Source of the DNA: Solirubrobacterales bacterium 67-14 | GTDB lineage: Bacteria; Actinomycetota; Thermoleophilia; Solirubrobacterales; 70-9 | Direction: 5' to 3' | Length of the DNA: 64,000 nt | Assembly (NCBI GenBank): GCA_001897355.1 | Contig: MKST01000011.1 | Span: 798,460 to 862,459, forward strand | In this document: positions 1 to 64,000 of the stretch, one piece after another | Position numbering within the stretch: position 1 is the first letter of the stretch | Layout: the number at the start of each line of letters is the position of its first letter | Program-made: the position numbers and the translations under genes | The notes under the pieces: model-generated | The model's database searches: none | Told to the model about the DNA's origin: nothing | Seen by the model: the letters and a program-made list of their open reading frames with translations, nothing else

Positions 1-1260
1 CCCGGGAATGACGACCTTGCCGTTCTGCCCGAAACTCGAATCGATGGTTCCGGACCCACCCACTTTGAGCAGGGCCGCCCGCGAACCGGACCGGCACTTG
101 CCCGAGGGCGGGCATACCCGCCCGCTGGTTTCGCCCACTGCCAGCAAGGAACCATCGGCGAGCGGCGTCGTCCCCTCGACCTGGGCCGGGGACTCGCTGT
201 CGGTGAAGAAAGCATCGACCTTGCCACCCCAACTGGTGGCCCAGACGTTGAAGCTGGGGGTGGGATCGAATCGATCGGCCGGCATCGTGTAGGCGACCCC
301 GTTCCCGAACAGAGAAACCGATCCGATCGCCTCGGTCTGCATCAAGTTGGGCAAGCCCGGTAGCGGATTGCCGGACGGATCCACCCCGGTGACGAAGGAA
401 GGGTGGACGTAAAGATCGAAATTCCCCCGTCCAAATGCGTACAGGTTGCCGTCAGGCCCGATCTCCAGTCGGTCCACCTCCAGCGGGAAGAAGGAGCCGG
501 GTGGTGCCGGATCCACGTCGAGTTCCACCTTGCCGTTGCCGTCGGGACCGAAGTCGGGATCCGGTGAACCGTCCGGCAGCAAGCGGATCGCCGTCCTGTA
601 GTCGACGAGATAGATGCGTCCCTGCGAATCGACCGCCGGCCCGACCCCGCTGTCGAACGGGATCTCGAGCCGGAGCTGCCCGTCGGTCCCGAATCCGTCA
701 TCCGGAGTGCCGTCCAGGTTGAACCGGCCGAGAGTCCGGTCGGCGTCGCCCCAGAGCACGTAGAGCTTGAGGTCCGGGCCGATCAGGGCCTGGCGTATAT
801 CCGGGCGGGTCAGCTGACCATCGTCCCCGAACGACGAGTCGAGTTGGCCGTCGGCCCGATAGGAAACCAGCGCCTCACCCGACCTGACGATCACGCCACC
901 GTCCGGCCGGCCCAGCAGCAGCGAGTCGGCTCCGTTGGGGACGCCGACCAGCCCGCCGTTGCCGAAGCCCGGCAGCAGCTTTCCGTCAGGTGAGACCGCG
1001 ACCAGGAAAGCCCACCCGGGCGGCGCCAGGTTCCGATTGCAGCCATCGGTGCTGCCGATCGCCACGATCGAACCGTCCTCCCGCTCGATCGCCTTCTGCA
1101 GCGAGCTGCATCCGAGCAGGTCGTCAGCCCCGGCCGCCTGGCTGAACGACGGGAAAGAGAGCCATAGCCCCGCCACGGCAAACAACAGCAGCAGGCAACA
1201 ACGCGCCGGCACGTCTCGAACCCCAGCGACCCAGCCTCTTGTCCCGATCGATCGAACCAT
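1..1260 (-). CDS. Exported delta-60-repeat protein, 3' end outside window
   Basis: The minus-strand frame is open from ATG 1258-1260 to the left edge, giving 420 codons without a stop, so the C-terminus is missing. A hydrophobic stretch near residues 18-38 (LLLLFAVAGLWLSFPSFS) looks like a signal sequence. The rest repeats motifs of the form D-x-x-F-G-x-x-G (LDSSFGDDG, PDDGFGTDG, PDPDFGPDG, IDSSFGQNG), which is the signature of delta-60 repeats, a beta-propeller-like family of exported proteins with no known enzymatic role. GGAGGG lies 3 nt before the ATG, and TAGGCT (1287-1292) is a possible -10. It is the last gene seen in the exported copper-protein row, 52 nt after the cupredoxin gene. 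Confidence 0.8.
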   Translation of the reverse strand, partial: MVRSIGTRGWVAGVRDVPARCCLLLLFAVAGLWLSFPSFSQAAGADDLLGCSSLQKAIEREDGSIVAIGSTDGCNRNLAPPGWAFLVAVSPDGKLLPGFGNGGLVGVPNGADSLLLGRPDGGVIVRSGEALVSYRADGQLDSSFGDDGQLTRPDIRQALIGPDLKLYVLWGDADRTLGRFNLDGTPDDGFGTDGQLRLEIPFDSGVGPAVDSQGRIYLVDYRTAIRLLPDGSPDPDFGPDGNGKVELDVDPAPPGSFFPLEVDRLEIGPDGNLYAFGRGNFDLYVHPSFVTGVDPSGNPLPGLPNLMQTEAIGSVSLFGNGVAYTMPADRFDPTPSFNVWATSWGGKVDAFFTDSESPAQVEGTTPLADGSLLAVGETSGRVCPPSGKCRSGSRAALLKVGGSGTIDSSFGQNGKVVIPG

Positions 1261-1312
1261 CAACCCTCCGTCGAATTCCTGCCGCGAGCCTAACCCTCGC
1301 GGATGGCGGTGT

Positions 1313-2131
1313 CTACTTCTTGCGTTTGTGACGCTTGATCGTAAAACGCAAGGGGATGTCCTCAGTTGCGTTCTGGACGCTGTCCTCGGCGCGGAAATAG
1401 GCGAGGTAACGGCCCGGGACCGCCTTGAAGTTCGCCGACTTCCTGGCGAAGCCGACCCGGTTGATCCCGACGTGGCCGTTCCACTGGCCATAGCCACGGT
1501 AGATCCTGACCGTGTGCTTCTTCTTGCCCTTGCCGCGCTTGACCAGCTGGTAATAATCGGCGGAGGCGGTGGCGGGTTCGCTCAGTGAAAAGCTGAATCC
1601 GATACCGCGGCCCCGTGGCCCGACCACGGGCGCGACCGGGGTCGAGCCGTCGGCGGTGAAGAAGTAGTCGTCCACGTGGGGCGACTCGAAGTCGAAGTTG
1701 ATCTTCGGTTTCGGACCGGGATCGGATGCCGGGTCGCCGGGCATGTCGGAGACGGTCACCTCTCCCCGGACCACCGAGTGGAGCTTGCAGGAGAACAGGT
1801 AGGTGCCGGGATGGTCGAAGGTGACCTTGAATTCGTCACCGGGCCGATGATTCGGTTCATTCTTGCCCGCGTCGGAATCCCACTGGCTCGCGTCGGTGGT
1901 GGTGATCGGGTCGAAGGCCGAGTCGTTGGGCGCCCGCCCGGTCACCGAGTGTGCGGTGTCGGGGCCGGCCCAGGTCCAGGTGACCGATTCACCCAGGTCG
2001 ATATGCGGGTTCTTGTCCGACCACTTGAAATCCGAGATCGAGACCCAGGTGTTGGAAGCCGAGACGGGCGGCGCGAAACCCGCGAGGAACGCGGCGGCGA
2101 CCGCGGCTGCGAAAACGGTCCGGAGTCTCAG
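1313..2131 (-). CDS. Exported cupredoxin-like protein (second tandem copy), CTG start
   Basis: Product of 272 aa if begun at CTG 2129-2131, which overlaps the TGA of the upstream gene as CTGA. No ATG, GTG or TTG exists in frame between 2302 and the signal peptide, and the long 330-aa reading from 2305 is only a shadow of the neighbour. Order: signal peptide (ending PPVSAS), plastocyanin-like domain with the first copper His in HSVTG and the Cys/His loop CKLHSVVRG, Pro/Asp linker, then a second beta domain (GFSFSLSEPATASADYY ... PGRYLAYFRAED) and a basic tail. The usual axial Met is not visible. It is a close paralogue of the gene just upstream. Likely an extracellular electron-transfer protein; copper binding is inferred. 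Confidence 0.75.
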   Translation of the reverse strand: MRLRTVFAAAVAAAFLAGFAPPVSASNTWVSISDFKWSDKNPHIDLGESVTWTWAGPDTAHSVTGRAPNDSAFDPITTTDASQWDSDAGKNEPNHRPGDEFKVTFDHPGTYLFSCKLHSVVRGEVTVSDMPGDPASDPGPKPKINFDFESPHVDDYFFTADGSTPVAPVVGPRGRGIGFSFSLSEPATASADYYQLVKRGKGKKKHTVRIYRGYGQWNGHVGINRVGFARKSANFKAVPGRYLAYFRAEDSVQNATEDIPLRFTIKRHKRKK

Positions 2132-2985
2132 TGCTTCTTCTTTTTCTTGCCGTTGATCGTGAAGCGGATGGTGAAGTCCTTGGTCGAGTTGGACTCGTTG
2201 TCTTCGACCCGGAAATACGCCACGTACTTGCCCGCGACCGGCTTGAAGGTCTTCGAGCGTCGCGCGAAATGCACCTGGTTGATGCCGACGTGCACGTTGT
2301 TCCACTCGCTGTAACCCTGGAAAAGCTTGAGCTTTCGCTTTTTCTTGCCTTTGCCGCGCTTGATCACCCGGTAGTAGTCGGCAGAGGCCCGGCCGGCCTC
2401 GTCGACCGAGAAGGTGTAGCCGATGCCCTTGCCCTTAGGCCCGGCGAAAGGCGGGGCGTGGTTGACCCCGTCGTTACTGAAGAAGTTGTCGGTGACGTTC
2501 GGCGGGTCGGTGTCGAAGTTGATCGGCGGCGGCGGGCCGGGATCGGAGTTGGGATCACCCGGGGTGTCCGAAACGGTGACCGTTCCGCGGACCGACTGAT
2601 GGACCTTGCATACGAAGAGATAGGTGCCCGGGTGGTCGAAGGTGACCTTGTAATCGCTGCCCGGGGTGTGATTCGGGAGGTTATTGCCCGGATCGGAATC
2701 CCACTGAGTCGCGTCATCGGTCCGGCCCGACCCGAGATCTGGCGGGGACGCGGGCTGGCCGGTGACCGAATGCTGGGTGTCCGGGCCGGTCCAGGTCCAG
2801 ATCACCGACTCGCCCAGGTCGACATGCGGGGTCTTGTTCGACCACTCGAAGTTGGCGATCGCGACCCGGGTGTTGTTCGCTGCGGCCGGCGAGGCGAGCA
2901 CGGAGACCAGCAGCGCGGCCGCCAGGGCGACCAGCGCGAGGCGGACAGCCCTGACGGGACCGGATGTCAGTCGACGATGTACCAA
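2128..2985 (-). CDS. Exported cupredoxin-like protein (first tandem copy)
   Basis: Product of 285 aa from TTG 2983-2985, overlapping the end of the multicopper oxidase gene by 19 nt. A CTG inside CTGA (2967-2970) is an alternative start. The signal peptide ends LASPAAA. The plastocyanin-like domain carries WTWTGPDTQHSVTG and FVCKVHQSVRG, so the His and Cys-x-x-His ligands are present but Met is absent from the expected axial position. The C-terminal half is a second beta domain and ends in GKKKKKH. The downstream paralogue has the same architecture, so the pair arose by tandem duplication. Translation is probably coupled to the oxidase, for which this could be an electron donor or acceptor (inference). 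Confidence 0.78.
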   Translation of the reverse strand: MVHRRLTSGPVRAVRLALVALAAALLVSVLASPAAANNTRVAIANFEWSNKTPHVDLGESVIWTWTGPDTQHSVTGQPASPPDLGSGRTDDATQWDSDPGNNLPNHTPGSDYKVTFDHPGTYLFVCKVHQSVRGTVTVSDTPGDPNSDPGPPPPINFDTDPPNVTDNFFSNDGVNHAPPFAGPKGKGIGYTFSVDEAGRASADYYRVIKRGKGKKKRKLKLFQGYSEWNNVHVGINQVHFARRSKTFKPVAGKYVAYFRVEDNESNSTKDFTIRFTINGKKKKKH

Positions 2986-3995
2986 CCGCTCATTCCCGAG
3001 GCCAGATGGGTGAAGACATGGCAGTGATAGAGCCAGCGGCCGGGATTGTCCTCGATCCAGCGGACCCGGAACGAATCGGCGGGACCGAAGGTCTTGTTGT
3101 CCACGATCGTTCCGTCCGGCTCCTTCCAACGGTGACCGTGGATGTGGAAGGTGTGGAAATCGTTGTCCATGCCGTAGACGTGCATGGCTACGTCGTCGCC
3201 GACGGTCGCTCTCAGCGTCGGCGTGTTGCCCGTATAGGCCCGCCCGTTGATCGAGCTCAACATCGACTTGAGCGGGAAAAAGGTAGGTGAGAACGAGTGA
3301 AAGGCGAGGAAGTACTCGCGGTCCGGCAGTGGCTCGTCCGGGTCACGGATGATCAGCGGCCCGAACAGCCCCTTGAAAACCGAAGTCGCATCGAGGGGAC
3401 CGTGGTCGTGGTAGTGCCAACTGCCCTGGGTGCCTTCCGGGCACTCCCAGACGTACTGGAAGGTACGGCCCTTCTGCACGAATCCACCCGGGTCGGTCCA
3501 GTAGCCCTTGTAGGCGCCGTCCATCTCGTTCGAGTAGAAGGCGCCATGCGGGTGCATGGTCACCGGGATCGGCAACGTGTTGCGGAAGTTCACGACCAGC
3601 GTGTCGCCGACCGTGACGTCCAGCAGCGGACCCGGAATCGTGGCCGGGCCCAGTGGCTTGCTGAAGTCCTTGTCGTAGAGGCGGTACGCGTAAGCCTGAA
3701 CTTTCGTCCGGCCGACCGTCTTCTTGATAGACGTTCCCATCATCTGGTCGCGCCGCTTGGGCACTGGATTCCAGGTCACGGGTTCGGCCTGGATCCAGTA
3801 CTCCTTGCGGATGCCGGAGATGTCGGCGGCCTTGGTCAGCCGGACATCCCGGTTCGCAGCCGCAACCTTCGGCGGCACCTCGATCTTCTTTGCCAGGGCA
3901 CCAAGATCGGTGTTGCTGTCGATCTTGTACTGCTTGCCGGCGATGGTGCAGAGCAGCGCACCACCCGCCATGCCGAGGAAATTCCTACGGTCCAC
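2967..3995 (-). CDS. Two-domain multicopper oxidase (small-laccase type)
   Basis: Product of 342 aa from GTG 3993-3995, with AGAGAGGA upstream. The N-terminus has a twin-arginine motif (RRNFLG, residues 3-8) but the hydrophobic segment is short, so Tat export is probable rather than certain. All copper motifs are intact: HPH 148-150, HYHDH 194-198, HTFHIHGH 281-288, and HCHVFTHLASGM 324-335, which supplies the type 1 Cys, His and Met and the trinuclear His. The length matches bacterial small laccases (about 340 aa), which act as trimers that oxidise substrates and reduce O2 to water. It sits 42 nt after one cupredoxin gene and overlaps the next. Confidence 0.9.
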   Translation of the reverse strand: MDRRNFLGMAGGALLCTIAGKQYKIDSNTDLGALAKKIEVPPKVAAANRDVRLTKAADISGIRKEYWIQAEPVTWNPVPKRRDQMMGTSIKKTVGRTKVQAYAYRLYDKDFSKPLGPATIPGPLLDVTVGDTLVVNFRNTLPIPVTMHPHGAFYSNEMDGAYKGYWTDPGGFVQKGRTFQYVWECPEGTQGSWHYHDHGPLDATSVFKGLFGPLIIRDPDEPLPDREYFLAFHSFSPTFFPLKSMLSSINGRAYTGNTPTLRATVGDDVAMHVYGMDNDFHTFHIHGHRWKEPDGTIVDNKTFGPADSFRVRWIEDNPGRWLYHCHVFTHLASGMSGWYIVD

Positions 3996-4037
3996 TGGAT
4001 CCAGTCCTCTCTGGCCGTTGCCAGACGCTAGGCGCGC

Positions 4038-4595
4038 CTAGTTGGTCACCTTGACCGACATCACCATGACGGTCGAGTGCAGCGAACAGACGAAGTCATA
4101 CGTGCCCGTCTTGTTCAGTACCTTCGGCCCGAAGGTGTACTGGACCGCCGGTGAACTCGGCGTGGTCAGGTCGTACTTCTCCTTGGCGGTGAGGCTGCCC
4201 GGTCCGGAAACCAGGGTCACGTTATGGGCGTTGGCGTTGGCGTTGTTCCAGACCCACTTGATGGCCTGGCCCTTCTTCATCGTCGTGCCCGAGGGCGAGA
4301 AGTAGTCGTCGTTGACGCCGACGTTGATCGCCACCTTCGGCTTAGGCTTCGGCTTGAAGCGCTGGTTGACCTTCTTGACGCACTTCTTGCGCTTGGCCTT
4401 GTTCTTGATCTTGTAGCACTTCTTGAGTGCCTTCTTCTTGGCCTTCTTCTGCTTGGCCGTGAGGCCCGAGGCCGTCGCCCCGGTCTCCGAGGTGGCCGTG
4501 GCGGGGGTGGGTGCTGCGCCGGCGGCCCCCAACGCCAGCGCAATCGCACCCACAGACAGCACTCCTGCTGCTCGCTGAATGAACTTCTTCCTCAT
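4038..4595 (-). CDS. Exported single-domain cupredoxin
   Basis: Product of 185 aa with AGGAAAGG 12 nt before the ATG. Signal peptide residues 1-35, then a Lys-rich linker with two Cys (KKCYKIKNKAKRKKC) and a KPKPKPK stretch. The C-terminal domain (about 85-185) has a plastocyanin-like end: AHNVTLVSG with the first His, then FVCSLHSTVMVMSV with Cys, His and two Met candidates. Unlike the downstream cupredoxins, it therefore has a possible axial Met. It lies 42 nt before the multicopper oxidase and 46 nt after the beta-helix gene, so co-transcription is likely. Probable secreted blue-copper electron carrier. Confidence 0.8.
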   Translation of the reverse strand: MRKKFIQRAAGVLSVGAIALALGAAGAAPTPATATSETGATASGLTAKQKKAKKKALKKCYKIKNKAKRKKCVKKVNQRFKPKPKPKVAINVGVNDDYFSPSGTTMKKGQAIKWVWNNANANAHNVTLVSGPGSLTAKEKYDLTTPSSPAVQYTFGPKVLNKTGTYDFVCSLHSTVMVMSVKVTN

Positions 4596-4641
4596 TTTGT
4601 TTCTTACCTTTCCTGCCTAATTATTGATGGGGGCTATTCGG

Positions 4642-6387
4642 TTACTGGACGACGCCGGTGCAGTCCACCGGGTCGGCCCGATCCTCGGTGTAGCTGACGC
4701 CCTTGGCGTCGGTGTACGCCGGGTGCGGGGTGCTGACGTTCATGTGGCACTCCTGCTTCTCCGGCGGGTGCTGGGTCACGTATCCGAAGATCGTGGCGCC
4801 GTCACCCGGGCCGTTCGACGGGTCACCGTCGTCCACGTACGAAGGGAGATTGATCTGCAGGCCGGCGCCGGTGTTGATCGGCGAAACGTCCTTCTGGCCG
4901 ACCACCGCCTGCGGGCAGCTGCTCGGGTAGATCGTGGCAACCGGAACGGAGCCGTTGCCCGGCGCGAACGTCGAGCCGGCAGTGTTGCCCTGCCAGCAAT
5001 TGCCGCCGCCCGAGTAATCCGAGAAGAAGTCGTACGTCCCGTTCGGGTCGGTGCCGTTGCGGCCCATCTTGTTGTTGGTGAACTGGTTGTTCATGTTCAT
5101 CGCGTCGTTGCCCTTGTTGACGCCGAACGCCTCCGGGCCGGAGAAGGTGGCTGCGCCCCACTTCTCGTTGCCGAAGATGTTGTTGTCGTAGACCTCGACG
5201 CTGTCGGTGCCGTAGAGGACGACGCCGATGCCGATCGGGTAGTTGACGTCACCGATCGTGGCGACGGTCTTGAAGGCAGACCCGGTCGAGTAGTAGTTGT
5301 AGTTGTTCCAGAAGATGTCGTTGTCGTGGATCTTCAGCCAACCGCTCGGCTCGTACAGCTCCGAGTCGAGGGTGTTCGGCACGATGCCGGCACCGTTGTT
5401 GTAGAAGGCCGAGTCCTTGATCTCGACGTACTTCGAGTTGGTGCCTGAGTAGCCGAGCACGTTGGCGTGGCTCTTCACGTTCTTGATCACGGTCCAGTCC
5501 GGATCGGCCTGGCAGGGCTTGCGGTCGGCCGCGGTGGTCCGGTTGGTCCAGTCGTCCGAATCGCAGGGGGTCTGGCCGATGTAGACAGCGGAGTCCCCGT
5601 GGTGGTAGCCATCCGAGTTCTCGATCACGCCACCGAAGCAGTTCCGGGCGAAGAAGCCGTAGGAACGGGTGTCCGAGGAGATCAGGTTGTCCATCGTGTA
5701 GTCGGCGCAACGCTCGGTGCCACTGGTCGGGTCAGCCCAGACGAAGAACGTGTTGTTCTGGTAGTGGCGGGCCCACATGTTCTTCATGACGAGGCCGATG
5801 ATGCTGCGGCCTTCGATCGCGTTGTTGGCGACTTCGGGCTTGCCGTCGATGATCGTCTTGGCGTTCTGGCCCTCGAGGATGACCTGGCTGGCGTCCTTGG
5901 CCGGCTTCTTGGCCTTGGTCACGCCCATGATGGTCAGGCCGTTGTAGTTGTAGCTCGGGTTACGGCCATCGAGGAAGACGCCCTCGACGTAAGTGCCCGG
6001 CTGGATGCGGACCGTGGCCTTGCGCTTCTTGTTCTTCAGCTGCCACTTGCCGGCCGCGTCGGCGCCTTGCTGAACGGTGCGGTACTTGCAGCCGTGCTTG
6101 CAGACGTCGAAGTACTGGGCGGCGTTGTACTTCTTCAGCTTCTTCTTGAGACGAGTCGCGTTCTTCTTCGCAGACTTGCAACGCTTCTTGGCCTTCGCCT
6201 TCGCCTTGCCGCGCTTGGCCTTCTTGACCTTCTTGCAGACCTTCTTGGCCTTCTTGTTCGCCTTCTTTACCTGCTTCTGCAGCTTGACGGCGCCCGCATC
6301 TGCGGCCTGCGCCGGTCCGGCGACCGCGAACGCTCCGATAAGGAACGCGGCGAGAATGCCGACGATTACACCCACACGTTGCTTCAT
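4642..6387 (-). CDS. Exported right-handed beta-helix protein with Lys/Cys-rich linker
   Basis: Product of 581 aa from ATG 6385-6387, preceded by AAGGAGAGAG, a strong ribosome-binding site. The frame stays open for another 466 codons upstream, but that part is antisense to the GMC oxidoreductase gene. Signal peptide ends AGPAQA. Residues about 27-90 are almost all Lys with Cys (KKVCKKVKKAKRGKAKAKAK). The remainder reads as a parallel beta-helix: RIQPGTYVEGVFLDG, then repeated short strands rich in Asn (IKNVKSHANVLGYSG, IHDNDIFWNNYNYYS, VYDNNIFGN). This is the pectin-lyase-like fold; the substrate is unknown. It is the first gene of the exported copper-protein row. Confidence 0.82.
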   Translation of the reverse strand: MKQRVGVIVGILAAFLIGAFAVAGPAQAADAGAVKLQKQVKKANKKAKKVCKKVKKAKRGKAKAKAKKRCKSAKKNATRLKKKLKKYNAAQYFDVCKHGCKYRTVQQGADAAGKWQLKNKKRKATVRIQPGTYVEGVFLDGRNPSYNYNGLTIMGVTKAKKPAKDASQVILEGQNAKTIIDGKPEVANNAIEGRSIIGLVMKNMWARHYQNNTFFVWADPTSGTERCADYTMDNLISSDTRSYGFFARNCFGGVIENSDGYHHGDSAVYIGQTPCDSDDWTNRTTAADRKPCQADPDWTVIKNVKSHANVLGYSGTNSKYVEIKDSAFYNNGAGIVPNTLDSELYEPSGWLKIHDNDIFWNNYNYYSTGSAFKTVATIGDVNYPIGIGVVLYGTDSVEVYDNNIFGNEKWGAATFSGPEAFGVNKGNDAMNMNNQFTNNKMGRNGTDPNGTYDFFSDYSGGGNCWQGNTAGSTFAPGNGSVPVATIYPSSCPQAVVGQKDVSPINTGAGLQINLPSYVDDGDPSNGPGDGATIFGYVTQHPPEKQECHMNVSTPHPAYTDAKGVSYTEDRADPVDCTGVVQ

Positions 6388-6589
6388 CTCTCTCCTTGGA
6401 AAAGTGATCTTGAAAATGCTCTGTACCCGCGCGTTTGCGGGAAACCCATCCGGACACTCTAAACCAACTCCCAAGGAAAGGTTTCGGTTGCGACCTTCAC
6501 CCGGATCGGATGATTTCCCGCTACGGTGCGATTTTCGGCCGGTCGCCTGGATTCCGGCCCTCTCGGCTTCCCCGATTCTCGGCAGCAAA

Positions 6590-6616
6590 TTGACATGAAT
6601 CCTTGTCGGATACACT
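6590..6616 (+). promoter_or_regulatory. Promoter of GMC oxidoreductase, leaderless geometry
   Basis: TTGACA at 6590-6595 and TACACT (TANNNT) at 6611-6616, with a short 15-nt spacer. The ATG at 6625 is 8 nt beyond the -10 box, where transcription should begin, and no Shine-Dalgarno sequence precedes it. Confidence 0.5.
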
Positions 6617-6624
6617 TGGCTGCC

Positions 6625-8343
6625 ATGGCTCACGACTACGACTGGGTGATCGTCGGCTCCGGATTCGGCGGCAGCGTATCCGCCCTGCGACTGGCCGAAA
6701 AGGGGTACAAGGTCGCGGTGATCGAGGTCGGCCGCCGGTTCGAGGACAAGGACTTCGCGAAGACGGCCTGGAACCTGCGGCGCTACTTCTGGCTGCCCAA
6801 GGTCGGCCTGCGGGGGATCCTGCGACTCTCGATGTTCAAGGACGTCAACGTGGTCTCCGGCTGCGGGGTCGGTGGCGGCAGCCTCGGCTACGCCAACACG
6901 CTCTACCGCCCCCGCCCCGCGTTTTACACCGACCCCCAATGGGGCAGCCTGGCCGACTGGGAGGTCGAGCTCGGCCCCCACTACGTGACCGCCGAACGGA
7001 TGCTCGGCGTCACGCTCTACCGCGACACCGGCCCGGCCGACCAGCTGCTCCACGAGTACGCCGACGAGATCGGGGCCAACGGGACCTACTCGAACACCCA
7101 GGTCGGCGTCTACTTCGGCGAGCACGGCCGGACCGTTCCCGACCCCTACTTCGGCGGCGAGGGACCGGACCGGACCGGCTGCATCAAGTGCGGCTCCTGC
7201 ATGGTCGGCTGCCGCTACGGGGCCAAGAACACCCTGGTCAAGAACTACCTCTACTTCGCCGAGAAGCTCGGGGTCAAGGTCTTCCCCGGCCGCGAGGTGA
7301 CCTCGGTCAGGCCGATCGGTGGTGCCGACGCCGACGGCTCCGCGGGCTACGAGCTGGTCACCGACCGCTCCGGCGCCGTGCTCCGGCACCGCCGCAAACG
7401 AGTCACCGCGAAAGGGGTGATCTTCTCGGCCGGCGCGCTCGGCACCAACAAGCTGCTGGCCAACTGCCTGCACAACGACGACCTGCCCCGGCTTTCGAAC
7501 CGCATCGGCCACGTGGTCCGGACCAACTCGGAATCGATCCAGGCGGTCACCGCCCGCGACGACGCCCGAGACTTCAGCGATTCCGTCGCGATCACCTCGA
7601 GCATCTACCCGGATCCGGACACCCACATCGAGGTGGTCACCTACGGCCAGGCCGGCGACGTGATGGGCCGCATGTTCACCATGTACACCGGCGACGGCAG
7701 CCGGCTGACCAGGCCGCTCAAGTTCCTCGCCGCGATGGCCCGCCACCCGCTCGACACGCTCCGCCTCGTCTTCAACCCCAGGCACTGGTCGCAGCGCACG
7801 GTGATCCTGCTGGTCATGCAGGCGCTCGACTCGGCGATGCGGCTGAAGCCGGTCAAGAAGAAGTTCGGCAAAGGCGTCCGCCTGCAGACCGAGCAGGATC
7901 CGGAGCGCCCCAACCCGACCTTCATCCAGGCGGCCGAAGACGCGACCAAGTGGTTCGCGAAGCGGACCGGCGGCATTCCCCAGGTCTCATTCGGTGAGTC
8001 GCTGTTCAACATCCCGACCACCGCCCACATCCTCGGTGGCGCCGTGGTCGGCCACGGTCCCGAAGACGGGGTGGTCGACCGCGACAACCACGTCTTCGGC
8101 TACGAAAACCTGATGGTCTGCGACGGCTCAGCGGTGCCGGCCAACCCGGGCGTCAACCCGAGCCTGACCATCACCGCGATGACCGAACGGGCGATGAGCA
8201 AGATCCCGCCGAAGCAGCCGGGCAGCGAGCCCCTCCACCTCCCGGACGAAGCCCGCCCCGCCCGGACCATCGACAACACGCCACCGGCCCGGGAACCAGG
8301 CCCTTCAGAACCGGCCGAGTCCTGGACCCCGCTCGACCCCTAG
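6625..8343 (+). CDS. GMC-family FAD oxidoreductase (cholesterol-oxidase-like)
   Basis: Product of 572 aa. FAD-binding motif GSGFGG at residues 11-16, and the GMC signature SGCGVGGGSLGYANTLYRPR. A four-Cys cluster, CIKCGSCMVGC, near residue 190 resembles the one in actinobacterial ChoD-type cholesterol oxidases. Catalytic candidates near the C-terminus are the His of TTAHILGG and the Asn of NPSLTITAMTER. The last 50 residues are Pro-rich. The start was chosen because the FAD motif follows directly and a -10 box ends 8 nt before it. Steroid or other alcohol oxidation is plausible; the substrate is not known. It is transcribed away from the copper-protein row. Confidence 0.85.
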   Translation: MAHDYDWVIVGSGFGGSVSALRLAEKGYKVAVIEVGRRFEDKDFAKTAWNLRRYFWLPKVGLRGILRLSMFKDVNVVSGCGVGGGSLGYANTLYRPRPAFYTDPQWGSLADWEVELGPHYVTAERMLGVTLYRDTGPADQLLHEYADEIGANGTYSNTQVGVYFGEHGRTVPDPYFGGEGPDRTGCIKCGSCMVGCRYGAKNTLVKNYLYFAEKLGVKVFPGREVTSVRPIGGADADGSAGYELVTDRSGAVLRHRRKRVTAKGVIFSAGALGTNKLLANCLHNDDLPRLSNRIGHVVRTNSESIQAVTARDDARDFSDSVAITSSIYPDPDTHIEVVTYGQAGDVMGRMFTMYTGDGSRLTRPLKFLAAMARHPLDTLRLVFNPRHWSQRTVILLVMQALDSAMRLKPVKKKFGKGVRLQTEQDPERPNPTFIQAAEDATKWFAKRTGGIPQVSFGESLFNIPTTAHILGGAVVGHGPEDGVVDRDNHVFGYENLMVCDGSAVPANPGVNPSLTITAMTERAMSKIPPKQPGSEPLHLPDEARPARTIDNTPPAREPGPSEPAESWTPLDP

Positions 8344-8347
8344 GCGC

Positions 8348-9373
8348 CTAGAGGCCGTTCTTCTTCTTGAGCTGCTCGACGTCCGAGCGGAGCTCGTCGA
8401 CCCCGATCGCGCCTTCGATCCGCTGCTCGATCGTGCCGTCCTTGTTGATCAGGAAGATCCACGGCTCGCTTTCGAGGCCGAAGGCGGTGAGCTGAGGGCG
8501 GACGCCCTTGCTCATGTCGTTCTCGTTGTAGACCTCGTTGTGGATGAAGACGACCCCGTCGCCGACCTCGTCCTTGACCTGTTCGGCCACGTCCACGACC
8601 GGGCCACAGACCCGCGACTGGCAGAGCGCCGGCGTGGCGAAGATCAGGACCACCGGCTTCTTGCCGAGCACGTCCTTGAGGTCGTTGTCATGCATGTCGT
8701 CGGGCGGCTGGCGGGTATCGATCTTCGAGAGGTCACCGCCGACGCTGGCCGCGGTCGGCGTGCTCACCCGGGGGGCCTTCTCGCCGACGGAGGCCGTATT
8801 CGGGAACTGTCCGACTACCGGGCTCGGCGTGACCCGGGCGGCCTCGGTGCCGTCATCGGTCTTGATCACCGCGATCGCCAGCCAGGGGCCGTTGCGGTCA
8901 AACTTCACGTGGGTCAGGTAGAAGCTGTTCGCCTCACCAGGACCGCCGGCGCCTTTCGAACGGAAGGCCGGCTTGGTCTCGAGCGAGACGGTCTCGGCCG
9001 GCAGCGGACCTTCGACCGGCGCCTGCGGTGACTTCGCGAAGTAGAGCGCGATGTCCGCGTCGTCTACCTGTGTGCGATCGACCTCGAAGACGCCGAAGGG
9101 AAAGCGGTTCTTGCCGAGTTCGAAGACCCGGGCCGCCGGAGTGACCACCAGGTCGCTCGGGGTCTGGTCGTTGAGGAGCTGCTCGATCGTCTTGCCCTGG
9201 GCCGACGGGAACTCGGAGGCCGAGGGTGCGCCCCGGGCGACGTCGTCGCCGCTCTCGCTGTCACCGCATCCGGAGACCAGCACGCCGAGGCCGGCGATCA
9301 GCAGCAGAACCAGGAAGAAGCCCTGCTTGAGGGGAATGGGCAGTACCGCCGTCTTGGTGGGAAGGCCGATCAT
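8348..9373 (-). CDS. Thioredoxin-fold lipoprotein
   Basis: Product of 341 aa with a lipobox LVSGC (Cys36) after a hydrophobic N-terminus, so it is probably anchored outside the membrane. The middle part (about 60-200) has no family I recognise. The C-terminal 120 residues have a thioredoxin-like layout: PVVLIFATPALCQSRVCGPVVD, with cysteines spaced C-x4-C rather than C-x2-C, then WIFLINKDGTIEQRIEG. This resembles TlpA/SCO-like redox or copper-handling proteins, but I cannot assign one. It converges on the GMC gene with 4 nt between stops. TAGCCT ends 9 nt before the ATG and could serve a very short leader. Confidence 0.7.
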   Translation of the reverse strand: MIGLPTKTAVLPIPLKQGFFLVLLLIAGLGVLVSGCGDSESGDDVARGAPSASEFPSAQGKTIEQLLNDQTPSDLVVTPAARVFELGKNRFPFGVFEVDRTQVDDADIALYFAKSPQAPVEGPLPAETVSLETKPAFRSKGAGGPGEANSFYLTHVKFDRNGPWLAIAVIKTDDGTEAARVTPSPVVGQFPNTASVGEKAPRVSTPTAASVGGDLSKIDTRQPPDDMHDNDLKDVLGKKPVVLIFATPALCQSRVCGPVVDVAEQVKDEVGDGVVFIHNEVYNENDMSKGVRPQLTAFGLESEPWIFLINKDGTIEQRIEGAIGVDELRSDVEQLKKKNGL

Positions 9374-9420
9374 GAAACGGTCAGGCTACAGAAATTATTA
9401 GTCGGCGAGCTTCGCTCCGC

Positions 9421-9478
9421 CTCCAAGTAGAACCCGCCCGCCCAAAAAATCAAAGAATGGATGGGCGGGCTCTACCGG
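9421..9478. repeat. Intergenic hairpin repeat, copy A (also sod terminator)
   Basis: Arms 9427-9439 and 9463-9475 pair over 13 positions with one mismatch around a loop containing AAAAAATCAAAGAATGG. It lies directly downstream of the superoxide dismutase gene; on the minus strand the second arm lies next to a T-rich loop, not a clean T tract. A related element with the same flank (CTCCAAGTA-AACCCG-CCG) is at 19760-19813. Confidence 0.55.
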
Positions 9479-9492
9479 CGGTACTTCGAGGA

Positions 9493-10092
9493 TTAGGCGG
9501 CGAAGCGCTCGGCTACGTAATCCCAGTTGACGACGTTCCAGAAGGCGTCCAGGTAATCCGGGCGCTTGTTCTGGTACTTGAGGTAGTAGGCGTGCTCCCA
9601 GACATCGGCCCCGAGCAGCGGGGTCTTGCCGTCGGTCAGGGGCGAATCCTGGTTCGGGGTCGAGACGATCGCAACGCCGTCGCCGTCCTTGACCAGCCAG
9701 ACCCAGCCGGAGCCGAACTGGCCGACGCCACCGGCCTTGAACTGCTCCTTGAACTCGTCGAAGGAACCGAAGGCGGCATCGATCGCAGCCGCGAGGTCAC
9801 CGCTCGGGGTGCCACCGCCGTTCGGGCTGAGCATCTCCCAGAAAAGCGAGTGGTTGTAATGGCCACCGGCGTTGTTGCGGACCGGGCCCTGCTTGTCGGC
9901 GGGCAGCGAGGAGAGGTTGGCGATTACCTCTTCGACCGGCTTGTCGGCCCACTCGGTGCCTTCGAGGGCGGCGTTGGCCTTGTCGACATAGGCCTGGTGG
10001 TGCTTGTCGTGGTGCACCTTCATGGTCGCCTCGTCGATGTGCGGCTCGAGCGCGTCGTAGGCGTAAGGGAGATCGGGGACTTCGTATGCCAT
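9493..10092 (-). CDS. sodA: Superoxide dismutase, Fe/Mn family
   Basis: Product of 199 aa, usual for the family, with AAGGAG seven nt before ATG. Metal ligands are visible in context: His in [13 protein letters not shown], His in [10 protein letters not shown], and Asp and His in [13 protein letters not shown]. The [10 protein letters not shown] and DVWEHAY forms favour manganese, though iron or cambialistic use cannot be excluded. No signal peptide, so cytoplasmic. It removes superoxide, which is of interest beside an O2-using oxidase cluster, but nothing shows co-regulation. Confidence 0.96.
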
Positions 10093-10162
10093 CAGGGGAC
10101 TCCTTGTGACTGGTTTTTGAGGTTCGTGACAGGTACTTGAACCCTAACGGTCCGCGACTCTC

Positions 10163-10178
10163 TGCCCCGCCCGGGGCA
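10163..10178 (-). terminator. GC hairpin after MFS gene
   Basis: Perfect inverted repeat TGCCCCG-CC-CGGGGCA just downstream of the MFS stop at 10190. There is no T tract, so termination strength is uncertain. Confidence 0.45.
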
Positions 10179-10189
10179 CAGCCGAAGAC

Positions 10190-11704
10190 CTATCCGTTTG
10201 CTCCGCGACCCTGCAGCGCAAACCCCGATATGAGCGCGGAGACGGCAAGCAAGGCGATGCTGACCGCGATCGCCGTGTGGTAGCCGGACATGAAGGCGAG
10301 CTTGGCCGTCTCGATCAGCGGCTCGGCCACCTGGCTCGACATCCTGCCGGCCACCTCCAGCGCCCGGGCCAGCGATTCCTGGGCATTCGCGATCCCGGTG
10401 CCGCTGATCCCCTCGAGCGAGCCGATCCTGGCGGTATAGACGATCGCCAGGATCGAGCCGAGCACCGCCACGCCGAAACCCCCGCCCAGCTCATAGGCGG
10501 TTTCCTCGATTGCCGCCGCCTGCCCGGCCTCGTCGGCCGGGACCGAGGAGATGATCACGTCGTTCGCGGCGACCAGGGCCACTTCCAGGGAGAAACCGAT
10601 GACCAGGAAGGACGGCCAGAGCAGGATGTACTCGTCACCCAGGCCGAGCGCCAGCATCGGGACCAGGCCCACCCCGGTCCCGGCCAGGCCGAGCGAGATG
10701 GTCCAGCGGGTCCCGAGCCGGCCCAGCACCCGCGCGGCGAGCAGGCCGCCGGCCAGCGTCGAGAGCATCAGTGGCAGCAGCCGCAGGGCGGCGTCGAAGG
10801 GTTCCAACCCGAGCACCAGCTGCAGGTACTGGGCACCGAAGAACTCGATCCCGACCAGGCCGAACATCGAGAGCAGCACGCAGCAGACCGCGACGGAGAA
10901 CTCACGCCGGGCGAAGAGCCGCACGTTCAGCAGTGGCTCGGGGGCCGCCAGCTGGCGCCGCGTGAACCAGATCAGGCAGCCGATCCCGGCCAGCAGCGAA
11001 ACCAGCACCTTGGGGTCGATGAAGCCGTACCTGGCCCCTTCCTTGAAGCCGAAGGCGAGGCCGAGGATGCCGACCACGGTCGAGGCGACGGCGAGGCCGT
11101 CCCAGGGCGGCGGCTTGAGCGCCCGGCTCTCGGGCAGCAGCCGCACCGCGACCGGCATGATGGCCAGCACGATCGGGACGTTGATCAGGAAGACCGCCCC
11201 CCACCAGAGATGCTCGACCAGGAAGCCACCGACCAGCGGCCCGACCGCTGCGCCGCCGGCACTGACCGCACTCCAGATCCCGACCGCCCGCACCCGCTCC
11301 TCCCGGTCTCGGAAGACGTCGCGGATGATCGACATGGTCGGCGGCATGATCATCGCCCCGCCCACCCCGAGCAGCGCCCGGGCAGCGATCAGGGCTTCGG
11401 CGGTCGGAGCGAAGGTCGCGGCCAGCGAAGCAAGCCCGAACAGGGCCATGCCCGCAATCAGCAGCCGCTTTCTTCCCAGTCGGTCGCCGATCACGCCCGA
11501 GGCGATCAGCAGTGGCGCGGCGACCAGCGGGTAGACGTCGATGATCCAGAGCAGCTGCAGCGCGGTCGGGTCGAGGTCTTCGGAGATCGCCGGCGCCGCC
11601 ACATGCAGCACGGTCACGTCGATCACGACGACCATCAGCGAAGCGCAGATCACCCACAGGATCGCCCAGCGCCGAGGATGTGAGGGGGCCGTATCGACCA
11701 TCAT
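10190..11704 (-). CDS. MFS efflux transporter, DHA2 (EmrB/QacA) type
   Basis: Product of 504 aa with about 14 hydrophobic segments. MFS motif A is present as GDRLGRKR (about residues 73-80), and GPLVGGFLVE and the RALLGVGGAMIMP region match the drug:H+ antiporter-2 family. The start overlaps the TetR stop (ATGA-type, 11701-11704), so the two genes are translationally coupled and repressed together. It likely exports toxic or antimicrobial compounds; the substrate is unknown. Confidence 0.9.
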   Translation of the reverse strand: MMVDTAPSHPRRWAILWVICASLMVVVIDVTVLHVAAPAISEDLDPTALQLLWIIDVYPLVAAPLLIASGVIGDRLGRKRLLIAGMALFGLASLAATFAPTAEALIAARALLGVGGAMIMPPTMSIIRDVFRDREERVRAVGIWSAVSAGGAAVGPLVGGFLVEHLWWGAVFLINVPIVLAIMPVAVRLLPESRALKPPPWDGLAVASTVVGILGLAFGFKEGARYGFIDPKVLVSLLAGIGCLIWFTRRQLAAPEPLLNVRLFARREFSVAVCCVLLSMFGLVGIEFFGAQYLQLVLGLEPFDAALRLLPLMLSTLAGGLLAARVLGRLGTRWTISLGLAGTGVGLVPMLALGLGDEYILLWPSFLVIGFSLEVALVAANDVIISSVPADEAGQAAAIEETAYELGGGFGVAVLGSILAIVYTARIGSLEGISGTGIANAQESLARALEVAGRMSSQVAEPLIETAKLAFMSGYHTAIAVSIALLAVSALISGFALQGRGANG

Positions 11705-12258
11705 CTCCCCTTGGCGGTGAACCCGCCCAAGATCGCCTCGCGGATCAGGCGGGGCACTTCCCTTTCCCCCGCGTAGCCGTCCTCGACCAGGTACCAGACG
11801 GACATCACCTGACCGCTGAACGAGTAGGCCATCCAGTGTGAGGAGAGGTCGGACCGGAAGATCCCTTCCGCCTGGCCCCGGGCGAAGAACCGCTCCAGCC
11901 GGAGGTCCTGCTGCTCGAGCCGTTCGCCGATGTCACCCGTTCGTTCGAGGCTGGGGGTGGCGGTGAGCAGCCAGTAGGACTGGGCCAGCGGATAGCAGTC
12001 CTCGATCAGGCGGTCGAGGGCCGGCTCGACCTCGCCATCATCGATCTCGGCCGCGTCGAAAACCTCGTTGCAGCGGTCGAGCAGCCAGCCGTAGACCGAT
12101 TCGACCAGTGCTTCCCGGTCGCCGAAGACCCGGTGAAGGGTGGCCCGGCTGACCCCGGCCGCCGCCGCGATGCCCGAGGTGGAGGCACCCGGATTCGCGA
12201 CCAACGCCTTGGCCACGTCGTGAAAGAGCTTTTCCTGCCCGGTTTCCATTCCGGACAT
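11701..12258 (-). CDS. TetR-family repressor of the MFS gene
   Basis: Product of 185 aa. HTH at about residues 26-51 (STSGIAAAAGVSRATLHRVF) followed by a variable ligand-binding part. The start could be ATG 12256-12258 or the fourth codon, ATG 12247-12249. The putative -10 TACGAT ends 1 nt before the first ATG and 10 nt before the second, which favours the second if transcription starts there. A perfect palindrome upstream is the probable autoregulatory operator. Confidence 0.88.
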   Translation of the reverse strand: MSGMETGQEKLFHDVAKALVANPGASTSGIAAAAGVSRATLHRVFGDREALVESVYGWLLDRCNEVFDAAEIDDGEVEPALDRLIEDCYPLAQSYWLLTATPSLERTGDIGERLEQQDLRLERFFARGQAEGIFRSDLSSHWMAYSFSGQVMSVWYLVEDGYAGEREVPRLIREAILGGFTAKGR

Positions 12259-12270
12259 AATCGTATCAAC

Positions 12271-12288
12271 TGAGACAGTTTTGTCTCA
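12271..12288. promoter_or_regulatory. TetR operator, TGAGACA-N4-TGTCTCA
   Basis: Perfect 7-bp arms around GTTT. On the minus strand a -35-like TGAGAC lies inside it and a -10-like TACGAT follows after 17 nt, so a bound repressor would block the tetR-MFS promoter. Arms and spacing are typical of TetR-family sites. Confidence 0.75.
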
Positions 12289-12296
12289 CGCGATTT

Positions 12297-13964
12297 TCAC
12301 TCGCCCGGACAATTGACCGTGCCGTAGTCGCCGTACATCCCGATCGTGCGGGCCAAGCGCAGGTTTCCCCTGACCGCGCGGATGCTCAGCCCAAGCCGGT
12401 TGGCGACCGCCCGGACCGACCCAGTTGCCTTGAAGGCCTGCTCGACCTTCTTCATCCGGCGGATGTCGGAGGCCGGGAACTGCGCCGCGGGGAGGTCACC
12501 TTCCGCCTTCGTCTCCGAAAGCAACCGCAGGGCACCCACTTCCTTGATCCCGCCCTTCGATCCACCGAAGATGATGATCACCGAGCGGCCGGAGATCAGG
12601 TAGACGAGCCGCCCGATCTCCCGGTCCCTGAAGACCGAGACCGGCCGTCCGCGCTGGAACCTGGCCGGTCTGCCGACAGCGGCGGTCGAGGGAAGGGCAC
12701 CCTTGGCGTCGCAGATGTCTGCCTGGAGGATGTAGAAGGGCTTGCCGCAACGGGACGACCGCTGGTTCGAACAATCGAGATAGGTCAGGTACGGAGCTCG
12801 CCCGTCGTAGAAGATCCCCGTGTACAGCCTCGAGTCGATTTTCGGCCCGGCCCAGAACATGTCGTCCAACCCTCCGCTCGGCCGGGGCTGCTCGACGTCC
12901 AGGGTCAGGGCCGGTCTCGCCCCGCATCTGGCGGGACGGGTGCTTGCCTTGCCCGCCTCCCCCGTCGGGTCGACCCAGGCCGGGCCGAGGCTGGCCGGGG
13001 TGCCGTCAGTCAGCATGGTCAGGCAGTTGCCGTCCGGCTTGACCGTGAAGGCCTCGTAGGCCTCGGCCGCGTTGGCCATGTTGCCGGCGGACTGGAAGAC
13101 GATCCGGCCGTCCTCGGACCAGTCCGGGCTGCGCTGGTCGCCACCGGTCGAGACCAGCGGTCGTGCGCCGGTGCCGTCGGCGTCGATGACCTTCAGCCTG
13201 CCGCCGTCGTTGCACACCGCTGTCTGGTCACCGCAGACCTCGACCTCCTCGTCCCAGGTCAAAGCGGTGAACACGACGCGCCGGCCGTCCGGGGACCAGG
13301 CGCCGTCGAGTGCCTGTTTGGCCAGCAGCCGCGACTTGCCGGTTTCTAGGTTGAGAACCATCAGGCGGCTCCAGGCCGCGTCGGGGAACTCGCCCTCGGT
13401 TGTTCCGTAGAGCACCTTCTTGCCGTCCGGCGAGAAGCGCGCATCCCTGAGATAGGTCCACTCGCCGAACCGCTTCCGCTGCTGCCGCTTGACGAGGATC
13501 TTCCTGCCGATCGCCCCCGAGTCGGTGACCCTGGCCAGTCCGGTCTCGGCTCGCCTGCCCTCCCGGCGGAAGTATGAGACGACCAGCTCGCCGGCCGGGG
13601 TGAAGGTCGGGTCCGCGTAAAAGGTCCGGCGGTCTGCCCGGAGAACCCTCCTGGCCCCGGTTCCGTCGCCGTCGGCCAGCCAGATGTCGCTGAACTCGGT
13701 GCCTTTCGATTCGCGGATGAAGGCGAAGGCGAGTTGCCTGCCGTCCGGCGAGACCTCCGGGTTGACCGCTCCGAGCTGATCGTTCACGGGCCGGCGCGAC
13801 TTGCCGAACAGGACCTGCCGGTCGCTGCCGTCGGCGCCCACCGAGAGGATCCGGCCGCCGCTGGCGAAGACGATCTCGGCCGGGTCGGCGGCGGATGCCA
13901 GGCCGGGCAGAGCCAGGATCAGCGTCGCCGCGAGGCCCGAGATCGTGGCGCGGCGCCGACTCAT
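12297..13964 (-). CDS. Exported PD40/TolB-like beta-propeller protein with HTH-like C-terminus
   Basis: Product of 555 aa from ATG 13962-13964, whose first base overlaps the TGA of the upstream gene (TGATG). Signal peptide ends ALPGLASAA. Repeats of the form xLSPDGRxLxF (EVSPDGRQLAF, RFSPDGKKVLYG, AWSPDGRRVVFT) mark a TolB-like propeller. About residues 430-500 form a separate Cys-containing part (CSNQRSSRCGKPFYI). The last 60 residues hold an HTH-like segment, TGSVRAVANRLGLSIRAVRG, unusual in an exported protein. Upstream neighbour is a paralogue. Function unknown. Confidence 0.8.
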   Translation of the reverse strand: MSRRRATISGLAATLILALPGLASAADPAEIVFASGGRILSVGADGSDRQVLFGKSRRPVNDQLGAVNPEVSPDGRQLAFAFIRESKGTEFSDIWLADGDGTGARRVLRADRRTFYADPTFTPAGELVVSYFRREGRRAETGLARVTDSGAIGRKILVKRQQRKRFGEWTYLRDARFSPDGKKVLYGTTEGEFPDAAWSRLMVLNLETGKSRLLAKQALDGAWSPDGRRVVFTALTWDEEVEVCGDQTAVCNDGGRLKVIDADGTGARPLVSTGGDQRSPDWSEDGRIVFQSAGNMANAAEAYEAFTVKPDGNCLTMLTDGTPASLGPAWVDPTGEAGKASTRPARCGARPALTLDVEQPRPSGGLDDMFWAGPKIDSRLYTGIFYDGRAPYLTYLDCSNQRSSRCGKPFYILQADICDAKGALPSTAAVGRPARFQRGRPVSVFRDREIGRLVYLISGRSVIIIFGGSKGGIKEVGALRLLSETKAEGDLPAAQFPASDIRRMKKVEQAFKATGSVRAVANRLGLSIRAVRGNLRLARTIGMYGDYGTVNCPGE

Positions 13965-15763
13965 CAATCGATGCCCCAGGGGTCGCTGGTGTCGGGGCAC
14001 CGGGCTCGCCCGAAATCGCCACCGAGCCGCTTCAAGTTGGCGTGGAAGTTGAGTTCGTCGATCACCCACCTCCGGCTGACCTTGTTCGCTCTCATGACCT
14101 CGGCGATCGAGGTCAACCGGACCAGTTTCTTCACGACCCGCGCCAACCGATAATCGATGACCGGGATCTTGAGCCTCGACAGGCGCGGTCTCCATTTCTC
14201 GCCTTCGACCCGGAGCTCATCGAGCAGCGCCCTTTGCTGATCGACCCTCAGTTCGGACGACTTCCCGCGACCCGCGTCGACAGCCCCTGAGATCGTGGTC
14301 GTCCTTCGGCCCGAGTAGATGGTGGTTTCCAGGGATCCACGCTTGCGATTCGCGGTGAACCAGACACCTCGCGCCTTCTCCCGCCGCGAGTTGACGAGGC
14401 CCTGAAGGATCTTGGCCCAGCTGCCCATGTCGAAGCAGACGGGACTGGTTGAAATGGTCGCGCCCGGCTCGCAGTCGGAGGCTTTGACCGCACCGCAATC
14501 ACCGTAGACCGAGAAGGAGAGGAAGACGAGGTCTGCGTCCGCCGAAAGCAGGCCCTGGCTGGATTCGGGCCCGAGCCAGAGCCGCTTGCCGAAGCCTTTC
14601 TTCTCGACCGGGTTGAGGCCGGTCTCGGCCAGGGCCGGACGGTCGATCGACCGGCATGTCCCCGGGGCGACGATTTCACCGGAAGCGGGAACGAACTCAG
14701 GGTCGAGGCTGGCCGGCGAGCCGTTGGTCAACCGGACCGGGCAGGTCCCGTCGGCGCCGATCGAGAATAGCTCGGCGGTGCTCCGGTCGCCCGGGCGCAG
14801 GAACGTGCCGCTGAAGGCGATCCGGTCCCCGTCCGGCGCCCAGGAGGGGGAAGCCTCGTCCCGCTTCGTGTCGGTCAGCCGGCTGACCCCGCTGCCGTCG
14901 ACGTTCGCGGTGAAGAGATCCCCGCTGGGGACGCAGTCGACATCGAAGTCACAGACCATGAGCTTGCCGCGGTCCTTGACGAAGACGAAGCGACTGCCGT
15001 CCGGCGAGAAGACCCCGGAGTGGGCGCCCTTGGCGATCAGTTTGCGACTGCCGGTGGCGACATCCACCAGTTCGAGGGCGTAGCCATACTCGCTCGAGGA
15101 ATCCATCCGCGTCATCAAGAGGCTCCTGCCGTCCGGTGACGCGGCCAGGCGGACGGCTCGTGCGGTATCGACCAGGCCTGGGTAACCGCTCTTGCGCGAA
15201 CGGAAGCGGAGAATCACGCGCTCCCCGGTTCCGTCCAGCCGGACCGAGACGACCGAGGCCTTGCCGGTCTTACCGATCTTGGACGCGACAACACGATCGG
15301 TGCCCGGGAGCCAGGCCAGATTCTCGTACGAGACCCGCTTGCTGCCAGCCAGCACCTCGCGGACCTTGCCAGTCGCCCGGTTCAGCACCATGTTCCTGCC
15401 ATCAGGCAGAAAGATGTCGTCGGACGAAAGCCGTGCCGTATCCCGTATGAACAGCACCTTGGTGCCGTCCGGCGAGACTCGAGGGAAGCGGTCCCCGCCC
15501 AGCCCGAATCCGCCCGGGGTCTTCACCTTGCCGTGGCGGGTGAGAACCTTGCGGTCAGAACCGTCGGCGTTGACCTGGACCAGGCGGCCGCCGTTCGTGT
15601 AGGTGATCTCCGCCTTGTCGGCGGGCGGTGGGGTAAGGGCCCGCGAATCGCGGCCGAACGCAGCCAGCGAGAAAACCGCCGCAGCCAGTGCTCCGCCGAA
15701 AAGCAAAGTGAGCGATACGAACCGCCCGCTTTGGCGATATTCCTTCTCCCCTGATGTCGACAT
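13964..15763 (-). CDS. Membrane-anchored or exported PD40 beta-propeller protein with HTH-like C-terminus
   Basis: Product of 599 aa from ATG 15761-15763; further upstream the frame runs through the tRNA-Pro gene and is not real. One N-terminal hydrophobic segment (FVSLTLLFGGALAAAVFSLA) is a signal or anchor. Propeller repeats include RVSPDGTKVLFI, AASPDGRSLLMT, VFSPDGSRFVFV and SWAPDGDRIAFS. The C-terminal 60 residues (LARVVKKLVRLTSIAEVMRA, then NKVSRRWVIDEL) resemble an HTH and match the position of the similar segment in the downstream paralogue. The two genes overlap by 1 nt and form an operon. Function unknown. Confidence 0.8.
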   Translation of the reverse strand: MSTSGEKEYRQSGRFVSLTLLFGGALAAAVFSLAAFGRDSRALTPPPADKAEITYTNGGRLVQVNADGSDRKVLTRHGKVKTPGGFGLGGDRFPRVSPDGTKVLFIRDTARLSSDDIFLPDGRNMVLNRATGKVREVLAGSKRVSYENLAWLPGTDRVVASKIGKTGKASVVSVRLDGTGERVILRFRSRKSGYPGLVDTARAVRLAASPDGRSLLMTRMDSSSEYGYALELVDVATGSRKLIAKGAHSGVFSPDGSRFVFVKDRGKLMVCDFDVDCVPSGDLFTANVDGSGVSRLTDTKRDEASPSWAPDGDRIAFSGTFLRPGDRSTAELFSIGADGTCPVRLTNGSPASLDPEFVPASGEIVAPGTCRSIDRPALAETGLNPVEKKGFGKRLWLGPESSQGLLSADADLVFLSFSVYGDCGAVKASDCEPGATISTSPVCFDMGSWAKILQGLVNSRREKARGVWFTANRKRGSLETTIYSGRRTTTISGAVDAGRGKSSELRVDQQRALLDELRVEGEKWRPRLSRLKIPVIDYRLARVVKKLVRLTSIAEVMRANKVSRRWVIDELNFHANLKRLGGDFGRARCPDTSDPWGID

Positions 15764-15855
15764 CCAGCGACCCGTCTTTCTGTTGTTCCGGATCCGATCC
15801 GGCCCCCATATGCGAGAAATTCTACCGTCGGAACACGGCCTTCGGGAACTGCGAG

Positions 15856-15898
15856 GCGTGCGCTCCCCGTCACAGCACGGCTGACGGAGGACGCACAC
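15856..15898 (-). other. Imperfect hairpin downstream of tRNA-Pro
   Basis: On the minus strand GTGCGTCCTCCGTCA pairs imperfectly with TGACGGGGAGCGCAC around a short loop, between the tRNA and the PD40 gene. It may end the tRNA transcript or mark its 3' trailer; there is no T tract. Confidence 0.3.
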
Positions 15899-15925
15899 CC
15901 CTAAACACGGTCGGATGAAGAAGTA

Positions 15926-15999
15926 TCGGGGCGCCCGGATTTGAACCGGGGACCTCACCGACCCGAACGGTGCGCGCTACCAGGCTGCGCCACGCCCCG
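15926..15999 (-). tRNA. tRNA-Pro (anticodon CGG)
   Basis: A full 74-nt cloverleaf can be read on the minus strand: acceptor CGGGGCG/CGCCCCG with discriminator A, D arm GCGCAGCCTGGTAGCGC, anticodon stem CACCG/CGGTG with loop TTCGGGT (anticodon CGG, reading CCG), and T arm CCCCGGTTCAAATCCGGG. The 3' CCA is not encoded. Confidence 0.95.
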
Positions 16000-16072
16000 A
16001 GGAAAAGTGAGCCTACAGAAAACCGGGCCGAGGACTCATCCTCGCCAGCGGCCGCGCGGGCAGGGAATGGCC

Positions 16073-16789
16073 CTACTGGACCTCGGAGATCGCCGCCTGG
16101 ATCTCGGCCAGGTCCGGGGCGTCCTGCACGGTCACCGTGCCGCCGGGCCCGTTCACGACCACGGCCGGCTTGTCGCGGATCTTGAGGTTGATCGCCAGCT
16201 GGTCCTGGGCCTGAAGGTCGGCGTTCATGGCGCTGTCCGGCTGGTTGCCTTCCTCGAAGTCCTGCTTCCACTGGTCGATGTCCATGTTCTCGATCGTTTC
16301 CGCCAGGTGGGTGAGGAAATCCTCGTCCAGACCCTGCTTCTTGGCCAGGTCCTGGTTCATGAACATCAGATAGGCGAACTGCCAGCCGTACCCCTGTTCC
16401 TGGGCGGCCTCGATCCCGTAGAAGCTGAGTTCGGTCGCGTTGCGGGTCAGTGAGCGGTTGCGGTAGAGCAGCTTCAGGCTGCCGCCCCGGACCGGGCCGT
16501 TGACCAGGGCGGGAATGGTCTCCAGGAACTGGTCGCGATAGGTCGCGCTCTGGGCGTCGAGGAAGACCTGCATCTGGACCGGGGCGTCGTCAGAACCGAG
16601 CCGGTCGTCGAGCTGCCGGACCCCGCCGAAGATCTGGCGCATCTCCTGGCCGCCCTGGACGTCCTCGTACTCGTTGCTGGCTTCCCGGGTCGCCATGCCG
16701 ATCAACGCGATGAGCAGCGCCCCAACCGCCACCACGAGGATGATCAGTGTCCGGAACTGACCGGGGCGGCGCTGCCTGAAAACTCCCAT
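16073..16789 (-). CDS. Membrane-anchored DsbA-like protein lacking active-site cysteines
   Basis: Product of 238 aa with one N-terminal membrane segment (residues 13-33). The rest has the DsbA-like thioredoxin layout: DDAPVQMQVFLDAQSATYRDQF (residues 68-88), a helical insertion, and a late cis-Pro region KIRDKPAVVVNG. Where DsbA family members have C-x-x-C, this protein has SATY, and it contains no cysteine at all, so it cannot do disulfide exchange. It starts 1 nt after the preceding small gene. Role unknown; perhaps a scaffold or chaperone-like periplasmic protein. Confidence 0.72.
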   Translation of the reverse strand: MGVFRQRRPGQFRTLIILVVAVGALLIALIGMATREASNEYEDVQGGQEMRQIFGGVRQLDDRLGSDDAPVQMQVFLDAQSATYRDQFLETIPALVNGPVRGGSLKLLYRNRSLTRNATELSFYGIEAAQEQGYGWQFAYLMFMNQDLAKKQGLDEDFLTHLAETIENMDIDQWKQDFEEGNQPDSAMNADLQAQDQLAINLKIRDKPAVVVNGPGGTVTVQDAPDLAEIQAAISEVQ

Positions 16790-16790
16790 C

Positions 16791-17054
16791 TCAGCCGGTT
16801 ACCGACTTGTAGTACCGCACGGCCAGGCCGGTGATCAAGGTCTTGAAGGCTTCCTCGAGCTCCATGCCTTCCTCCTCGGAGAAGCGGACCAGGCCACGGT
16901 CCTCGATCGCCACGCTGCGCTCGATCAGCTCGTCGATCAACTCGGGGTTGCGATCGGAGAAGTAGGCACCCATCGAGTAGAGATCGGTGTCCATCAGCGA
17001 CTCGATGAAGGCGTCGCTGGGGGCAGCGACCTCGGTTTCCTGCTCTTCAGCCAC
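16791..17054 (-). CDS. Hypothetical small acidic protein
   Basis: Product of 87 aa from GTG 17052-17054. Mostly helical and acidic (SDAFIESLMDTDLYSMGAYF, DELIERSVAIEDRG); no domain recognised. The -10 TAAGAT (minus strand of 17061-17066) ends 6 nt before the start, suggesting a leaderless transcript. It is followed 1 nt later by the DsbA-like gene, so both are probably made from one mRNA. Confidence 0.65.
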   Translation of the reverse strand: MAEEQETEVAAPSDAFIESLMDTDLYSMGAYFSDRNPELIDELIERSVAIEDRGLVRFSEEEGMELEEAFKTLITGLAVRYYKSVTG

Positions 17055-17060
17055 GAAACC

Positions 17061-17093
17061 ATCTTAGGGACAGATGCCCGCCGCTTATATGGT
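17061..17093. promoter_or_regulatory. Divergent leaderless promoters
   Basis: Minus strand: TAAGAT (17061-17066) ends 6 nt before GTG at 17054. Plus strand: TATGGT (17088-17093) ends 6 nt before GTG at 17100. Both fit TANNNT with the start codon at the expected transcription start. Confidence 0.5.
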
Positions 17094-17099
17094 GGGGCC

Positions 17100-17861
17100 G
17101 TGGCCGACCGCAACGAGATCATCGCCTTCTGTGACGAACTGCTGGAGATCGACAGCTTCGGCGACTACGGGCCCAACGGCCTGCAGGTGCCGGGCCGGAC
17201 CGAGATCGGCCGCGTGGCGACCGCGGTATCGGCCCACCTCGCCTCGATCGAGGCCGCGGTCGAAACCGGGGCCGACCTGCTGCTCACCCACCACGGCCTG
17301 TTCTGGGACTTCCATCCCCGCGCCCTGACCGAGGCGATGGCGGAACGGCTGCGGGTCGCCCTTCGGAACGGCCTGAACGTGGCCGGCTACCACCTGCCTC
17401 TCGACGGGCATCCGGAGATCGGCAACAACGCCCTGATCGTCCGACAGCTCGGCTTCGAGGTCGCGCCGGACGAGATCGGCGAAGCGAAGGGCCGCCACAT
17501 CGGCGCAGTCGGCCGACGGGCCGAGCCGATCGCGGCGACCGACCTCTTCGAGCTCGTCGCCGGTGAGCTCGGTCGTGATCCCCTGGTCTTCGCCGAGGGC
17601 CCGGAAGAGGTTTCTTCGATCGGGGTGGTGACCGGGGCCGGTGCCTCTGACATCCACGAGGCGATCGCGCTCGGGCTCGACGCTTTCCTCACCGGCGAGC
17701 CTTCCGAGCACGTGATGGCAGATGCCCGGGAAGGTGGAATCCACTTCATCGCCGCCGGCCATTACGCGACCGAGGTCTGTGGCATCAGCGCGCTCGGTGA
17801 ACTGGTTTCCCGGCGTTTCGAGGTCGAGCACGAGTTCCTCGACCTGCCGAATCCGATCTGA
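17100..17861 (+). CDS. Nif3-family dinuclear metal protein
   Basis: Product of 253 aa, standard for the short Nif3/YbgI group. Metal-ligand motifs are intact: LLTHHGLFWDF near residue 60, GYHLPLDGHPEIGNN near residue 98, and GHYATEVCG near the C-terminus. The family is conserved, forms toroidal hexamers and binds two metal ions; its reaction is unsettled, although database entries often call it GTP cyclohydrolase 1 type 2. Start GTG follows a TANNNT box by 6 nt. Followed by an acyl-CoA ligase gene 72 nt later. Confidence 0.9.
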   Translation: MADRNEIIAFCDELLEIDSFGDYGPNGLQVPGRTEIGRVATAVSAHLASIEAAVETGADLLLTHHGLFWDFHPRALTEAMAERLRVALRNGLNVAGYHLPLDGHPEIGNNALIVRQLGFEVAPDEIGEAKGRHIGAVGRRAEPIAATDLFELVAGELGRDPLVFAEGPEEVSSIGVVTGAGASDIHEAIALGLDAFLTGEPSEHVMADAREGGIHFIAAGHYATEVCGISALGELVSRRFEVEHEFLDLPNPI

Positions 17862-17933
17862 TGTGGCAGGATCAGTCGATCAATTTGGACGAGATCCGTC
17901 TAGCCGTGCCACATAGCCAACCAGGAGAGAGAG

Positions 17934-19730
17934 TTGTCCAGCACCTACCAGCCGACCAATCGTTCCCGGACCCTCGCCGACCTGCTGCCCAATTCGGCGG
18001 CCCGGCACGGCTCGGACGGAGCCTTCCTCTTCAAGAACGACAGCGGCAGCTGGGAAGAGTCCTCCTATGACGCAGTGGTGGCGCAGGTCCAGGCACTGAC
18101 CCTCGGCTTCGCGTCGCTCGGCATCCAGCGGGGCGACAAGGTCGCGATCCTCGGCAACACCCGGCCGGAATGGACCCTCTTCGATTTCGCCGCGATGAGT
18201 GCCGGGGCGACGGTCGTCCCGATCTACCAGAGCAACTCGCCGGCCGAATGCCAGTACGTGCTCGATCATTCGGAGGCGCGGGCGATCGTGGTCGAGGACG
18301 ATGAGCAACTCGCCAAGATCATCGAGGTCAAGGACTCCCTGCCCGCCCTCGAGTTCGTCCTGATCATGGTCGGCGAGGCCGAAGGCGCGATCGGCATGGA
18401 CGAGCTGCGCAAGATGGGCGAATCCGGCACTGCCGAGGAGTACAAGGCCAGTTACGAGGCGGTCGAGCCAGGTGACCTGTGCAAGATCGTCTACACCTCC
18501 GGCACCACCGGCCCGCCCAAGGGATGCATGATCTCCCACGGCAACTACCGCGCCATGCTCGACATGGCCGACACCGTGAACATCATCCAGGAGGGCGAGA
18601 CCAGCTACCTGTTCCTGCCCCTGGCCCATGTCTTCGCCCTGCTGATCCAGTACGGGATGGTCGACATCGGCGGTCGGATCGCCTACTGGGAGCGCGATCA
18701 GCTCAAGATCGTCCCCAACCTGGTCGAGGTCAAGCCGGAGTCCTTCCCCTCGGTCCCGCGCATCTTCGAGAAGGTCCACGACACCGCGCTCGCCTCGGCC
18801 GAATCGGAGGGCGGCCTCAAGGCGGCGATCTTCCGCTGGGCCTTTCGGGTCGGCAAGCGTTACCGCAAGGCCGAGGCGCAGGGCAAGAAGCCGGGCTTCC
18901 TGCTCACCAAGCAGTTCAACTTCGCCGACAAGGCGGTCTTCTCCAAGATCCGCGCCATCTTCGGCGGCAACCTGCGGGTGGCGATCAGCGGCGCCGCCCC
19001 GATCGACCCGGAGATCCTGCGCTTCTACGAGGCGGCCGGCGTGCCGCTCTTCGAAGCCTGGGGCATGACCGAGACCTCGACCGGCGGCACCACCAACATG
19101 CCGGGCGCCAACCGGATCGGCACGGTCGGCCGCGCGGTGGACGGGATCGACGTCAAGATCGCCGAGGACGGCGAGCTGATGATCAAGGGCGACAACGTCT
19201 TCCAGGGCTACTACAAGAACCCGGAAGCGACCGCCGAGACGATCACCGACGGCTGGCTCCACACCGGTGACATCGCCTCGATCGACGATGACGGCTACAT
19301 CTCGATCATCGGCCGCAAGAAAGAGATCATCATCACCGCCGGCGGCAAGAACATCACCCCGGTCAACATCGAGCAAGAGGTCAAGCGGCATCCGCTGGTC
19401 TCGCAGTGCGTGGTGATCGGTGACCGCAAGCCCTACCTGATCGCGCTGATCACCCTCGACCAGGAAGCCCTGACCCGATTCGCCGCCGAGCAGGGCATGC
19501 TCGACGAGCCGGCCGCGATGGTCAACAGCCCCCTGGTCCGCGAGACCCTCGAGAAACACATCGAAGAGGTCAACAAGAACTTCGCCCGGGTCGAGCAGAT
19601 CAAGCGTTTCCACATCCTCCCGCACGACCTGAGCCAGGAAGGCGGCGAGCTTACCCCCACCCTGAAGATCAAGCGCCCGGTCGTCGCGACCAAGTACGAA
19701 AAAGAAATCGAAGAGCTCTACGCGTCTTAA
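17934..19730 (+). CDS. Long-chain fatty acid-CoA ligase
   Basis: Product of 598 aa from TTG 17934-17936 with AGGAGAGAGAG just upstream. AMP-binding signature YTSGTTGPPKGCMISHGNYR near residue 185, A5 region FEAWGMTETSTGG, and A8 region HTGDIASIDDDGYISIIGRK with GGKNITP. These match the large FadD15/FACL branch of the adenylate-forming family. It activates fatty acids with ATP and CoA for degradation or lipid synthesis. Cytoplasmic or membrane-peripheral. A convergent patatin phospholipase follows, which could supply free fatty acids (inference). Confidence 0.93.
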   Translation: MSSTYQPTNRSRTLADLLPNSAARHGSDGAFLFKNDSGSWEESSYDAVVAQVQALTLGFASLGIQRGDKVAILGNTRPEWTLFDFAAMSAGATVVPIYQSNSPAECQYVLDHSEARAIVVEDDEQLAKIIEVKDSLPALEFVLIMVGEAEGAIGMDELRKMGESGTAEEYKASYEAVEPGDLCKIVYTSGTTGPPKGCMISHGNYRAMLDMADTVNIIQEGETSYLFLPLAHVFALLIQYGMVDIGGRIAYWERDQLKIVPNLVEVKPESFPSVPRIFEKVHDTALASAESEGGLKAAIFRWAFRVGKRYRKAEAQGKKPGFLLTKQFNFADKAVFSKIRAIFGGNLRVAISGAAPIDPEILRFYEAAGVPLFEAWGMTETSTGGTTNMPGANRIGTVGRAVDGIDVKIAEDGELMIKGDNVFQGYYKNPEATAETITDGWLHTGDIASIDDDGYISIIGRKKEIIITAGGKNITPVNIEQEVKRHPLVSQCVVIGDRKPYLIALITLDQEALTRFAAEQGMLDEPAAMVNSPLVRETLEKHIEEVNKNFARVEQIKRFHILPHDLSQEGGELTPTLKIKRPVVATKYEKEIEELYAS

Positions 19731-19735
19731 CTGCA

Positions 19736-19813
19736 AGTCGGGCGGGGTCCGACCCGCCCTCCAAGTAAAACCCGTCCGATCACAGAAAAAGCTGATGGAT
19801 GATCGGACTCCAC
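19736..19813. repeat. Intergenic hairpins, copy B of repeat
   Basis: After the ligase stop, GGGCGGG (19740-19746 region) pairs with CCCGCCC (19753-19759 region). The stretch 19760-19813 then resembles the element at 9421-9478: same CTCCAAGTA-AACCCG start, AAAAA in the loop, GATGGATG, and CGGACTC-CAC end. Here arms 19774-19782 and 19800-19808 pair perfectly over 9 bp, with compensating changes against copy A. It lies between convergent genes, so it may also terminate transcription. Confidence 0.5.
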
Positions 19814-19839
19814 CCCGCGGCGCTACACAAGCACCCGGG

Positions 19840-21102
19840 CTAGGTCGTACCGGTTTGCCTTAGCAGGGCGCCCGTGGTCTGTTCGAAGATGCGTCGCCAG
19901 ACCGAGGCTTCGGTGGTCTCTTGCTCTTTGACCTTGCGGACGACTCGGCGTAGGCGGGTGGCGGAGATCTCGACGCCGTGCTTTTCGGTGACTTCGGTGT
20001 AGTAGGCGTAATCCTCGGCCAAGCGGGCGGTCACCGTCTCGAAGCCGTGCGTGGCGATGTCGAGGCGGCGCGAGTAGTCCATGATCGACGTGCCGAACAT
20101 CAGCTCGTCGTCGGGTTCCGGCTCGAAGAGCAGGATGTCCACCCCCGGGTAGCGCTCCTTCCAGGATTCGACCGCGATCGCGAGTCGTTGGTGGAGCAGG
20201 AGGCGGAAGGCCTGGTTGGCGATCGCCGGCAGGCCCATGTCGGCGATCCGGCGGACCTTGCTGCCGGAAACGGTGGGCAGACCGACGTTGCGGTCGTTGA
20301 CGTAAGGGACGAGCGGGTTGATGACCACGATGAACTCGGCCCCGCGTTCCACCGCGACGTCGACGTTGGTGGTCGAGTAGATCCCGCCGTCGACCAGGGT
20401 GCGGCCGTTCACCTCGACCGGTTCGTAGACCAACGGCAGCGCGGTCGAGCATTCGACCGCCTTCGAGACCGGGATCCCGGACCAATCGCCGTCCTTGTCG
20501 CCGAAGACGACCCGTTCGCCCGAGTCGAGGTCGGTGCCGGTCAGGTACAGCTCGCGGGGGATCGCGTCGAAGGAGTCGACGATGCCCTTGGTCGCCAGCG
20601 CCTCCTTGACGTAGGCGCCGATGCCGGCGTTGGAGTACAACCCGGTGGGCAGGTGCTCGGCGAGGCCGTAGGCGATGTCGATCACCGAGAGGTCGCGGAA
20701 ACGGGGCACCATGCTCTTGACCATGCCGGCGACGTGAAGCGGCAGCGTGACGGCCCGGCTCACATACTCACCGAGGTTCGGGCGCAGGACCGTGTCCTGG
20801 CTGATCCGGTCGATCGGCGGGCCCTCTTCGTCGGTCAGTACCCGCATCATCTCCTCGGGCGTGACCCCAGCGGCGACCATGCTGCCGATGAAGGATCCGG
20901 CACTGGTGCCGACGTACATGTCGAAGTCGTTGACCGTGTAGTTCACGGCGAGCAGGTCGAGTGCCCTGAGGGTGCCGATCTCGTATACGCCGCCGGTGAA
21001 GCCACCGCCGCCCAAAACCAGCGCGGAACGCGACCGCTTCCTGGCTTTTTTGGCGTTGCTACGCCGTTTCTGGGATTCCTCAATGTTTACGACTTTGCCC
21101 AT
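19840..21102 (-). CDS. Patatin-like phospholipase
   Basis: Product of 420 aa. Oxyanion loop GGGGFTGGVYEIG near residue 31, nucleophile elbow GTSAGSF near residue 65, and the dyad Asp in LVDGGIYST. This is the Ser-Asp catalytic dyad of patatin/RssA-type lipid acyl hydrolases. The N-terminal 25 residues are basic (KRRSNAKKARKRSRS) and precede a short hydrophobic strand, so it is likely cytoplasmic or membrane-associated. GGAG is 4 nt before ATG and a CATAAT -10-like box is 9 nt before it. Confidence 0.9.
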   Translation of the reverse strand: MGKVVNIEESQKRRSNAKKARKRSRSALVLGGGGFTGGVYEIGTLRALDLLAVNYTVNDFDMYVGTSAGSFIGSMVAAGVTPEEMMRVLTDEEGPPIDRISQDTVLRPNLGEYVSRAVTLPLHVAGMVKSMVPRFRDLSVIDIAYGLAEHLPTGLYSNAGIGAYVKEALATKGIVDSFDAIPRELYLTGTDLDSGERVVFGDKDGDWSGIPVSKAVECSTALPLVYEPVEVNGRTLVDGGIYSTTNVDVAVERGAEFIVVINPLVPYVNDRNVGLPTVSGSKVRRIADMGLPAIANQAFRLLLHQRLAIAVESWKERYPGVDILLFEPEPDDELMFGTSIMDYSRRLDIATHGFETVTARLAEDYAYYTEVTEKHGVEISATRLRRVVRKVKEQETTEASVWRRIFEQTTGALLRQTGTT

Positions 21103-21173
21103 CAGGCTCCAATTATGTCAGCAATCCATGTCAACATCCGCTACCTTCGGCCTGCGGTTTGTTGCAACTGAAG

Positions 21174-22499
21174 ATGAAACACGCCCTCCCGGCCATGGCT
21201 GCGGCGCTGCTCCTGACCCTCGCGGCGCCGGCCCAGGCCTCACCCCCCAAGCCCCTCCCCAACCCGGATCGGCCTGCGGTCACCCCCATGCTGCAGGACT
21301 CGGAGGCCGGCACCTCGGCCTCGGCCAGCGCCGCCCGGATCTGCCCCGCCCTGCGCCGCCTGGCCCGCCGCGGCAACCGGTCGCCCGGGCTGCGGGTGCT
21401 GAACCTGAAGACTGGCAAGAGCATCTGCACCCTGAACTCGCTGGCCCGCCGCTCGCTCGCCTCGAACAACAAGCTGTTCACCACTTCGACCGCGCTGGCC
21501 CGACTCGGCCGGAGCCATACCTTCCGCACCCGGGTCTTCTCTTCCGGGCCGATCAAGAACGGCACCCTGGACGGCAACCTCTTCCTCAAGGGCGGCGGCG
21601 ACCCCAGCTTCGGCACCTCCGCCTTCGTCGACTCCTACCTGGCCGGGGTCGGGACCGAGGTCGAGAAGCTGGCGGCACAGGTCAAACAGGCCGGCATCAA
21701 GCGGGTGACCGGCCGGGTCGTCGCCGACGACACGGTCTTCGACCGGCTGCGCGGGGTAGCCGATTCGGGCTACGCGACGAGTTCTTGGATCGGCCCCCTC
21801 TCCGGCCTCTCCTTCAACGCCGGCTTCACCTCGGCCAGCATGACCCGGTTCAGTTCCGACCCGGCCCGTCTGGCTGCCCGCAGCCTGGCCCGGGCGCTGC
21901 GGGTCCGCGGGGTCAACATAAGGCTCGAGTCCGGCCTGCGGCAGACCCCGGCCCGGGCGATGAAGAACCTGGTCGCCCGCCAGGTCTCCCCCGACATGGG
22001 CTGGATGGTGCGGATCACCAATCTCAACTCGGTCAATTTCTGGGCCGAGATGCTGCTCAAGGATCTCGGCGCGACATACCTAGGCTCGGGGACCACGGCC
22101 AATGGGGTCAAGGTGGTCCGCCGGACCATGGCCTCGCTGGGCGTGAACGTCTGGCCGATCGACGGCTCCGGCCTCACCTTCGGTAACCGCTCAACCGCCC
22201 ATGACGTGGTCAAGCTGCTGATGCGGGCCCGCAGCCAGCCCTGGGGCAAAGCGCTGCTCGACTCGCTGCCGACCGCCGCGGTCGACGGCACGCTGGCCGA
22301 CCGCATGCGCGGCTCGGCCGCCCAGCGACGCTGCCACGCGAAGACCGGCACCTTGACCGGGGTCTCTGCCTTGTCCGGCTACTGCTTCAACGAGTCGGGA
22401 CGCCAGTTCGCCTTCTCGATCCTGATGAACGACGTGACCAACCTGTACACCGCCCACCTGGCCCAGGACCGCATAGCCGCCTTGATCGCGCGGCTATAG
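21174..22499 (+). CDS. dacB: D-alanyl-D-alanine carboxypeptidase, PBP4 (S13) family
   Basis: Product of 441 aa from ATG 21174, which begins a classic signal peptide (MKHALPAMAAALLL ... AQA); TTG 21159 in frame would add five residues. Penicillin-binding motifs are present: SxxK as SNNK (ASNNKLFTTSTAL), SxN as SVN in LNSVNFWAEMLLK, and KTG in HAKTGTLTGVSALSGYC. S13 enzymes trim or cleave peptidoglycan cross-links outside the membrane. The stop abuts that of the convergent PD40 gene. Confidence 0.9.
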   Translation: MKHALPAMAAALLLTLAAPAQASPPKPLPNPDRPAVTPMLQDSEAGTSASASAARICPALRRLARRGNRSPGLRVLNLKTGKSICTLNSLARRSLASNNKLFTTSTALARLGRSHTFRTRVFSSGPIKNGTLDGNLFLKGGGDPSFGTSAFVDSYLAGVGTEVEKLAAQVKQAGIKRVTGRVVADDTVFDRLRGVADSGYATSSWIGPLSGLSFNAGFTSASMTRFSSDPARLAARSLARALRVRGVNIRLESGLRQTPARAMKNLVARQVSPDMGWMVRITNLNSVNFWAEMLLKDLGATYLGSGTTANGVKVVRRTMASLGVNVWPIDGSGLTFGNRSTAHDVVKLLMRARSQPWGKALLDSLPTAAVDGTLADRMRGSAAQRRCHAKTGTLTGVSALSGYCFNESGRQFAFSILMNDVTNLYTAHLAQDRIAALIARL

Positions 22500-23426
22500 C
22501 TATTTACGAAGCCACTGTTCGACTTCGGCGTAGTCGCCGGGGGCCTTGAGGTACTTGATCTTGCCGGTCTTGAGGGTGAGGACGCCGATCTTTCTCTTTC
22601 CCTCGGTGCCCTGGCTGAAGGCGACCAGCTTGCCGTCCGGCGAGTAGAAAGAGTCGAAGTTGACCGCGCCTGTGCGGGTCAGCCGTTTGGCGCCCTTCCC
22701 GTTGAGATGCGCCTTGAAAACCTCCCAGGCGTCGCCGACCGGTGCGGTGTAGGTGATCCACTTTCCGTCAGGTGAGAACGTGGCGCTGAGGGCCGGTCCC
22801 TTCGTCGCCACGGTGTGGCTCTTGCCGGTCTTCGTGTCCAACAGCCGGATCTTCGAGGCGTCCTCGTCGTTGCCGCGGTTGTAGGCGAGAAATCGCCCGT
22901 TCGGCGAAACGTCGGAGAGGCCCCAGTCTCGTTTCTGGTCCACCTTGAACGCCTTGGTCTTCTTGGTCTTGAACGTGTACCGCATCAGATGCCAGAAGAC
23001 GCCGGAATCCAGGTAGTACTTCTTCGAGAAGTAGATCGACTTGCCGTCCGGGGCGTAGACCGTGTCCGTGTTGAGCACGTCTGCTTCTTCCGGGGTGATC
23101 GCCTTCGCCTTCTTCGGATTCGAGAAAGGACCGAGCCACATCCGGTAGCCGGGATAGACCGAGTAGACGATCTGGCGGCCGTTCGGGGAGACCGCCGGGT
23201 CGGAATATGACTGGTCCAGCGTGCCGAGCAGCTTCTTGGCCTTGCCGTTCAGCATCTCCGTGAAGATGTTGCTCGTATTGCCGTTGATTCCACCCTCGAC
23301 GTAACCCGAGACGAGCAGCGGCCCGTTCTTCCCCGGCAAGGTGGCCGAGGCGGTCGCGGTCAGCAAGGCGAACGCAGCGACAACCGTCAACGCCAGAACC
23401 TTCCCGGCACCCCCCGATGAGTTCAT
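22500..23426 (-). CDS. Exported PD40/TolB-like beta-propeller protein
   Basis: Product of 308 aa from ATG 23424-23426; a longer frame from 23462 overlaps the end of ligA and is less likely. Signal peptide ends ATASA. Propeller repeats: AVSPNGRQIVYS, YAPDGKSIYFS, DVSPNGRFLAYN, TFSPDGKWITYT, FYSPDGKLVAFS. Shorter than the paralogues at 12.3-15.8 kb and without their C-terminal HTH-like part. Its stop (22500-22502) directly abuts the stop of the convergent S13 carboxypeptidase, with no room for a terminator. Confidence 0.8.
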   Translation of the reverse strand: MNSSGGAGKVLALTVVAAFALLTATASATLPGKNGPLLVSGYVEGGINGNTSNIFTEMLNGKAKKLLGTLDQSYSDPAVSPNGRQIVYSVYPGYRMWLGPFSNPKKAKAITPEEADVLNTDTVYAPDGKSIYFSKKYYLDSGVFWHLMRYTFKTKKTKAFKVDQKRDWGLSDVSPNGRFLAYNRGNDEDASKIRLLDTKTGKSHTVATKGPALSATFSPDGKWITYTAPVGDAWEVFKAHLNGKGAKRLTRTGAVNFDSFYSPDGKLVAFSQGTEGKRKIGVLTLKTGKIKYLKAPGDYAEVEQWLRK

Positions 23427-23436
23427 GCGGTCCAGC

Positions 23437-26291
<2,855 letters not shown>

Positions 26292-26330
26292 GCAGCCAAG
26301 GATATGAAACCCCCGACCTGTCCAGGCTTC

Positions 26331-27131
26331 TCAGCCGGCGACTGGGAGCGGCGGTGGCTCGGGGTAATCCACGCGAACGAAGAAAAGCCCTTGCGGCGGG
26401 GCGGTCACCCCGGCGTCGGGTCGCTCAGCGCCTTTCAGGAGATCCTCGAAATTGGCGAGGCTGCGGCTGCCGTCGGCCACTTCGAGCATGGTGCCGACCA
26501 GGATCCGGACCATGTTCCGCATGAATGAGTCGCCGGTGATCCAGAACTGGAGGGTGTCCCCGCCGGCGGTCGCGCCGGTGGCTGGGTCGGTCAGCCCTTC
26601 CTCGTCGAGCCATCTCGCCGAGTGGATGATCCGTTTGAAACGCTTGTGGTAGGTCTCGGTCGGCGTGAAGGCGGTGAAGTCATGCTCACCGGTCAGCCCC
26701 TTCGCACAGGCGTCCAGCAGCGCGCGGTCGATCGGCCGGGATACCCACCAGGCGCGGTCTACGGCGAAGGGGCTGTCGGGACGGCGGGTGAGCACGCGGT
26801 AGCAGTAGGTGCGAGAGACGGCATCCCGGCGGGCGTCGAAGCCGGAGACCGGGGTCACGGCCCGTACCGCGATCCCGCGCGGGGTCAGGCCGTTGAGGCT
26901 GCGGACGATCATCGGCGGCATCTCGCCGCCGAACTCGAAGCTGGCGACCTGGCCCAGCGCGTGGACCCCGGCGTCGGTACGCCCGGCCACCGTCAGTTCG
27001 ACCGGCTCGTCAACCCTCAGGGCGATCTTCAGGGCTTCTTCCAGCCGCGCCTGGACCGTGTCCACGCCCTCCTGCTTCGCCCAGCCCCGGAACGCGGAGC
27101 CGTCGTACTCGATGTCGAGGCGCCAGTTCAG
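26331..27131 (-). CDS. truA: tRNA pseudouridine synthase A, probable CTG start
   Basis: Product of 266 aa if begun at CTG 27129-27131, in CTGA overlap with the stop of the NHL-repeat gene. The first ordinary start in frame, GTG 27063-27065, would remove the conserved TruA N-terminus [19 protein letters not shown], including the strand that positions the active site, so it cannot be right. The catalytic Asp is in GRTDAGVH. Later motifs DFTAFTP and [19 protein letters not shown] are standard. It modifies U38-U40 in tRNA anticodon stems. Confidence 0.9.
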
Positions 27132-28663
27132 CGGCGGATGTAGAGGATCTTCTTGCCGTGGTTGCCCCAGGCCTGGGCAGTGATCGCCACCTTGCCACGG
27201 GCACGTTTGCTGAAGAAGATCGTGACCGTGCCGGTGACCGTCCAGCCGGGGGTGATGATCTTGGTGTTGAAGCCGCGCTTGACCACCACGCTGGGCCGGC
27301 CGGAGAGGGCCTTCTTGCCCATGTAGGTGAAGACGTTGCGAGCGCGCAGCGTGCCGCTGTTCTTGATCGAAACCTTCATGTTGACCGCTTCGCCGGGATG
27401 GACGACGCTGCCGCCGCCCTCTTTCCAGACCTTGACCGGCTTGATGATCGCCTGCTTGGGTTTGCCCTTGCCACCGCTCTTCTTGCCGCCGTTACCGCCG
27501 TTGCCGCCATTGCCGTTATTTCCACCGTTGCCGCCGTTGCCACCGTTGCCGCCATTCCCACCTGGGTTGATGACGGGGCCGGTCGTGGTACCGGTCGGCC
27601 CCGTCGGGTTGGTCGGACCGGTCGGGCCCGTGGGGTTGGTCGGCCCGGTGGGGCCGGTCGGGCTGGTCGGGCCCGTGGGGCCGGTGGGCTGGGTCGGCCC
27701 GGTGGGGCCGGTCGGACCGGTCGGGCCGCTCGGCGGATCCCAGCGGTCGACCCGGTTGTTCCAGTAGTTGGCGACGTTGATCGTGGTTCCGGGGCCGATC
27801 GCAACCGAGGTCGGCTGCGAGGTGACGAACGGCGAGGGCACCGGCCACTCGCTGAGGAAGGCTCCGCCGGTCGAAAGCCGCTGGACCCGGGAGTTGCCCT
27901 GGTCGGCGACGAAGAGGGTATTGCCGGAACCGATCGCCAGCCCGGCCGGGTTGTTGACCTGGCCCTGCGCGGAACCGAAGGTGCTCCAGACCCCGAGCAC
28001 GTTGCCGTTGGAGTCGCTCTTGACCAGTCGACTGTTGCCGGAATCGGAGATGTAGACGTTGCCCCCGGGATCGGTGGCCACGCCGAGCGGACCGGAGATG
28101 CCGCCGATGTCGTTGGCTCCCGAATCGAAGGTGAACTCCGACCCGCACCAACCCCAGGCATTGCATTTGACGATCCGGTTGTTGTCGGTGTCGGCGACGT
28201 AGACGTTGCCGCCGCCGTCGACCGCGACGTCGCCCGGCTGCTTGAACTGGCCGAGGCCGCTGCCGAAGGTGCCCCATTCGGTCTGGTAGCTGCCGTTCGG
28301 GTAGAAGCGCTGGATCCGGTTGTTGCCGGTGTCGGCGACGAAGATCGCGCCACCGGACTCGACCGAGATCCCACCCGGCGAGTTGAACTGTGCCTGGCCG
28401 TTGCCACCGTTGCCGAAGGCCATCAGCTGGGTCCCGGTCGGGCTGTACTTGACGACCCGGTTGCCGACCCGCTCGGTCACGTAGAGGTTGCCGCTGCTGT
28501 CGGTGGCGACGCCATAGGGGCCGTTGCCGTAGATCGGGGTACCCCAGGCGGCCTGGGCCGGGGATGCGCCGGCAAGCAGCAGCACGAAGGCAGCCGCGAA
28601 CGCCGCGAGTACCGACGCGAGTGAAGTCGCCCTATTTGAGTACAGCCCCCTGTTGAAATTCAA
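27128..28663 (-). CDS. Exported NHL-repeat protein with Pro/Thr/Gly repeat stalk
   Basis: Product of 511 aa from TTG 28661-28663. Signal peptide ends GASPAQA. Residues about 35-310 are NHL propeller blades ([59 protein letters not shown]). Then come xPT-GPT-GPT triplets (about 314-362), a Gly/Asn-rich run, a basic hinge ([11 protein letters not shown]), and a C-terminal beta domain of about 100 aa ([20 protein letters not shown] ... TITAQAW-like). This looks like a surface propeller on a flexible stalk. TATACT at 28701-28706 (minus) is a good -10. The stop overlaps the truA start. Confidence 0.82.
27484..27563 (-). repeat. Gly-Gly-Asn coding repeat
   Basis: Tandem GGN codon triplets (GGNGGNGGNGGNNGNGGN) inside the NHL protein, a low-complexity linker between the Pro/Thr stalk and the C-terminal domain. 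Confidence 0.8.
27594..27729 (-). repeat. Nonapeptide xPT-GPT-GPT coding repeat
   Basis: Near-perfect tandem 27-nt units in the NHL gene. Every third triplet carries Q, S or N in place of Gly, giving a nine-residue period rather than an unbroken collagen Gly-X-Y register. Confidence 0.8.
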
Positions 28664-28700
28664 TGCCTGGCCCGATCGATTCGGAATTCAGTAATTGCCC

Positions 28701-28706
28701 AGTATA
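28701..28706 (-). promoter_or_regulatory. -10 box of NHL-repeat gene
   Basis: TATACT on the minus strand, 37 nt before the TTG start. No convincing -35 was found. Confidence 0.45.
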
Positions 28707-28768
28707 GGCGCAGTCTCACAAACACCGGGGATTCGGAAAAGGTTCGCCTCACGGGGTCGGAGCAAAGG

Positions 28769-28793
28769 AAAGGGGAGCCGTCGGCTCCCCTTT
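28769..28793 (-). terminator. Terminator of the ribosomal/rpoA operon
   Basis: Perfect 11-bp stem AAAGGGGAGCC / GGCTCCCCTTT with a 3-nt loop, followed on the minus strand by CCTTTG. It lies 38 nt downstream of the rplQ stop and ends the whole minus-strand block. Confidence 0.88.
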
Positions 28794-28830
28794 CGCAATC
28801 TCGCTCGCTTCCGAGCCTGTCCGATCCGGC

Positions 28831-29184
28831 TCAGACGAGCTCGAGGAAGACCATTTCGGTCGAGTCGGACTTGCGCGGGCCGATCTTGACGATGCGGGTG
28901 TAGCCACCCTCGCGTTCCGCGTAGCGCGGGGCGATCTCCTCGAACAGCTTGTGGACGGCGAACTTGTCCTGGCGCAGGACCGAGAGGGCCTGGCGCCGGG
29001 CGTGGAGGTCACCGCGCTTGCCGAGCGTGATCAGCTTCTCGATCTCCGGCTTGGCCGCCTTGGCCTTCGCCTGGCTGGTCTTGATGCGCTCGTGCTCGAT
29101 GATCTCCTTGGAGAGGTTGCTGAGCAGCGCCTTCCGGTGGGCGGAATCCCGGCCCAGCTTGTTTCTTTTCTTTGCGTGGCGCAT
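28831..29184 (-). CDS. rplQ: 50S ribosomal protein L17
   Basis: Product of 117 aa with AAGGAG before the ATG. It starts [20 protein letters not shown], the L17 hallmark, and ends without the long extension seen in some actinobacteria. L17 lies near the exit tunnel of the large subunit. Last gene of the operon, 29 nt after rpoA, as usual in bacteria. Confidence 0.97.
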
Positions 29185-29213
29185 CGTTTCTCCTTGAGTC
29201 TTACTAGGTAAAG

Positions 29214-30182
29214 CTAGTCCTGGCGCAGGTGATGCCCGCGGCCCTCGAGGTTCTCGACGACCTCTTCGATCGACTTCGAACCGAAGTTCGGGATCGCGGC
29301 GAGTTCGGACTGGGACTTGGCCAGCAGCTGGCCGATCGTCTCGATGCCGGCCCGCTTGAGGCAGTTGTAGGAACGCACGCTGAGCTCGAGCTCGTCGATC
29401 AGGATGTCGTTCTCGCCACCGGTGGCAGCGGGAACCCCTTCGACGGCGACGACGCCCTCGGCGACGACCGGCTCGCGGGCGGTCAGTTCCTCGACCCGGT
29501 CCGGGTCGCTGAAGATCGCGAGGCTCTTGATCAGGATCTCCGAGGCTTCACGGAGCGCCGTGTTCGGCTCGATCGAGCCGTCGGTCTCCAGCTCGAGGGT
29601 GAGCTTGTCGAAGTCGGTGCGCTGGCCGACGCGGGCGGCCTCGACGGTGTACGAGGCGCGACGGATCGGCGAGAAGATCGAGTCGATCGGGATCACACCG
29701 ATCGGCTGGTCGGAATCCTTGTTCTCCTCGGCCGGGCGGTAGCCACGGCCGCGGCCGATGGTCACGTACATCTCGAGGCGGGTCTTCTTCTCGAGGGTGG
29801 CGATCGGGGCGTCGGGGTTGAGGATCTCGACGCCGGCCGGCAGGTCGATGTCGGCGGCGGTCACGCTGCCCGGACCCGTTGCCACGATGGGCGCCTCGAC
29901 GGCGTCGGCGTCGGTGTGCATCCGGACGACCAGGTCCTTCAGGTTGAGGACGATGTCGGTGACGTCTTCCTTCACGCCGGCGATGTTCGAGAATTCATGC
30001 GAAACGCCCTCGATCCGGACACTGGTGATCGCGGCACCGCCCAGCGAAGAGAGCAGCACGCGACGCAGGCTCGAACCGAACGTGTAGCCGAAGCCCTTGT
30101 CCAGCGGCTCGATGGTGAAGACACCCTTGTTCTCTTCGACCTGCTCGGACGAGATGGTCGGTACCTGGAAATCTGTGCTCAT
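29214..30182 (-). CDS. rpoA: RNA polymerase alpha subunit
   Basis: Product of 322 aa. The N-terminal assembly domain has [20 protein letters not shown] and the insert-domain loop; the C-terminal domain has the helix-hairpin-helix DNA/activator-binding part ([20 protein letters not shown]). A Val/Ala/Glu linker joins them ([17 protein letters not shown]). AGGA precedes the ATG. It directly follows rpsK; the usual rpsD is absent between them. Confidence 0.97.
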
Positions 30183-30233
30183 TGGATCCTTTTGTTGCGG
30201 GGGGAGGGGAAGGCTGGCGGGGCGTCGGTCAGA

Positions 30234-30626
30234 TCAGACGCGACGGCGCTTGCGGGGGCGGCAGCCGTTGTGGGCCTGCGGCGTCACGTCCTTGACGCTG
30301 GTCACCTCGAGGCCGGCGGCCTGCAGCGAGCGGACCGCGGTGTCCTTGCCGGAGCCGGCACCCTTGGCGAAGACTTCGACCTTCTGCAGGCCGTGCTCCA
30401 TGCCCTTCTTGGCGGCGGCGTCAGCGGTCACCTGGGCGGCGAAGGGGGTCGACTTGCGCGAACCCTTGAACCCGGCGCTGCCGGCCGACTCCCAGGCGAT
30501 GACATTGCCCTCGGGATCGGTCAGGGTGACGATCGTGTTGTTGAAGGAGGTCTTGATGTGCGCCTGGCCGACCGCGATGTTCTTGCGGACGCGACGACGG
30601 GACTTGGCCGGTTTCTTGGCTGCCAT
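30234..30626 (-). CDS. rpsK: 30S ribosomal protein S11
   Basis: Product of 130 aa with a basic N-terminus ([13 protein letters not shown]) and the S11 core ([40 protein letters not shown]). GGAG precedes the ATG. S11 sits on the 30S platform near the mRNA exit. 17 nt after rpsM; 51 nt before rpoA. Confidence 0.97.
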
Positions 30627-30643
30627 GAAAGTTCTCCAGCTCC

Positions 30644-31021
30644 TTACTTGGCGGGCTTCTTCTTGCCCGCAATGCTCATGCGGCGGGGGCCCTTGCGGCC
30701 CCGGGCGTTGGTCTTGGTGCGCTGGCCCCGGACCGGCAGGCCACGACGGTGGCGCAGGCCGCGGTAGGAGCCGATCTCCATCAGGCGCTTGACGTTCTGC
30801 GAACGTTCACGGCGGAGGTCGCCTTCGACCTCGTACTTCTCGACCGCGTCGCGGAGCTTGATGACTTCGTCCTCGGTCAGGTCCTTGACCTGGGTGTCCG
30901 GGTCGATCCCGACTTCTCCGAGGATGTCAGCGGCGGTGGACTCACCGATTCCGTAGATGTAGGTGAGGCCGATCACGGCCCGCTTGTTCAAGGGGATGTT
31001 CACCCCGGCGATACGCGCCAT
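30644..31021 (-). CDS. rpsM: 30S ribosomal protein S13
   Basis: Product of 125 aa. Starts [14 protein letters not shown] and holds the [20 protein letters not shown] motif near the C-terminus, both typical. It contacts P-site tRNA and the 50S head bridge. Starts 4 nt after the rpmJ stop, so they are coupled. Confidence 0.97.
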
Positions 31022-31025
31022 CTAA

Positions 31026-31139
31026 TTAACCCTGCCTCTGCTTGTGTCGCGGGTTCTCACAGATCACCAGGACGCGTCCGCGCCGGCGAATAATCTTGCA
31101 CTTCTCACACATCGGTTTTACCGAGGCTCGGACCTTCAT
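31026..31139 (-). CDS. rpmJ: 50S ribosomal protein L36 (zinc-binding)
   Basis: Product of 37 aa: [20 protein letters not shown], then [17 protein letters not shown]. Zinc ligands C11, C14, C27 and H32 are all present, so this is the C+ form. AAAGGA lies 13 nt before the ATG. It is now the first gene of the last operon segment, because the map-proximal sequences upstream are replaced by an inserted gene. Confidence 0.95.
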
Positions 31140-31196
31140 CGTCCAGTCATTCCTTTGGAAGAGATGTCCCGCAAGTCCCAGTAAACGGACTCCGGG

Positions 31197-31235
31197 CGTG
31201 AAAAATCGGCCAATTTTGGCCGAGTAGGAACAATA
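31197..31235 (-). promoter_or_regulatory. rpmJ-operon promoter with 5' hairpin/terminator-like element
   Basis: On the minus strand TGC-TATTGT (extended -10, 31230-31235) is followed after 7 nt by a perfect hairpin CGGCCAA-AA-TTGGCCG (31207-31222) and then ATTTTT. It could be a terminator for the upstream inserted gene, a 5'-terminal stem-loop of the rpmJ transcript, or an attenuator. Confidence 0.5.
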
Positions 31236-31673
31236 GCAGGCTCCCCGCCAAAGGGCATCGCCACGATGCTCAGCGGGGACCAAATCCGCCGAAGTCGGAA
31301 AAGTTGGCAATTATTGCCACATTTCGCGACCTCGCGACGTCATCCCTGTCCTCTGGCCTCCTCCAGCCTCTGCGAGGTGATCGGCCTGGAGTGGGATGAT
31401 GTCGGTCATGCCTCACCAGCCCGACGTACCGCCAGAGCCGTGAACTCGCGACTGAGCACGATTGCCTCTTCCATCAGCTGCCCCGGAGTCTTCGAGCGAT
31501 AGTCTCGGCGCAAGGCATCCCGCTCTGTGCGCCGGCCCGGCGACCAGTTTTCTTTGCCCTTCACTTCCACGAACAAAGCGGAGTGGGTCACTTCGCCAAG
31601 TCAATGAGATTGACGTTGCTGCCATATAGCGCACCAAACTCGTATCTCAGTGCGGTCGGGCAAGGCTAGGAGG
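31236..31673. other. Region upstream of rpmJ, mostly no recognised gene
   Basis: This stretch lies between the rpmJ promoter and the end of the 1621-aa gene, where infA is normally found; no infA-like sequence can be read on either strand. It contains a 6-bp inverted repeat TGGCAA-TTA-TTGCCA (31305-31319) and one short minus-strand reading frame (31406-31591). Base composition is somewhat lower in GC than the ribosomal genes. Confidence 0.6.
31406..31591 (-). CDS. Possible small hypothetical protein or remnant
   Basis: 61 aa from GTG. The C-terminal part (RRDYRSKTPGQLMEEAIVLS) resembles in style short conserved proteins often found beside nucleotidyltransferases, with a TPxxxxxxAIxLSR pattern, but I cannot name a family. 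No clear ribosome-binding site, and a stop lies four codons upstream. It may be a broken remnant of a module inserted between map and rpmJ. Confidence 0.3.
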   Translation of the reverse strand: MTHSALFVEVKGKENWSPGRRTERDALRRDYRSKTPGQLMEEAIVLSREFTALAVRRAGEA

Positions 31674-34600
31674 TCAACGCCGCGCGGTGACAGGTACCTT
31701 GCGAGAAACCTTCTGATTGCCGACGGTCAGCTGGATTCGCAGTTTGGTCTTGCGGGTTCCCTTCTTCACCTTGCGAACCCGGAGCGGCAGCTTGACGGTG
31801 GTCTCTTGACCCGGCGCCAACGCCTTCACCGGCCGGCATGGCACCTTGCGGGCCAGCCGCTTCGGGTCGTTCAGGCAGAGCTTGCCGGCTTGGCTTGGGG
31901 CTTCGCCGAAGTTTCTGATCGTCACCTTGATCAACTTGGGCTTCTGACCCTTGAGGGTCAGCCGGGCCGGCTTGGCCTGGATCGCGAGGCGAGACGATCC
32001 GGGGCTGGGCGCGGCCTTGCCAGCGCCCGACAGGCTGCTACGACGGGTCGTCAGCCCATCACCTTCGATCACGAGCTCGGCCTTCTTCTCGCCCACGGAT
32101 CCAGGAGTGAACACGACGCTGAAACTGCAGGCCGCCGCGGGGGTGAGCGGCTTGGCCACACAGGACTCCGAATCGGCCAGCTCGAACTCGGCGCGGTCGG
32201 ACCCCGTGAGACCGATCGAGCCGACCGTGGCCGTGTCCGAACCGCTTGAGGTGACTACGAACGCCCGGGATGCCGTGGTACCCGTTTCGACCTGACCGAA
32301 GTGATGAATGCCCGGGTTGAGGCTGATCTCCTTGATCAGAATCACCGGGGGTTCGAGGCCGGTGCCGGCGAGCGACGCCTGCTTCGGGGCGAGACCCTCG
32401 GCGGCCACGGTCAGGGTCGCCTGACGTGGGCCGGTCGCTCCAGGTGTAAAGGTCACGCTAATCTCGCATTCGTCGCCCGAGGCCATCTCGGCCAGGCAGG
32501 CGCTCTGACCGGAGAGGCTGAAGTCGCCGGCGGCGGCACCGGTTACGGCGATCGAGTCGATGTGAGCCGGGGCATCGCCGGTCGAGTAGATGCGGAACGT
32601 CTCGGCCGCCGAGGTGACCCCGAGGACGGTGACTGGGAAGGCCTTCTCGCTCGGGTCGAGCTCGATCTCCGGGTTGGGATCAGGATCCGGGTCGTCCTGA
32701 GCCTGGCCTGTGCCAGAGAGCGACGACGTGCGGTCGCTTGTTCCCTGGGTCGTGACCCGCAGGGTCGCGGAACGAGCGCCCACCGCCGAAGGTGAGAAGG
32801 TGACCGTCACCTGGCAGTTCCCACCCACCGGGATGTTTGCGTCCACGCATGAGCCGGCATCGGTCACCGTGAAGTCGCCGGGGTGGGTTCCGGCCACGGC
32901 GATCGAGGTGATCTTCGCGGTCGCTTCCCCGTTCGAACTGATGGTGAATGTAGCCGGCTCGCTTGCGCGTCCGACCGTAACCCCCGGGAAAACGTGGGTG
33001 GAGGGTGTGAGGCTGACTTCAACAGTCGGATCTGGCTCGGATGGCGTCTGGCCGGTGCCGAATATCGAAGTCGACTTCGCGGTCAGGCCTTCAGCCTCGA
33101 CTCGCACGGTTGCCGATCGCTGGCCCGTGGCGGTGGGGGTGAAGAGAACCTGAAACTGGCAGGTCTGGTTCGGGTCGATCTCGACTCGGCATTGGTCCGC
33201 GCCGGCCACCGAAAAGTCGGCGGCCGCGGTTCCCGCGATCGAGATCGAACCGATCATGACCGGGGCGTTGCCGGTCGACTTGACGGTGAAGGCCTTGGGG
33301 GCGGACGTCTGTCCAATCTGGGTCGCGGCGAAACCGACCAACGGCGTTGGGCTCAGCGTGAATGCCGGGACCAGCGGTTCGGCGACGGCGAACTGCCTGG
33401 TGGCGACCTCACTTTCGTTGCCGGCCCTGTCGATCGCCTTCACCGCGAAGGTGTGCTGACCGGGAGCGAGATCCGACTCGGGGGCCGATAGCGATTCGCA
33501 TTCTTCGAAGGCCGCACCGTCGAACCGGCAGAAAGTGGCCTCTGGATTGCTGTCTTCCACCTCGAAGCTGAACTGGGGGCGAGTCTCGCTGGTCGCTCCT
33601 TCCGGACCGCCGGTGATCGTGACCACCGGGGCGACCGAGTCGACAGTCAGCACCCTGGTCGCCCAGTCACCGGTGTTCCCTGCCTGATCGGTGGCCCGGA
33701 CGCGGATCAGATGCTGGCCCTCGGTGAGCTCGACTGCCTCCGACTGGCTGTACGAGGTCCAAGTCGAGTCACCATCGAGCTCAGTCTCGAAGGTGACACC
33801 ACCCGTTTCCACGCTGGCCTCACGGGTGACCGTCACGACCGTCTCGGGGGTGACGGGACCGCCGACATCGAGCGAGGTGATGGTGGGTGCGGACTGGTCG
33901 ACGGTGATCACCGTCTGGGCGTGATCGGTCCCGGCGATTCCGTCGCGGACCGAGCGGGCGATGATCAGATGCTCGCCTTCCTGCAGGTTCTCCAGCTCGA
34001 TCCTGGAACGGCCGAGCAGCGGGGTGACCTGCTCCGGCTCCTCGGCTTCCAGCCAGGTTTCCCCTTCGTCGAGCGAAACTTCGACCCGATCTAGGTGCCG
34101 ACCGATCGATTCGATCACGAAAGTGGCTTCGTTCAGCTTGGTGTATGGACCGTCCTCGGGACCGATCCAGGTCGATTTGGGCTCGATCTGATCGACATCG
34201 AACTCGACTTCGCCGAGCGCTTCGACGGAGGTGACCGGGGTTCCGTCGGGGAGGGTGACCGTCAGTGAGTCCACGGAGATCGTCCTATCGGCTTCGGCCA
34301 GATCCTCGGCGGGGATCTCGAAGCTGATCTCGCCCGCGCCTTCGGCCAGGTCCTTGCGGCTGGAAAAGCTGCCGGCATCAACCGAGCCGCCTTCCGAGGT
34401 CAGCTTGGCCGAGGCCAGCACCTCCAGGGGCCGGGCGGCTTCGACCGGCACCGAGAGGGTCACCGACGAAGCAGCTTCCTCGATCTCTTCGATCCGGGGC
34501 GTGCCGGAAACGGTTACCGCGGGGTCCTCCACCGACACATATAGGGAGGCGAGTTGGTCACCCTTTTCGGCGAATCCAAGCCATTGGCCGGAGCCCAGCT

Positions 34601-36539
34601 CCAGGGTTCCGGTGAACGTCCCGTCCCCGGCGGCCTGGTCGGCTCCGTTGCCGTTGTCGTTCAGGTTTCCGGTGACCTCTTCCTGGTCGACCGAACGGGA
34701 CACCCTGACCTGGATCGTGCCGCCACCTACCGGCGAGGCGACGCTGACAGTCACCGGACCAGAAGCGACCGGTGTCTCAGGGGCCAACTGTTGGAATGCG
34801 TCTTCGTCTCCGGAGTCGAGCGTCTGCATGCTCTTGGCGGACTTCGCCGCAACCTTTGAGGCCGACCCTCCGGAGCCCTTCCCGGGGGTGGTCAGCATCT
34901 TCTCCGCCTTGTCGGCGATCTCGGTCAATGCCTTTGAGTCGTTGACGATCGACTTCCGGCTCGGGTCACCGTCACTGTTGTGGTGGCGACCATCGCCCCA
35001 GCTTCCGTACTTCTGGCAGGAACCGGTGACAGCAGGCACACTCATGAAGGTCGTCCATACACCCGGCGTCGCGCAGGCGCTGACCGTCGAAACAGTGCCA
35101 TCTCCATCGGTCGGGAGATTCCCGCTGATCACCGTCAACGGAGACGTCAACACCGAGGGGGTCGCGTGGCCACTTCCGGCAAAGGTGTGCAACTCTCGCG
35201 CCTGCTTGCGATTGGCATCTGAGTTCAGGTCGCGCATACCGAACCAGCTGCTCATGCGGGCCCAGGCACGTGCTTGGGCGAGTCCTCCGCTGACCACCTC
35301 ACCGTCGAGGTACGTCTCCCCACCTAGGTGAGGAGTGGCCACCGTGGTAACGCCGACAACCTTGGGCCCACCATCCATTCGCGGCAATGAGAGACGCGCG
35401 AGCAGCCCACCCATGGAGTGGCCGATGATCGCGACGTTCTTGATGTCGCGATGAGCTTCGAGCCATTTCAACCACTTCGCGACATACCGAGCTTCTGAGA
35501 CCGGATCATTGACCGACGAGATCTGACGGATCGCCCCGTCGACTGAACTGGGGTCCTTCGCAGCTTGGGTCGGAAGCTGGACAACCCGGATTCCGTCCCT
35601 CACCAAGCGCTGATAGAGAAGCCCGAAGGCCTGCCCCTCCTCGTATTGGAGCACGGTCCCGAAATCGTCTTTCCGTGCCTCACCGTCACAGGCGTCTGGA
35701 TAGACAGAGCAGAGAGACCCTGGCTGACCGATCTCAGCTAGAGAATCCAAGAACTTGGCGTTCGACTTCAAGCCTTGCAGCAACACCACTGCGCTAGTTG
35801 GCGGCATGATACCGATCGGAACTGTTGTTGGATAATACTCTGCGCTGAGGTCGACATCGAAATAGGATCTCCCTCGTCCTGGCAACCCAAGCACCGTGTT
35901 GTACGTCTCGTCCATTGACATGCCCAATAGACCAACGCAACCTTGAATCGGTGGAAATTCGACGTCATCATCGACCAGGCGCCCTTTTCCTTGCTGATCT
36001 ATCTGCCTTCCCGAGAATCCGTGAGATCCATTGTTGGTAGATAGGCCAAGCTCGATCGGATCGACTAGTGAACCAATCCAGCAATTGTCGCCTACATCCA
36101 GCATAGAAGATCCAGATAGCTTCGAGATCCGGATCATAACCCTCATGTTCAGACTGAAGCTACCGTTCAGTTGATTATAGACTCCAGTAACAACTGAATT
36201 TGGCAAGGGAACGACGTCCATACCTATCACGCCGTGTACATTTCCGATGGTAGGAATATCTACATCCACCGGACTCTCGATACGTTGGATAGAGAGCGCC
36301 TCCGCATCTACGGTGAATGTACCTGGGAAGCCACCTCCTACTCCCAGCGCCCAAGGTGAAGTTGGTTCTGACGCATAAGGCGGGAAACCTTCAGCCGTTG
36401 ACGATGGGAAGTCGAGACCCTGTGTGGGTCCCGATATGGTGGCAGACCTCGCTGGGCCCGCGGCAGCCAAAAAGACAGTCGAGATGCCAACCACGCTCAG
36501 CGCAGTGCGGAGGACTGATGACAAGGACTCAATGGTCAT
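31674..36539 (-). CDS. Large exported lipase-like protein with Ig-like and HYDIN/choice-of-anchor-D repeats
   Basis: Product of 1621 aa. Signal peptide residues 1-32 (ending GPARSA). Residues about 240-510 form an alpha/beta hydrolase of the PGAP1/lipase sort, with nucleophile elbow IIGHSMGGLLAR near residue 373 and TVATPHLGG after it. Then come beta-sandwich parts, Ig-like domains (near 960-1055, with DRAGNES), four successive choice-of-anchor-D/HYDIN-like domains (FTPTATGQRSATV, FSPSAVGARSATL, FTPGATGPRQATL, FTPGSVGEKKAEL), and a basic C-terminal beta domain. It likely acts at the cell surface on esters or lipids. The first 250 codons and the 237-bp upstream gap are clearly AT-richer than the rest, suggesting a chimeric or acquired 5' part. 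It separates map from rpmJ. Confidence 0.82.
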   Translation of the reverse strand: MTIESLSSVLRTALSVVGISTVFLAAAGPARSATISGPTQGLDFPSSTAEGFPPYASEPTSPWALGVGGGFPGTFTVDAEALSIQRIESPVDVDIPTIGNVHGVIGMDVVPLPNSVVTGVYNQLNGSFSLNMRVMIRISKLSGSSMLDVGDNCWIGSLVDPIELGLSTNNGSHGFSGRQIDQQGKGRLVDDDVEFPPIQGCVGLLGMSMDETYNTVLGLPGRGRSYFDVDLSAEYYPTTVPIGIMPPTSAVVLLQGLKSNAKFLDSLAEIGQPGSLCSVYPDACDGEARKDDFGTVLQYEEGQAFGLLYQRLVRDGIRVVQLPTQAAKDPSSVDGAIRQISSVNDPVSEARYVAKWLKWLEAHRDIKNVAIIGHSMGGLLARLSLPRMDGGPKVVGVTTVATPHLGGETYLDGEVVSGGLAQARAWARMSSWFGMRDLNSDANRKQARELHTFAGSGHATPSVLTSPLTVISGNLPTDGDGTVSTVSACATPGVWTTFMSVPAVTGSCQKYGSWGDGRHHNSDGDPSRKSIVNDSKALTEIADKAEKMLTTPGKGSGGSASKVAAKSAKSMQTLDSGDEDAFQQLAPETPVASGPVTVSVASPVGGGTIQVRVSRSVDQEEVTGNLNDNGNGADQAAGDGTFTGTLELGSGQWLGFAEKGDQLASLYVSVEDPAVTVSGTPRIEEIEEAASSVTLSVPVEAARPLEVLASAKLTSEGGSVDAGSFSSRKDLAEGAGEISFEIPAEDLAEADRTISVDSLTVTLPDGTPVTSVEALGEVEFDVDQIEPKSTWIGPEDGPYTKLNEATFVIESIGRHLDRVEVSLDEGETWLEAEEPEQVTPLLGRSRIELENLQEGEHLIIARSVRDGIAGTDHAQTVITVDQSAPTITSLDVGGPVTPETVVTVTREASVETGGVTFETELDGDSTWTSYSQSEAVELTEGQHLIRVRATDQAGNTGDWATRVLTVDSVAPVVTITGGPEGATSETRPQFSFEVEDSNPEATFCRFDGAAFEECESLSAPESDLAPGQHTFAVKAIDRAGNESEVATRQFAVAEPLVPAFTLSPTPLVGFAATQIGQTSAPKAFTVKSTGNAPVMIGSISIAGTAAADFSVAGADQCRVEIDPNQTCQFQVLFTPTATGQRSATVRVEAEGLTAKSTSIFGTGQTPSEPDPTVEVSLTPSTHVFPGVTVGRASEPATFTISSNGEATAKITSIAVAGTHPGDFTVTDAGSCVDANIPVGGNCQVTVTFSPSAVGARSATLRVTTQGTSDRTSSLSGTGQAQDDPDPDPNPEIELDPSEKAFPVTVLGVTSAAETFRIYSTGDAPAHIDSIAVTGAAAGDFSLSGQSACLAEMASGDECEISVTFTPGATGPRQATLTVAAEGLAPKQASLAGTGLEPPVILIKEISLNPGIHHFGQVETGTTASRAFVVTSSGSDTATVGSIGLTGSDRAEFELADSESCVAKPLTPAAACSFSVVFTPGSVGEKKAELVIEGDGLTTRRSSLSGAGKAAPSPGSSRLAIQAKPARLTLKGQKPKLIKVTIRNFGEAPSQAGKLCLNDPKRLARKVPCRPVKALAPGQETTVKLPLRVRKVKKGTRKTKLRIQLTVGNQKVSRKVPVTARR

Positions 36540-36776
36540 GGATGCAGGCTCAGACGAGTTGAGCGGTATCCCGGGATTGAATCAGAAAACCGAGGCCTCG
36601 AAACGGGAGAGTGACGATCGCCGAGAGCCAATTGCGCGATAGCCAACACCCAAGGACACATCCGAGCCCGCAGCAATGCCCGCCAACGGGTCAAATGTGC
36701 TGAACACCTCGGCCCTTCTATCTCGTGAAGTTGAAGGAAACGCCACATAGGGCCCCAAACTTCAACCTCATTGAGC

Positions 36777-37532
36777 TCAGTCTCGGTCCCAGGGAGTGAG
36801 GATGCGAGGGCCGTCAGCCGTGGCGGCGACCGTGTACTCGAAATGGGCGGCCATGGAGCCGTCTTCTGAGTAGACGGACCAGCCGTCGTCGTCCATGTAG
36901 ACGTGGGGGCCGCCGACGTTGACCATAGGCTCGATCGCGAAGACCATGCCCTCCTCGATCTCCGGGCCGCGACCGGCGGTGCCGTAGTTCGGGATCTGCG
37001 GTTCCTCGTGCATGTCCTGGCCGACCCCGTGACCGACCAGGGTGCGGATGATCGAGAAACCGTTCGCCTCGACGTGCGACTGGACCGCGTGCCCGATGTC
37101 CCCCACCCGGTTGCCCGGCACCATCTGGGCGGCGGCGAGGTCGAGCGACTCCTTGGTCACGGTGAGCAGCTTCTGCGTCGTTTCGTCGATCGGGCCGACC
37201 GGGATCGTCGAGGCGCCGTCGGCGACCCAGCCGTCGAGGGTGACCCCGATGTCGATCGAGATGATGTCGCCCTTTTCGAGCGTGTAGGGACCGGGGATGC
37301 CGTGGACGACCATCGAGTTCGGCGAAGCGCAGATCGAGCCGGGGAAGCCGCGGAAGCCCTTGAAGGTCGGAACCCCGCCCTGGGAGCGGATGAACTTCTC
37401 GGCTGCCTCGTCGAGGTCGGCCGTGGTCACGCCGGGCCGGACCTTCGAGGTCAGCATCTTCATGCAGCGGGCGTGGACGGCACCCGCAGCTGCCATCTTC
37501 TCGATCTGATCGTCCGTCTTGCGGATGATCAT
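36777..37532 (-). CDS. map: Methionine aminopeptidase type I
   Basis: Product of 251 aa. Metal ligands are in context: DIGVTLDGWVADGAST (two Asp), GHGVGQDMHEEP (His), FAIEPMV (Glu) and the final Glu in HFEYTVA. It removes N-terminal Met from new proteins. Starts 10 nt after the adk stop. Downstream, where infA and rpmJ normally follow, lies the 1621-aa gene. Confidence 0.97.
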   Translation of the reverse strand: MIIRKTDDQIEKMAAAGAVHARCMKMLTSKVRPGVTTADLDEAAEKFIRSQGGVPTFKGFRGFPGSICASPNSMVVHGIPGPYTLEKGDIISIDIGVTLDGWVADGASTIPVGPIDETTQKLLTVTKESLDLAAAQMVPGNRVGDIGHAVQSHVEANGFSIIRTLVGHGVGQDMHEEPQIPNYGTAGRGPEIEEGMVFAIEPMVNVGGPHVYMDDDGWSVYSEDGSMAAHFEYTVAATADGPRILTPWDRD

Positions 37533-37542
37533 CGGATTGGGG

Positions 37543-38217
37543 TCAGCTGCCTTCTTCGAGGCTGAGGGTCGAGACCAGGGTGCGGATCTTCTCGCTGACG
37601 CGATCCGGGTCGTCGGCGCCCTCGACCTGGTTGAGCAGGCCCTGCTTCTTGTAGTAGTCGACCAGCGGAGCGGTCTTCTCCTGGTACTGCTCGAGCCGGT
37701 GACGGACCACTTCGGGCTTGTCGTCGTCGCGGATGTAAAGCTCGGAGCCGTCCACGTCGCAAACCCCTTCCCGCTCCGGCGGGTTGTGCTCGACGTGGTA
37801 GACGTGCCCCTTTTCCTGGCACACGCGGCGCCCGGAGAGGCGGCTGACGATCTCGTCGTCGTCGACGTCGATCAGGATCACCGCGGTGAGTTGCCGGCCG
37901 AGCTTCTCCAGTTCGGCGTCGAGCGCCTCGGCCTGGATCACGGTGCGGGGAAAGCCGTCGAGGATGAATCCGTGGTCGGCCTCACCGGACTCGAGCCGCT
38001 CGGCGATGATCCCGATGATCACCTCGTCCGGAACCAGGTCGCCCCGGTCCATGAACTCCTTCGCGGCCCTGCCGACCTCGGTGCCTTCCTTGACCGCGGC
38101 CCGGAGGATGTCACCGGTCGCGTAGTACGGGTACTCGAGGTCCTCCTGCAGGCGCTCGCCCTGGGTGCCCTTGCCGCTCCCGGGGGGCCCGAGCAGGATG
38201 AGGTTGAGTTCTGCCAT
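37543..38217 (-). CDS. adk: Adenylate kinase
   Basis: Product of 224 aa. P-loop GPPGSGKGTQ (residues 10-19), NMP-binding YATGDILRAAV, and FILDGFPRT. The LID is the long type, but its zinc site is partly lost: CQEKGHVYH has one Cys where C-x2-C is usual, and CDVDG keeps C-x2-D. It interconverts ATP + AMP and 2 ADP. Between secY and map as in most bacteria. Confidence 0.96.
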   Translation of the reverse strand: MAELNLILLGPPGSGKGTQGERLQEDLEYPYYATGDILRAAVKEGTEVGRAAKEFMDRGDLVPDEVIIGIIAERLESGEADHGFILDGFPRTVIQAEALDAELEKLGRQLTAVILIDVDDDEIVSRLSGRRVCQEKGHVYHVEHNPPEREGVCDVDGSELYIRDDDKPEVVRHRLEQYQEKTAPLVDYYKKQGLLNQVEGADDPDRVSEKIRTLVSTLSLEEGS

Positions 38218-38238
38218 TGCGTGAGAACCCGGTGCTTC

Positions 38239-39510
38239 CTATTTCAGGAAGCCCTCGTAATTGCGCATCATCAGCTGCGCCTCGAGCTGCTTGACCGTGT
38301 CCAGCGCGACGCCGACGACGATCAGGATCGAGGTGCCGCCGAAGAACAGCCCGCCGCTGCCGACGTTGTTGAAGAAGATCGTCGGGAACGCGGCCACGGC
38401 AGCCAGGTAGATCGCGCCGGGGAAGGTCAGGCGCGAGAGCACGCGGTCCAGGTACTCGGCGGTGGGCCGGCCCGGGCGCACGCCCGGGATGAACCCGCCG
38501 TACTTCTTCAGGTTGTCTGCCTGGTCCACCGGATTGAAGGTGACCGCGGTGTAGAAGTAGGTGAAGATGATGATGAAGAAACACTCGCCGACCACGTAGG
38601 CCCAGCTCGAGGGACTGAGGAAAGACGCGAAGTCCTGGGCGGCCGGGGTGTTGATGAGCTGACCGATGGTCGGCGGCAGCGCCATGATCGAGGCGGCGAA
38701 GATGACCGGGATGACGCCGGCCATGTTGACCCGCAGCGGCAGGTAGGTGGACCCGCCGGAGGTCATCTTGCGACCGACCACGCGCTTCGCGTACTGGACG
38801 GGAATCCGCCGCTGGCCTTCCTGGACGTAGACGATTGCGACGATCACGCCGAGCACGATGAACGGCAGCATCACGACGAAAACCTGGTCCGGGTTGTTCC
38901 ACCAGGTCTGGATGCCAGGCAGCACGCCGGAGACGATCGAGGCGAAGATCAGCAGCGAGATGCCGTTGCCGATCCCGCGCTGGGTGATCAGCTCGCCGAT
39001 CCACATCAGCAGGGTCGAGCCCGCGGTCAGGCAGATCACGATCAGCAGCACGTTGCCGAAGTTCATGTTCGAGACGACGCTGGTGCCGCCGGTCGAGAGC
39101 GAGTTGAAGAGGAAGACGTAGGCGAAGGACTGCATCGCCGAAAGCCCGACCGTGAGGTAGCGGGTGTACTGCGTGATCTTCTGCTGGCCGACCTCGCCCT
39201 CCTTCTGGAGCTTCTCCAGCGAGGGCATGACCACGGTCAGGAGCTGCAGGATGATCGAGGCCGTGATGTAGGGCATGATGCCCAGCGCGAACAGCGAAAG
39301 CCGCGAAAGCGAACCGCCCGAGAACAGGTTCAGGAACCCGAGGATGTTCGAGCCGGTGAGCTGTGACTCAAGCTCCTTGACGGCGTCGACGTCGATGCCC
39401 GGGGCCGGGATGTAGGCGCCCAGCCGGTACAGAGCCAGCATCGCCGCCATGAAGAGGAGCTTGCGGCGGATCTCCGGTACGGAGAAGGCTTTCGCGATCG
39501 TCGCCAGCAT
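38239..39510 (-). CDS. secY: Preprotein translocase SecY
   Basis: Product of 423 aa with ten hydrophobic segments. Typical signatures are present: LGIMPYITASIILQLLTVV, and YVQEGQRRIPVQYAKR in the cytoplasmic loop. It forms the protein-conducting channel of the plasma membrane. Start overlaps the rplO stop by 1 nt (TGATG). Confidence 0.97.
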   Translation of the reverse strand: MLATIAKAFSVPEIRRKLLFMAAMLALYRLGAYIPAPGIDVDAVKELESQLTGSNILGFLNLFSGGSLSRLSLFALGIMPYITASIILQLLTVVMPSLEKLQKEGEVGQQKITQYTRYLTVGLSAMQSFAYVFLFNSLSTGGTSVVSNMNFGNVLLIVICLTAGSTLLMWIGELITQRGIGNGISLLIFASIVSGVLPGIQTWWNNPDQVFVVMLPFIVLGVIVAIVYVQEGQRRIPVQYAKRVVGRKMTSGGSTYLPLRVNMAGVIPVIFAASIMALPPTIGQLINTPAAQDFASFLSPSSWAYVVGECFFIIIFTYFYTAVTFNPVDQADNLKKYGGFIPGVRPGRPTAEYLDRVLSRLTFPGAIYLAAVAAFPTIFFNNVGSGGLFFGGTSILIVVGVALDTVKQLEAQLMMRNYEGFLK

Positions 39511-40010
39511 CAGTCAATCAGCTCGCAGCTTCCGCCGGCGGCCTCGATCTTCTCCTTGGCGGCAGCCGAAAAGCCATGTGCCTTGACGGTCAGGCTCTTG
39601 CTGATCTCACCGCGGGCGAGGATCTTGACCGGATCCTTGCGGGTCGCGAGACCGGCAGCCTTGAGCGACTCCGGGGTGACCTCGGCGCCGGACTCGAAGC
39701 GATCCTCGAGATCGCTCAGGTTGACCGGCTGGGTCGCGGTCCGGAAGTTCTCGAAAGGCATCGACTTCTTCATGTGCGGGCCGCGCAGCTTGCGCATCCG
39801 CATGTGGATCGGAGTCTGGCCACCTTCGAGGTTGACCTTGCGCTTGTTGCCGGAACGCTGCCCCTGGCCGCCGTGTCCGCGGCCGGAAGTCTTGCCGGTG
39901 CCCGAACCGGGTCCGCGGCCGACCCGCTTCTTGGGACGGCGCGAGCCGGGCTTGGGGCTCAGGTTGTGAAGGCCGATTTCTTCTTCGCGGCTTTCCTGCT
40001 TGTCAGCCAT
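39510..40010 (-). CDS. rplO: 50S ribosomal protein L15
   Basis: Product of 166 aa. Starts IGLHNLSPKPGSRRPKKRVG after a short acidic leader, with RGPGSGTGKTSGRGHGGQGQ, the L15 hallmark. The N-terminus is about 12 residues longer than usual. Overlaps rpmD stop by 1 nt. Confidence 0.96.
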   Translation of the reverse strand: MADKQESREEEIGLHNLSPKPGSRRPKKRVGRGPGSGTGKTSGRGHGGQGQRSGNKRKVNLEGGQTPIHMRMRKLRGPHMKKSMPFENFRTATQPVNLSDLEDRFESGAEVTPESLKAAGLATRKDPVKILARGEISKSLTVKAHGFSAAAKEKIEAAGGSCELID

Positions 40011-40189
40011 CAGGCCTCCTCCACCTCTACCAGGTGGGAGACCACCTTGAGCTGACCCTGGAGCTGGGGGGAATCCTCGCGCTCGACCGTGCGGCCGCGC
40101 TTGCCCAGGCCCAGGGCGGCAAGGGTGCCACGCTGGCTCGGGTTCGTGTTGATGTCAGAACGAATCTGGGTGATCGAGAGCTTGGCCAT
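40010..40189 (-). CDS. rpmD: 50S ribosomal protein L30
   Basis: Product of 59 aa: [20 protein letters not shown], then GTLAALGLGKRGRTVEREDS and a short acidic end. Matches L30 in length and in the LGLGKRG motif. Its ATG overlaps the rpsE TGA by 1 nt, and its TGA overlaps the rplO ATG by 1 nt. Confidence 0.94.
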   Translation of the reverse strand: MAKLSITQIRSDINTNPSQRGTLAALGLGKRGRTVEREDSPQLQGQLKVVSHLVEVEEA

Positions 40190-41112
40190 CAGGAGTTGTT
40201 CTCCTCCGCCTTCTCGGCATCCTCGGCCACCTCTTCGGTCGCCTGGACTTCTTCCGCCGCCTCAACGACGGTCTCGGACTGCGCCTCTTCGGCGGCGACC
40301 TCGGCCTCTACCTCAGAGGCAGCGGGTCCGGTCGGCTCCGGAGCCGGCGTGTCGGCAGTTTCCTCGGCAGCCTTCTCCTCGACCGCGGCGATGTCGGCCG
40401 GAGCTTCCGCCGGAGCCTCACTGGCTTCCTCGGCCGGTGCCTCAGCAGCTTCCTCGGCCGGAGCCTCGGTCGCGGCAGCGGCGTCGGCGGCTTCCTCGAC
40501 GGCAGCAGCGCTCTCGGCATCAGGCGCACCACCATTGGTGGAGCCCTCGTCCGCGGCTGCTTCCGCCTCCGCTTCGGCTTCCTTGTCGATGCCGAGAACC
40601 TCGGTGATCGTCAGGCCACGCAGTTCGGCGACTTCCTCCGGCCGGCGCAGACGGATGATGCCGTCCATGGTCGCCTTGACCAGGTTGATCGGGTTCTGGG
40701 TGCCGACCGACTTGGTGAGGATGTCGCGCACGCCGCCCAGCTCGAGCACGGCACGGACGCCGCCGCCGGCGATCACGCCGGTTCCCGGGCTGGCCGGGCG
40801 CAGCACCACGTGACCGGCGCCGTAGCGGCCGATGATCTTGTGGGTGATCGTGTCCCCGTACTTGGGGATGCGAATCAAGTTCTTGCGGGCGTTCTCGACG
40901 GCCTTCTGGATCGCGAGCGGAACCTCGCGGGCCTTGCCGTAGCCGATCCCGACGACCGACTCTTCATCGCCGACAGCGACCAGGGCCGTGAACGAGAAAC
41001 GACGACCGCCCTTGACCACCTTGGCCACGCGGTTGATCTCGATCACACGCTCCTGCAGGTCGAGCCCCTTCGGGCTGACCATCTCAATGCGGGCTGTATC
41101 CATTCCCTTCAT
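40189..41112 (-). CDS. rpsE: 30S ribosomal protein S5 with 130-residue acidic C-terminal extension
   Basis: Product of 307 aa, nearly twice the usual length. Residues 1-177 are a normal S5 ([50 protein letters not shown]). Residues 178-307 are low-complexity Ala/Glu/Pro with no Lys or Arg except very near the end ([20 protein letters not shown]). The frame is intact and codon use matches the core, so it is probably translated. S5 lies at the mRNA entrance; an acidic tail there might influence mRNA or partner binding (inference). Similar tails occur on L5 and S17 in the same operon. Confidence 0.95.
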
Positions 41113-41139
41113 TTCAGCTCTTCACCGTACTGGAGTTCC

Positions 41140-41493
41140 CTAGAACTCCAGTCCACCCTCTCTCGCACCTTCGGCCAGGGCCTTGACCCTGCCGTGGTAG
41201 CGGTAACCGCTTCGGTCGAAGACACAAGTCTCGACGCCTGCCTTCTTTGCACGTTCGGCCAGCAGCTCGCCGGCCTTCTTCGCCTGCTCGGTACCCCGCA
41301 GCTCCTTGAGCTCCGGTTCGGTCCAGTTGGCCGCGGCCAGCGTCTTGCCATCGATGTCGTCGATGAGCTGCGCGAAGACGCCGCGGTTGGAGCGGTACAC
41401 GGACAGACGGGGCCGCTGGGCGGTGCCGGACACCTTGGCCCGGACCCGGTAGCGACGCCGCTGCCGGCGCTGGCGCTTGGTAATGACGGTCAT
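41140..41493 (-). CDS. rplR: 50S ribosomal protein L18
   Basis: Product of 117 aa: basic start ([18 protein letters not shown]), [16 protein letters not shown], and end [20 protein letters not shown]. It binds 5S rRNA. Overlaps rplF by 4 nt. Confidence 0.96.
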
Positions 41494-42023
41494 ACTCGCT
41501 TACCGACCTTCCTGGCGACGTGTTCGCCGCGGTAACGGATGCCCTTGCCCTTGTAGGGCTCCGGCGGACGGCTCTCGCGGATGTTCGCCGCGACCTGACC
41601 GACCTTCTGCTTGTCGATCCCCTTGACGATGATCTCCGTCGGCTGGGGAAGTTCAAATTCGATGCCCTCCGGCGCCTCGATCGAGACCGGATGGGAGTAG
41701 CCCAGGGCCAGTTCCAGGTTCTTGCCCTTGGCGGCCGCACGGTAACCGACGCCCTGGATCTCCAGCACCTTGGTGTACCCGTCGGTGACGCCGACGATCA
41801 TGTTGGCGATCAGGCTGCGGGTCAGGCCGTGGAGCGCCCGGTGGTTGGGGCGGTCCGTCGGACGCTCGACCGTGATCGCGCCGTCCTCCGTCTTCACGGT
41901 CATGTCGGTCGAGACTTCCTGGGTGAGCTCGCCCTTCGGGCCCTTGACCTTGATCAGTCCGGGCTTGATGTCGATCTCGACCCCATCGGGGAGATCGATC
42001 GGCTTTTTTCCAATTCGACTCAT
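41490..42023 (-). CDS. rplF: 50S ribosomal protein L6
   Basis: Product of 177 aa: [17 protein letters not shown] at the start and [20 protein letters not shown] near the end, both typical. Near the factor-binding site of the 50S. 10 nt after rpsH. Confidence 0.97.
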
Positions 42024-42033
42024 TGATTCCTCG

Positions 42034-42429
42034 TTACCAGACGTAGGCGAGCACTTCGCCGCCGACGCCTTCCTTCTTGGCTTCGTGGCCGGTCATCACG
42101 CCGTGCGAGGTCGTGATGATCGCCGTGCCGGTGCCACCGTGGACCCGGGGAACCTCACCGTGGCCGACGTAGCGACGACGGCCGGGCCGGGAGACCCGCT
42201 CGAGGCCGGTGATCACCGGCTGGTGGTCCTTCGTGTACTTGAGCTCGACCGTGATCTTCTCGCCCACGTCGGCAGCGCTCTTCTCGAAGCCCGAGATGTA
42301 GCCCTGCTCGGTGAGGATGCGGGAGACCTCCAGCTTCAGCTTCGAGCTGGGCACCTCGACGGTGGCCAGGCCGGAACTGAGGCCGTTGCGGATCCGGGTC
42401 AAGTAGTCGGAGATGGGATCGGTAAGCAT
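42034..42429 (-). CDS. rpsH: 30S ribosomal protein S8
   Basis: Product of 131 aa: [21 protein letters not shown] at the start and [20 protein letters not shown] at the end. Binds helix 21 of 16S rRNA and in many bacteria represses its own operon. 4 nt after rpsN. Confidence 0.97.
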
Positions 42430-42433
42430 CAGG

Positions 42434-42619
42434 TCACCAACTCGACTTCGTCATGCCGGGGATGTAGCCCTCGTGGGCGGCCTCGCGCAGGCAGATCCGG
42501 CAGATGCCGAACTTCCGGTAGTACGCCCGGGGGCGTCCGCACCGGCGGCACCGGTTGTACTCGCGGGTCGAAAACTTCGCCTTGCGCTGCTGGCGCACCT
42601 TCTGTGACGTCTTGGCCAT
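42434..42619 (-). CDS. rpsN: 30S ribosomal protein S14 type Z (zinc-binding)
   Basis: Product of 61 aa, the short zinc form: [20 protein letters not shown] gives four Cys as C-x2-C-x12-C-x2-C. The ATG overlaps the rplE TAA by 1 nt. Confidence 0.97.
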
Positions 42620-43380
42620 TAGGCCTGGTCCTCCTGCGTTTCTTCGGCCCCGGCCTCGTCGGCGGGAGTCTCATTTTCGTCTGCTGCTTCTGCTTCCTCT
42701 GCGGGAGCCTCTTCAGCTTCGGCCTCGGCCGGAGCTTCTTCGGCAGCAGCCTCGGGGGCTGATGCCTGTTCGGCTTCCTCTTCGGCACCCTCGGGGACCG
42801 GGCGGCCTTCCTTCGCGAAAGGCATGCCCAGGCCGAGCAGCAGCTCGAAAGCCTCGTAGTCCGTCGGGGCGGACGTGGTGATCGTGATGTCGAGACCGCG
42901 GGTCTCGTCGACCGAGTCGTAATCGATCTCGGGGAAGATCAGCTGTTCGCGGACGCCCATCGAGTAGTTGCCGCGGCCGTCGAACGAAGTCGCCTTGAGG
43001 CCGCGGAAGTCACGGATGCGCGGGATCGCGATCGAGGTCAGCCGGTCGAGGAACTCCCACATCCGGGCACCCCGCAGGGTCACCGAAGCACCGACCGGCA
43101 TGCCTTCACGCAGCTTGAACGAGGCGATCGACTTCTTGGCGATCCGGGTGTTCGGCATCTGACCGGCGATCGTGGCGAGTTCGCCGATCGCCTTCTCGCG
43201 TGCCTTGGAGTCGACCGATGAGCCGAGGCCCATGTTCAGCGTGATCTTTTCGAGGCGCGGCGCCCGCATCGGGGTCGAGTACCCGAACTTCTGCATCAGC
43301 TGCGGGAGCACCTCGTTGTTGTAGGTGTCCCGGAGCCGGGGCGGCGGCGCTGCCTGCTGGGTTGTCGTTGCTGCTTCCAT
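42619..43380 (-). CDS. rplE: 50S ribosomal protein L5 with acidic C-terminal extension
   Basis: Product of 253 aa. Residues 1-197 are L5 ([59 protein letters not shown]). Residues 198-253 are an added Glu/Ala-rich tail ([20 protein letters not shown]). L5 binds 5S rRNA and the P-site tRNA elbow. Same wording of the tail as in S5 and S17. A Thr/Gln/Pro leader of 15 residues precedes the core. Confidence 0.95.
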
Positions 43381-43386
43381 GGGTTC

Positions 43387-43716
43387 CTAAATGGCCTCGC
43401 CGGTGCGCTTGGAGAAGCGCTGGCGCTTGCCTTCGTCGGTGGTGCGAATGCCGACGCGAGTCGGCCGGTTGTCAGAGGGGTCGACCAGGGCCACGTTGGA
43501 AACGTGGATCGGACCCTCCATCTCGATGATCCCGCCTTCCTTGCCCTGGCCGCGCCCGTCGGGCGAAGGCTGGGCGCGCTGGTGGCGCTTGATCATGTTG
43601 ATGTCCTCAACGTACACGGTTTCGGCCTTGGGGTCGGTCCTGAGGACCTTGCCCTGCTTGCCCTTCTCCTTGCCGCTGATGACCTGGACCTGATCGTCGG
43701 TGCGAATGCGCATCAC
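43387..43716 (-). CDS. rplX: 50S ribosomal protein L24
   Basis: Product of 109 aa: KOW motif region [20 protein letters not shown], then MIKRHQRA and [19 protein letters not shown]. An assembly initiator of the 50S. Overlaps rplN by 4 nt. Confidence 0.96.
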
Positions 43717-44081
43717 AGCACCTCCGGGGCGAGCGAGATGATCTTCATGAAGTCGCGGTCACGCAGCTCACGGGCGACCGGTCCGAAGATACGGGTGCCA
43801 CGCGGGTTGTTCTGCGCGTCGATCAGCACGGCTGCGTTCTCGTCGAAGGCGATGTAGGTGCCGTCGTTGCGGCCGAGTTCCTTCTTGGTCCGCACGATCA
43901 CGGCCTGGACGACCTCGCCCTTCTTGACGTTGCCCTGCGGGCTCGCCTGCTTGACGGTCGCGGTGATCACGTCACCGATCGAGCCGTACTTGCGATGCGA
44001 GCCGCCCTTGACGCGGATGCAGAGGAGTTCGCGGGCGCCGGAGTTGTCGGCGACGCGGAGTCTGGATTCCTGCTGGATCAC
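43713..44081 (-). CDS. rplN: 50S ribosomal protein L14
   Basis: Product of 122 aa: [20 protein letters not shown] and [20 protein letters not shown], highly typical. Contacts 16S rRNA in bridges. 3 nt after rpsQ. Confidence 0.98.
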
Positions 44082-44084
44082 CTT

Positions 44085-44735
44085 CTACCTCGCCTTCTCC
44101 ACTACCTCGACCAGGCGCCAATGCTTGGTCTTGGAGAGCTTGCGGGTCTCGATCACGCGGACCACGTCGCCCTCGTGGGCTTCGTTCTGCTCGTCGTGCG
44201 CGTGGATCTTGTGCGTCTGACGGACGATCTTCTCGTAGACCGGGTGGCGGCGGGCGGTGTCGATCTGGACCGTGATGGTCTTGTCGGTCTTGTCGGAGAC
44301 GACCGTGCCCTGACGCTCCTTCGGCTTGCCGGTACGGGTCTTCTCGGCGCGCGGCGTGCCGACGCCGTCACCCTTCCGCTCGGCCTTGATCTCCTCGCGG
44401 CGCTTGCGGCGGACCGCAGCCTTCTTCGCGCGGGCAGCCTCACGGTCGGCCTGGCGCTGCTCGGGGCTGCGCTCTGGGCCGGCCGGGCCGGACTCGCGGG
44501 ACTTGAGGACGCGTCGGCGTTCCTTCCAGGGGAGTTCGGCCAGAGGATCTTCCTCGGCGGGCGCTTCTTCAGCGGCCTCGGGCGCAGCTTCTTCGGCGGG
44601 AGCCTCTTCAGCCGCAGCCTCGGGGGCTTCCTCGGCCGGAGTCTCCTCTACCGGAGCTTCAGCAGCGGCAGCATCAGTTGCCTCTTCGGCCGCTGCCTCT
44701 ACGTTTTCTGTGTTTTCAGTTTCTTCTTCTGACAT
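44085..44735 (-). CDS. rpsQ: 30S ribosomal protein S17 with long acidic-then-basic N-terminal extension
   Basis: Product of 216 aa against the usual 80-90. Residues 1-67 are Glu/Ala/Pro ([20 protein letters not shown]), residues 68-137 are strongly basic ([20 protein letters not shown]), and residues 138-216 are a complete S17 ([40 protein letters not shown]). Internal in-frame starts in the basic part are not evident, and the ATG lies 6 nt after the rpmC stop. The charge-segregated leader could interact with rRNA or proteins during assembly (inference). Confidence 0.94.
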
Positions 44736-44741
44736 GGGTTC

Positions 44742-44953
44742 CTACTTGTGGCTCGTCTCGCGCTCGAGATCGATGTTGCGCTGCTTGGCGATCGTCAGGA
44801 GCCGGGCGAGATCCTTGCGGGCGCGGCCGACAGCGGCCGTGTCCTCGAGTTCACCGGTGGCGTGACGGAGACGCAGGTTGAACGATTCCTCGCGGACTTC
44901 CTTGAGTTTCTCGACCAGTTCGACGTCGCTCATGCTGTGGGCATCGGCGGCTT

Positions 44954-44957
<4 letters not shown>
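44742..44957 (-). CDS. rpmC: 50S ribosomal protein L29
   Basis: Product of 71 aa from GTG 44955-44957, overlapping the rplP stop (GTGA). Helical; [17 protein letters not shown]-type motif ([20 protein letters not shown]) and [11 protein letters not shown] are typical. Located at the tunnel exit. Confidence 0.95.
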
Positions 44958-45372
<415 letters not shown>

Positions 45373-45373
<1 letters not shown>

Positions 45374-46104
45374 CAGCGACGGCCTCCCCTGCGGTCATCG
45401 CCACGGCCGCCGCGGCGGTCGTTGCGACGATCGGGACGATCGGCCGGCGGCTCGTCCGAGGTCCGCGAGGACTCGAAACCCTCCGGCATGACCTCGCCCT
45501 TGTTGATCCAGCACTTGACGCCGATGCGGCCGGTGCCGGTCTTCGCCTCGACGAATCCGTAATCGATGTCGGCGCGCAGGGTGTGGAGCGGCACGCGGCC
45601 GTCCGAGTAACCCTCGGTGCGGGCCATCTCGGCCCCGCCCAGGCGGCCGGAGATCTGAACCTTGACGCCCTTGGCGCCGGAGCGCATGGCGGAGGTCAGG
45701 GCACGCTTCATCGCGCGGCGGAAGGCGACGCGGTTCTGGAGCTGCTCGGCGATCGACTGCGCGACAAGCTTGGCGTCGAGCTCGGGGCGCTTGACTTCGC
45801 GGATGTTCACCTTCACCGGCGAGCCGGTGATCTTGTGAAGGTCCTTGCGGAGCGCGTCGACCTCACTACCCGACTTGCCGATCACGATGCCCGGACGGGC
45901 GGTGTGGATGTCCACGGCGACCTCGCCGCGGCGCTCGATCGTGATGTCGGAAAGCCCGGCGTGGGCAAGCTTGTTCTCGATGTGGTCCCGGATCGCCAGG
46001 TCCTGCATCAGCAGGTCCGAAAACTCCTTGTCGGCGAACCAGTTGGACTTCCAATCGTGGATGTAGCCGACGCGGAAGCCTTCGGGATGGATCTTCTGTC
46101 CCAT
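45373..46104 (-). CDS. rpsC: 30S ribosomal protein S3
   Basis: Product of 243 aa: [22 protein letters not shown] domain with GKSGSEVD, and [12 protein letters not shown]. The last 30 residues are an Arg/Asp/Gly tail ([20 protein letters not shown]), RGG-like and unlike the acidic tails of S5 and L5. S3 helps unwind mRNA at the entry site. 7 nt after rplV. Confidence 0.97.
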
Positions 46105-46111
46105 TGGTCTT

Positions 46112-46495
46112 CTATTCCTCGTCTTCCGGTGTCAGCGCCACGGAAATGTGGCAAGTACGCTTGTGAATCGGGGTGGCCCGGCCCATCGCCCGCGGCCGGA
46201 ACCGCTTCAGGGTGGGGCCTTCGTCGACCCGGATCTCGGCGACGATCATCTCGTCCCCGATCAGGTCGTGGTTGGCCTCGGCGTTGGCGGCGGCGGACTC
46301 GATCACCTTGGCGATGTCGTCAGCGGCCGTACGCGGTGAAAACTGCAGCAGCGAGCGGGCGTCGTCGATGTGCTTGCCACGGACCTGATCGGCGACCAGG
46401 CGGGCCTTGCGGGGTGACACGCGCACGTACTTCGAGGTGGCCCGGACCAGCACCGGCTCGGCCGCCTCTTCCTGCTTCTTGGTCTTGGCGGCCAT
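46112..46495 (-). CDS. rplV: 50S ribosomal protein L22
   Basis: Product of 127 aa with a short extra N-terminus ([15 protein letters not shown]), then [20 protein letters not shown] and the tunnel-lining hairpin [18 protein letters not shown]. Overlaps the rpsS stop by 1 nt. Confidence 0.97.
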
Positions 46496-46761
46496 CAGTC
46501 CTTACCGCCGGTATGCGACTTGAAGGTACGGGTCGGGGCGAACTCGCCCAGCTTGTGACCGACCATCGACTCGGAGATGAAGACGGGCACGTGCTTGCGA
46601 CCATCGTGGACGGCGATCGTGTGACCGACCATCTCCGGGAAGATCGTCGAACGGCGCGACCAGGTCTTGACCATGTTCTTGTTGCCGGCCTCGTTCATGG
46701 CTTCGATCCGGCCCATCAGCCGCTCTTCCACGTACGGGCCCTTCTTGGTTGACCTACCCAC
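46495..46761 (-). CDS. rpsS: 30S ribosomal protein S19
   Basis: Product of 88 aa: [20 protein letters not shown] and [20 protein letters not shown], then [12 protein letters not shown]. 30S head protein. 3 nt after rplB. Confidence 0.98.
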
Positions 46762-46764
46762 GGT

Positions 46765-47610
46765 CTACCTACCCTTCTTCTTTCCGCGACGACGGCCGCG
46801 CACGATGTAACGGTCGGACTGCTTGCCCTTCTTGCGGGTGCGGTACCCGAGCGTGGGCTTGCCCCACGGGGTGACCGGGTGGCCGCCGGGAGTCTTGTGG
46901 GCCTCGCCACCGCCGTGCGGGTGGTCGACCGGGTTCATGGCGATGCCGCGGGTCTGCGGGCGCTTGCCCTTGTGACGGCTGCGGCCGGCCTTGCCGATCT
47001 TGACGTTCTGGTGCTCGGCATTGGACAGCGTGCCAATAGTTGCCCGGCACTCCGCGCGTACCATGCGCATCTCGGACGACGGGAGCCGCAGGGTGACCAT
47101 GTCACCCTCCTTCGCGACCAGCTGGATCGCGGTCCCGGCGCTGCGGCCGAGCTTTCCGCCCTGGCCCGCCTTCAGCTCCACGTTGTGGACGGTGGTGCCG
47201 ACCGGCATCTCGCCGAGGGCGAGGCAGTTGCCCGGACGGATGTCCGACCCGGGGCCGGAGCTGACCACATTGCCCACCTCGATCTGCGAGGGGGCGAGGA
47301 TGTAAGCCTTCTCGCCGTCCGCGTAATGCAGCAGCGCGATGTAAGCGGAGCGGTTCGGGTCGTACTCGATGGTCGCGACCTTGGCGGGGATCCCGTCCTT
47401 GGTCCGCTTGAAGTCGATCTTCCGGTAGCGGCGTTTGGCCCCTCCGCCGCGGTGGCGGGAGGTGATGCGGCCGTTGGAGTTGCGGCCACCGGACTTCTTC
47501 AGCCCTTCGACCAGGCTCTTCTCCGGCTCGGTCGCCGTGATCTGCTCACGCAGCTGGTACGTCGCGAAGCGGCGCCCGGGGCTTGTCGGTTTTGTCTTGC
47601 GAATTGCCAT
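46765..47610 (-). CDS. rplB: 50S ribosomal protein L2
   Basis: Product of 281 aa: [20 protein letters not shown], and the peptidyl-transferase-proximal [12 protein letters not shown] with its conserved His. Near the peptidyl transferase centre. Confidence 0.98.
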
Positions 47611-47633
47611 TACGTAGTTATTCCTTCAAGCCC

Positions 47634-47930
47634 TTACTCGACCGCCGCGCCTTCGAACAGCTCGATGGTGTCGCCGGGGGCGAGTTCGACGATTGCCTTC
47701 TTCCAAGAGCGGCTACGGCCCTGATGCAGGCCGCGGCGCTTCGGCTTGGAACGGACCTTGGAGGTCCGGACCTTGACCACTTCGACGCCGAATGCCTTCT
47801 CGACCGAGTCCTTGATCTCGAACTTGTTGGCCCGGTCGTCCACCCGGAAGGTGTACTTGCCGGCCGCGATCAGGGCGTATGCCTTCTCGGAGATGACCGG
47901 ACGGATGATCACGCTGCGGGGATCCATCAC
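47634..47930 (-). CDS. rplW: 50S ribosomal protein L23
   Basis: Product of 98 aa: DPRSVIIRPVISEKAYALIA and FRVDDRANKFEIKDSVEKAF. Docking site for trigger factor and SRP at the tunnel exit. Overlaps rplD by 4 nt. Confidence 0.96.
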   Translation of the reverse strand: MMDPRSVIIRPVISEKAYALIAAGKYTFRVDDRANKFEIKDSVEKAFGVEVVKVRTSKVRSKPKRRGLHQGRSRSWKKAIVELAPGDTIELFEGAAVE

Positions 47931-48583
47931 TCACCGTCCTTTTCGGTCTCGGAACCGCGGGTCGGCTCGGCCGACTGGGCGGCCAAAACCTCGAGGGCGG
48001 CTTCGGAAACGACGATCGAAGCGGCGCCGATCACGTCGACGACTCCGGTCGCGCCGACTTCCATCACCGAAACCCGGGGGATGTTGCGGAAGCTCTTCAG
48101 CAGGCCGGTCTCTTCCCCGAGGATGATCACCAGGGTCGAGCGCTTGGCGCCCCACTTCGTCAGGGCCGCCGCGGCGTCCTTGGTCGAGGGGGTCTCGAAG
48201 TCGGCCGCCTTGACCACGGCGACGCTGCCGCGCTCGGCGTGGACCGAGAGGGCGGAGCGCATCGCCTTGCGACGGGCCTTGCGGTTGACCTTGACCGTGT
48301 AATGCCTCGGCTTCGGGCCGAAGGCGGCACCGCCGCCGTAACGGTTCGGCACGCTGAGGGCGCCGACGCGGGCGCGGCCGGTGCCCTTCTGGCGCCAGGC
48401 CTTGGCAGTGGTCATCGAAACTTCACCGCGGGTCAGCGACGAGGCCGTGCCCTGGCGACGCGCATTGGCGTCGGCGCGGGCGGTCTCGTGGACCAGCGAC
48501 TGGTGGAAGGCCTCGTCGAAGAGGCCGGCCGGCAGATCGGCCTTGGTGGTTTTGCCCAACACGGGGGCCTTGGCGCTAGCCAT
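47927..48583 (-). CDS. rplD: 50S ribosomal protein L4
   Basis: Product of 218 aa from ATG 48581-48583, which overlaps the rplC stop by 8 nt; a start at 48601 would add six residues lying inside rplC. Motif region KAWRQKGTGRARVGALSVPN, then FGPKPRHYTVKVNRKARRKA, is typical. The C-terminus has a short polar tail (EPTRGSETEKDGE). Tunnel-constriction protein; in some bacteria an autogenous regulator of this operon. Confidence 0.95.
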   Translation of the reverse strand: MASAKAPVLGKTTKADLPAGLFDEAFHQSLVHETARADANARRQGTASSLTRGEVSMTTAKAWRQKGTGRARVGALSVPNRYGGGAAFGPKPRHYTVKVNRKARRKAMRSALSVHAERGSVAVVKAADFETPSTKDAAAALTKWGAKRSTLVIILGEETGLLKSFRNIPRVSVMEVGATGVVDVIGAASIVVSEAALEVLAAQSAEPTRGSETEKDGE

Positions 48584-49223
48584 CGGTACGGATCTCCACA
48601 ATCGAGTTCTTGGCGCCGGGAACGGAGCCCTTGATCAGCAGCAGGTTCTTGTCGGCGTCGATGCCGGCAATGGTCAGGCCGAGCTGGCTGCGGCGCTTGC
48701 CGCCCATCTGGCCGGGGAGCCGCATGCCCTTGAAGACGCGGGCGGGCCAGGCCGAAGCACCGATCGAGCCCGGGGCGCGAACGTTGTGCGAGCCGTGCGA
48801 TACGGGGCCGCGGCCGAAGTTGTGCCGTTTGACGGTGCCCTGGAAGCCCTTGCCGATCGTGATGCCGGCGACCTTGACCTTCTGGCCTTCCTCGAAGGCG
48901 TCGACGGTGACCTTCTGGCCGAGCTTGACCTCGCCGGCCTCGCCCTCGGCTGAGGGGGCGGGGAGTTCCACGTCGCGGAACTCGACCAGCACGCGCGAAG
49001 GCGCAGCGTCGGCCTTGGCCAGGTGACCCAGTTCGGCCTTGCTCAGCTTCGACTCCTTGACCTCGTCGAAGGCGAGCTGAATCGCCGAGTAGCCGTCGCG
49101 GTCTTCGCGGCGGATCGCGGTGACCGGACATGGCCCGGCCTCGATGACTGTTACGGGAACGACCTCTCCGTCTTCTCTGAAGATCTGGGTCATTCCAAGC
49201 TTTTTTCCGAGAATCGCCGACAT
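48576..49223 (-). CDS. rplC: 50S ribosomal protein L3
   Basis: Product of 215 aa: ILGKKLGMTQIFREDGEVVP at the start and PGSIGASAWPARVFKGMRLP near the middle, typical. Binds 23S rRNA near the peptidyl transferase centre. 7 nt after rpsJ. Confidence 0.97.
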   Translation of the reverse strand: MSAILGKKLGMTQIFREDGEVVPVTVIEAGPCPVTAIRREDRDGYSAIQLAFDEVKESKLSKAELGHLAKADAAPSRVLVEFRDVELPAPSAEGEAGEVKLGQKVTVDAFEEGQKVKVAGITIGKGFQGTVKRHNFGRGPVSHGSHNVRAPGSIGASAWPARVFKGMRLPGQMGGKRRSQLGLTIAGIDADKNLLLIKGSVPGAKNSIVEIRTDG

Positions 49224-49230
49224 GAGCTAC

Positions 49231-49551
49231 CTACAGTCGGATCTCGATGTCGACGCCGGCCGGGAGCGAGTCCAGGCGCTGGAGCGAATCGACGGTCTTG
49301 GGGGTCGGCTGCTTGATGTCGATCAGACGCTTGTGGGTTCGGATCTCGAAATGCTCCCGAGAGTCCTTGTCCTTGAACGGCGAGCGGATCACGCAGTAGA
49401 TGTTGCGCTCGGTCGGCAGCGGAACGGGACCGGAAACGGTCGCGCCGGTGCGCTCGGCCGTGTCGACGATCTCGCGAGCGGCGCGATCGATGGCGTCGTG
49501 ATCGTAGGCCTTGAGCCTGATCCTGATTTTCTGTGCGGCAATAGCGGCCAC
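49231..49551 (-). CDS. rpsJ: 30S ribosomal protein S10
   Basis: Product of 106 aa from GTG 49549-49551: [20 protein letters not shown] and [20 protein letters not shown] are typical. It also serves transcription antitermination with NusB. First gene of the S10 operon here, with AAGAAGAGAAG upstream. The tuf terminator ends 208 nt earlier, so a promoter must lie between. Confidence 0.97.
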
Positions 49552-49752
49552 TTTGGCTTCTCTTCTTACTTTCTTCTACTGGCGCTGAACAGCCACTGAC
49601 GGACTGACGCGCTGATGTCAAGGTCCCCCGCCGCCTGCGGCTCAGTTCCCGCCTCGGAGGCGGGATCCAGTGCCGTGGTTCGACAATCCGGGGTACTTCA
49701 AAGGTCGTATCTGTTACTGGTCCTGCTGGTACTTCTCACTGCGGTACTGCGT
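49552..49752 (-). promoter_or_regulatory. Leader region of the S10 operon
   Basis: No gene. On the minus strand a TTGACA box (49616-49621) is present but lacks a clear -10 at 16-18 nt. A perfect hairpin CCCGCCTC-C-GAGGCGGG (49648-49664) and a GC-rich CCGCCGCCTGCGG lie upstream of it. The promoter of rpsJ should be in this stretch. Confidence 0.35.
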
Positions 49753-49795
49753 AAAAACGGGGCGGACCCGAAAACTCTGTCTTCGGGTCCGCCCC
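49753..49795 (-). terminator. Terminator of tuf
   Basis: Perfect 14-bp stem GGGGCGGACCCGAA / TTCGGGTCCGCCCC (49759-49772, 49782-49795) followed on the minus strand by GTTTTTACG. A textbook intrinsic terminator 15 nt after the tuf stop. Confidence 0.93.
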
Positions 49796-49810
49796 GGGCA
49801 AATCCAGTCG

Positions 49811-50986
<1,176 letters not shown>

Positions 50987-51070
50987 GCTCTCCTGGGACC
51001 TTTCTCGTCTGTTTCTCTTGGAACTTGGTTTCTACGTCTGGTTGAACTGCTAAAGCTTGGTGGCTCAGGA

Positions 51071-51104
51071 CTTTCGCCCATTTTGGGCGAACCTCTGGAA
51101 TATA
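51071..51104 (-). promoter_or_regulatory. tuf promoter with 5' hairpin
   Basis: On the minus strand TATATT (51099-51104) is followed after 7 nt by the perfect inverted repeat TTCGCCCA-AAA-TGGGCGAA (51073-51091 region). The hairpin would begin at about +1 of the transcript. A -35 like CTCGAC lies 19 nt upstream, inside the end of fusA's 3' flank. Confidence 0.5.
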
Positions 51105-51133
51105 GCCATTTAGGCCGCTCGGGGTCGAGCAGC

Positions 51134-53245
51134 TTACGCTTCGGCACCTGCCTTGGCGCCGGAACGGGTTTCCGCGATCTCTTCGGCGATGCTGGCCGGC
51201 ACCTCTTCGTAGCGCTCGAACTGCATCGTGTACTGGGCCCGGCCCTGGGTCGAGGATCGCAGGTCGGTCGCGTAACCGAACATCTCGCTGAGCGGCACGT
51301 AGGCCTGCACGGCCAGCGCGTTACCGCGCTGCTCCTGGCCCTGGACCTTGCCGCGTCGCCTCGAAAGGTCGCCGATCACGTCGCCGAGGTAATCCTCGGG
51401 AGTGGTGACCTCGACCGCCATGACCGGCTCGAGCAGGGTCGGGCTGGCCTTGCGGGCAGCTTCCTGGAGGGCCATGGAACCGGCGATCTTGAAGGCCATT
51501 TCCGAGGAGTCGACGTCGTGGTAGGAGCCGTCGATCAGCTCGACCTTCACGTCGACCATCGGGTAGCCGGCCTTGACGCCGTTCTCGAGGGCTTCCTTGA
51601 TGCCCTGCTGGACCGCCGGGATGTACTCGGTCGGGATGACGCCGCCCTTGATCTTGTTGTCGAAGATGAAACCTTCGCCCGGGGCCGGCTCGATGTTGAT
51701 GACCGCGTGGCCGTACTGGCCGCGACCACCGGTCTGGCGGGCGAACTTGCCGCTGACCTTGGGGACTTCCTTGCGGATCGTCTCGCGGTAGGCGACCTGC
51801 GGCTTGCCGACGTTGGCCTCGACGTTGAACTCGCGGATCATGCGGTCGACCAGCACCTCGAGGTGCAGCTCGCCCATGCCATGGATCAGCGTCTGGCCGG
51901 TCTCCTCGTCGGATTCGACGTTGAAGGTCGGGTCCTCCTCGGCCAGGCGCTGCAGCGCGGTGCCCAGCTTCTCCTGGTCGGACTTGGTCTTCGGCTCGAT
52001 CGCAACGGCGATCACCGTGTCCGGGAAGTCCATCGACTCGAGCTCGATCGGGGCGTCGGGGGCCGAGAGGGTGTCACCGGTACCGGTCTGCTTGAGGCCG
52101 ACGCCGGCGCAGATGTCGCCGGAGTAGACCCGCTCGATTTCTTCCCGCGAGTTGGCGTGCATCATCAGCAGGCGGCCGATGCGCTCGGTCTTGCCGGTGG
52201 TCACGTTGAGCACGCGGCCGCCGGCCTCGAGCGTGCCGGAGTAGACGCGGAAGTAGGTCAGCTTGCCGACGTACGGGTCGGCCATCACCTTGAAGGCCAG
52301 CGCCGCAAAGGGGCCGGAGTCGTCGGCCGGACGGCTGCCTTCCTCACGCTCTTCCTGACCCTTCTTCAGCGGCAGCATGCCTTCGACCGGCGGAACTTCG
52401 AGCGGCGAAGGAAGCAGGGCGACGATGGTGTCGAGCAGCGGCTGCACGCCCTTGTTCTTGAAGGATGAGCCACAGAGCACGGGGGTGACGTCGATCGCCA
52501 GGGTGGCCGCCTTGAGTGCGGCGATGATGCGGTCTTCGGCGATCTCTTCGCCTTCGAGGTAGAGCTCCATCAGCTCGTCGTCCTGGTCGGCGACGGCTTC
52601 GAGCAGCGCGGTCCGGTACTCCTCCGCCTGGTCGGCCATGTCGGCCGGGATGTCGACGACCTCGAGCTCCTGGCCCAGGTCGTCCTTGTAGATCGTCGCC
52701 TTCATGGTGACCAGGTCGATGATCCCGGCGAACTCGGCTTCGGAGCCGATCGGCAGCTGGATCGGCACGGCGTTGGCGCCGAGGCGATCCTTGATCGTGT
52801 CGACCGACATGTAGAAGTCGGCCCCGGTGCGGTCCATCTTGTTGATGTAGGCGATTCGCGGAACCGAGTACTTGTCGGCCTGGCGCCAGACGGTCTCGGA
52901 CTGGGGCTCGACGCCGGCGACCGAGTCGAAGACGGCGACGGCACCGTCGAGGACGCGCAGCGAGCGCTCGACCTCGACCGTGAAGTCGACGTGGCCCGGG
53001 GTGTCGATGATGTTGATGCGGTGGCCGAGCCACTCACAGGCGGTAGCGGCCGAGGTGATCGTGATCCCTCGCTCCTGCTCCTGCTCCATCCAGTCCATCG
53101 TGGCAGCGCCCTCGTGGACCTCGCCGATCTTGTGCGAACGGCCGGTGTAGAACAGGATGCGCTCGGTCGTCGTCGTCTTACCGGCGTCGATGTGAGCCAT
53201 GATCCCGATGTTGCGGGTTTTTTCAAGGGGGAAGGAGCGCGCCAC
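51134..53245 (-). CDS. fusA: Elongation factor G
   Basis: Product of 703 aa from GTG 53243-53245, giving [20 protein letters not shown] with the canonical EF-G beginning; the frame is open further upstream to 53302 but that lies in the leader. GTPase motifs [21 protein letters not shown] and NKMDR; domain IV motif [10 protein letters not shown]. Drives translocation. Separated from rpsG by a 5-kb insertion and supplied with its own promoter. Confidence 0.97.
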
Positions 53246-53380
53246 TTTTTCTCTCTGGTTCCTGGAAGTTTCCGTTGCGTTACCGGTTGGCCGCCCGGCC
53301 ATCTTCTGGCGGGGCCAACCTCTTTCAAATTCGACCGGCCGAACCCAGCTGGAGTCCCGCCGATGGGCTCAGGGCCAATA

Positions 53381-53403
53381 AAAAGCCCCGCAGGAAGCAG
53401 GGC
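53381..53403 (-). terminator. Terminator-like hairpin in the fusA leader (possible attenuator)
   Basis: On the minus strand GCCCTGC-TTCCT-GCGGGGC followed by TTTTTATT. It begins about 12 nt after the predicted transcription start and 135 nt before fusA. There is no upstream minus-strand gene nearby for it to terminate, so attenuation or a short RNA is likely. Confidence 0.6.
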
Positions 53404-53421
53404 CGACCCGAGCGACGGGCG

Positions 53422-53451
53422 ACTATAGCAGGTAAATGGCACCCCGATCAA
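53422..53451 (-). promoter_or_regulatory. fusA promoter
   Basis: TTGATC (53446-53451), 18-nt spacer, TATAGT (53422-53427) on the minus strand. The best sigma-A-like promoter in the window; leader about 170 nt to the GTG of fusA. Confidence 0.7.
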
Positions 53452-53546
53452 CCTTGATCCCACCGCCGGACCCCCGCACGCAACCTATGCGCGACCTCTG
53501 ACTGCATTAGGCTGCAACCCGCCTTGTCGCCGGAGGAGAGACCGCG

Positions 53547-54584
53547 TTGAACCCGGAAACACCCAAACCAGAAGACCGTGAGGAATCCGCTTCCGCGGTG
53601 GGGAGTTCAGCCCGTGACCGGGCCGAGTCGCTGACCGCCAGGAAACCGGATGCTGCCGCGTCCGAAGGGGCCGATGATCAGGCCGGCAAGCCCCGGCTGA
53701 CCGAGCAGCAGCGGATCGAGGCCCGGCGGGCCAGACAGGCTCGACGCCGCCGCCGGCCGGTCGAAGGGAATCCCCTCTCCAAGGGCATGCGGGCGACTGG
53801 TTTCGAGATCCGCCGCACCGCCGCGTTCATCGGCAACAGCATCGTCGCCGGCCTGGCCGCGCTCGGCCCCGCCTTCTCGGCCGTCGGCGTCGGGCTGGTC
53901 TGGCTGATCGAACGGATCGGGGCCAGCCTCAAGGCGTTGGGCAGGCTGACCGGGCGGGCCGTCGCGAGCCTGGGCCGGGTCGTCGTCGCGCTGGACCGGG
54001 TGATCACCCCTCAGCGGGCCGCCCTGCTGGTCGCGGCGATCGCCGCACTCTTGCTCGGCGTCTCCCAGTTCAAGGGCCTGGGCCAGATCGAGATCGGCCA
54101 GGCCGGTTATTCCGGTTTCCAGGATCTCGCCCGTGCCCCGGCGATCGACCACACCACCCCGGCCGGCGTCCACACCCGGATCCTCATACCCGTTGCCGCG
54201 GTCGCCCTGGCCGCGGTGGTCCTGATCGCGCTCGGCAGTTTGCCCGCCTATGCGAAACGGCTGGGCCGCTTCCGTCGCCTCGCCTCGATGCTCCTGGTCA
54301 CGATCGGCCTGTTGAGCCTGGTCGTCGCCCTGCTGGTCGACCTGCCGGACGCCACCGATACGACCGAGGCCTCGCTCGCCTACTCCGGCGTGAAGGCGGT
54401 CATCCTCTCCGGGTTCTGGCTGGAGCTGGCCGCCGGGGCGGCGCTGACCGTGACCGGCTTCGCTCTGCTCTTCCAGCCGGCACCGGGTCGGGCCCGCGAG
54501 CGGCGCCGCGAGAGCCGACCGGGCGCCGAACGGTCGAGTCGGTCGCGACGGGCCTCCGGGCCGGCCACCGGGAGCCACGCATGA
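53547..54584 (+). CDS. Hypothetical membrane protein, 4 TM
   Basis: Product of 345 aa from TTG with GGAGGAGAG upstream. Residues 1-75 are charged and disordered-looking (TEQQRIEARRARQARRRRRP). Hydrophobic segments follow near 90-120, 155-175, 210-235, 250-270 and 285-310, so four or five membrane spans, then a basic tail. No family recognised. It shares the general layout of the next protein (tail-less), including pairs of TM segments around an extracellular loop. First gene of a three-gene operon; its stop overlaps the next ATG (ATGA). Confidence 0.7.
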   Translation: MNPETPKPEDREESASAVGSSARDRAESLTARKPDAAASEGADDQAGKPRLTEQQRIEARRARQARRRRRPVEGNPLSKGMRATGFEIRRTAAFIGNSIVAGLAALGPAFSAVGVGLVWLIERIGASLKALGRLTGRAVASLGRVVVALDRVITPQRAALLVAAIAALLLGVSQFKGLGQIEIGQAGYSGFQDLARAPAIDHTTPAGVHTRILIPVAAVALAAVVLIALGSLPAYAKRLGRFRRLASMLLVTIGLLSLVVALLVDLPDATDTTEASLAYSGVKAVILSGFWLELAAGAALTVTGFALLFQPAPGRARERRRESRPGAERSSRSRRASGPATGSHA

Positions 54585-55081
54585 CCGGCCGTCTCGCCGC
54601 GATCACCGCGCTGCTCGGCGCGGCCGTCGTGATCCTCTCCCAGATGGTCACCGCATACTCGCTCCAGAACGAGCTCGGCGAGGTGCTGGACACGGTCACC
54701 CTGCTCTCGAAGCACGGCGTGATCACCGCGATCATCGGCCTGGTTGCCGCGCTCGCCACGATCTACGCGGTTGCGGCCGGCAATCGCTCGGCCAGCATCG
54801 TGGTCATCGGCATGGGTGTCGCGGTGATCCTGATCTTCCTCTTCGTCGATGTCCCTGACATCGGCAGCACCGGCATGTTCAACACGCCGACCGCCGGCAA
54901 CCTCGACGCCACCGCCAAGGCGGAGGCGGGACTCTGGCTGGAGCTGGTCGGGGGCGTGATCCTGATCCTGGGAGGCCTGGCCCTGCGCACCCTGAACGAG
55001 GAACAACTCAGATCGATCGGACCGCGGATCTCGGGAGAGTCCGCCGAAGCAGCGTCCGTCAAGAAGGAGAATGCCCCCTAG
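54581..55081 (+). CDS. Hypothetical membrane protein, 4 TM
   Basis: Product of 166 aa with four hydrophobic segments (AAITALLGAAVVILSQMVTA; GVITAIIGLVAALATIYAVA; ASIVVIGMGVAVILIFLFV; LWLELVGGVILILGGLALR). Between the third and fourth lies DVPDIGSTGMFNTPTAG, similar in position to DLPDATDTTEASLAYSG in the preceding protein, so the two are probably distant paralogues. Followed without a gap by a solute-binding lipoprotein. Confidence 0.7.
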   Translation: MTGRLAAITALLGAAVVILSQMVTAYSLQNELGEVLDTVTLLSKHGVITAIIGLVAALATIYAVAAGNRSASIVVIGMGVAVILIFLFVDVPDIGSTGMFNTPTAGNLDATAKAEAGLWLELVGGVILILGGLALRTLNEEQLRSIGPRISGESAEAASVKKENAP

Positions 55082-56278
55082 ATGAACCCGTCTCGTCCCC
55101 GCCTGCCCCGTCCGCAGCTGATCCGCTTTGCCGTTCTCGTCGCCGCCGTCACCTTGACCGCCGCCCTCTTGGTCGCCGGCTGCGGCGGCAGCGACGATGA
55201 CCAATGGAAGGACGAGACGATCTCGATCGGCTCGCTGTTCTCGACTACCGGTGACGGCGTGCCGTTCGGCCCGCAGCAGGTCAAGGGCGCCCAGCTCGCC
55301 GTCGATGAGATCAACGATGACGACGACGGGATCAACGGCGCCGAGCTGACCCTCACCCAGCGTGACGACGCTTCTGACCCCGCCACCTCGGCCAAGGAGA
55401 TGAAGTCGCTGATCGGCGAGCAGCAGGTGATGGCCGTGCTCGGCCCGACCTTCTCGAACTCGGCGGCCGAGGCCGATCCGGTCGCCAACCAGGAGCAGAC
55501 CCCGGTCCTGGCCGTCTCCAACACCGGCCCTGGCATCGTCGGCGACTGCGACTACCCCTGCGATTTCATCTTCCGTGACTCGCTCGGCGAGGCCACCGCG
55601 ATCCCGGCCAACGTGAAGAACTTGGTCGCAGGCAACAAGCCGACCCGGGCCCTGGTGCTCTACGCGCCGGATGACGACTTCGGCAAAACATCCGCCCAGA
55701 CCGCGGCGAAGGCGTTCCAGGAGGCCGGCGTGAGGACGGTCTCCGGGGAGACCGGGCGGCTGAAGAACCTGCTCGGCACCAAGCCGGGTGTGGTGATGAT
55801 CACCGCTTCATCCGGTGAGACCGGTTCGGAAGTGGTCCAGAAGCTGCGCGGCGAGGGCTACCGTGGCCCGATCGGCGGCGGCAACGCCTTCAACTCGCCG
55901 CTGGTCGCGAAGAGCCTCGGCAAGGTCGGCAAGGGCGTCCAGTCCGCTTCCGCCTGGTACGCGGGCAACGCGTCAGAGGAGAACCAGGAGTTCATCGCCA
56001 GCTACCAGAGCAAGTACGGCGAGGCACCAGACCAGTTCGCCGCCCAGGCCTACACCGGGGTCAAGCTCCTGGCCGAAGCCGCCGAGGACGCCGACCTCGG
56101 CTTCGACGACCTCGCCGCCGACCGGAAGGCGCTCAAGGCCTCACTGGAGAAGGTCAGCGAGGAAACTCCGCTCGGCCAGTTCAGCTTCACCCCCGACCAT
56201 GACGTCAACCAGCCGATCTGGATCGTCGCCATGGACGGCAAGGGCGGCTACACCCTGGTCGAGAAGGTCAACCCTTAG
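55082..56278 (+). CDS. Solute-binding lipoprotein, branched-chain amino acid (LivK) type
   Basis: Product of 398 aa. Lipobox LLVAGCGGS (Cys near residue 34). Peripla_BP_6 layout: ISIGSLFSTTGDGVPFGPQQ, GAQLAVDEIND, VMAVLGPTFSNSA, and PDQFAAQAYTGVKLLAEAA. Such proteins feed ABC transporters of amino acids or amides, or act as sensors. No permease or ATPase gene is nearby; the only partners are two small membrane proteins of unknown family, so a sensing or non-ABC role is possible. Confidence 0.85.
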   Translation: MNPSRPRLPRPQLIRFAVLVAAVTLTAALLVAGCGGSDDDQWKDETISIGSLFSTTGDGVPFGPQQVKGAQLAVDEINDDDDGINGAELTLTQRDDASDPATSAKEMKSLIGEQQVMAVLGPTFSNSAAEADPVANQEQTPVLAVSNTGPGIVGDCDYPCDFIFRDSLGEATAIPANVKNLVAGNKPTRALVLYAPDDDFGKTSAQTAAKAFQEAGVRTVSGETGRLKNLLGTKPGVVMITASSGETGSEVVQKLRGEGYRGPIGGGNAFNSPLVAKSLGKVGKGVQSASAWYAGNASEENQEFIASYQSKYGEAPDQFAAQAYTGVKLLAEAAEDADLGFDDLAADRKALKASLEKVSEETPLGQFSFTPDHDVNQPIWIVAMDGKGGYTLVEKVNP

Positions 56279-56299
56279 TAGTAGCGGCCGCCAGTCGCA

Positions 56300-56352
56300 A
56301 GCCGGTGACGCAGGTCTTGCGTCGAATCGACACAAGACCTGCGTCACCGGCT
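56300..56352. terminator. Perfect 20-bp hairpin between convergent genes
   Basis: Arms 56300-56319 and 56333-56352 are exact complements over 20 bp with a 13-nt loop. It separates the solute-binding gene (+) from the anti-sigma-like gene (-) and would serve both strands. No T tract on either side. Confidence 0.7.
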
Positions 56353-56353
56353 C

Positions 56354-57496
56354 TCACCATTTGGCCTTGTCCATCGCGGCCGCCGTCCTCAACTCCAGGG
56401 CGTCCGACGTGAACCAGATGGCCGGGGAATCGTCTTCGCCCAGGACGATCCGTGTCTCGAGCACGCTGCCGCTTTGGGGGTCGATCAGGATCTCGAACTG
56501 GGCTGACCGTTCGCCGTCGGCGACGATGCGTGCTTCGTCCTCGCTGAGGTCCATCGACGTGGAGATCAGGATCCCCTCCTGTCCCCCATCGGTTTTCGCC
56601 TGGCCTTCGTTCGCCACTTCCACCTTGGCGCTGCCGTCGTTCCGGTACCAGCCGGGGGCGGTAGCGATCAACTCGTAGAGCGTGGATCGCTGATCGCCGG
56701 TCAGAGGAGCTTCCATGAGCAGGTTGGAGAGGCTCATCAGCACGGCGAAATCCGAGCCGAGAACCTTGGTGGAAGGCCCCGCTCCTTGGCTCCGGTCGGC
56801 CAGGCGCCTGGCCACCGCGCCGCGAATGTCCGCCAGGGCGGGGTCAGGATCGTCCGGGATCGCCTTCAGTCCGCGAAAGCTGAAGATGGCGCGCCAGCTT
56901 TCGGCCAAGGTCACCCGTTGGTCAATCGAATCCTCGGCATCGAAGGGCGTGAGGTTCGGGGTCCTGTGGATCACGTCACCGTCAATGCTCGACGAGCTCT
57001 CGCTGTACCCGTTGATCCGGAAGCCGCGGCCGTTGGGACCGATCCATTCTTCGATCGCATCCCGCTGGACCCCGCCCGGATTGTAGGAATCCCCGATCTT
57101 CGATTCATCGACCCAGGTCGTGACCCGGTAGTAGAGGGCCTCCCCCGTTCCGGGCACCAGTGAAGCCTGGTTGCTCGCCGAATCGGCCGTGACGTCGAGG
57201 ACTTCGGAAGCAGACGCCGAGGCGAGGCCGGCCAGGCCGGTGGCGTCCCGGTCCGAACTCTCGTGGATCCCGAACACGGTGATCCCGACGGCCAAGACGG
57301 CCAGGACGCCGACCGAGACGACCCGTCGCGGCCCCCGGCGCTTGGCCCCGGTCGCCACGTGGACCAATCCGTCGTCCGCCGCCTCGATGCCATCGACAAT
57401 CCGGTCCCAGAGAGCTTCCGACTCAGCCTTGCTGAGTTCGACGGCTCCTGTCCGTTGACGCACAATCCGGTCGACCTTTTCGTGGGAAACGCTCAT
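56354..57496 (-). CDS. Membrane-anchored putative anti-sigma factor (CU044_5270-like)
   Basis: Product of 380 aa. Cytoplasmic N-terminal 60 residues with a helical part (VELSKAESEALWDRIVDGIE), one membrane segment (VVSVGVLAVLAVGITVFGI), and a large extracytoplasmic part (ALYYRVTTWVDESKIGDSYN; LMSLSNLLMEAPLTGDQRST). This is the layout of actinobacterial proteins paired with ECF sigma factors. The ATG overlaps the sigma stop by 4 nt, consistent with a sigma/anti-sigma pair. Signal unknown. Confidence 0.78.
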   Translation of the reverse strand: MSVSHEKVDRIVRQRTGAVELSKAESEALWDRIVDGIEAADDGLVHVATGAKRRGPRRVVSVGVLAVLAVGITVFGIHESSDRDATGLAGLASASASEVLDVTADSASNQASLVPGTGEALYYRVTTWVDESKIGDSYNPGGVQRDAIEEWIGPNGRGFRINGYSESSSSIDGDVIHRTPNLTPFDAEDSIDQRVTLAESWRAIFSFRGLKAIPDDPDPALADIRGAVARRLADRSQGAGPSTKVLGSDFAVLMSLSNLLMEAPLTGDQRSTLYELIATAPGWYRNDGSAKVEVANEGQAKTDGGQEGILISTSMDLSEDEARIVADGERSAQFEILIDPQSGSVLETRIVLGEDDSPAIWFTSDALELRTAAAMDKAKW

Positions 57497-58101
57497 TTGG
57501 TCCCTTCCTGTTGCTGAAGATGGGCGAGGGAACTCCGGAGCCGGCGACGGGCCCGAAAGACCCTGACCTTCGCGGCAGTGGCGTTGATCTGAAGTGCCTG
57601 CGCAACCTCTTTGAGATCCAGGCCTTCGACCACGTGAAGGAGGATCGCCGCGCGCTCACCTTCCGGAAGGTCGTTGATCGCCTGCTCGATCTCCCCTGCC
57701 TGCCGCTCCAAATCGATCCGGTCCGGAAGCGCGGCCAGCTCGCCGTCCTCTTCCCCGGCCGGTTTCGGCTGGTCAAGCCCGACCGCCGCGTGGCGCTTCT
57801 CGTTTCGGTGCCAGCGACGAATCAGGTTGGTGGCGATCCCGAGCAGCCAACTGGTTTCGCTGCCTCGCGACGGATCGAATGAGGCCCGGGATCGGTTGGC
57901 CTCGATGAAGGTGTCGGAAACGACATCCATCGCCGCGTCCCTCCCGACCCGGCTGGCCGCATAGCGGAAGACGAGATCGCGGTTCCGCTCGTAGAGGCCA
58001 CGCAGCCATTCCCGGTCGCCCGGTTCCCTCGGCCCAGACACCGCCCCAGGACTCTCCCTCAAGTTTGAACCGGACAAGACACTCACAAAAGGTATTGCCA
58101 A
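57493..58101 (-). CDS. ECF RNA polymerase sigma factor
   Basis: Product of up to 202 aa; start uncertain (TTG 58101 used; GTG 58041 is an alternative with AGGGAGAG upstream and would give 182 aa). Region 2 is in LYERNRDLVFRYAASRVG and FIEANRSRASFDPSRGSETS; region 4 HTH in LKEVAQALQINATAAKVRVF. Likely controls an envelope-related regulon with the overlapping anti-sigma gene. It sits inside the split str operon but is transcribed after the rpsG terminator. Confidence 0.85.
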   Translation of the reverse strand: MAIPFVSVLSGSNLRESPGAVSGPREPGDREWLRGLYERNRDLVFRYAASRVGRDAAMDVVSDTFIEANRSRASFDPSRGSETSWLLGIATNLIRRWHRNEKRHAAVGLDQPKPAGEEDGELAALPDRIDLERQAGEIEQAINDLPEGERAAILLHVVEGLDLKEVAQALQINATAAKVRVFRARRRLRSSLAHLQQQEGTK

Positions 58102-58146
58102 GACCCGACAACCCGGTTACATCGACCACCAGGCACCACGTGCACG

Positions 58147-58175
58147 AAAAAGGGCGGCTCTGAGGCCGCCCTTTT
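58147..58175 (-). terminator. Terminator of rpsL-rpsG
   Basis: GGGCGGC / GCCGCCC (58152-58158, 58165-58171) flanked by A and T runs (AAAAA before, TTTT after), 20 nt after the rpsG stop. Intrinsic terminator on the minus strand, and its symmetry would also work on the plus strand. Confidence 0.9.
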
Positions 58176-58194
58176 CAAGTCTTGTACTCGCCTG

Positions 58195-58665
58195 CTACCA
58201 GCGGTAGTGGGCGAAAGCCTTATTGGCTTGAGCCATGCGGAAGATGTCGTCCTTCCGCTTGTACGCGTTGCCCTGCTGCTTGATCGCGTCGAGGATCTCG
58301 TTGGCGAGACGCTCGGACATCGAGTATTCGCTGCGGGCGCGGGCGAAGTCAACCAGCCAGCGGACCGCGAGGGTGCGGGCGCGGCGGGAGGGAACTTCGA
58401 CCGGAACCTGGTAGGTGGCGCCGCCGACGCGGCGGGAGCGGACCTCGAGGGCCGGGGTGAGCTGCTTGATCGCCTCTTCGAGGGTCTCGACGGCGTCCTC
58501 GCCTGAACGCTCGCCGACCAGGGCGAGGGCGTCGTAGACGATCCGTTCGGCGGTGGACTTCTTGCCGTCGCGCATCACCTTGTTGATGATCTGCTGGACC
58601 AGCTTGCTGCGGTACTTGGTGTCCGCGTCGAGCGGACGGATCACGGCTGCGTTACGACGGGCCAT
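58195..58665 (-). CDS. rpsG: 30S ribosomal protein S7
   Basis: Product of 156 aa: [42 protein letters not shown], and KKDDIFRMA-like end ([20 protein letters not shown]). Nucleates the 30S head. ATG overlaps the rpsL stop by 1 nt. Confidence 0.98.
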
Positions 58666-59060
58666 CAGCTCGCCTTTACTCCGTAGCGGGAGCGGGCCTG
58701 CTTGCGGTCGGAAACGCCGGCCGCATCCAGGGTGCCCCGGACAACCTTGTAACGAACGCCCGGCAGGTCCTTGACTCGGCCGCCTCGGATGAGGACGACG
58801 GAGTGCTCCTGCAGGTTGTGCCCTTCACCGGGGATGTACGCGGTGACTTCCATGCCGTGGGCGAGGCGCACACGGGCGATCTTCCGCAGAGCCGAGTTCG
58901 GCTTCTTCGGGGTCACGGTGGCAACACGGGTGCAGACGCCACGACGCTGCGGTGCGGCGACCTTCTTCTTGTTGCCCTGCCCGGACTTGAGACCCGGGGT
59001 GGTCACTTTCTTCTTGGGCTTCTTGCGGCCCTTGCGTACGAGTTGGTTGGTATTAGGCAC
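58665..59060 (-). CDS. rpsL: 30S ribosomal protein S12
   Basis: Product of 131 aa from GTG 59058-59060. [19 protein letters not shown] and [18 protein letters not shown] are typical; the streptomycin-site region [11 protein letters not shown] carries the usual Lys. There is no Shine-Dalgarno sequence; TAGTAT ends 8 nt before GTG, so the mRNA is probably leaderless, striking for a ribosomal gene. Confidence 0.97.
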
Positions 59061-59067
59061 GGCGGGG

Positions 59068-59098
59068 GATACTACACGTCCTTTGAACTTGGCGTCAT
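59068..59098. promoter_or_regulatory. Overlapping divergent -10 boxes (rpsL and HAD gene)
   Basis: Minus strand: ATGACG (59093-59098), 18 nt, TAGTAT (59069-59074), then rpsL GTG 8 nt on. Plus strand: GATACT (59068-59073) lies on the same bases, 9 nt before TTG 59083. Two polymerases could not occupy both. Confidence 0.5.
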
Positions 59099-59733
59099 CT
59101 CACCTTGATAACGGGCATCCCGCTGCTGACCCGGAAAACCGGCCCTGGCTGGCGATCGATGTCGACGGCGTGATCAGCCTGTTCGGTTTCGACTCTCCGC
59201 CCCCGCCCGAGACCGCCCGCTGGGAGTTGATCGATGGCACACCGCACTGCCTTTCGATCGCCGCCGCAGAGCGGATCCAGCGGCTTTCCGACCGTTTCGA
59301 GCTGGTCTGGGCAACCGGCTGGCAGGACCGAGCCAACGACCGTCTTGCCTTGCTCACCGGGATCGGCCCCCTGCCGGTGATCGAGTTCGACGCCCATCGC
59401 AGTCCGGGGGAAGCAGACGGACCCGATGGTTCGGCGGCCGTCGCCGGTGAGCCGGGTGCCGCGGCTGGAACCACCGCGGCCCATTGGAAGCTAGACGCGG
59501 TGACGAGGTTCTGTGGAAATCGCGCGCTCGCTTGGATCGACGATTCCTTCGACACCAGCTGCTTCGAGTGGGCCGCCTCCCGCGAGGCGGCCGGGATCCC
59601 CACCCTGCTGGTCCCGACCGAGCCGGAGATAGGCTTCGAGGAAGCCCAGGCGGCGGTCGTCGCCGATTGGGCCGATTCGCTCGGCGACACTGCCGATCCG
59701 GCGACACCCGGCCTCGGTCACGCAGCCGATTAG
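59083..59733 (+). CDS. HAD-like phosphatase-fold protein (HAD_SAK_2-like)
   Basis: Product of about 216 aa from TTG 59083 (TTG 59089 also possible); the longer frame from 58771 is antisense to rpsL. HAD motif I is [15 protein letters not shown], motif II-like is [15 protein letters not shown], and the acidic motif is [13 protein letters not shown]-x-W ... A-N is typical of HAD proteins found with actinobacterial RNA-repair-like families. A Gly/Ala-rich insertion lies near residues 105-125. Activity and substrate unknown. Confidence 0.72.
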
Positions 59734-59757
59734 CTTCCGGCGACCGGCCCGATTATC

Positions 59758-59763
59758 TACACT
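59758..59763 (+). promoter_or_regulatory. -10 box of small membrane protein gene, leaderless
   Basis: TACACT ends 6 nt before ATG 59770. The same hexamer occupies the same place before the GMC and flavin monooxygenase genes. Confidence 0.45.
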
Positions 59764-59769
59764 GGATGG

Positions 59770-60090
59770 ATGGAGGGGTACTGGCCTGTCTTGTTCATGT
59801 TGATCGCGCTGAAGATTCCGGCGATCGCGATGATCTGGCTGCTCTACTGGGCATCCACGAACGAACAGGACGATGGAGTGCTCGACGAGGGCGAGGACAA
59901 CGGCGGCCGCCGCAAGCGTCCGCGGCCTTTCCTGCCGCGCGGTCCGCGCCGTGATCCGCATGGTGGCGGAGCCGTGAAACCGGTCCCGCGACGCTCCCGC
60001 ACCCCGGAACCGGTGGTCGCCCAGCGCACACGATCCGGCTCACGCACGCTCGAACCGGCCCGGGCCCGCGAGCGCGAACACGTTTCCTGA
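59770..60090 (+). CDS. Small single-span membrane protein
   Basis: Product of 106 aa. One hydrophobic segment at residues 6-28 (PVLFMLIALKIPAIAMIWLL) followed by an acidic stretch and a basic, Pro/Arg-rich cytoplasmic tail (RKRPRPFLPRGPRRDPHGGG). No family recognised; similar small proteins are common in actinobacteria. Predicted leaderless. It follows the HAD gene by 36 nt. Confidence 0.6.
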   Translation: MEGYWPVLFMLIALKIPAIAMIWLLYWASTNEQDDGVLDEGEDNGGRRKRPRPFLPRGPRRDPHGGGAVKPVPRRSRTPEPVVAQRTRSGSRTLEPARAREREHVS

Positions 60091-60153
60091 CGATCGTCCC
60101 GGCGGCCTCCCGCTTTTCTTGGCGTTCTACCCGAGCCTGGCTGCTCCTCCCTC

Positions 60154-61563
60154 CTATCGCACCCCGGCCGGCCGGCCGGAGGAAGCCCGCTCCTTCGAAC
60201 GGGCTCTTTCCTTTTTCAGTTCTCGCATGTAGGGGTCGAAGTCCACCTCGACCGTGTGGCGTTTCGACTTGACGAAGCGCCGGCCCATCTTTGCCTCGTT
60301 GGCGGCGATCTCGCGGTACATCTCGAGCCGGTCCGGCAGGGCTCCTTCTCCGTCGATCAGTTCGGCGACCCAGTCGCACTGGACCTCGGCCAGGGGCATG
60401 ATCGCCCCGAGCGGCTGGATCAGGCCGATGAAGTACAGCCCGGGCTGGTCGGGCGGGACGACCCGCTGGTACAGGTCGACCTTGTTGTCCTGGGCGCTGA
60501 ACACCTCGGGGGCGAGGAAGGGGAAGGTGACCTTGTAGCCGGTGCAGTAGACCACGATGTCGATCTGCTCGCGGCTGCCGTCTTCGAATACGACCGAGTC
60601 GCCGTCGAGGCGCTCGACGTTCGGCTTGACGGTGATGTCCCCGTGGCCGAGCCGGTTGTAGAGGTCTTGCGACACCGTGGGGTGGGCATGGAGCAGCTTG
60701 TGGTCCGGCTTGGGCAGGCCGTAGTCGGTCGGCTTGCCGACCGCGAAGCGAAGCATCAGGCTCATGCCGAGGCTCTGAAGGCCGATCGGGGCACGGGCCA
60801 TGAGGCCGGTTGTGTGGTGGTCGGTCGGCGTGCTGCCGATGTACTTGGGCAGTACCCAGGCGCCGCGCCGCATCGCCAGGAAGGTGGCGTCCGCGTGGCG
60901 GGAGGATTCGACCGCGATGTCGGTGGCCGAGTTGCCGATGCCGAGCACCAGCACCCGCTTGCCTTCGAAGATCTCTGGGGTGCGGTAATCGTGGGCGTGC
61001 ATCTGGACACCCGTGAAGCCGTCCGATCCCGGGAAGGCGGGCTCCGGCCAGCGCTTGTCCCAGTGGTGCCCGTTGCAGACGATCACGTCGGAGAAGTGGT
61101 CGGTGCCGGACTTGCCGTCACGGGCCGTCCAGGTCACGTTCCATCCCCCGCCCTCGGCCGGCACCACCGATTCGACCTCGGTCTGGAAGCGGATCGAGTC
61201 ACGCAGGCCGAAATGGTCGACATAGTCCTCGAAGTACCCGGCGATCTGGAAGTGGTCAGGGTAGTCGGGGAAGTCCTCCGGCATCGGGAACTTGGCGTAC
61301 TCCATCATGTGCCGGGAGGTGTTGATGTGGAGCGACTTGTACGCGGCGGACTGGCCGTTGTCGTTGTCGTACTTCCAGTTGCCGCCGATCCAGGAGCCCT
61401 TTTCGAAGCAGACGTACTCGACGCCCCGCTCCTTGAGGCTCTGACAGGCCGTGATTCCCGAGGAGCCCGCCCCGATCACGCAGACCCGCGGCGCGCCACC
61501 GCCGTCCGGCCCGGCCCCGTTCGTCGAAGGTTCAACCGACACCTGGACTCCTGAAGCTTCCAT
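60154..61563 (-). CDS. Flavin-containing monooxygenase
   Basis: Product of 469 aa from ATG 61561-61563; a GTG nine codons upstream (61590) is less likely because TACACT ends 6 nt before this ATG. FAD motif GAGSSGITACQSL, FMO fingerprint FTGVQMHAHDY (FxGxxxHxxxY), NADPH motif GIGNSATDIAVE. Class B single-component monooxygenase: oxidises N, S or ketone substrates using NADPH and O2. The upstream palindrome suggests control by a TetR-like repressor not encoded here. Neighbour is the RibB-like/flavin reductase fusion. Confidence 0.92.
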   Translation of the reverse strand: MEASGVQVSVEPSTNGAGPDGGGAPRVCVIGAGSSGITACQSLKERGVEYVCFEKGSWIGGNWKYDNDNGQSAAYKSLHINTSRHMMEYAKFPMPEDFPDYPDHFQIAGYFEDYVDHFGLRDSIRFQTEVESVVPAEGGGWNVTWTARDGKSGTDHFSDVIVCNGHHWDKRWPEPAFPGSDGFTGVQMHAHDYRTPEIFEGKRVLVLGIGNSATDIAVESSRHADATFLAMRRGAWVLPKYIGSTPTDHHTTGLMARAPIGLQSLGMSLMLRFAVGKPTDYGLPKPDHKLLHAHPTVSQDLYNRLGHGDITVKPNVERLDGDSVVFEDGSREQIDIVVYCTGYKVTFPFLAPEVFSAQDNKVDLYQRVVPPDQPGLYFIGLIQPLGAIMPLAEVQCDWVAELIDGEGALPDRLEMYREIAANEAKMGRRFVKSKRHTVEVDFDPYMRELKKERARSKERASSGRPAGVR

Positions 61564-61569
61564 GGGAAG

Positions 61570-61604
61570 AGTGTAGCCCAATACTGACACGGTTTCATGT
61601 CAGT
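61570..61604 (-). promoter_or_regulatory. Operator palindrome and -10 of the flavin monooxygenase
   Basis: ACTGACA (61583-61589) and TGTCAGT (61598-61604) form a perfect inverted repeat with an 8-nt spacer, just upstream of TACACT (61570-61575, minus). A repressor here would cover the -35 region. A further half-site-like CTGACA is at 61617-61622. Confidence 0.6.
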
Positions 61605-61699
61605 TAGCCCAAATGCACTGACATTGAAGAATCGAGCGCTATATGGCGGAAAATTCAACCTCAGTGCGCATCAGCCTCATACTCAGCGGACCGCGAGCC

Positions 61700-62863
61700 T
61701 CAGATGTGGTTGGCCGGCTGGGGCCGATCCAGGCTGTGGTAGCTGCCCTGGTAGAAGAGCAGCGGGTCGGGAGGGTCCTGGTGACGGCCGTGTGAGACGA
61801 CGCGGCCGAGGAGGATTTCATGGTCACCGCCGGCGTCGATCCGTTCGACTTCGCATTCGAGATGGGCCACGGTGCCGGACAGGACCGGTAGACCGAGCCG
61901 GCCTTCGGTGAACTCGTGGAGCTCCGGTTTGAGCCGGACCCCCTTGCGGGCAAACCAGTTCGAATGATCCTGCTGGCCGTCGGCCAGGATGTTTGCGACG
62001 AAGCCGCCTCGGGTCCGGATCGCCTCCAGGGCGGCACTCTCCCGGGCCAGGCAGATCAGGATAAGGGGCGGGTTGAGCGAGACGGAGGTGAAGGCGTTGG
62101 CGGTGGTGCCGCAGGGCTCGCCGTCCTGATCGGTGGTAGTGAGAACTGTGACACCGGTCGCGAAGTGCCCGAGGATGGAGCGCAGCTCCCGCGAGGTTCC
62201 CTCTTCGGTCGGCTCCAGGTCTCTGATCATCGCCAGATCGGAAACGTGCCGGGCCACCTCGTCGACCTGGACCATCTTGATGCCGAAGCGCTCGGCGAAC
62301 TGGGCCAGGTAGGAGGTGCCGGCCGACTCCCCCTCTTCGTCGAGGATCTGACAGAGCACCACTGAATCTCCGGTGCCCGCGAGCCGGCTCAGATCGATTG
62401 CCGCCTCCAGATGCCCCTGCCTGGCCAGCACCCCACCCGGCCTCTCCCTGAGGGGAAAGACATGACCCGGGCGAACGAGGCTCTCCGGCCCGTTCTCGGG
62501 GTCGGTCGCCACGGCGATGGTCCGGGCGCGATCGCCGGCGGAAATCCCGGTCGAGACGCCTTCCGCCGCTTCGATGGAAACCGTGAAGTTGATCTGGTCG
62601 ATGGGCATCCGCCGCTCGGCCAGCGGTTGAAGGCCCAGTTCGTCGCAGCGGTCGGCGGTCAGACCGAGACAGATCAGGCCCCTGCCGTCTTTCGCCATGA
62701 AGTTGATCCGGTTGGTATCTGCCGCCCGCGCCGGAACGACGAGATCGCCGTCGGTCCTCGAATGTCGCCCGCCGGTCACCAACAGCATGCGGCCGGCCTT
62801 GAACTCTTCGACCGCTTCCTCGGCGGTGCAATGGGGAACGATCAGAAGCTTCGAATCGGACAT
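61700..62863 (-). CDS. RibB-like domain fused to flavin reductase-like domain
   Basis: Product of 387 aa. Residues about 10-205 align by eye with DHBP synthase (RibB): INFMAKDGRGLICLGLT, FTVSIEAAEGVSTGISAGDR, RPGHVFPLRERPGGVLARQG. But the acidic catalytic loop, normally DDEDRENEGD, reads GGRHSRTDGD; the catalytic C-E-L/I is CQI; and GHTEA is GHLEA. Residues about 225-387 are a flavin reductase/FMN-binding domain (ILGHFATGVTVLTTTDQDGE; NAFTSVSLNPPLILICLARE). Probably a flavin-handling protein rather than an active DHBP synthase, perhaps supplying reduced flavin. TACATT ends 7 nt before the ATG. Confidence 0.85.
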   Translation of the reverse strand: MSDSKLLIVPHCTAEEAVEEFKAGRMLLVTGGRHSRTDGDLVVPARAADTNRINFMAKDGRGLICLGLTADRCDELGLQPLAERRMPIDQINFTVSIEAAEGVSTGISAGDRARTIAVATDPENGPESLVRPGHVFPLRERPGGVLARQGHLEAAIDLSRLAGTGDSVVLCQILDEEGESAGTSYLAQFAERFGIKMVQVDEVARHVSDLAMIRDLEPTEEGTSRELRSILGHFATGVTVLTTTDQDGEPCGTTANAFTSVSLNPPLILICLARESAALEAIRTRGGFVANILADGQQDHSNWFARKGVRLKPELHEFTEGRLGLPVLSGTVAHLECEVERIDAGGDHEILLGRVVSHGRHQDPPDPLLFYQGSYHSLDRPQPANHI

Positions 62864-62870
62864 GCCCCCA

Positions 62871-62876
62871 AATGTA
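62871..62876 (-). promoter_or_regulatory. -10 box of RibB-like fusion gene, leaderless
   Basis: TACATT on the minus strand ends 7 nt before ATG 62861-62863; no Shine-Dalgarno sequence of the usual spacing apart from a GGGGG run inside the 7 nt. Confidence 0.4.
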
Positions 62877-62930
62877 CATGACTTTGTTGATTGGTTTTAT
62901 CTAGTTAGCGATAAGCCGTTCCTACCAATA

Positions 62931-62958
62931 GAAAGGGGCGCCATCTGGCGCCCCTTTC
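62931..62958 (-). terminator. Terminator of rpoC
   Basis: Perfect GAAAGGGGCGCCA / TGGCGCCCCTTTC stem (62931-62943, 62946-62958), 2-nt centre, 22 nt after the rpoC stop; T-rich flank on the minus strand is given by the stem end CTTTC and TATTGG. Confidence 0.85.
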
Positions 62959-62980
62959 CGATTGCTTGTGGCGAGACCGA

Positions 62981-64000
62981 TTACTTCTCGGCGCTGGCGT
63001 CGATCTCCTGTGAGATCTCGTCGAGCTCATCGGCGAAGGACTCGCCGAAGCCGTCGGCTCCGTTCGCCTCGGCACCGTTCTCGGTGACCAGTTCTTCCTC
63101 GAGCAGGACCGCTTCCTCCGCCTGGACGAAGGGCTCGGTCGGCTCGATGGTCATCGAGCGGTAGTGCTTGAGGCCGGTCGCGGCCGGGATCAGCTTGCCG
63201 ATGATGACGTTCTCCTTGAGGCCGACCAGACGGTCGCGCTTGCCTTCCAGCGCGGCGTCGGTCAGCACCTTGGTGGTCTCCTGGAAGGAGGCCGCCGAGA
63301 GGAACGACTTGGTCGCCAGCGAGGCCTTGGTGATGCCGAGGATCTTCTCCTGGGCCTTCGCCACCGTGCCGCCGTCGGCCTTGACCTGCTTGTTGATCAG
63401 CTTGAGGGCCTGACGGTCCTCGAGCTGGCCGGGCAGCAGTTCGGTCGAACCCTTGGTCTCGACCTCGACCTTCTTCAGCATCTGGCGGACGATCACCTCG
63501 ATGTGCTTGTCGTTGATCTCCACGCCCTGGGCCTTGTAGACCTTCTGGACCTCGGCGACCAGGTACTGCTCGACCGCGGTGCGACCGCGGATCGAGAGCA
63601 CGTCGGCCGGGTACAGCGAACCTTCGTTCAGCTGCTGGCCGACCTCGACCTTTTCGCCGTTCTTGACCAGCAGGCGGGTACGGGGCGGGAACGTGTACGA
63701 GCTTTCCTCGCCGTTCGACTCCAGCACCGTGACCGTGATCTGCTTCTCGGTCTGCTCGACGCCGACCTTGCCCGCGACCTCGCTCATCTGGGCGAGACCC
63801 TTCGGCTTGCGCGCCTCGAACAGCTCGACCACTCGGGGCAGACCCTGGGTGATGTCCTGTCCGGCCACACCACCGGTGTGGAAGGTGCGCATGGTCAGCT
63901 GCGTGCCCGGCTCGCCGATCGACTGGGCAGCGATGGTGCCGATCGAATCACCGATCTCGACCATGAAGCCGGTCGCCGGCGAAACGCCGTAGCAGGAGCG
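62981..64000 (-). CDS. rpoC: RNA polymerase beta' subunit, C-terminal part
   Basis: The frame is open from the right edge to the stop at 62981, about 339 codons. It begins within [20 protein letters not shown], whose Cys is the last ligand of the second zinc site, followed by the universally conserved [20 protein letters not shown] (bridge/trigger region) and [20 protein letters not shown] near the end. The last 50 residues are acidic ([20 protein letters not shown]). Gene continues outside the window. Confidence 0.97.

Follow-up and report, generated by a model that had tools for sequence, protein, structure and literature searches.

Three ribosomal protein genes on the minus strand of the window, by which we mean the whole 64,000-nucleotide stretch of DNA that was analysed, encode proteins with acidic terminal segments added outside the conserved core. 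As a rule the ribosomal proteins of bacteria are basic and compact. The genes for uS5, uL5 and uS17, the segments that they carry and the tail of the neighbouring uS3 are as follows.

40189..41112, minus strand: uS5 gene, 307 aa, core in residues 1-176 and acidic tail in residues 177-307
40192..40584, minus strand: uS5 acidic C-terminal tail, 131 aa, net charge -39
40474..40521, minus strand: uS5 tail motif 1, residues 198-213 (16 residues), kept in near relatives
40354..40401, minus strand: uS5 tail motif 2, residues 238-253 (16 residues), kept in near relatives
40192..40317, minus strand: uS5 tail motif 3, from SEVEAEV to the end, residues 266-307, kept in near relatives
40201..40207, minus strand: GGAGGAG within the last uS5 codons, putative Shine-Dalgarno sequence of the overlapping next gene
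42619..43380, minus strand: uL5 gene, 253 aa
42622..42792, minus strand: uL5 acidic C-terminal tail, 57 aa, net charge -24
42630..42635, minus strand: AGGAGG within the last uL5 codons, putative Shine-Dalgarno sequence of the overlapping uS14 gene
44085..44735, minus strand: uS17 gene, 216 aa
44535..44735, minus strand: uS17 acidic block, residues 1-67, net charge -26
44325..44534, minus strand: uS17 basic block, 70 aa, residues 68-137, net charge +13
44373..44465, minus strand: predicted basic helix of uS17 (AlphaFold), residues 91-121
45376..45483, minus strand: uS3 C-terminal tail, 36 aa, Arg/Gly/Asp-rich, net charge +2

The frames are intact and the Pfam domains complete in all three proteins (PF00333 and PF03719 in uS5, PF00281 and PF00673 in uL5, PF00366 in uS17, with a core of 79 aa), the profiles being matched over their full length or almost so, as an earlier sequence-only reading had stated, and the extensions that it described measure 131 residues in uS5, 57 in uL5 and 67 acidic plus 70 basic residues in uS17. 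The exact word EEAPAEEA, given there as shared, occurs in uL5 and uS17; uS5 lacks it and contains two copies of EAPAEEA. The tail of uS3, described there as RGG-like and basic, is indeed Arg-rich but nearly neutral over its 36 residues.

Structure prediction gave low pLDDT over most of the uS5 tail, so that its conserved short motifs lie within a linker predicted to be disordered; low-confidence helices were predicted at residues 240-250 in motif 2 and 281-305 in motif 3. The uL5 tails of 20 relatives hold a conserved charged segment, which the tail of the window's own uL5 lacks. The N-terminal region of uS17 has a pLDDT of about 45 over residues 1-60 and a confidently predicted helix in the basic block, where the 10-residue block means are 91-98 across residues 91-120 (AlphaFold). 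No solved relative of the 70-residue basic block was found at E<=1, and the 50 matches listed in a fold search with the uS17 model were uS17-type chains of ribosome entries.

The acidic arms recur across the order Solirubrobacterales. Among the distinct order-level sequences (61 read), uS5 tails of at least 25 aa are acidic in 55 of 56 cases and uL5 tails in all 38, the uL5 tail being short in 23 of the 61; uS17 combines an acidic with a basic block in 52 of 54 distinct sequences. The sign of the charge is thus conserved, and arm length varies widely. Arms were present on uS9 in 26 of 30 loci, the others having over-long starts (L172, L191, L192) or being cut (L179), and on uL10 in 27 of 30. 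Most uS9 extensions read contain the motif PGA(D/H)L, with three of the 30 loci missed by the search pattern; uS9 was assessed by sequence. The uS5, uL5 and uS17 counts treat L025 and L052, which are one genome, as a single sequence, and the correlations given below still contain the pair. Frames ending at a contig end were excluded from one survey of the relatives, and L030 to L042 lie outside the named group, the first for a broken uS5 frame and L031-L042 as distant. Since the first possible codon was taken as the start of uS17, the length of the extension is overestimated in some sequences from outside the order (e.g. L089, L114, L139). Synonymous change exceeds non-synonymous change in the arms, with dN/dS below 1, a value biased low by low-complexity alignments and synonymous sites near saturation. 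Judged from these sequences, the tails are maintained by evolution and are not plain filler.

The trait is not limited to the three proteins first described, for which it stands, as uL10, uS9, bS1 and uS2 of this genome carry acidic segments as well; summed over five proteins, the arms amount to a charge of about -180. A screen of 489 kb of this genome for six-frame open reading frames of at least 100 aa (n=1555) that contain a stretch of 40 residues, at least 75% of them A/E/P/D, with a charge of -8 or lower returned seven, all ribosomal. In the 400-kb systematic part, bS1 and uS9 are the two matches among 359 called genes, a ribosomal bias with P between 5e-5 and 7e-4 given an assumed 3 to 10 ribosomal genes in that part. 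Strict limitation to ribosomal proteins, true of this sample, fails in the relative G091, where one of three such frames is ribosomal and two are not. The codon pattern of EEAPAEEA is commoner than expected by chance, with six matches in the 3.23-Mb genome (four in uL10, one in uL5 and one in uS17) where the reversed pattern has none.

The stalk P-proteins of archaea and eukaryotes have acidic C-terminal tails with a terminal motif. Our uL10 resembles them in its long, acidic, Ala-rich C-terminal tail; unlike in the P-proteins, the terminal motif was not seen in 30 uL10 tails and most arms are on other proteins. Extensions are also known from actinobacterial ribosomes. The Cutibacterium acnes ribosome has them on uS5, uS9, uS17 and uL5 among others, as does ours, and several are partly or wholly disordered in the map; its uS9 N-extension has 46 aa, its uL5 C-extension 31 aa and its bS16 tail 65 aa, and its uS17 N-terminus touches h9 (PMC10085706). 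Compared with that account, the present arms are longer, acidic and Ala/Glu/Pro-rich, bS16 is tailless, and an acid block and a helix are added to uS17. The uS17 extension of Mycobacterium smegmatis, which contacts h7 and h9, comprises about 13 residues against 137 in ours (PMC5876184). It aligns with that part of the window's basic block which lies next to the core. The added segments lie outside the conserved core on proteins that are also extended in C. acnes or mycobacteria, and the arms are a variant of these known actinobacterial extensions. A literature search limited in coverage and terms returned no title about bacterial ribosomal proteins with acidic arms of Ala, Glu and Pro.

Because the tails are maintained and some of them enclose an added helix or conserved motifs, they may form flexible arms at the surface of the ribosome, and the surface decoration proposed earlier is possible because they are genuine, outside complete cores and, by prediction, largely disordered. 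The reading that we favour, at a probability of about 0.5, is that these are disordered, non-sticky, lineage-specific acidic arms that bear short elements for docking, have lengthened through repeat slippage and are preserved by selection. The Ala/Glu/Pro filler would be a soluble linker that RNA repels, and for that reason would stay extended in solvent; slippage of short repeats would lengthen it while selection holds its acidity. Arms retained in mature ribosomes would keep the short conserved elements (in uS5, uS9 and the uL5 of many relatives) off the surface, and the added basic helix would join the uS17 arm to the core and probably bind 16S rRNA near h7/h9. Most likely they would serve for flexible docking and would also form a brush, both steric and electrostatic, presumably close to the stalk base, the central protuberance and the sites where mRNA enters and leaves. 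The partner docking suggested from sequence gains indirect support from the conserved motifs inside the tails.

A possible but more doubtful account is that slippage simply adds length to the free termini of proteins that are abundant and exposed at the surface, leaving arms without a job in which Ala, Glu and Pro remain since the survivors are those neither RNA-sticky nor prone to aggregate. Tandem repeats of 12-39 nt within the arms, the variable length of the uS17 acidic block (CV 0.41) and gaps at 43% of the uS5 linker positions compared are what such growth would leave; the conserved motifs, the helix and near-constant length of the uS17 basic block among relatives (CV 0.08) and the confinement of the sampled segments of this genome to ribosomal proteins argue against it. 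GC pressure alone fails as a driver, as higher GC accompanies less acidic uS5 tails (rho +0.49) and uL5 and uS17 have no significant trend.

It is unlikely that the acidic block acts mainly in uS17 as a built-in chaperone, shielding the basic region of the free protein, which is prone to aggregate, before rRNA is reached. Both blocks do occur together in 53 of 55 uS17 sequences of the order, and outside it the acidic block is present in 10 of 24 class members, all 10 with the basic block, while forms with the basic block alone exist. Acidic charge does not scale with basic charge across the 55 sequences, however (rho +0.31, the wrong direction for compensation), the order members L070 and L074 retain the basic block but lack the acidic block, and the arms of uS5, uL5 and uL10 are not flanked by such a basic block. 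The same correlation gives no support to the counter-ion shielding raised by the sequence-only reading, nor do those of uS3 tail charge with uS17 (rho +0.33) and uS5 (rho +0.22), which show no offset.

That the segments are misassembled, untranslated or cleaved off after synthesis is very improbable: the data are genome sequences throughout, mostly from metagenome bins, but sequencing error is unlikely because such segments stand in open frames in many relatives whose genomes were assembled separately, no in-frame ATG, GTG or TTG after codon 1 of uS17 precedes codon 191, and synonymous change predominates. Proteolysis of the finished protein would be compatible with these observations.

One family has uS17 without the acidic block and bS16 with an acidic tail of about 100 residues; bS16 of our genome (84 aa) has no tail. 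Tails of at least 25 residues occur on bS16 in three of the 28 genomes of the order for which both traits were read. The trade concerns this single family, and in the phylum sample alone it is not significant (P 0.32). It appears to concern the acidic part of uS17 only. We tentatively envisage, with less confidence than the docking arms themselves, an acidic corona of at least seven proteins whose disordered arms would present partners in translation or transcription with docking motifs peculiar to the lineage, and in which uS17 would contribute a new helix that binds rRNA; as the arm could move from uS17 to bS16, selection would preserve a location on the ribosome rather than a particular protein. 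Long acidic arms retained at several sites throughout an order would show that flexible arms for recruitment can evolve on the surface of a bacterial ribosome. The motifs conserved within the arms, the helix of uS17 and the trade between uS17 and bS16 are concrete targets for proteomics and cryo-EM.

Several substitutions by the uS17 helix were considered and rejected. It does not replace the bS16 tail, since G099, G112 and G118 carry both the basic block and that tail, nor bS20, which our genome has. In the 21 order genomes where it was sought, bS21 was absent from all, and its position on the ribosome is presumably elsewhere than that of the helix. As M. smegmatis is likewise reported to lack bS21, which was not found in C. 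acnes either in the available part of that account (PMC10085706), the idea that the helix stands in for it was dropped on both grounds. At the nucleotide level, AGGAGG is depleted in the uS5, uL5 and uS17 arms (0 of 300 shuffles as low), and the GGAGGAG at the end of uS5 and the AGGAGG at the end of uL5 are probable Shine-Dalgarno sequences for the genes that overlap them.

The window (positions 798460-862459 of C11, the source contig, in a genome of 3.23 Mb) encodes three ribosomal proteins whose extensions were described in the sequence-only reading, and the measured lengths and charges, together with complete Pfam cores, bear out that description. The uS5 protein (307 aa) carries a C-terminal tail of 131 aa (net charge -39), uL5 (253 aa) a tail of 57 aa (-24), and uS17 (216 aa) comprises, in order, 67 acidic residues (-26), 70 basic residues (+13) and a 79-aa core. 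Codon 1 is the only in-frame ATG, GTG or TTG upstream of codon 191 of uS17, so an ordinary internal start could not skip the extension. The supposedly shared wording EEAPAEEA holds for uL5 and uS17, but the exact word is absent from uS5; likewise, the uS3 tail reported as RGG-like and basic is rich in Arg yet close to neutral (+2). HKST-UBA63 and HKST-UBA66 have a uS5 core 100% identical to that of the window, and the nearest named records are metagenome bins, mostly Solirubrobacterales, presumably the "order" of the counts that follow.

To describe the distribution of these arms, we compared 141 sequences (uS5, uL5, uS17, and uS3 where present) from the window, 41 loci of named records and 99 further loci (9 from the same family, 25 order, 25 class, 40 phylum). 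Tails of at least 25 aa were acidic for uS5 in named records (27/27), family (9/9), order (19/20) and class (13/13), and for uL5 in named records (21/21), family (6/6) and order (11/11). Outside the class, 9 of 40 uS5 proteins had tails of this length, five of them acidic; in the class outside the order, 4 of 25 uL5 proteins did, none acidic. Four loci of class members outside the order (L084, L089, L096, L101) have a short, strongly basic uL5 C-terminal tail (+8 to +10), opposite in sign to that of the window. As one genome was counted in two groups (L025, L052), order-level totals were recounted on distinct sequences, giving tails of at least 25 aa for uS5 in 56/61 (55/56 acidic) and for uL5 in 38/61 (38/38 acidic), and both uS17 blocks in 52/54, with only the basic block at loci L070 and L074. 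The basic block is near-constant in length (CV 0.08), the acidic block is not (CV 0.41). Within the order, 26 of 30 loci encode a uS9 arm (at least 50 aa, charge -10 or lower), and at 27 of 30 uL10 ends in an acidic tail of 25 aa or longer; bS21 had no match in any of the 21 genomes searched (the source genome and 20 order relatives).

Genome-wide, the codon pattern of EEAPAEEA has six matches (four in uL10, one each in uL5 and uS17) and its reverse none. Over 489 kb in all, namely the window with 18.6 kb outside its bounds, the loci of uS2 and bS16, and 400 kb of C11 sampled systematically, we searched for six-frame ORFs of at least 100 aa containing a 40-mer of at least 75% Ala, Glu, Pro or Asp with a charge of -8 or lower. 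Seven of 1555 ORFs matched: uL5, uS5, uS17, bS1, uS9, and also uL10 and uS2, which were fetched deliberately. The 400-kb sample gave two matches, bS1 and uS9, among 359 called genes, a ribosomal bias with P between 5e-5 and 7e-4 assuming 3 to 10 ribosomal genes. This bias is strong here but weaker in the relative G091, where the same scan over 400 kb matched 3 of 1391 ORFs, one of them uS17 and the others a helicase-like protein and the tail of GyrA. The source genome's bL17 (117 aa) and bS16 (84 aa) lack such a tail. Two of the extended proteins are encoded at other loci of the source genome:

L158, 7213-8049, minus strand: uS9, extended at the N-terminus by about 155 aa that include a PPGADLEP motif, which recurs in relatives.
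L170, 982-2172, minus strand: uS2, with a C-terminal extension consisting of a long charged Arg/Glu/Lys stretch, then PHPQAV eight times, then an acidic end; that the His-Pro repeat binds metal is a guess.

The arms contain conserved elements. The uS5 tail of 16 near-clade sequences has three conserved motifs (residues 198-213, 238-253 and 266-307) separated by variable linkers. Pooled dN/dS was 0.18-0.29 in these motifs, 0.25-0.44 in the remaining tail and 0.04-0.08 in the core, and in nine uS17 sequences 0.12-0.15 (acidic), 0.17-0.29 (basic) and 0.09-0.14 (core), values that are rough, given near-saturated synonymous sites and the downward bias that comes with aligning low-complexity sequence. 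AlphaFold places most of the uS5 tail below pLDDT 70, with low-confidence helices (240-250, 281-305) at motifs 2 and 3. In the uS17 model, from a 37-sequence alignment, residues 1-60 have no structure (block means 41-47). Helices are predicted at 70-80 and at 91-121, with block means of 91-98 in the latter up to residue 120. The core-proximal end of the basic block aligns with the mycobacterial uS17 N-terminus, and a comparison of all 70 aa of the block with solved chains gave no relative at E<=1. In uL5, tails of 21 sequences (20 distinct) share a strongly conserved, probably helical charged segment around RAEAExAALEQLKEENPEAY, which ends LEQLKEENPEAY and follows the core (as in L052, L053, L054, L056, L057, L058). 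It is present in 6/9 family, 3/25 order, 12/27 named, 0/25 class and 0/39 phylum sequences; the window's clade has lost the segment and has acidic filler in its place. The motif PG[A/E/M][D/H]L lies inside the acidic uS9 extension in 24 of 27 script-read proteins (typically IPGADLE or PPGADLEP; absent in L176, L183 and L191), and a strict form occurs once when six-frame translations of the source genome's sample (463,167 residues, uS9 itself included) are searched.

We give a probability of about 0.5 to these extensions being docking arms or a brush, in which disordered arms with a filler that stays acidic and soluble would hold the conserved short elements off the ribosome surface, a picture consistent with the data. 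A tolerated neutral filler is less likely; it accounts for the variation in arm length but leaves the motifs, the uS17 helix and the ribosomal bias unexplained. A built-in chaperone is improbable, and an artefact or removal of the arms very improbable. Counter-ion shielding, also proposed from the sequence, fits poorly because the acidic and basic charges of uS17 do not compensate and the uS3 tail does not offset the other tails.

Extensions of this kind are already known, having been published for uS5, uS9, uS17 and uL5 of C. acnes and for uS17, uS5 and bS16 of M. smegmatis; the uS17 N-terminus touches h7 and h9 in M. smegmatis (PMC5876184) and its counterpart touches h9 in C. acnes (PMC10085706). 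What sets the present proteins apart from these systems is their long acidic Ala/Glu/Pro arms, together with the uS17 helix and the motifs; our literature search found no paper on them, a weak negative given incomplete journal coverage.

We examined bS16 in 81 genomes and read both uS17 and bS16 traits in 77: acidic uS17 only in 38, a bS16 tail of at least 25 aa only in 14, both in 2 and neither in 23. Like uS17, bS16 is a lower-body 30S protein, a placement also supported by PMC10085706. The Fisher P is 0.0005 over all 77 (kinship uncorrected), 0.008 in the order and 0.32 in the phylum; genomes read from the class outside the order had no bS16 tail. Within one order family, uS17 charge and bS16 tail length are -16 and 21 aa in G148, -10 and 85 aa in G118, and -2 with 105 and 99 aa (tail charges -17 and -15) in G099 and G112. 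An arm shift from uS17 to bS16 is suggestive only, because it concerns one lineage and the two quantities show no correlation order-wide (rho 0.11, P 0.58).

At the DNA level, the arms are built on tandem repeats of 12-39 nt, and slippage is therefore a likely source. AGGAGG is rarer in the arms than in synonymous shuffles (uS5 19 vs 36, uL5 103 vs 122, uS17 35 vs 59), with 0 of 300 shuffles as low, in sequences that are kin and thus non-independent. The acidic arms have a GC3 of 0.46-0.72, below the 0.88-0.94 of the cores. The final codons of uS5 and uL5 contain probable Shine-Dalgarno sequences for the next genes, which overlap them; this may be why uL5 so often ends in QED or QEG.

Two other proteins of the window were read by eye. 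Next to the ribosomal genes, in the interval from the uS13 gene region to map, a protein of 1621 aa (window 31674-36539, minus strand) is encoded that has repeat-like regions and probably a signal peptide. Another, of 511 aa (window 27128-28663, minus strand) and encoded downstream of bL17, combines beta-propeller-like repeats with a collagen-like GPTGPT stretch.
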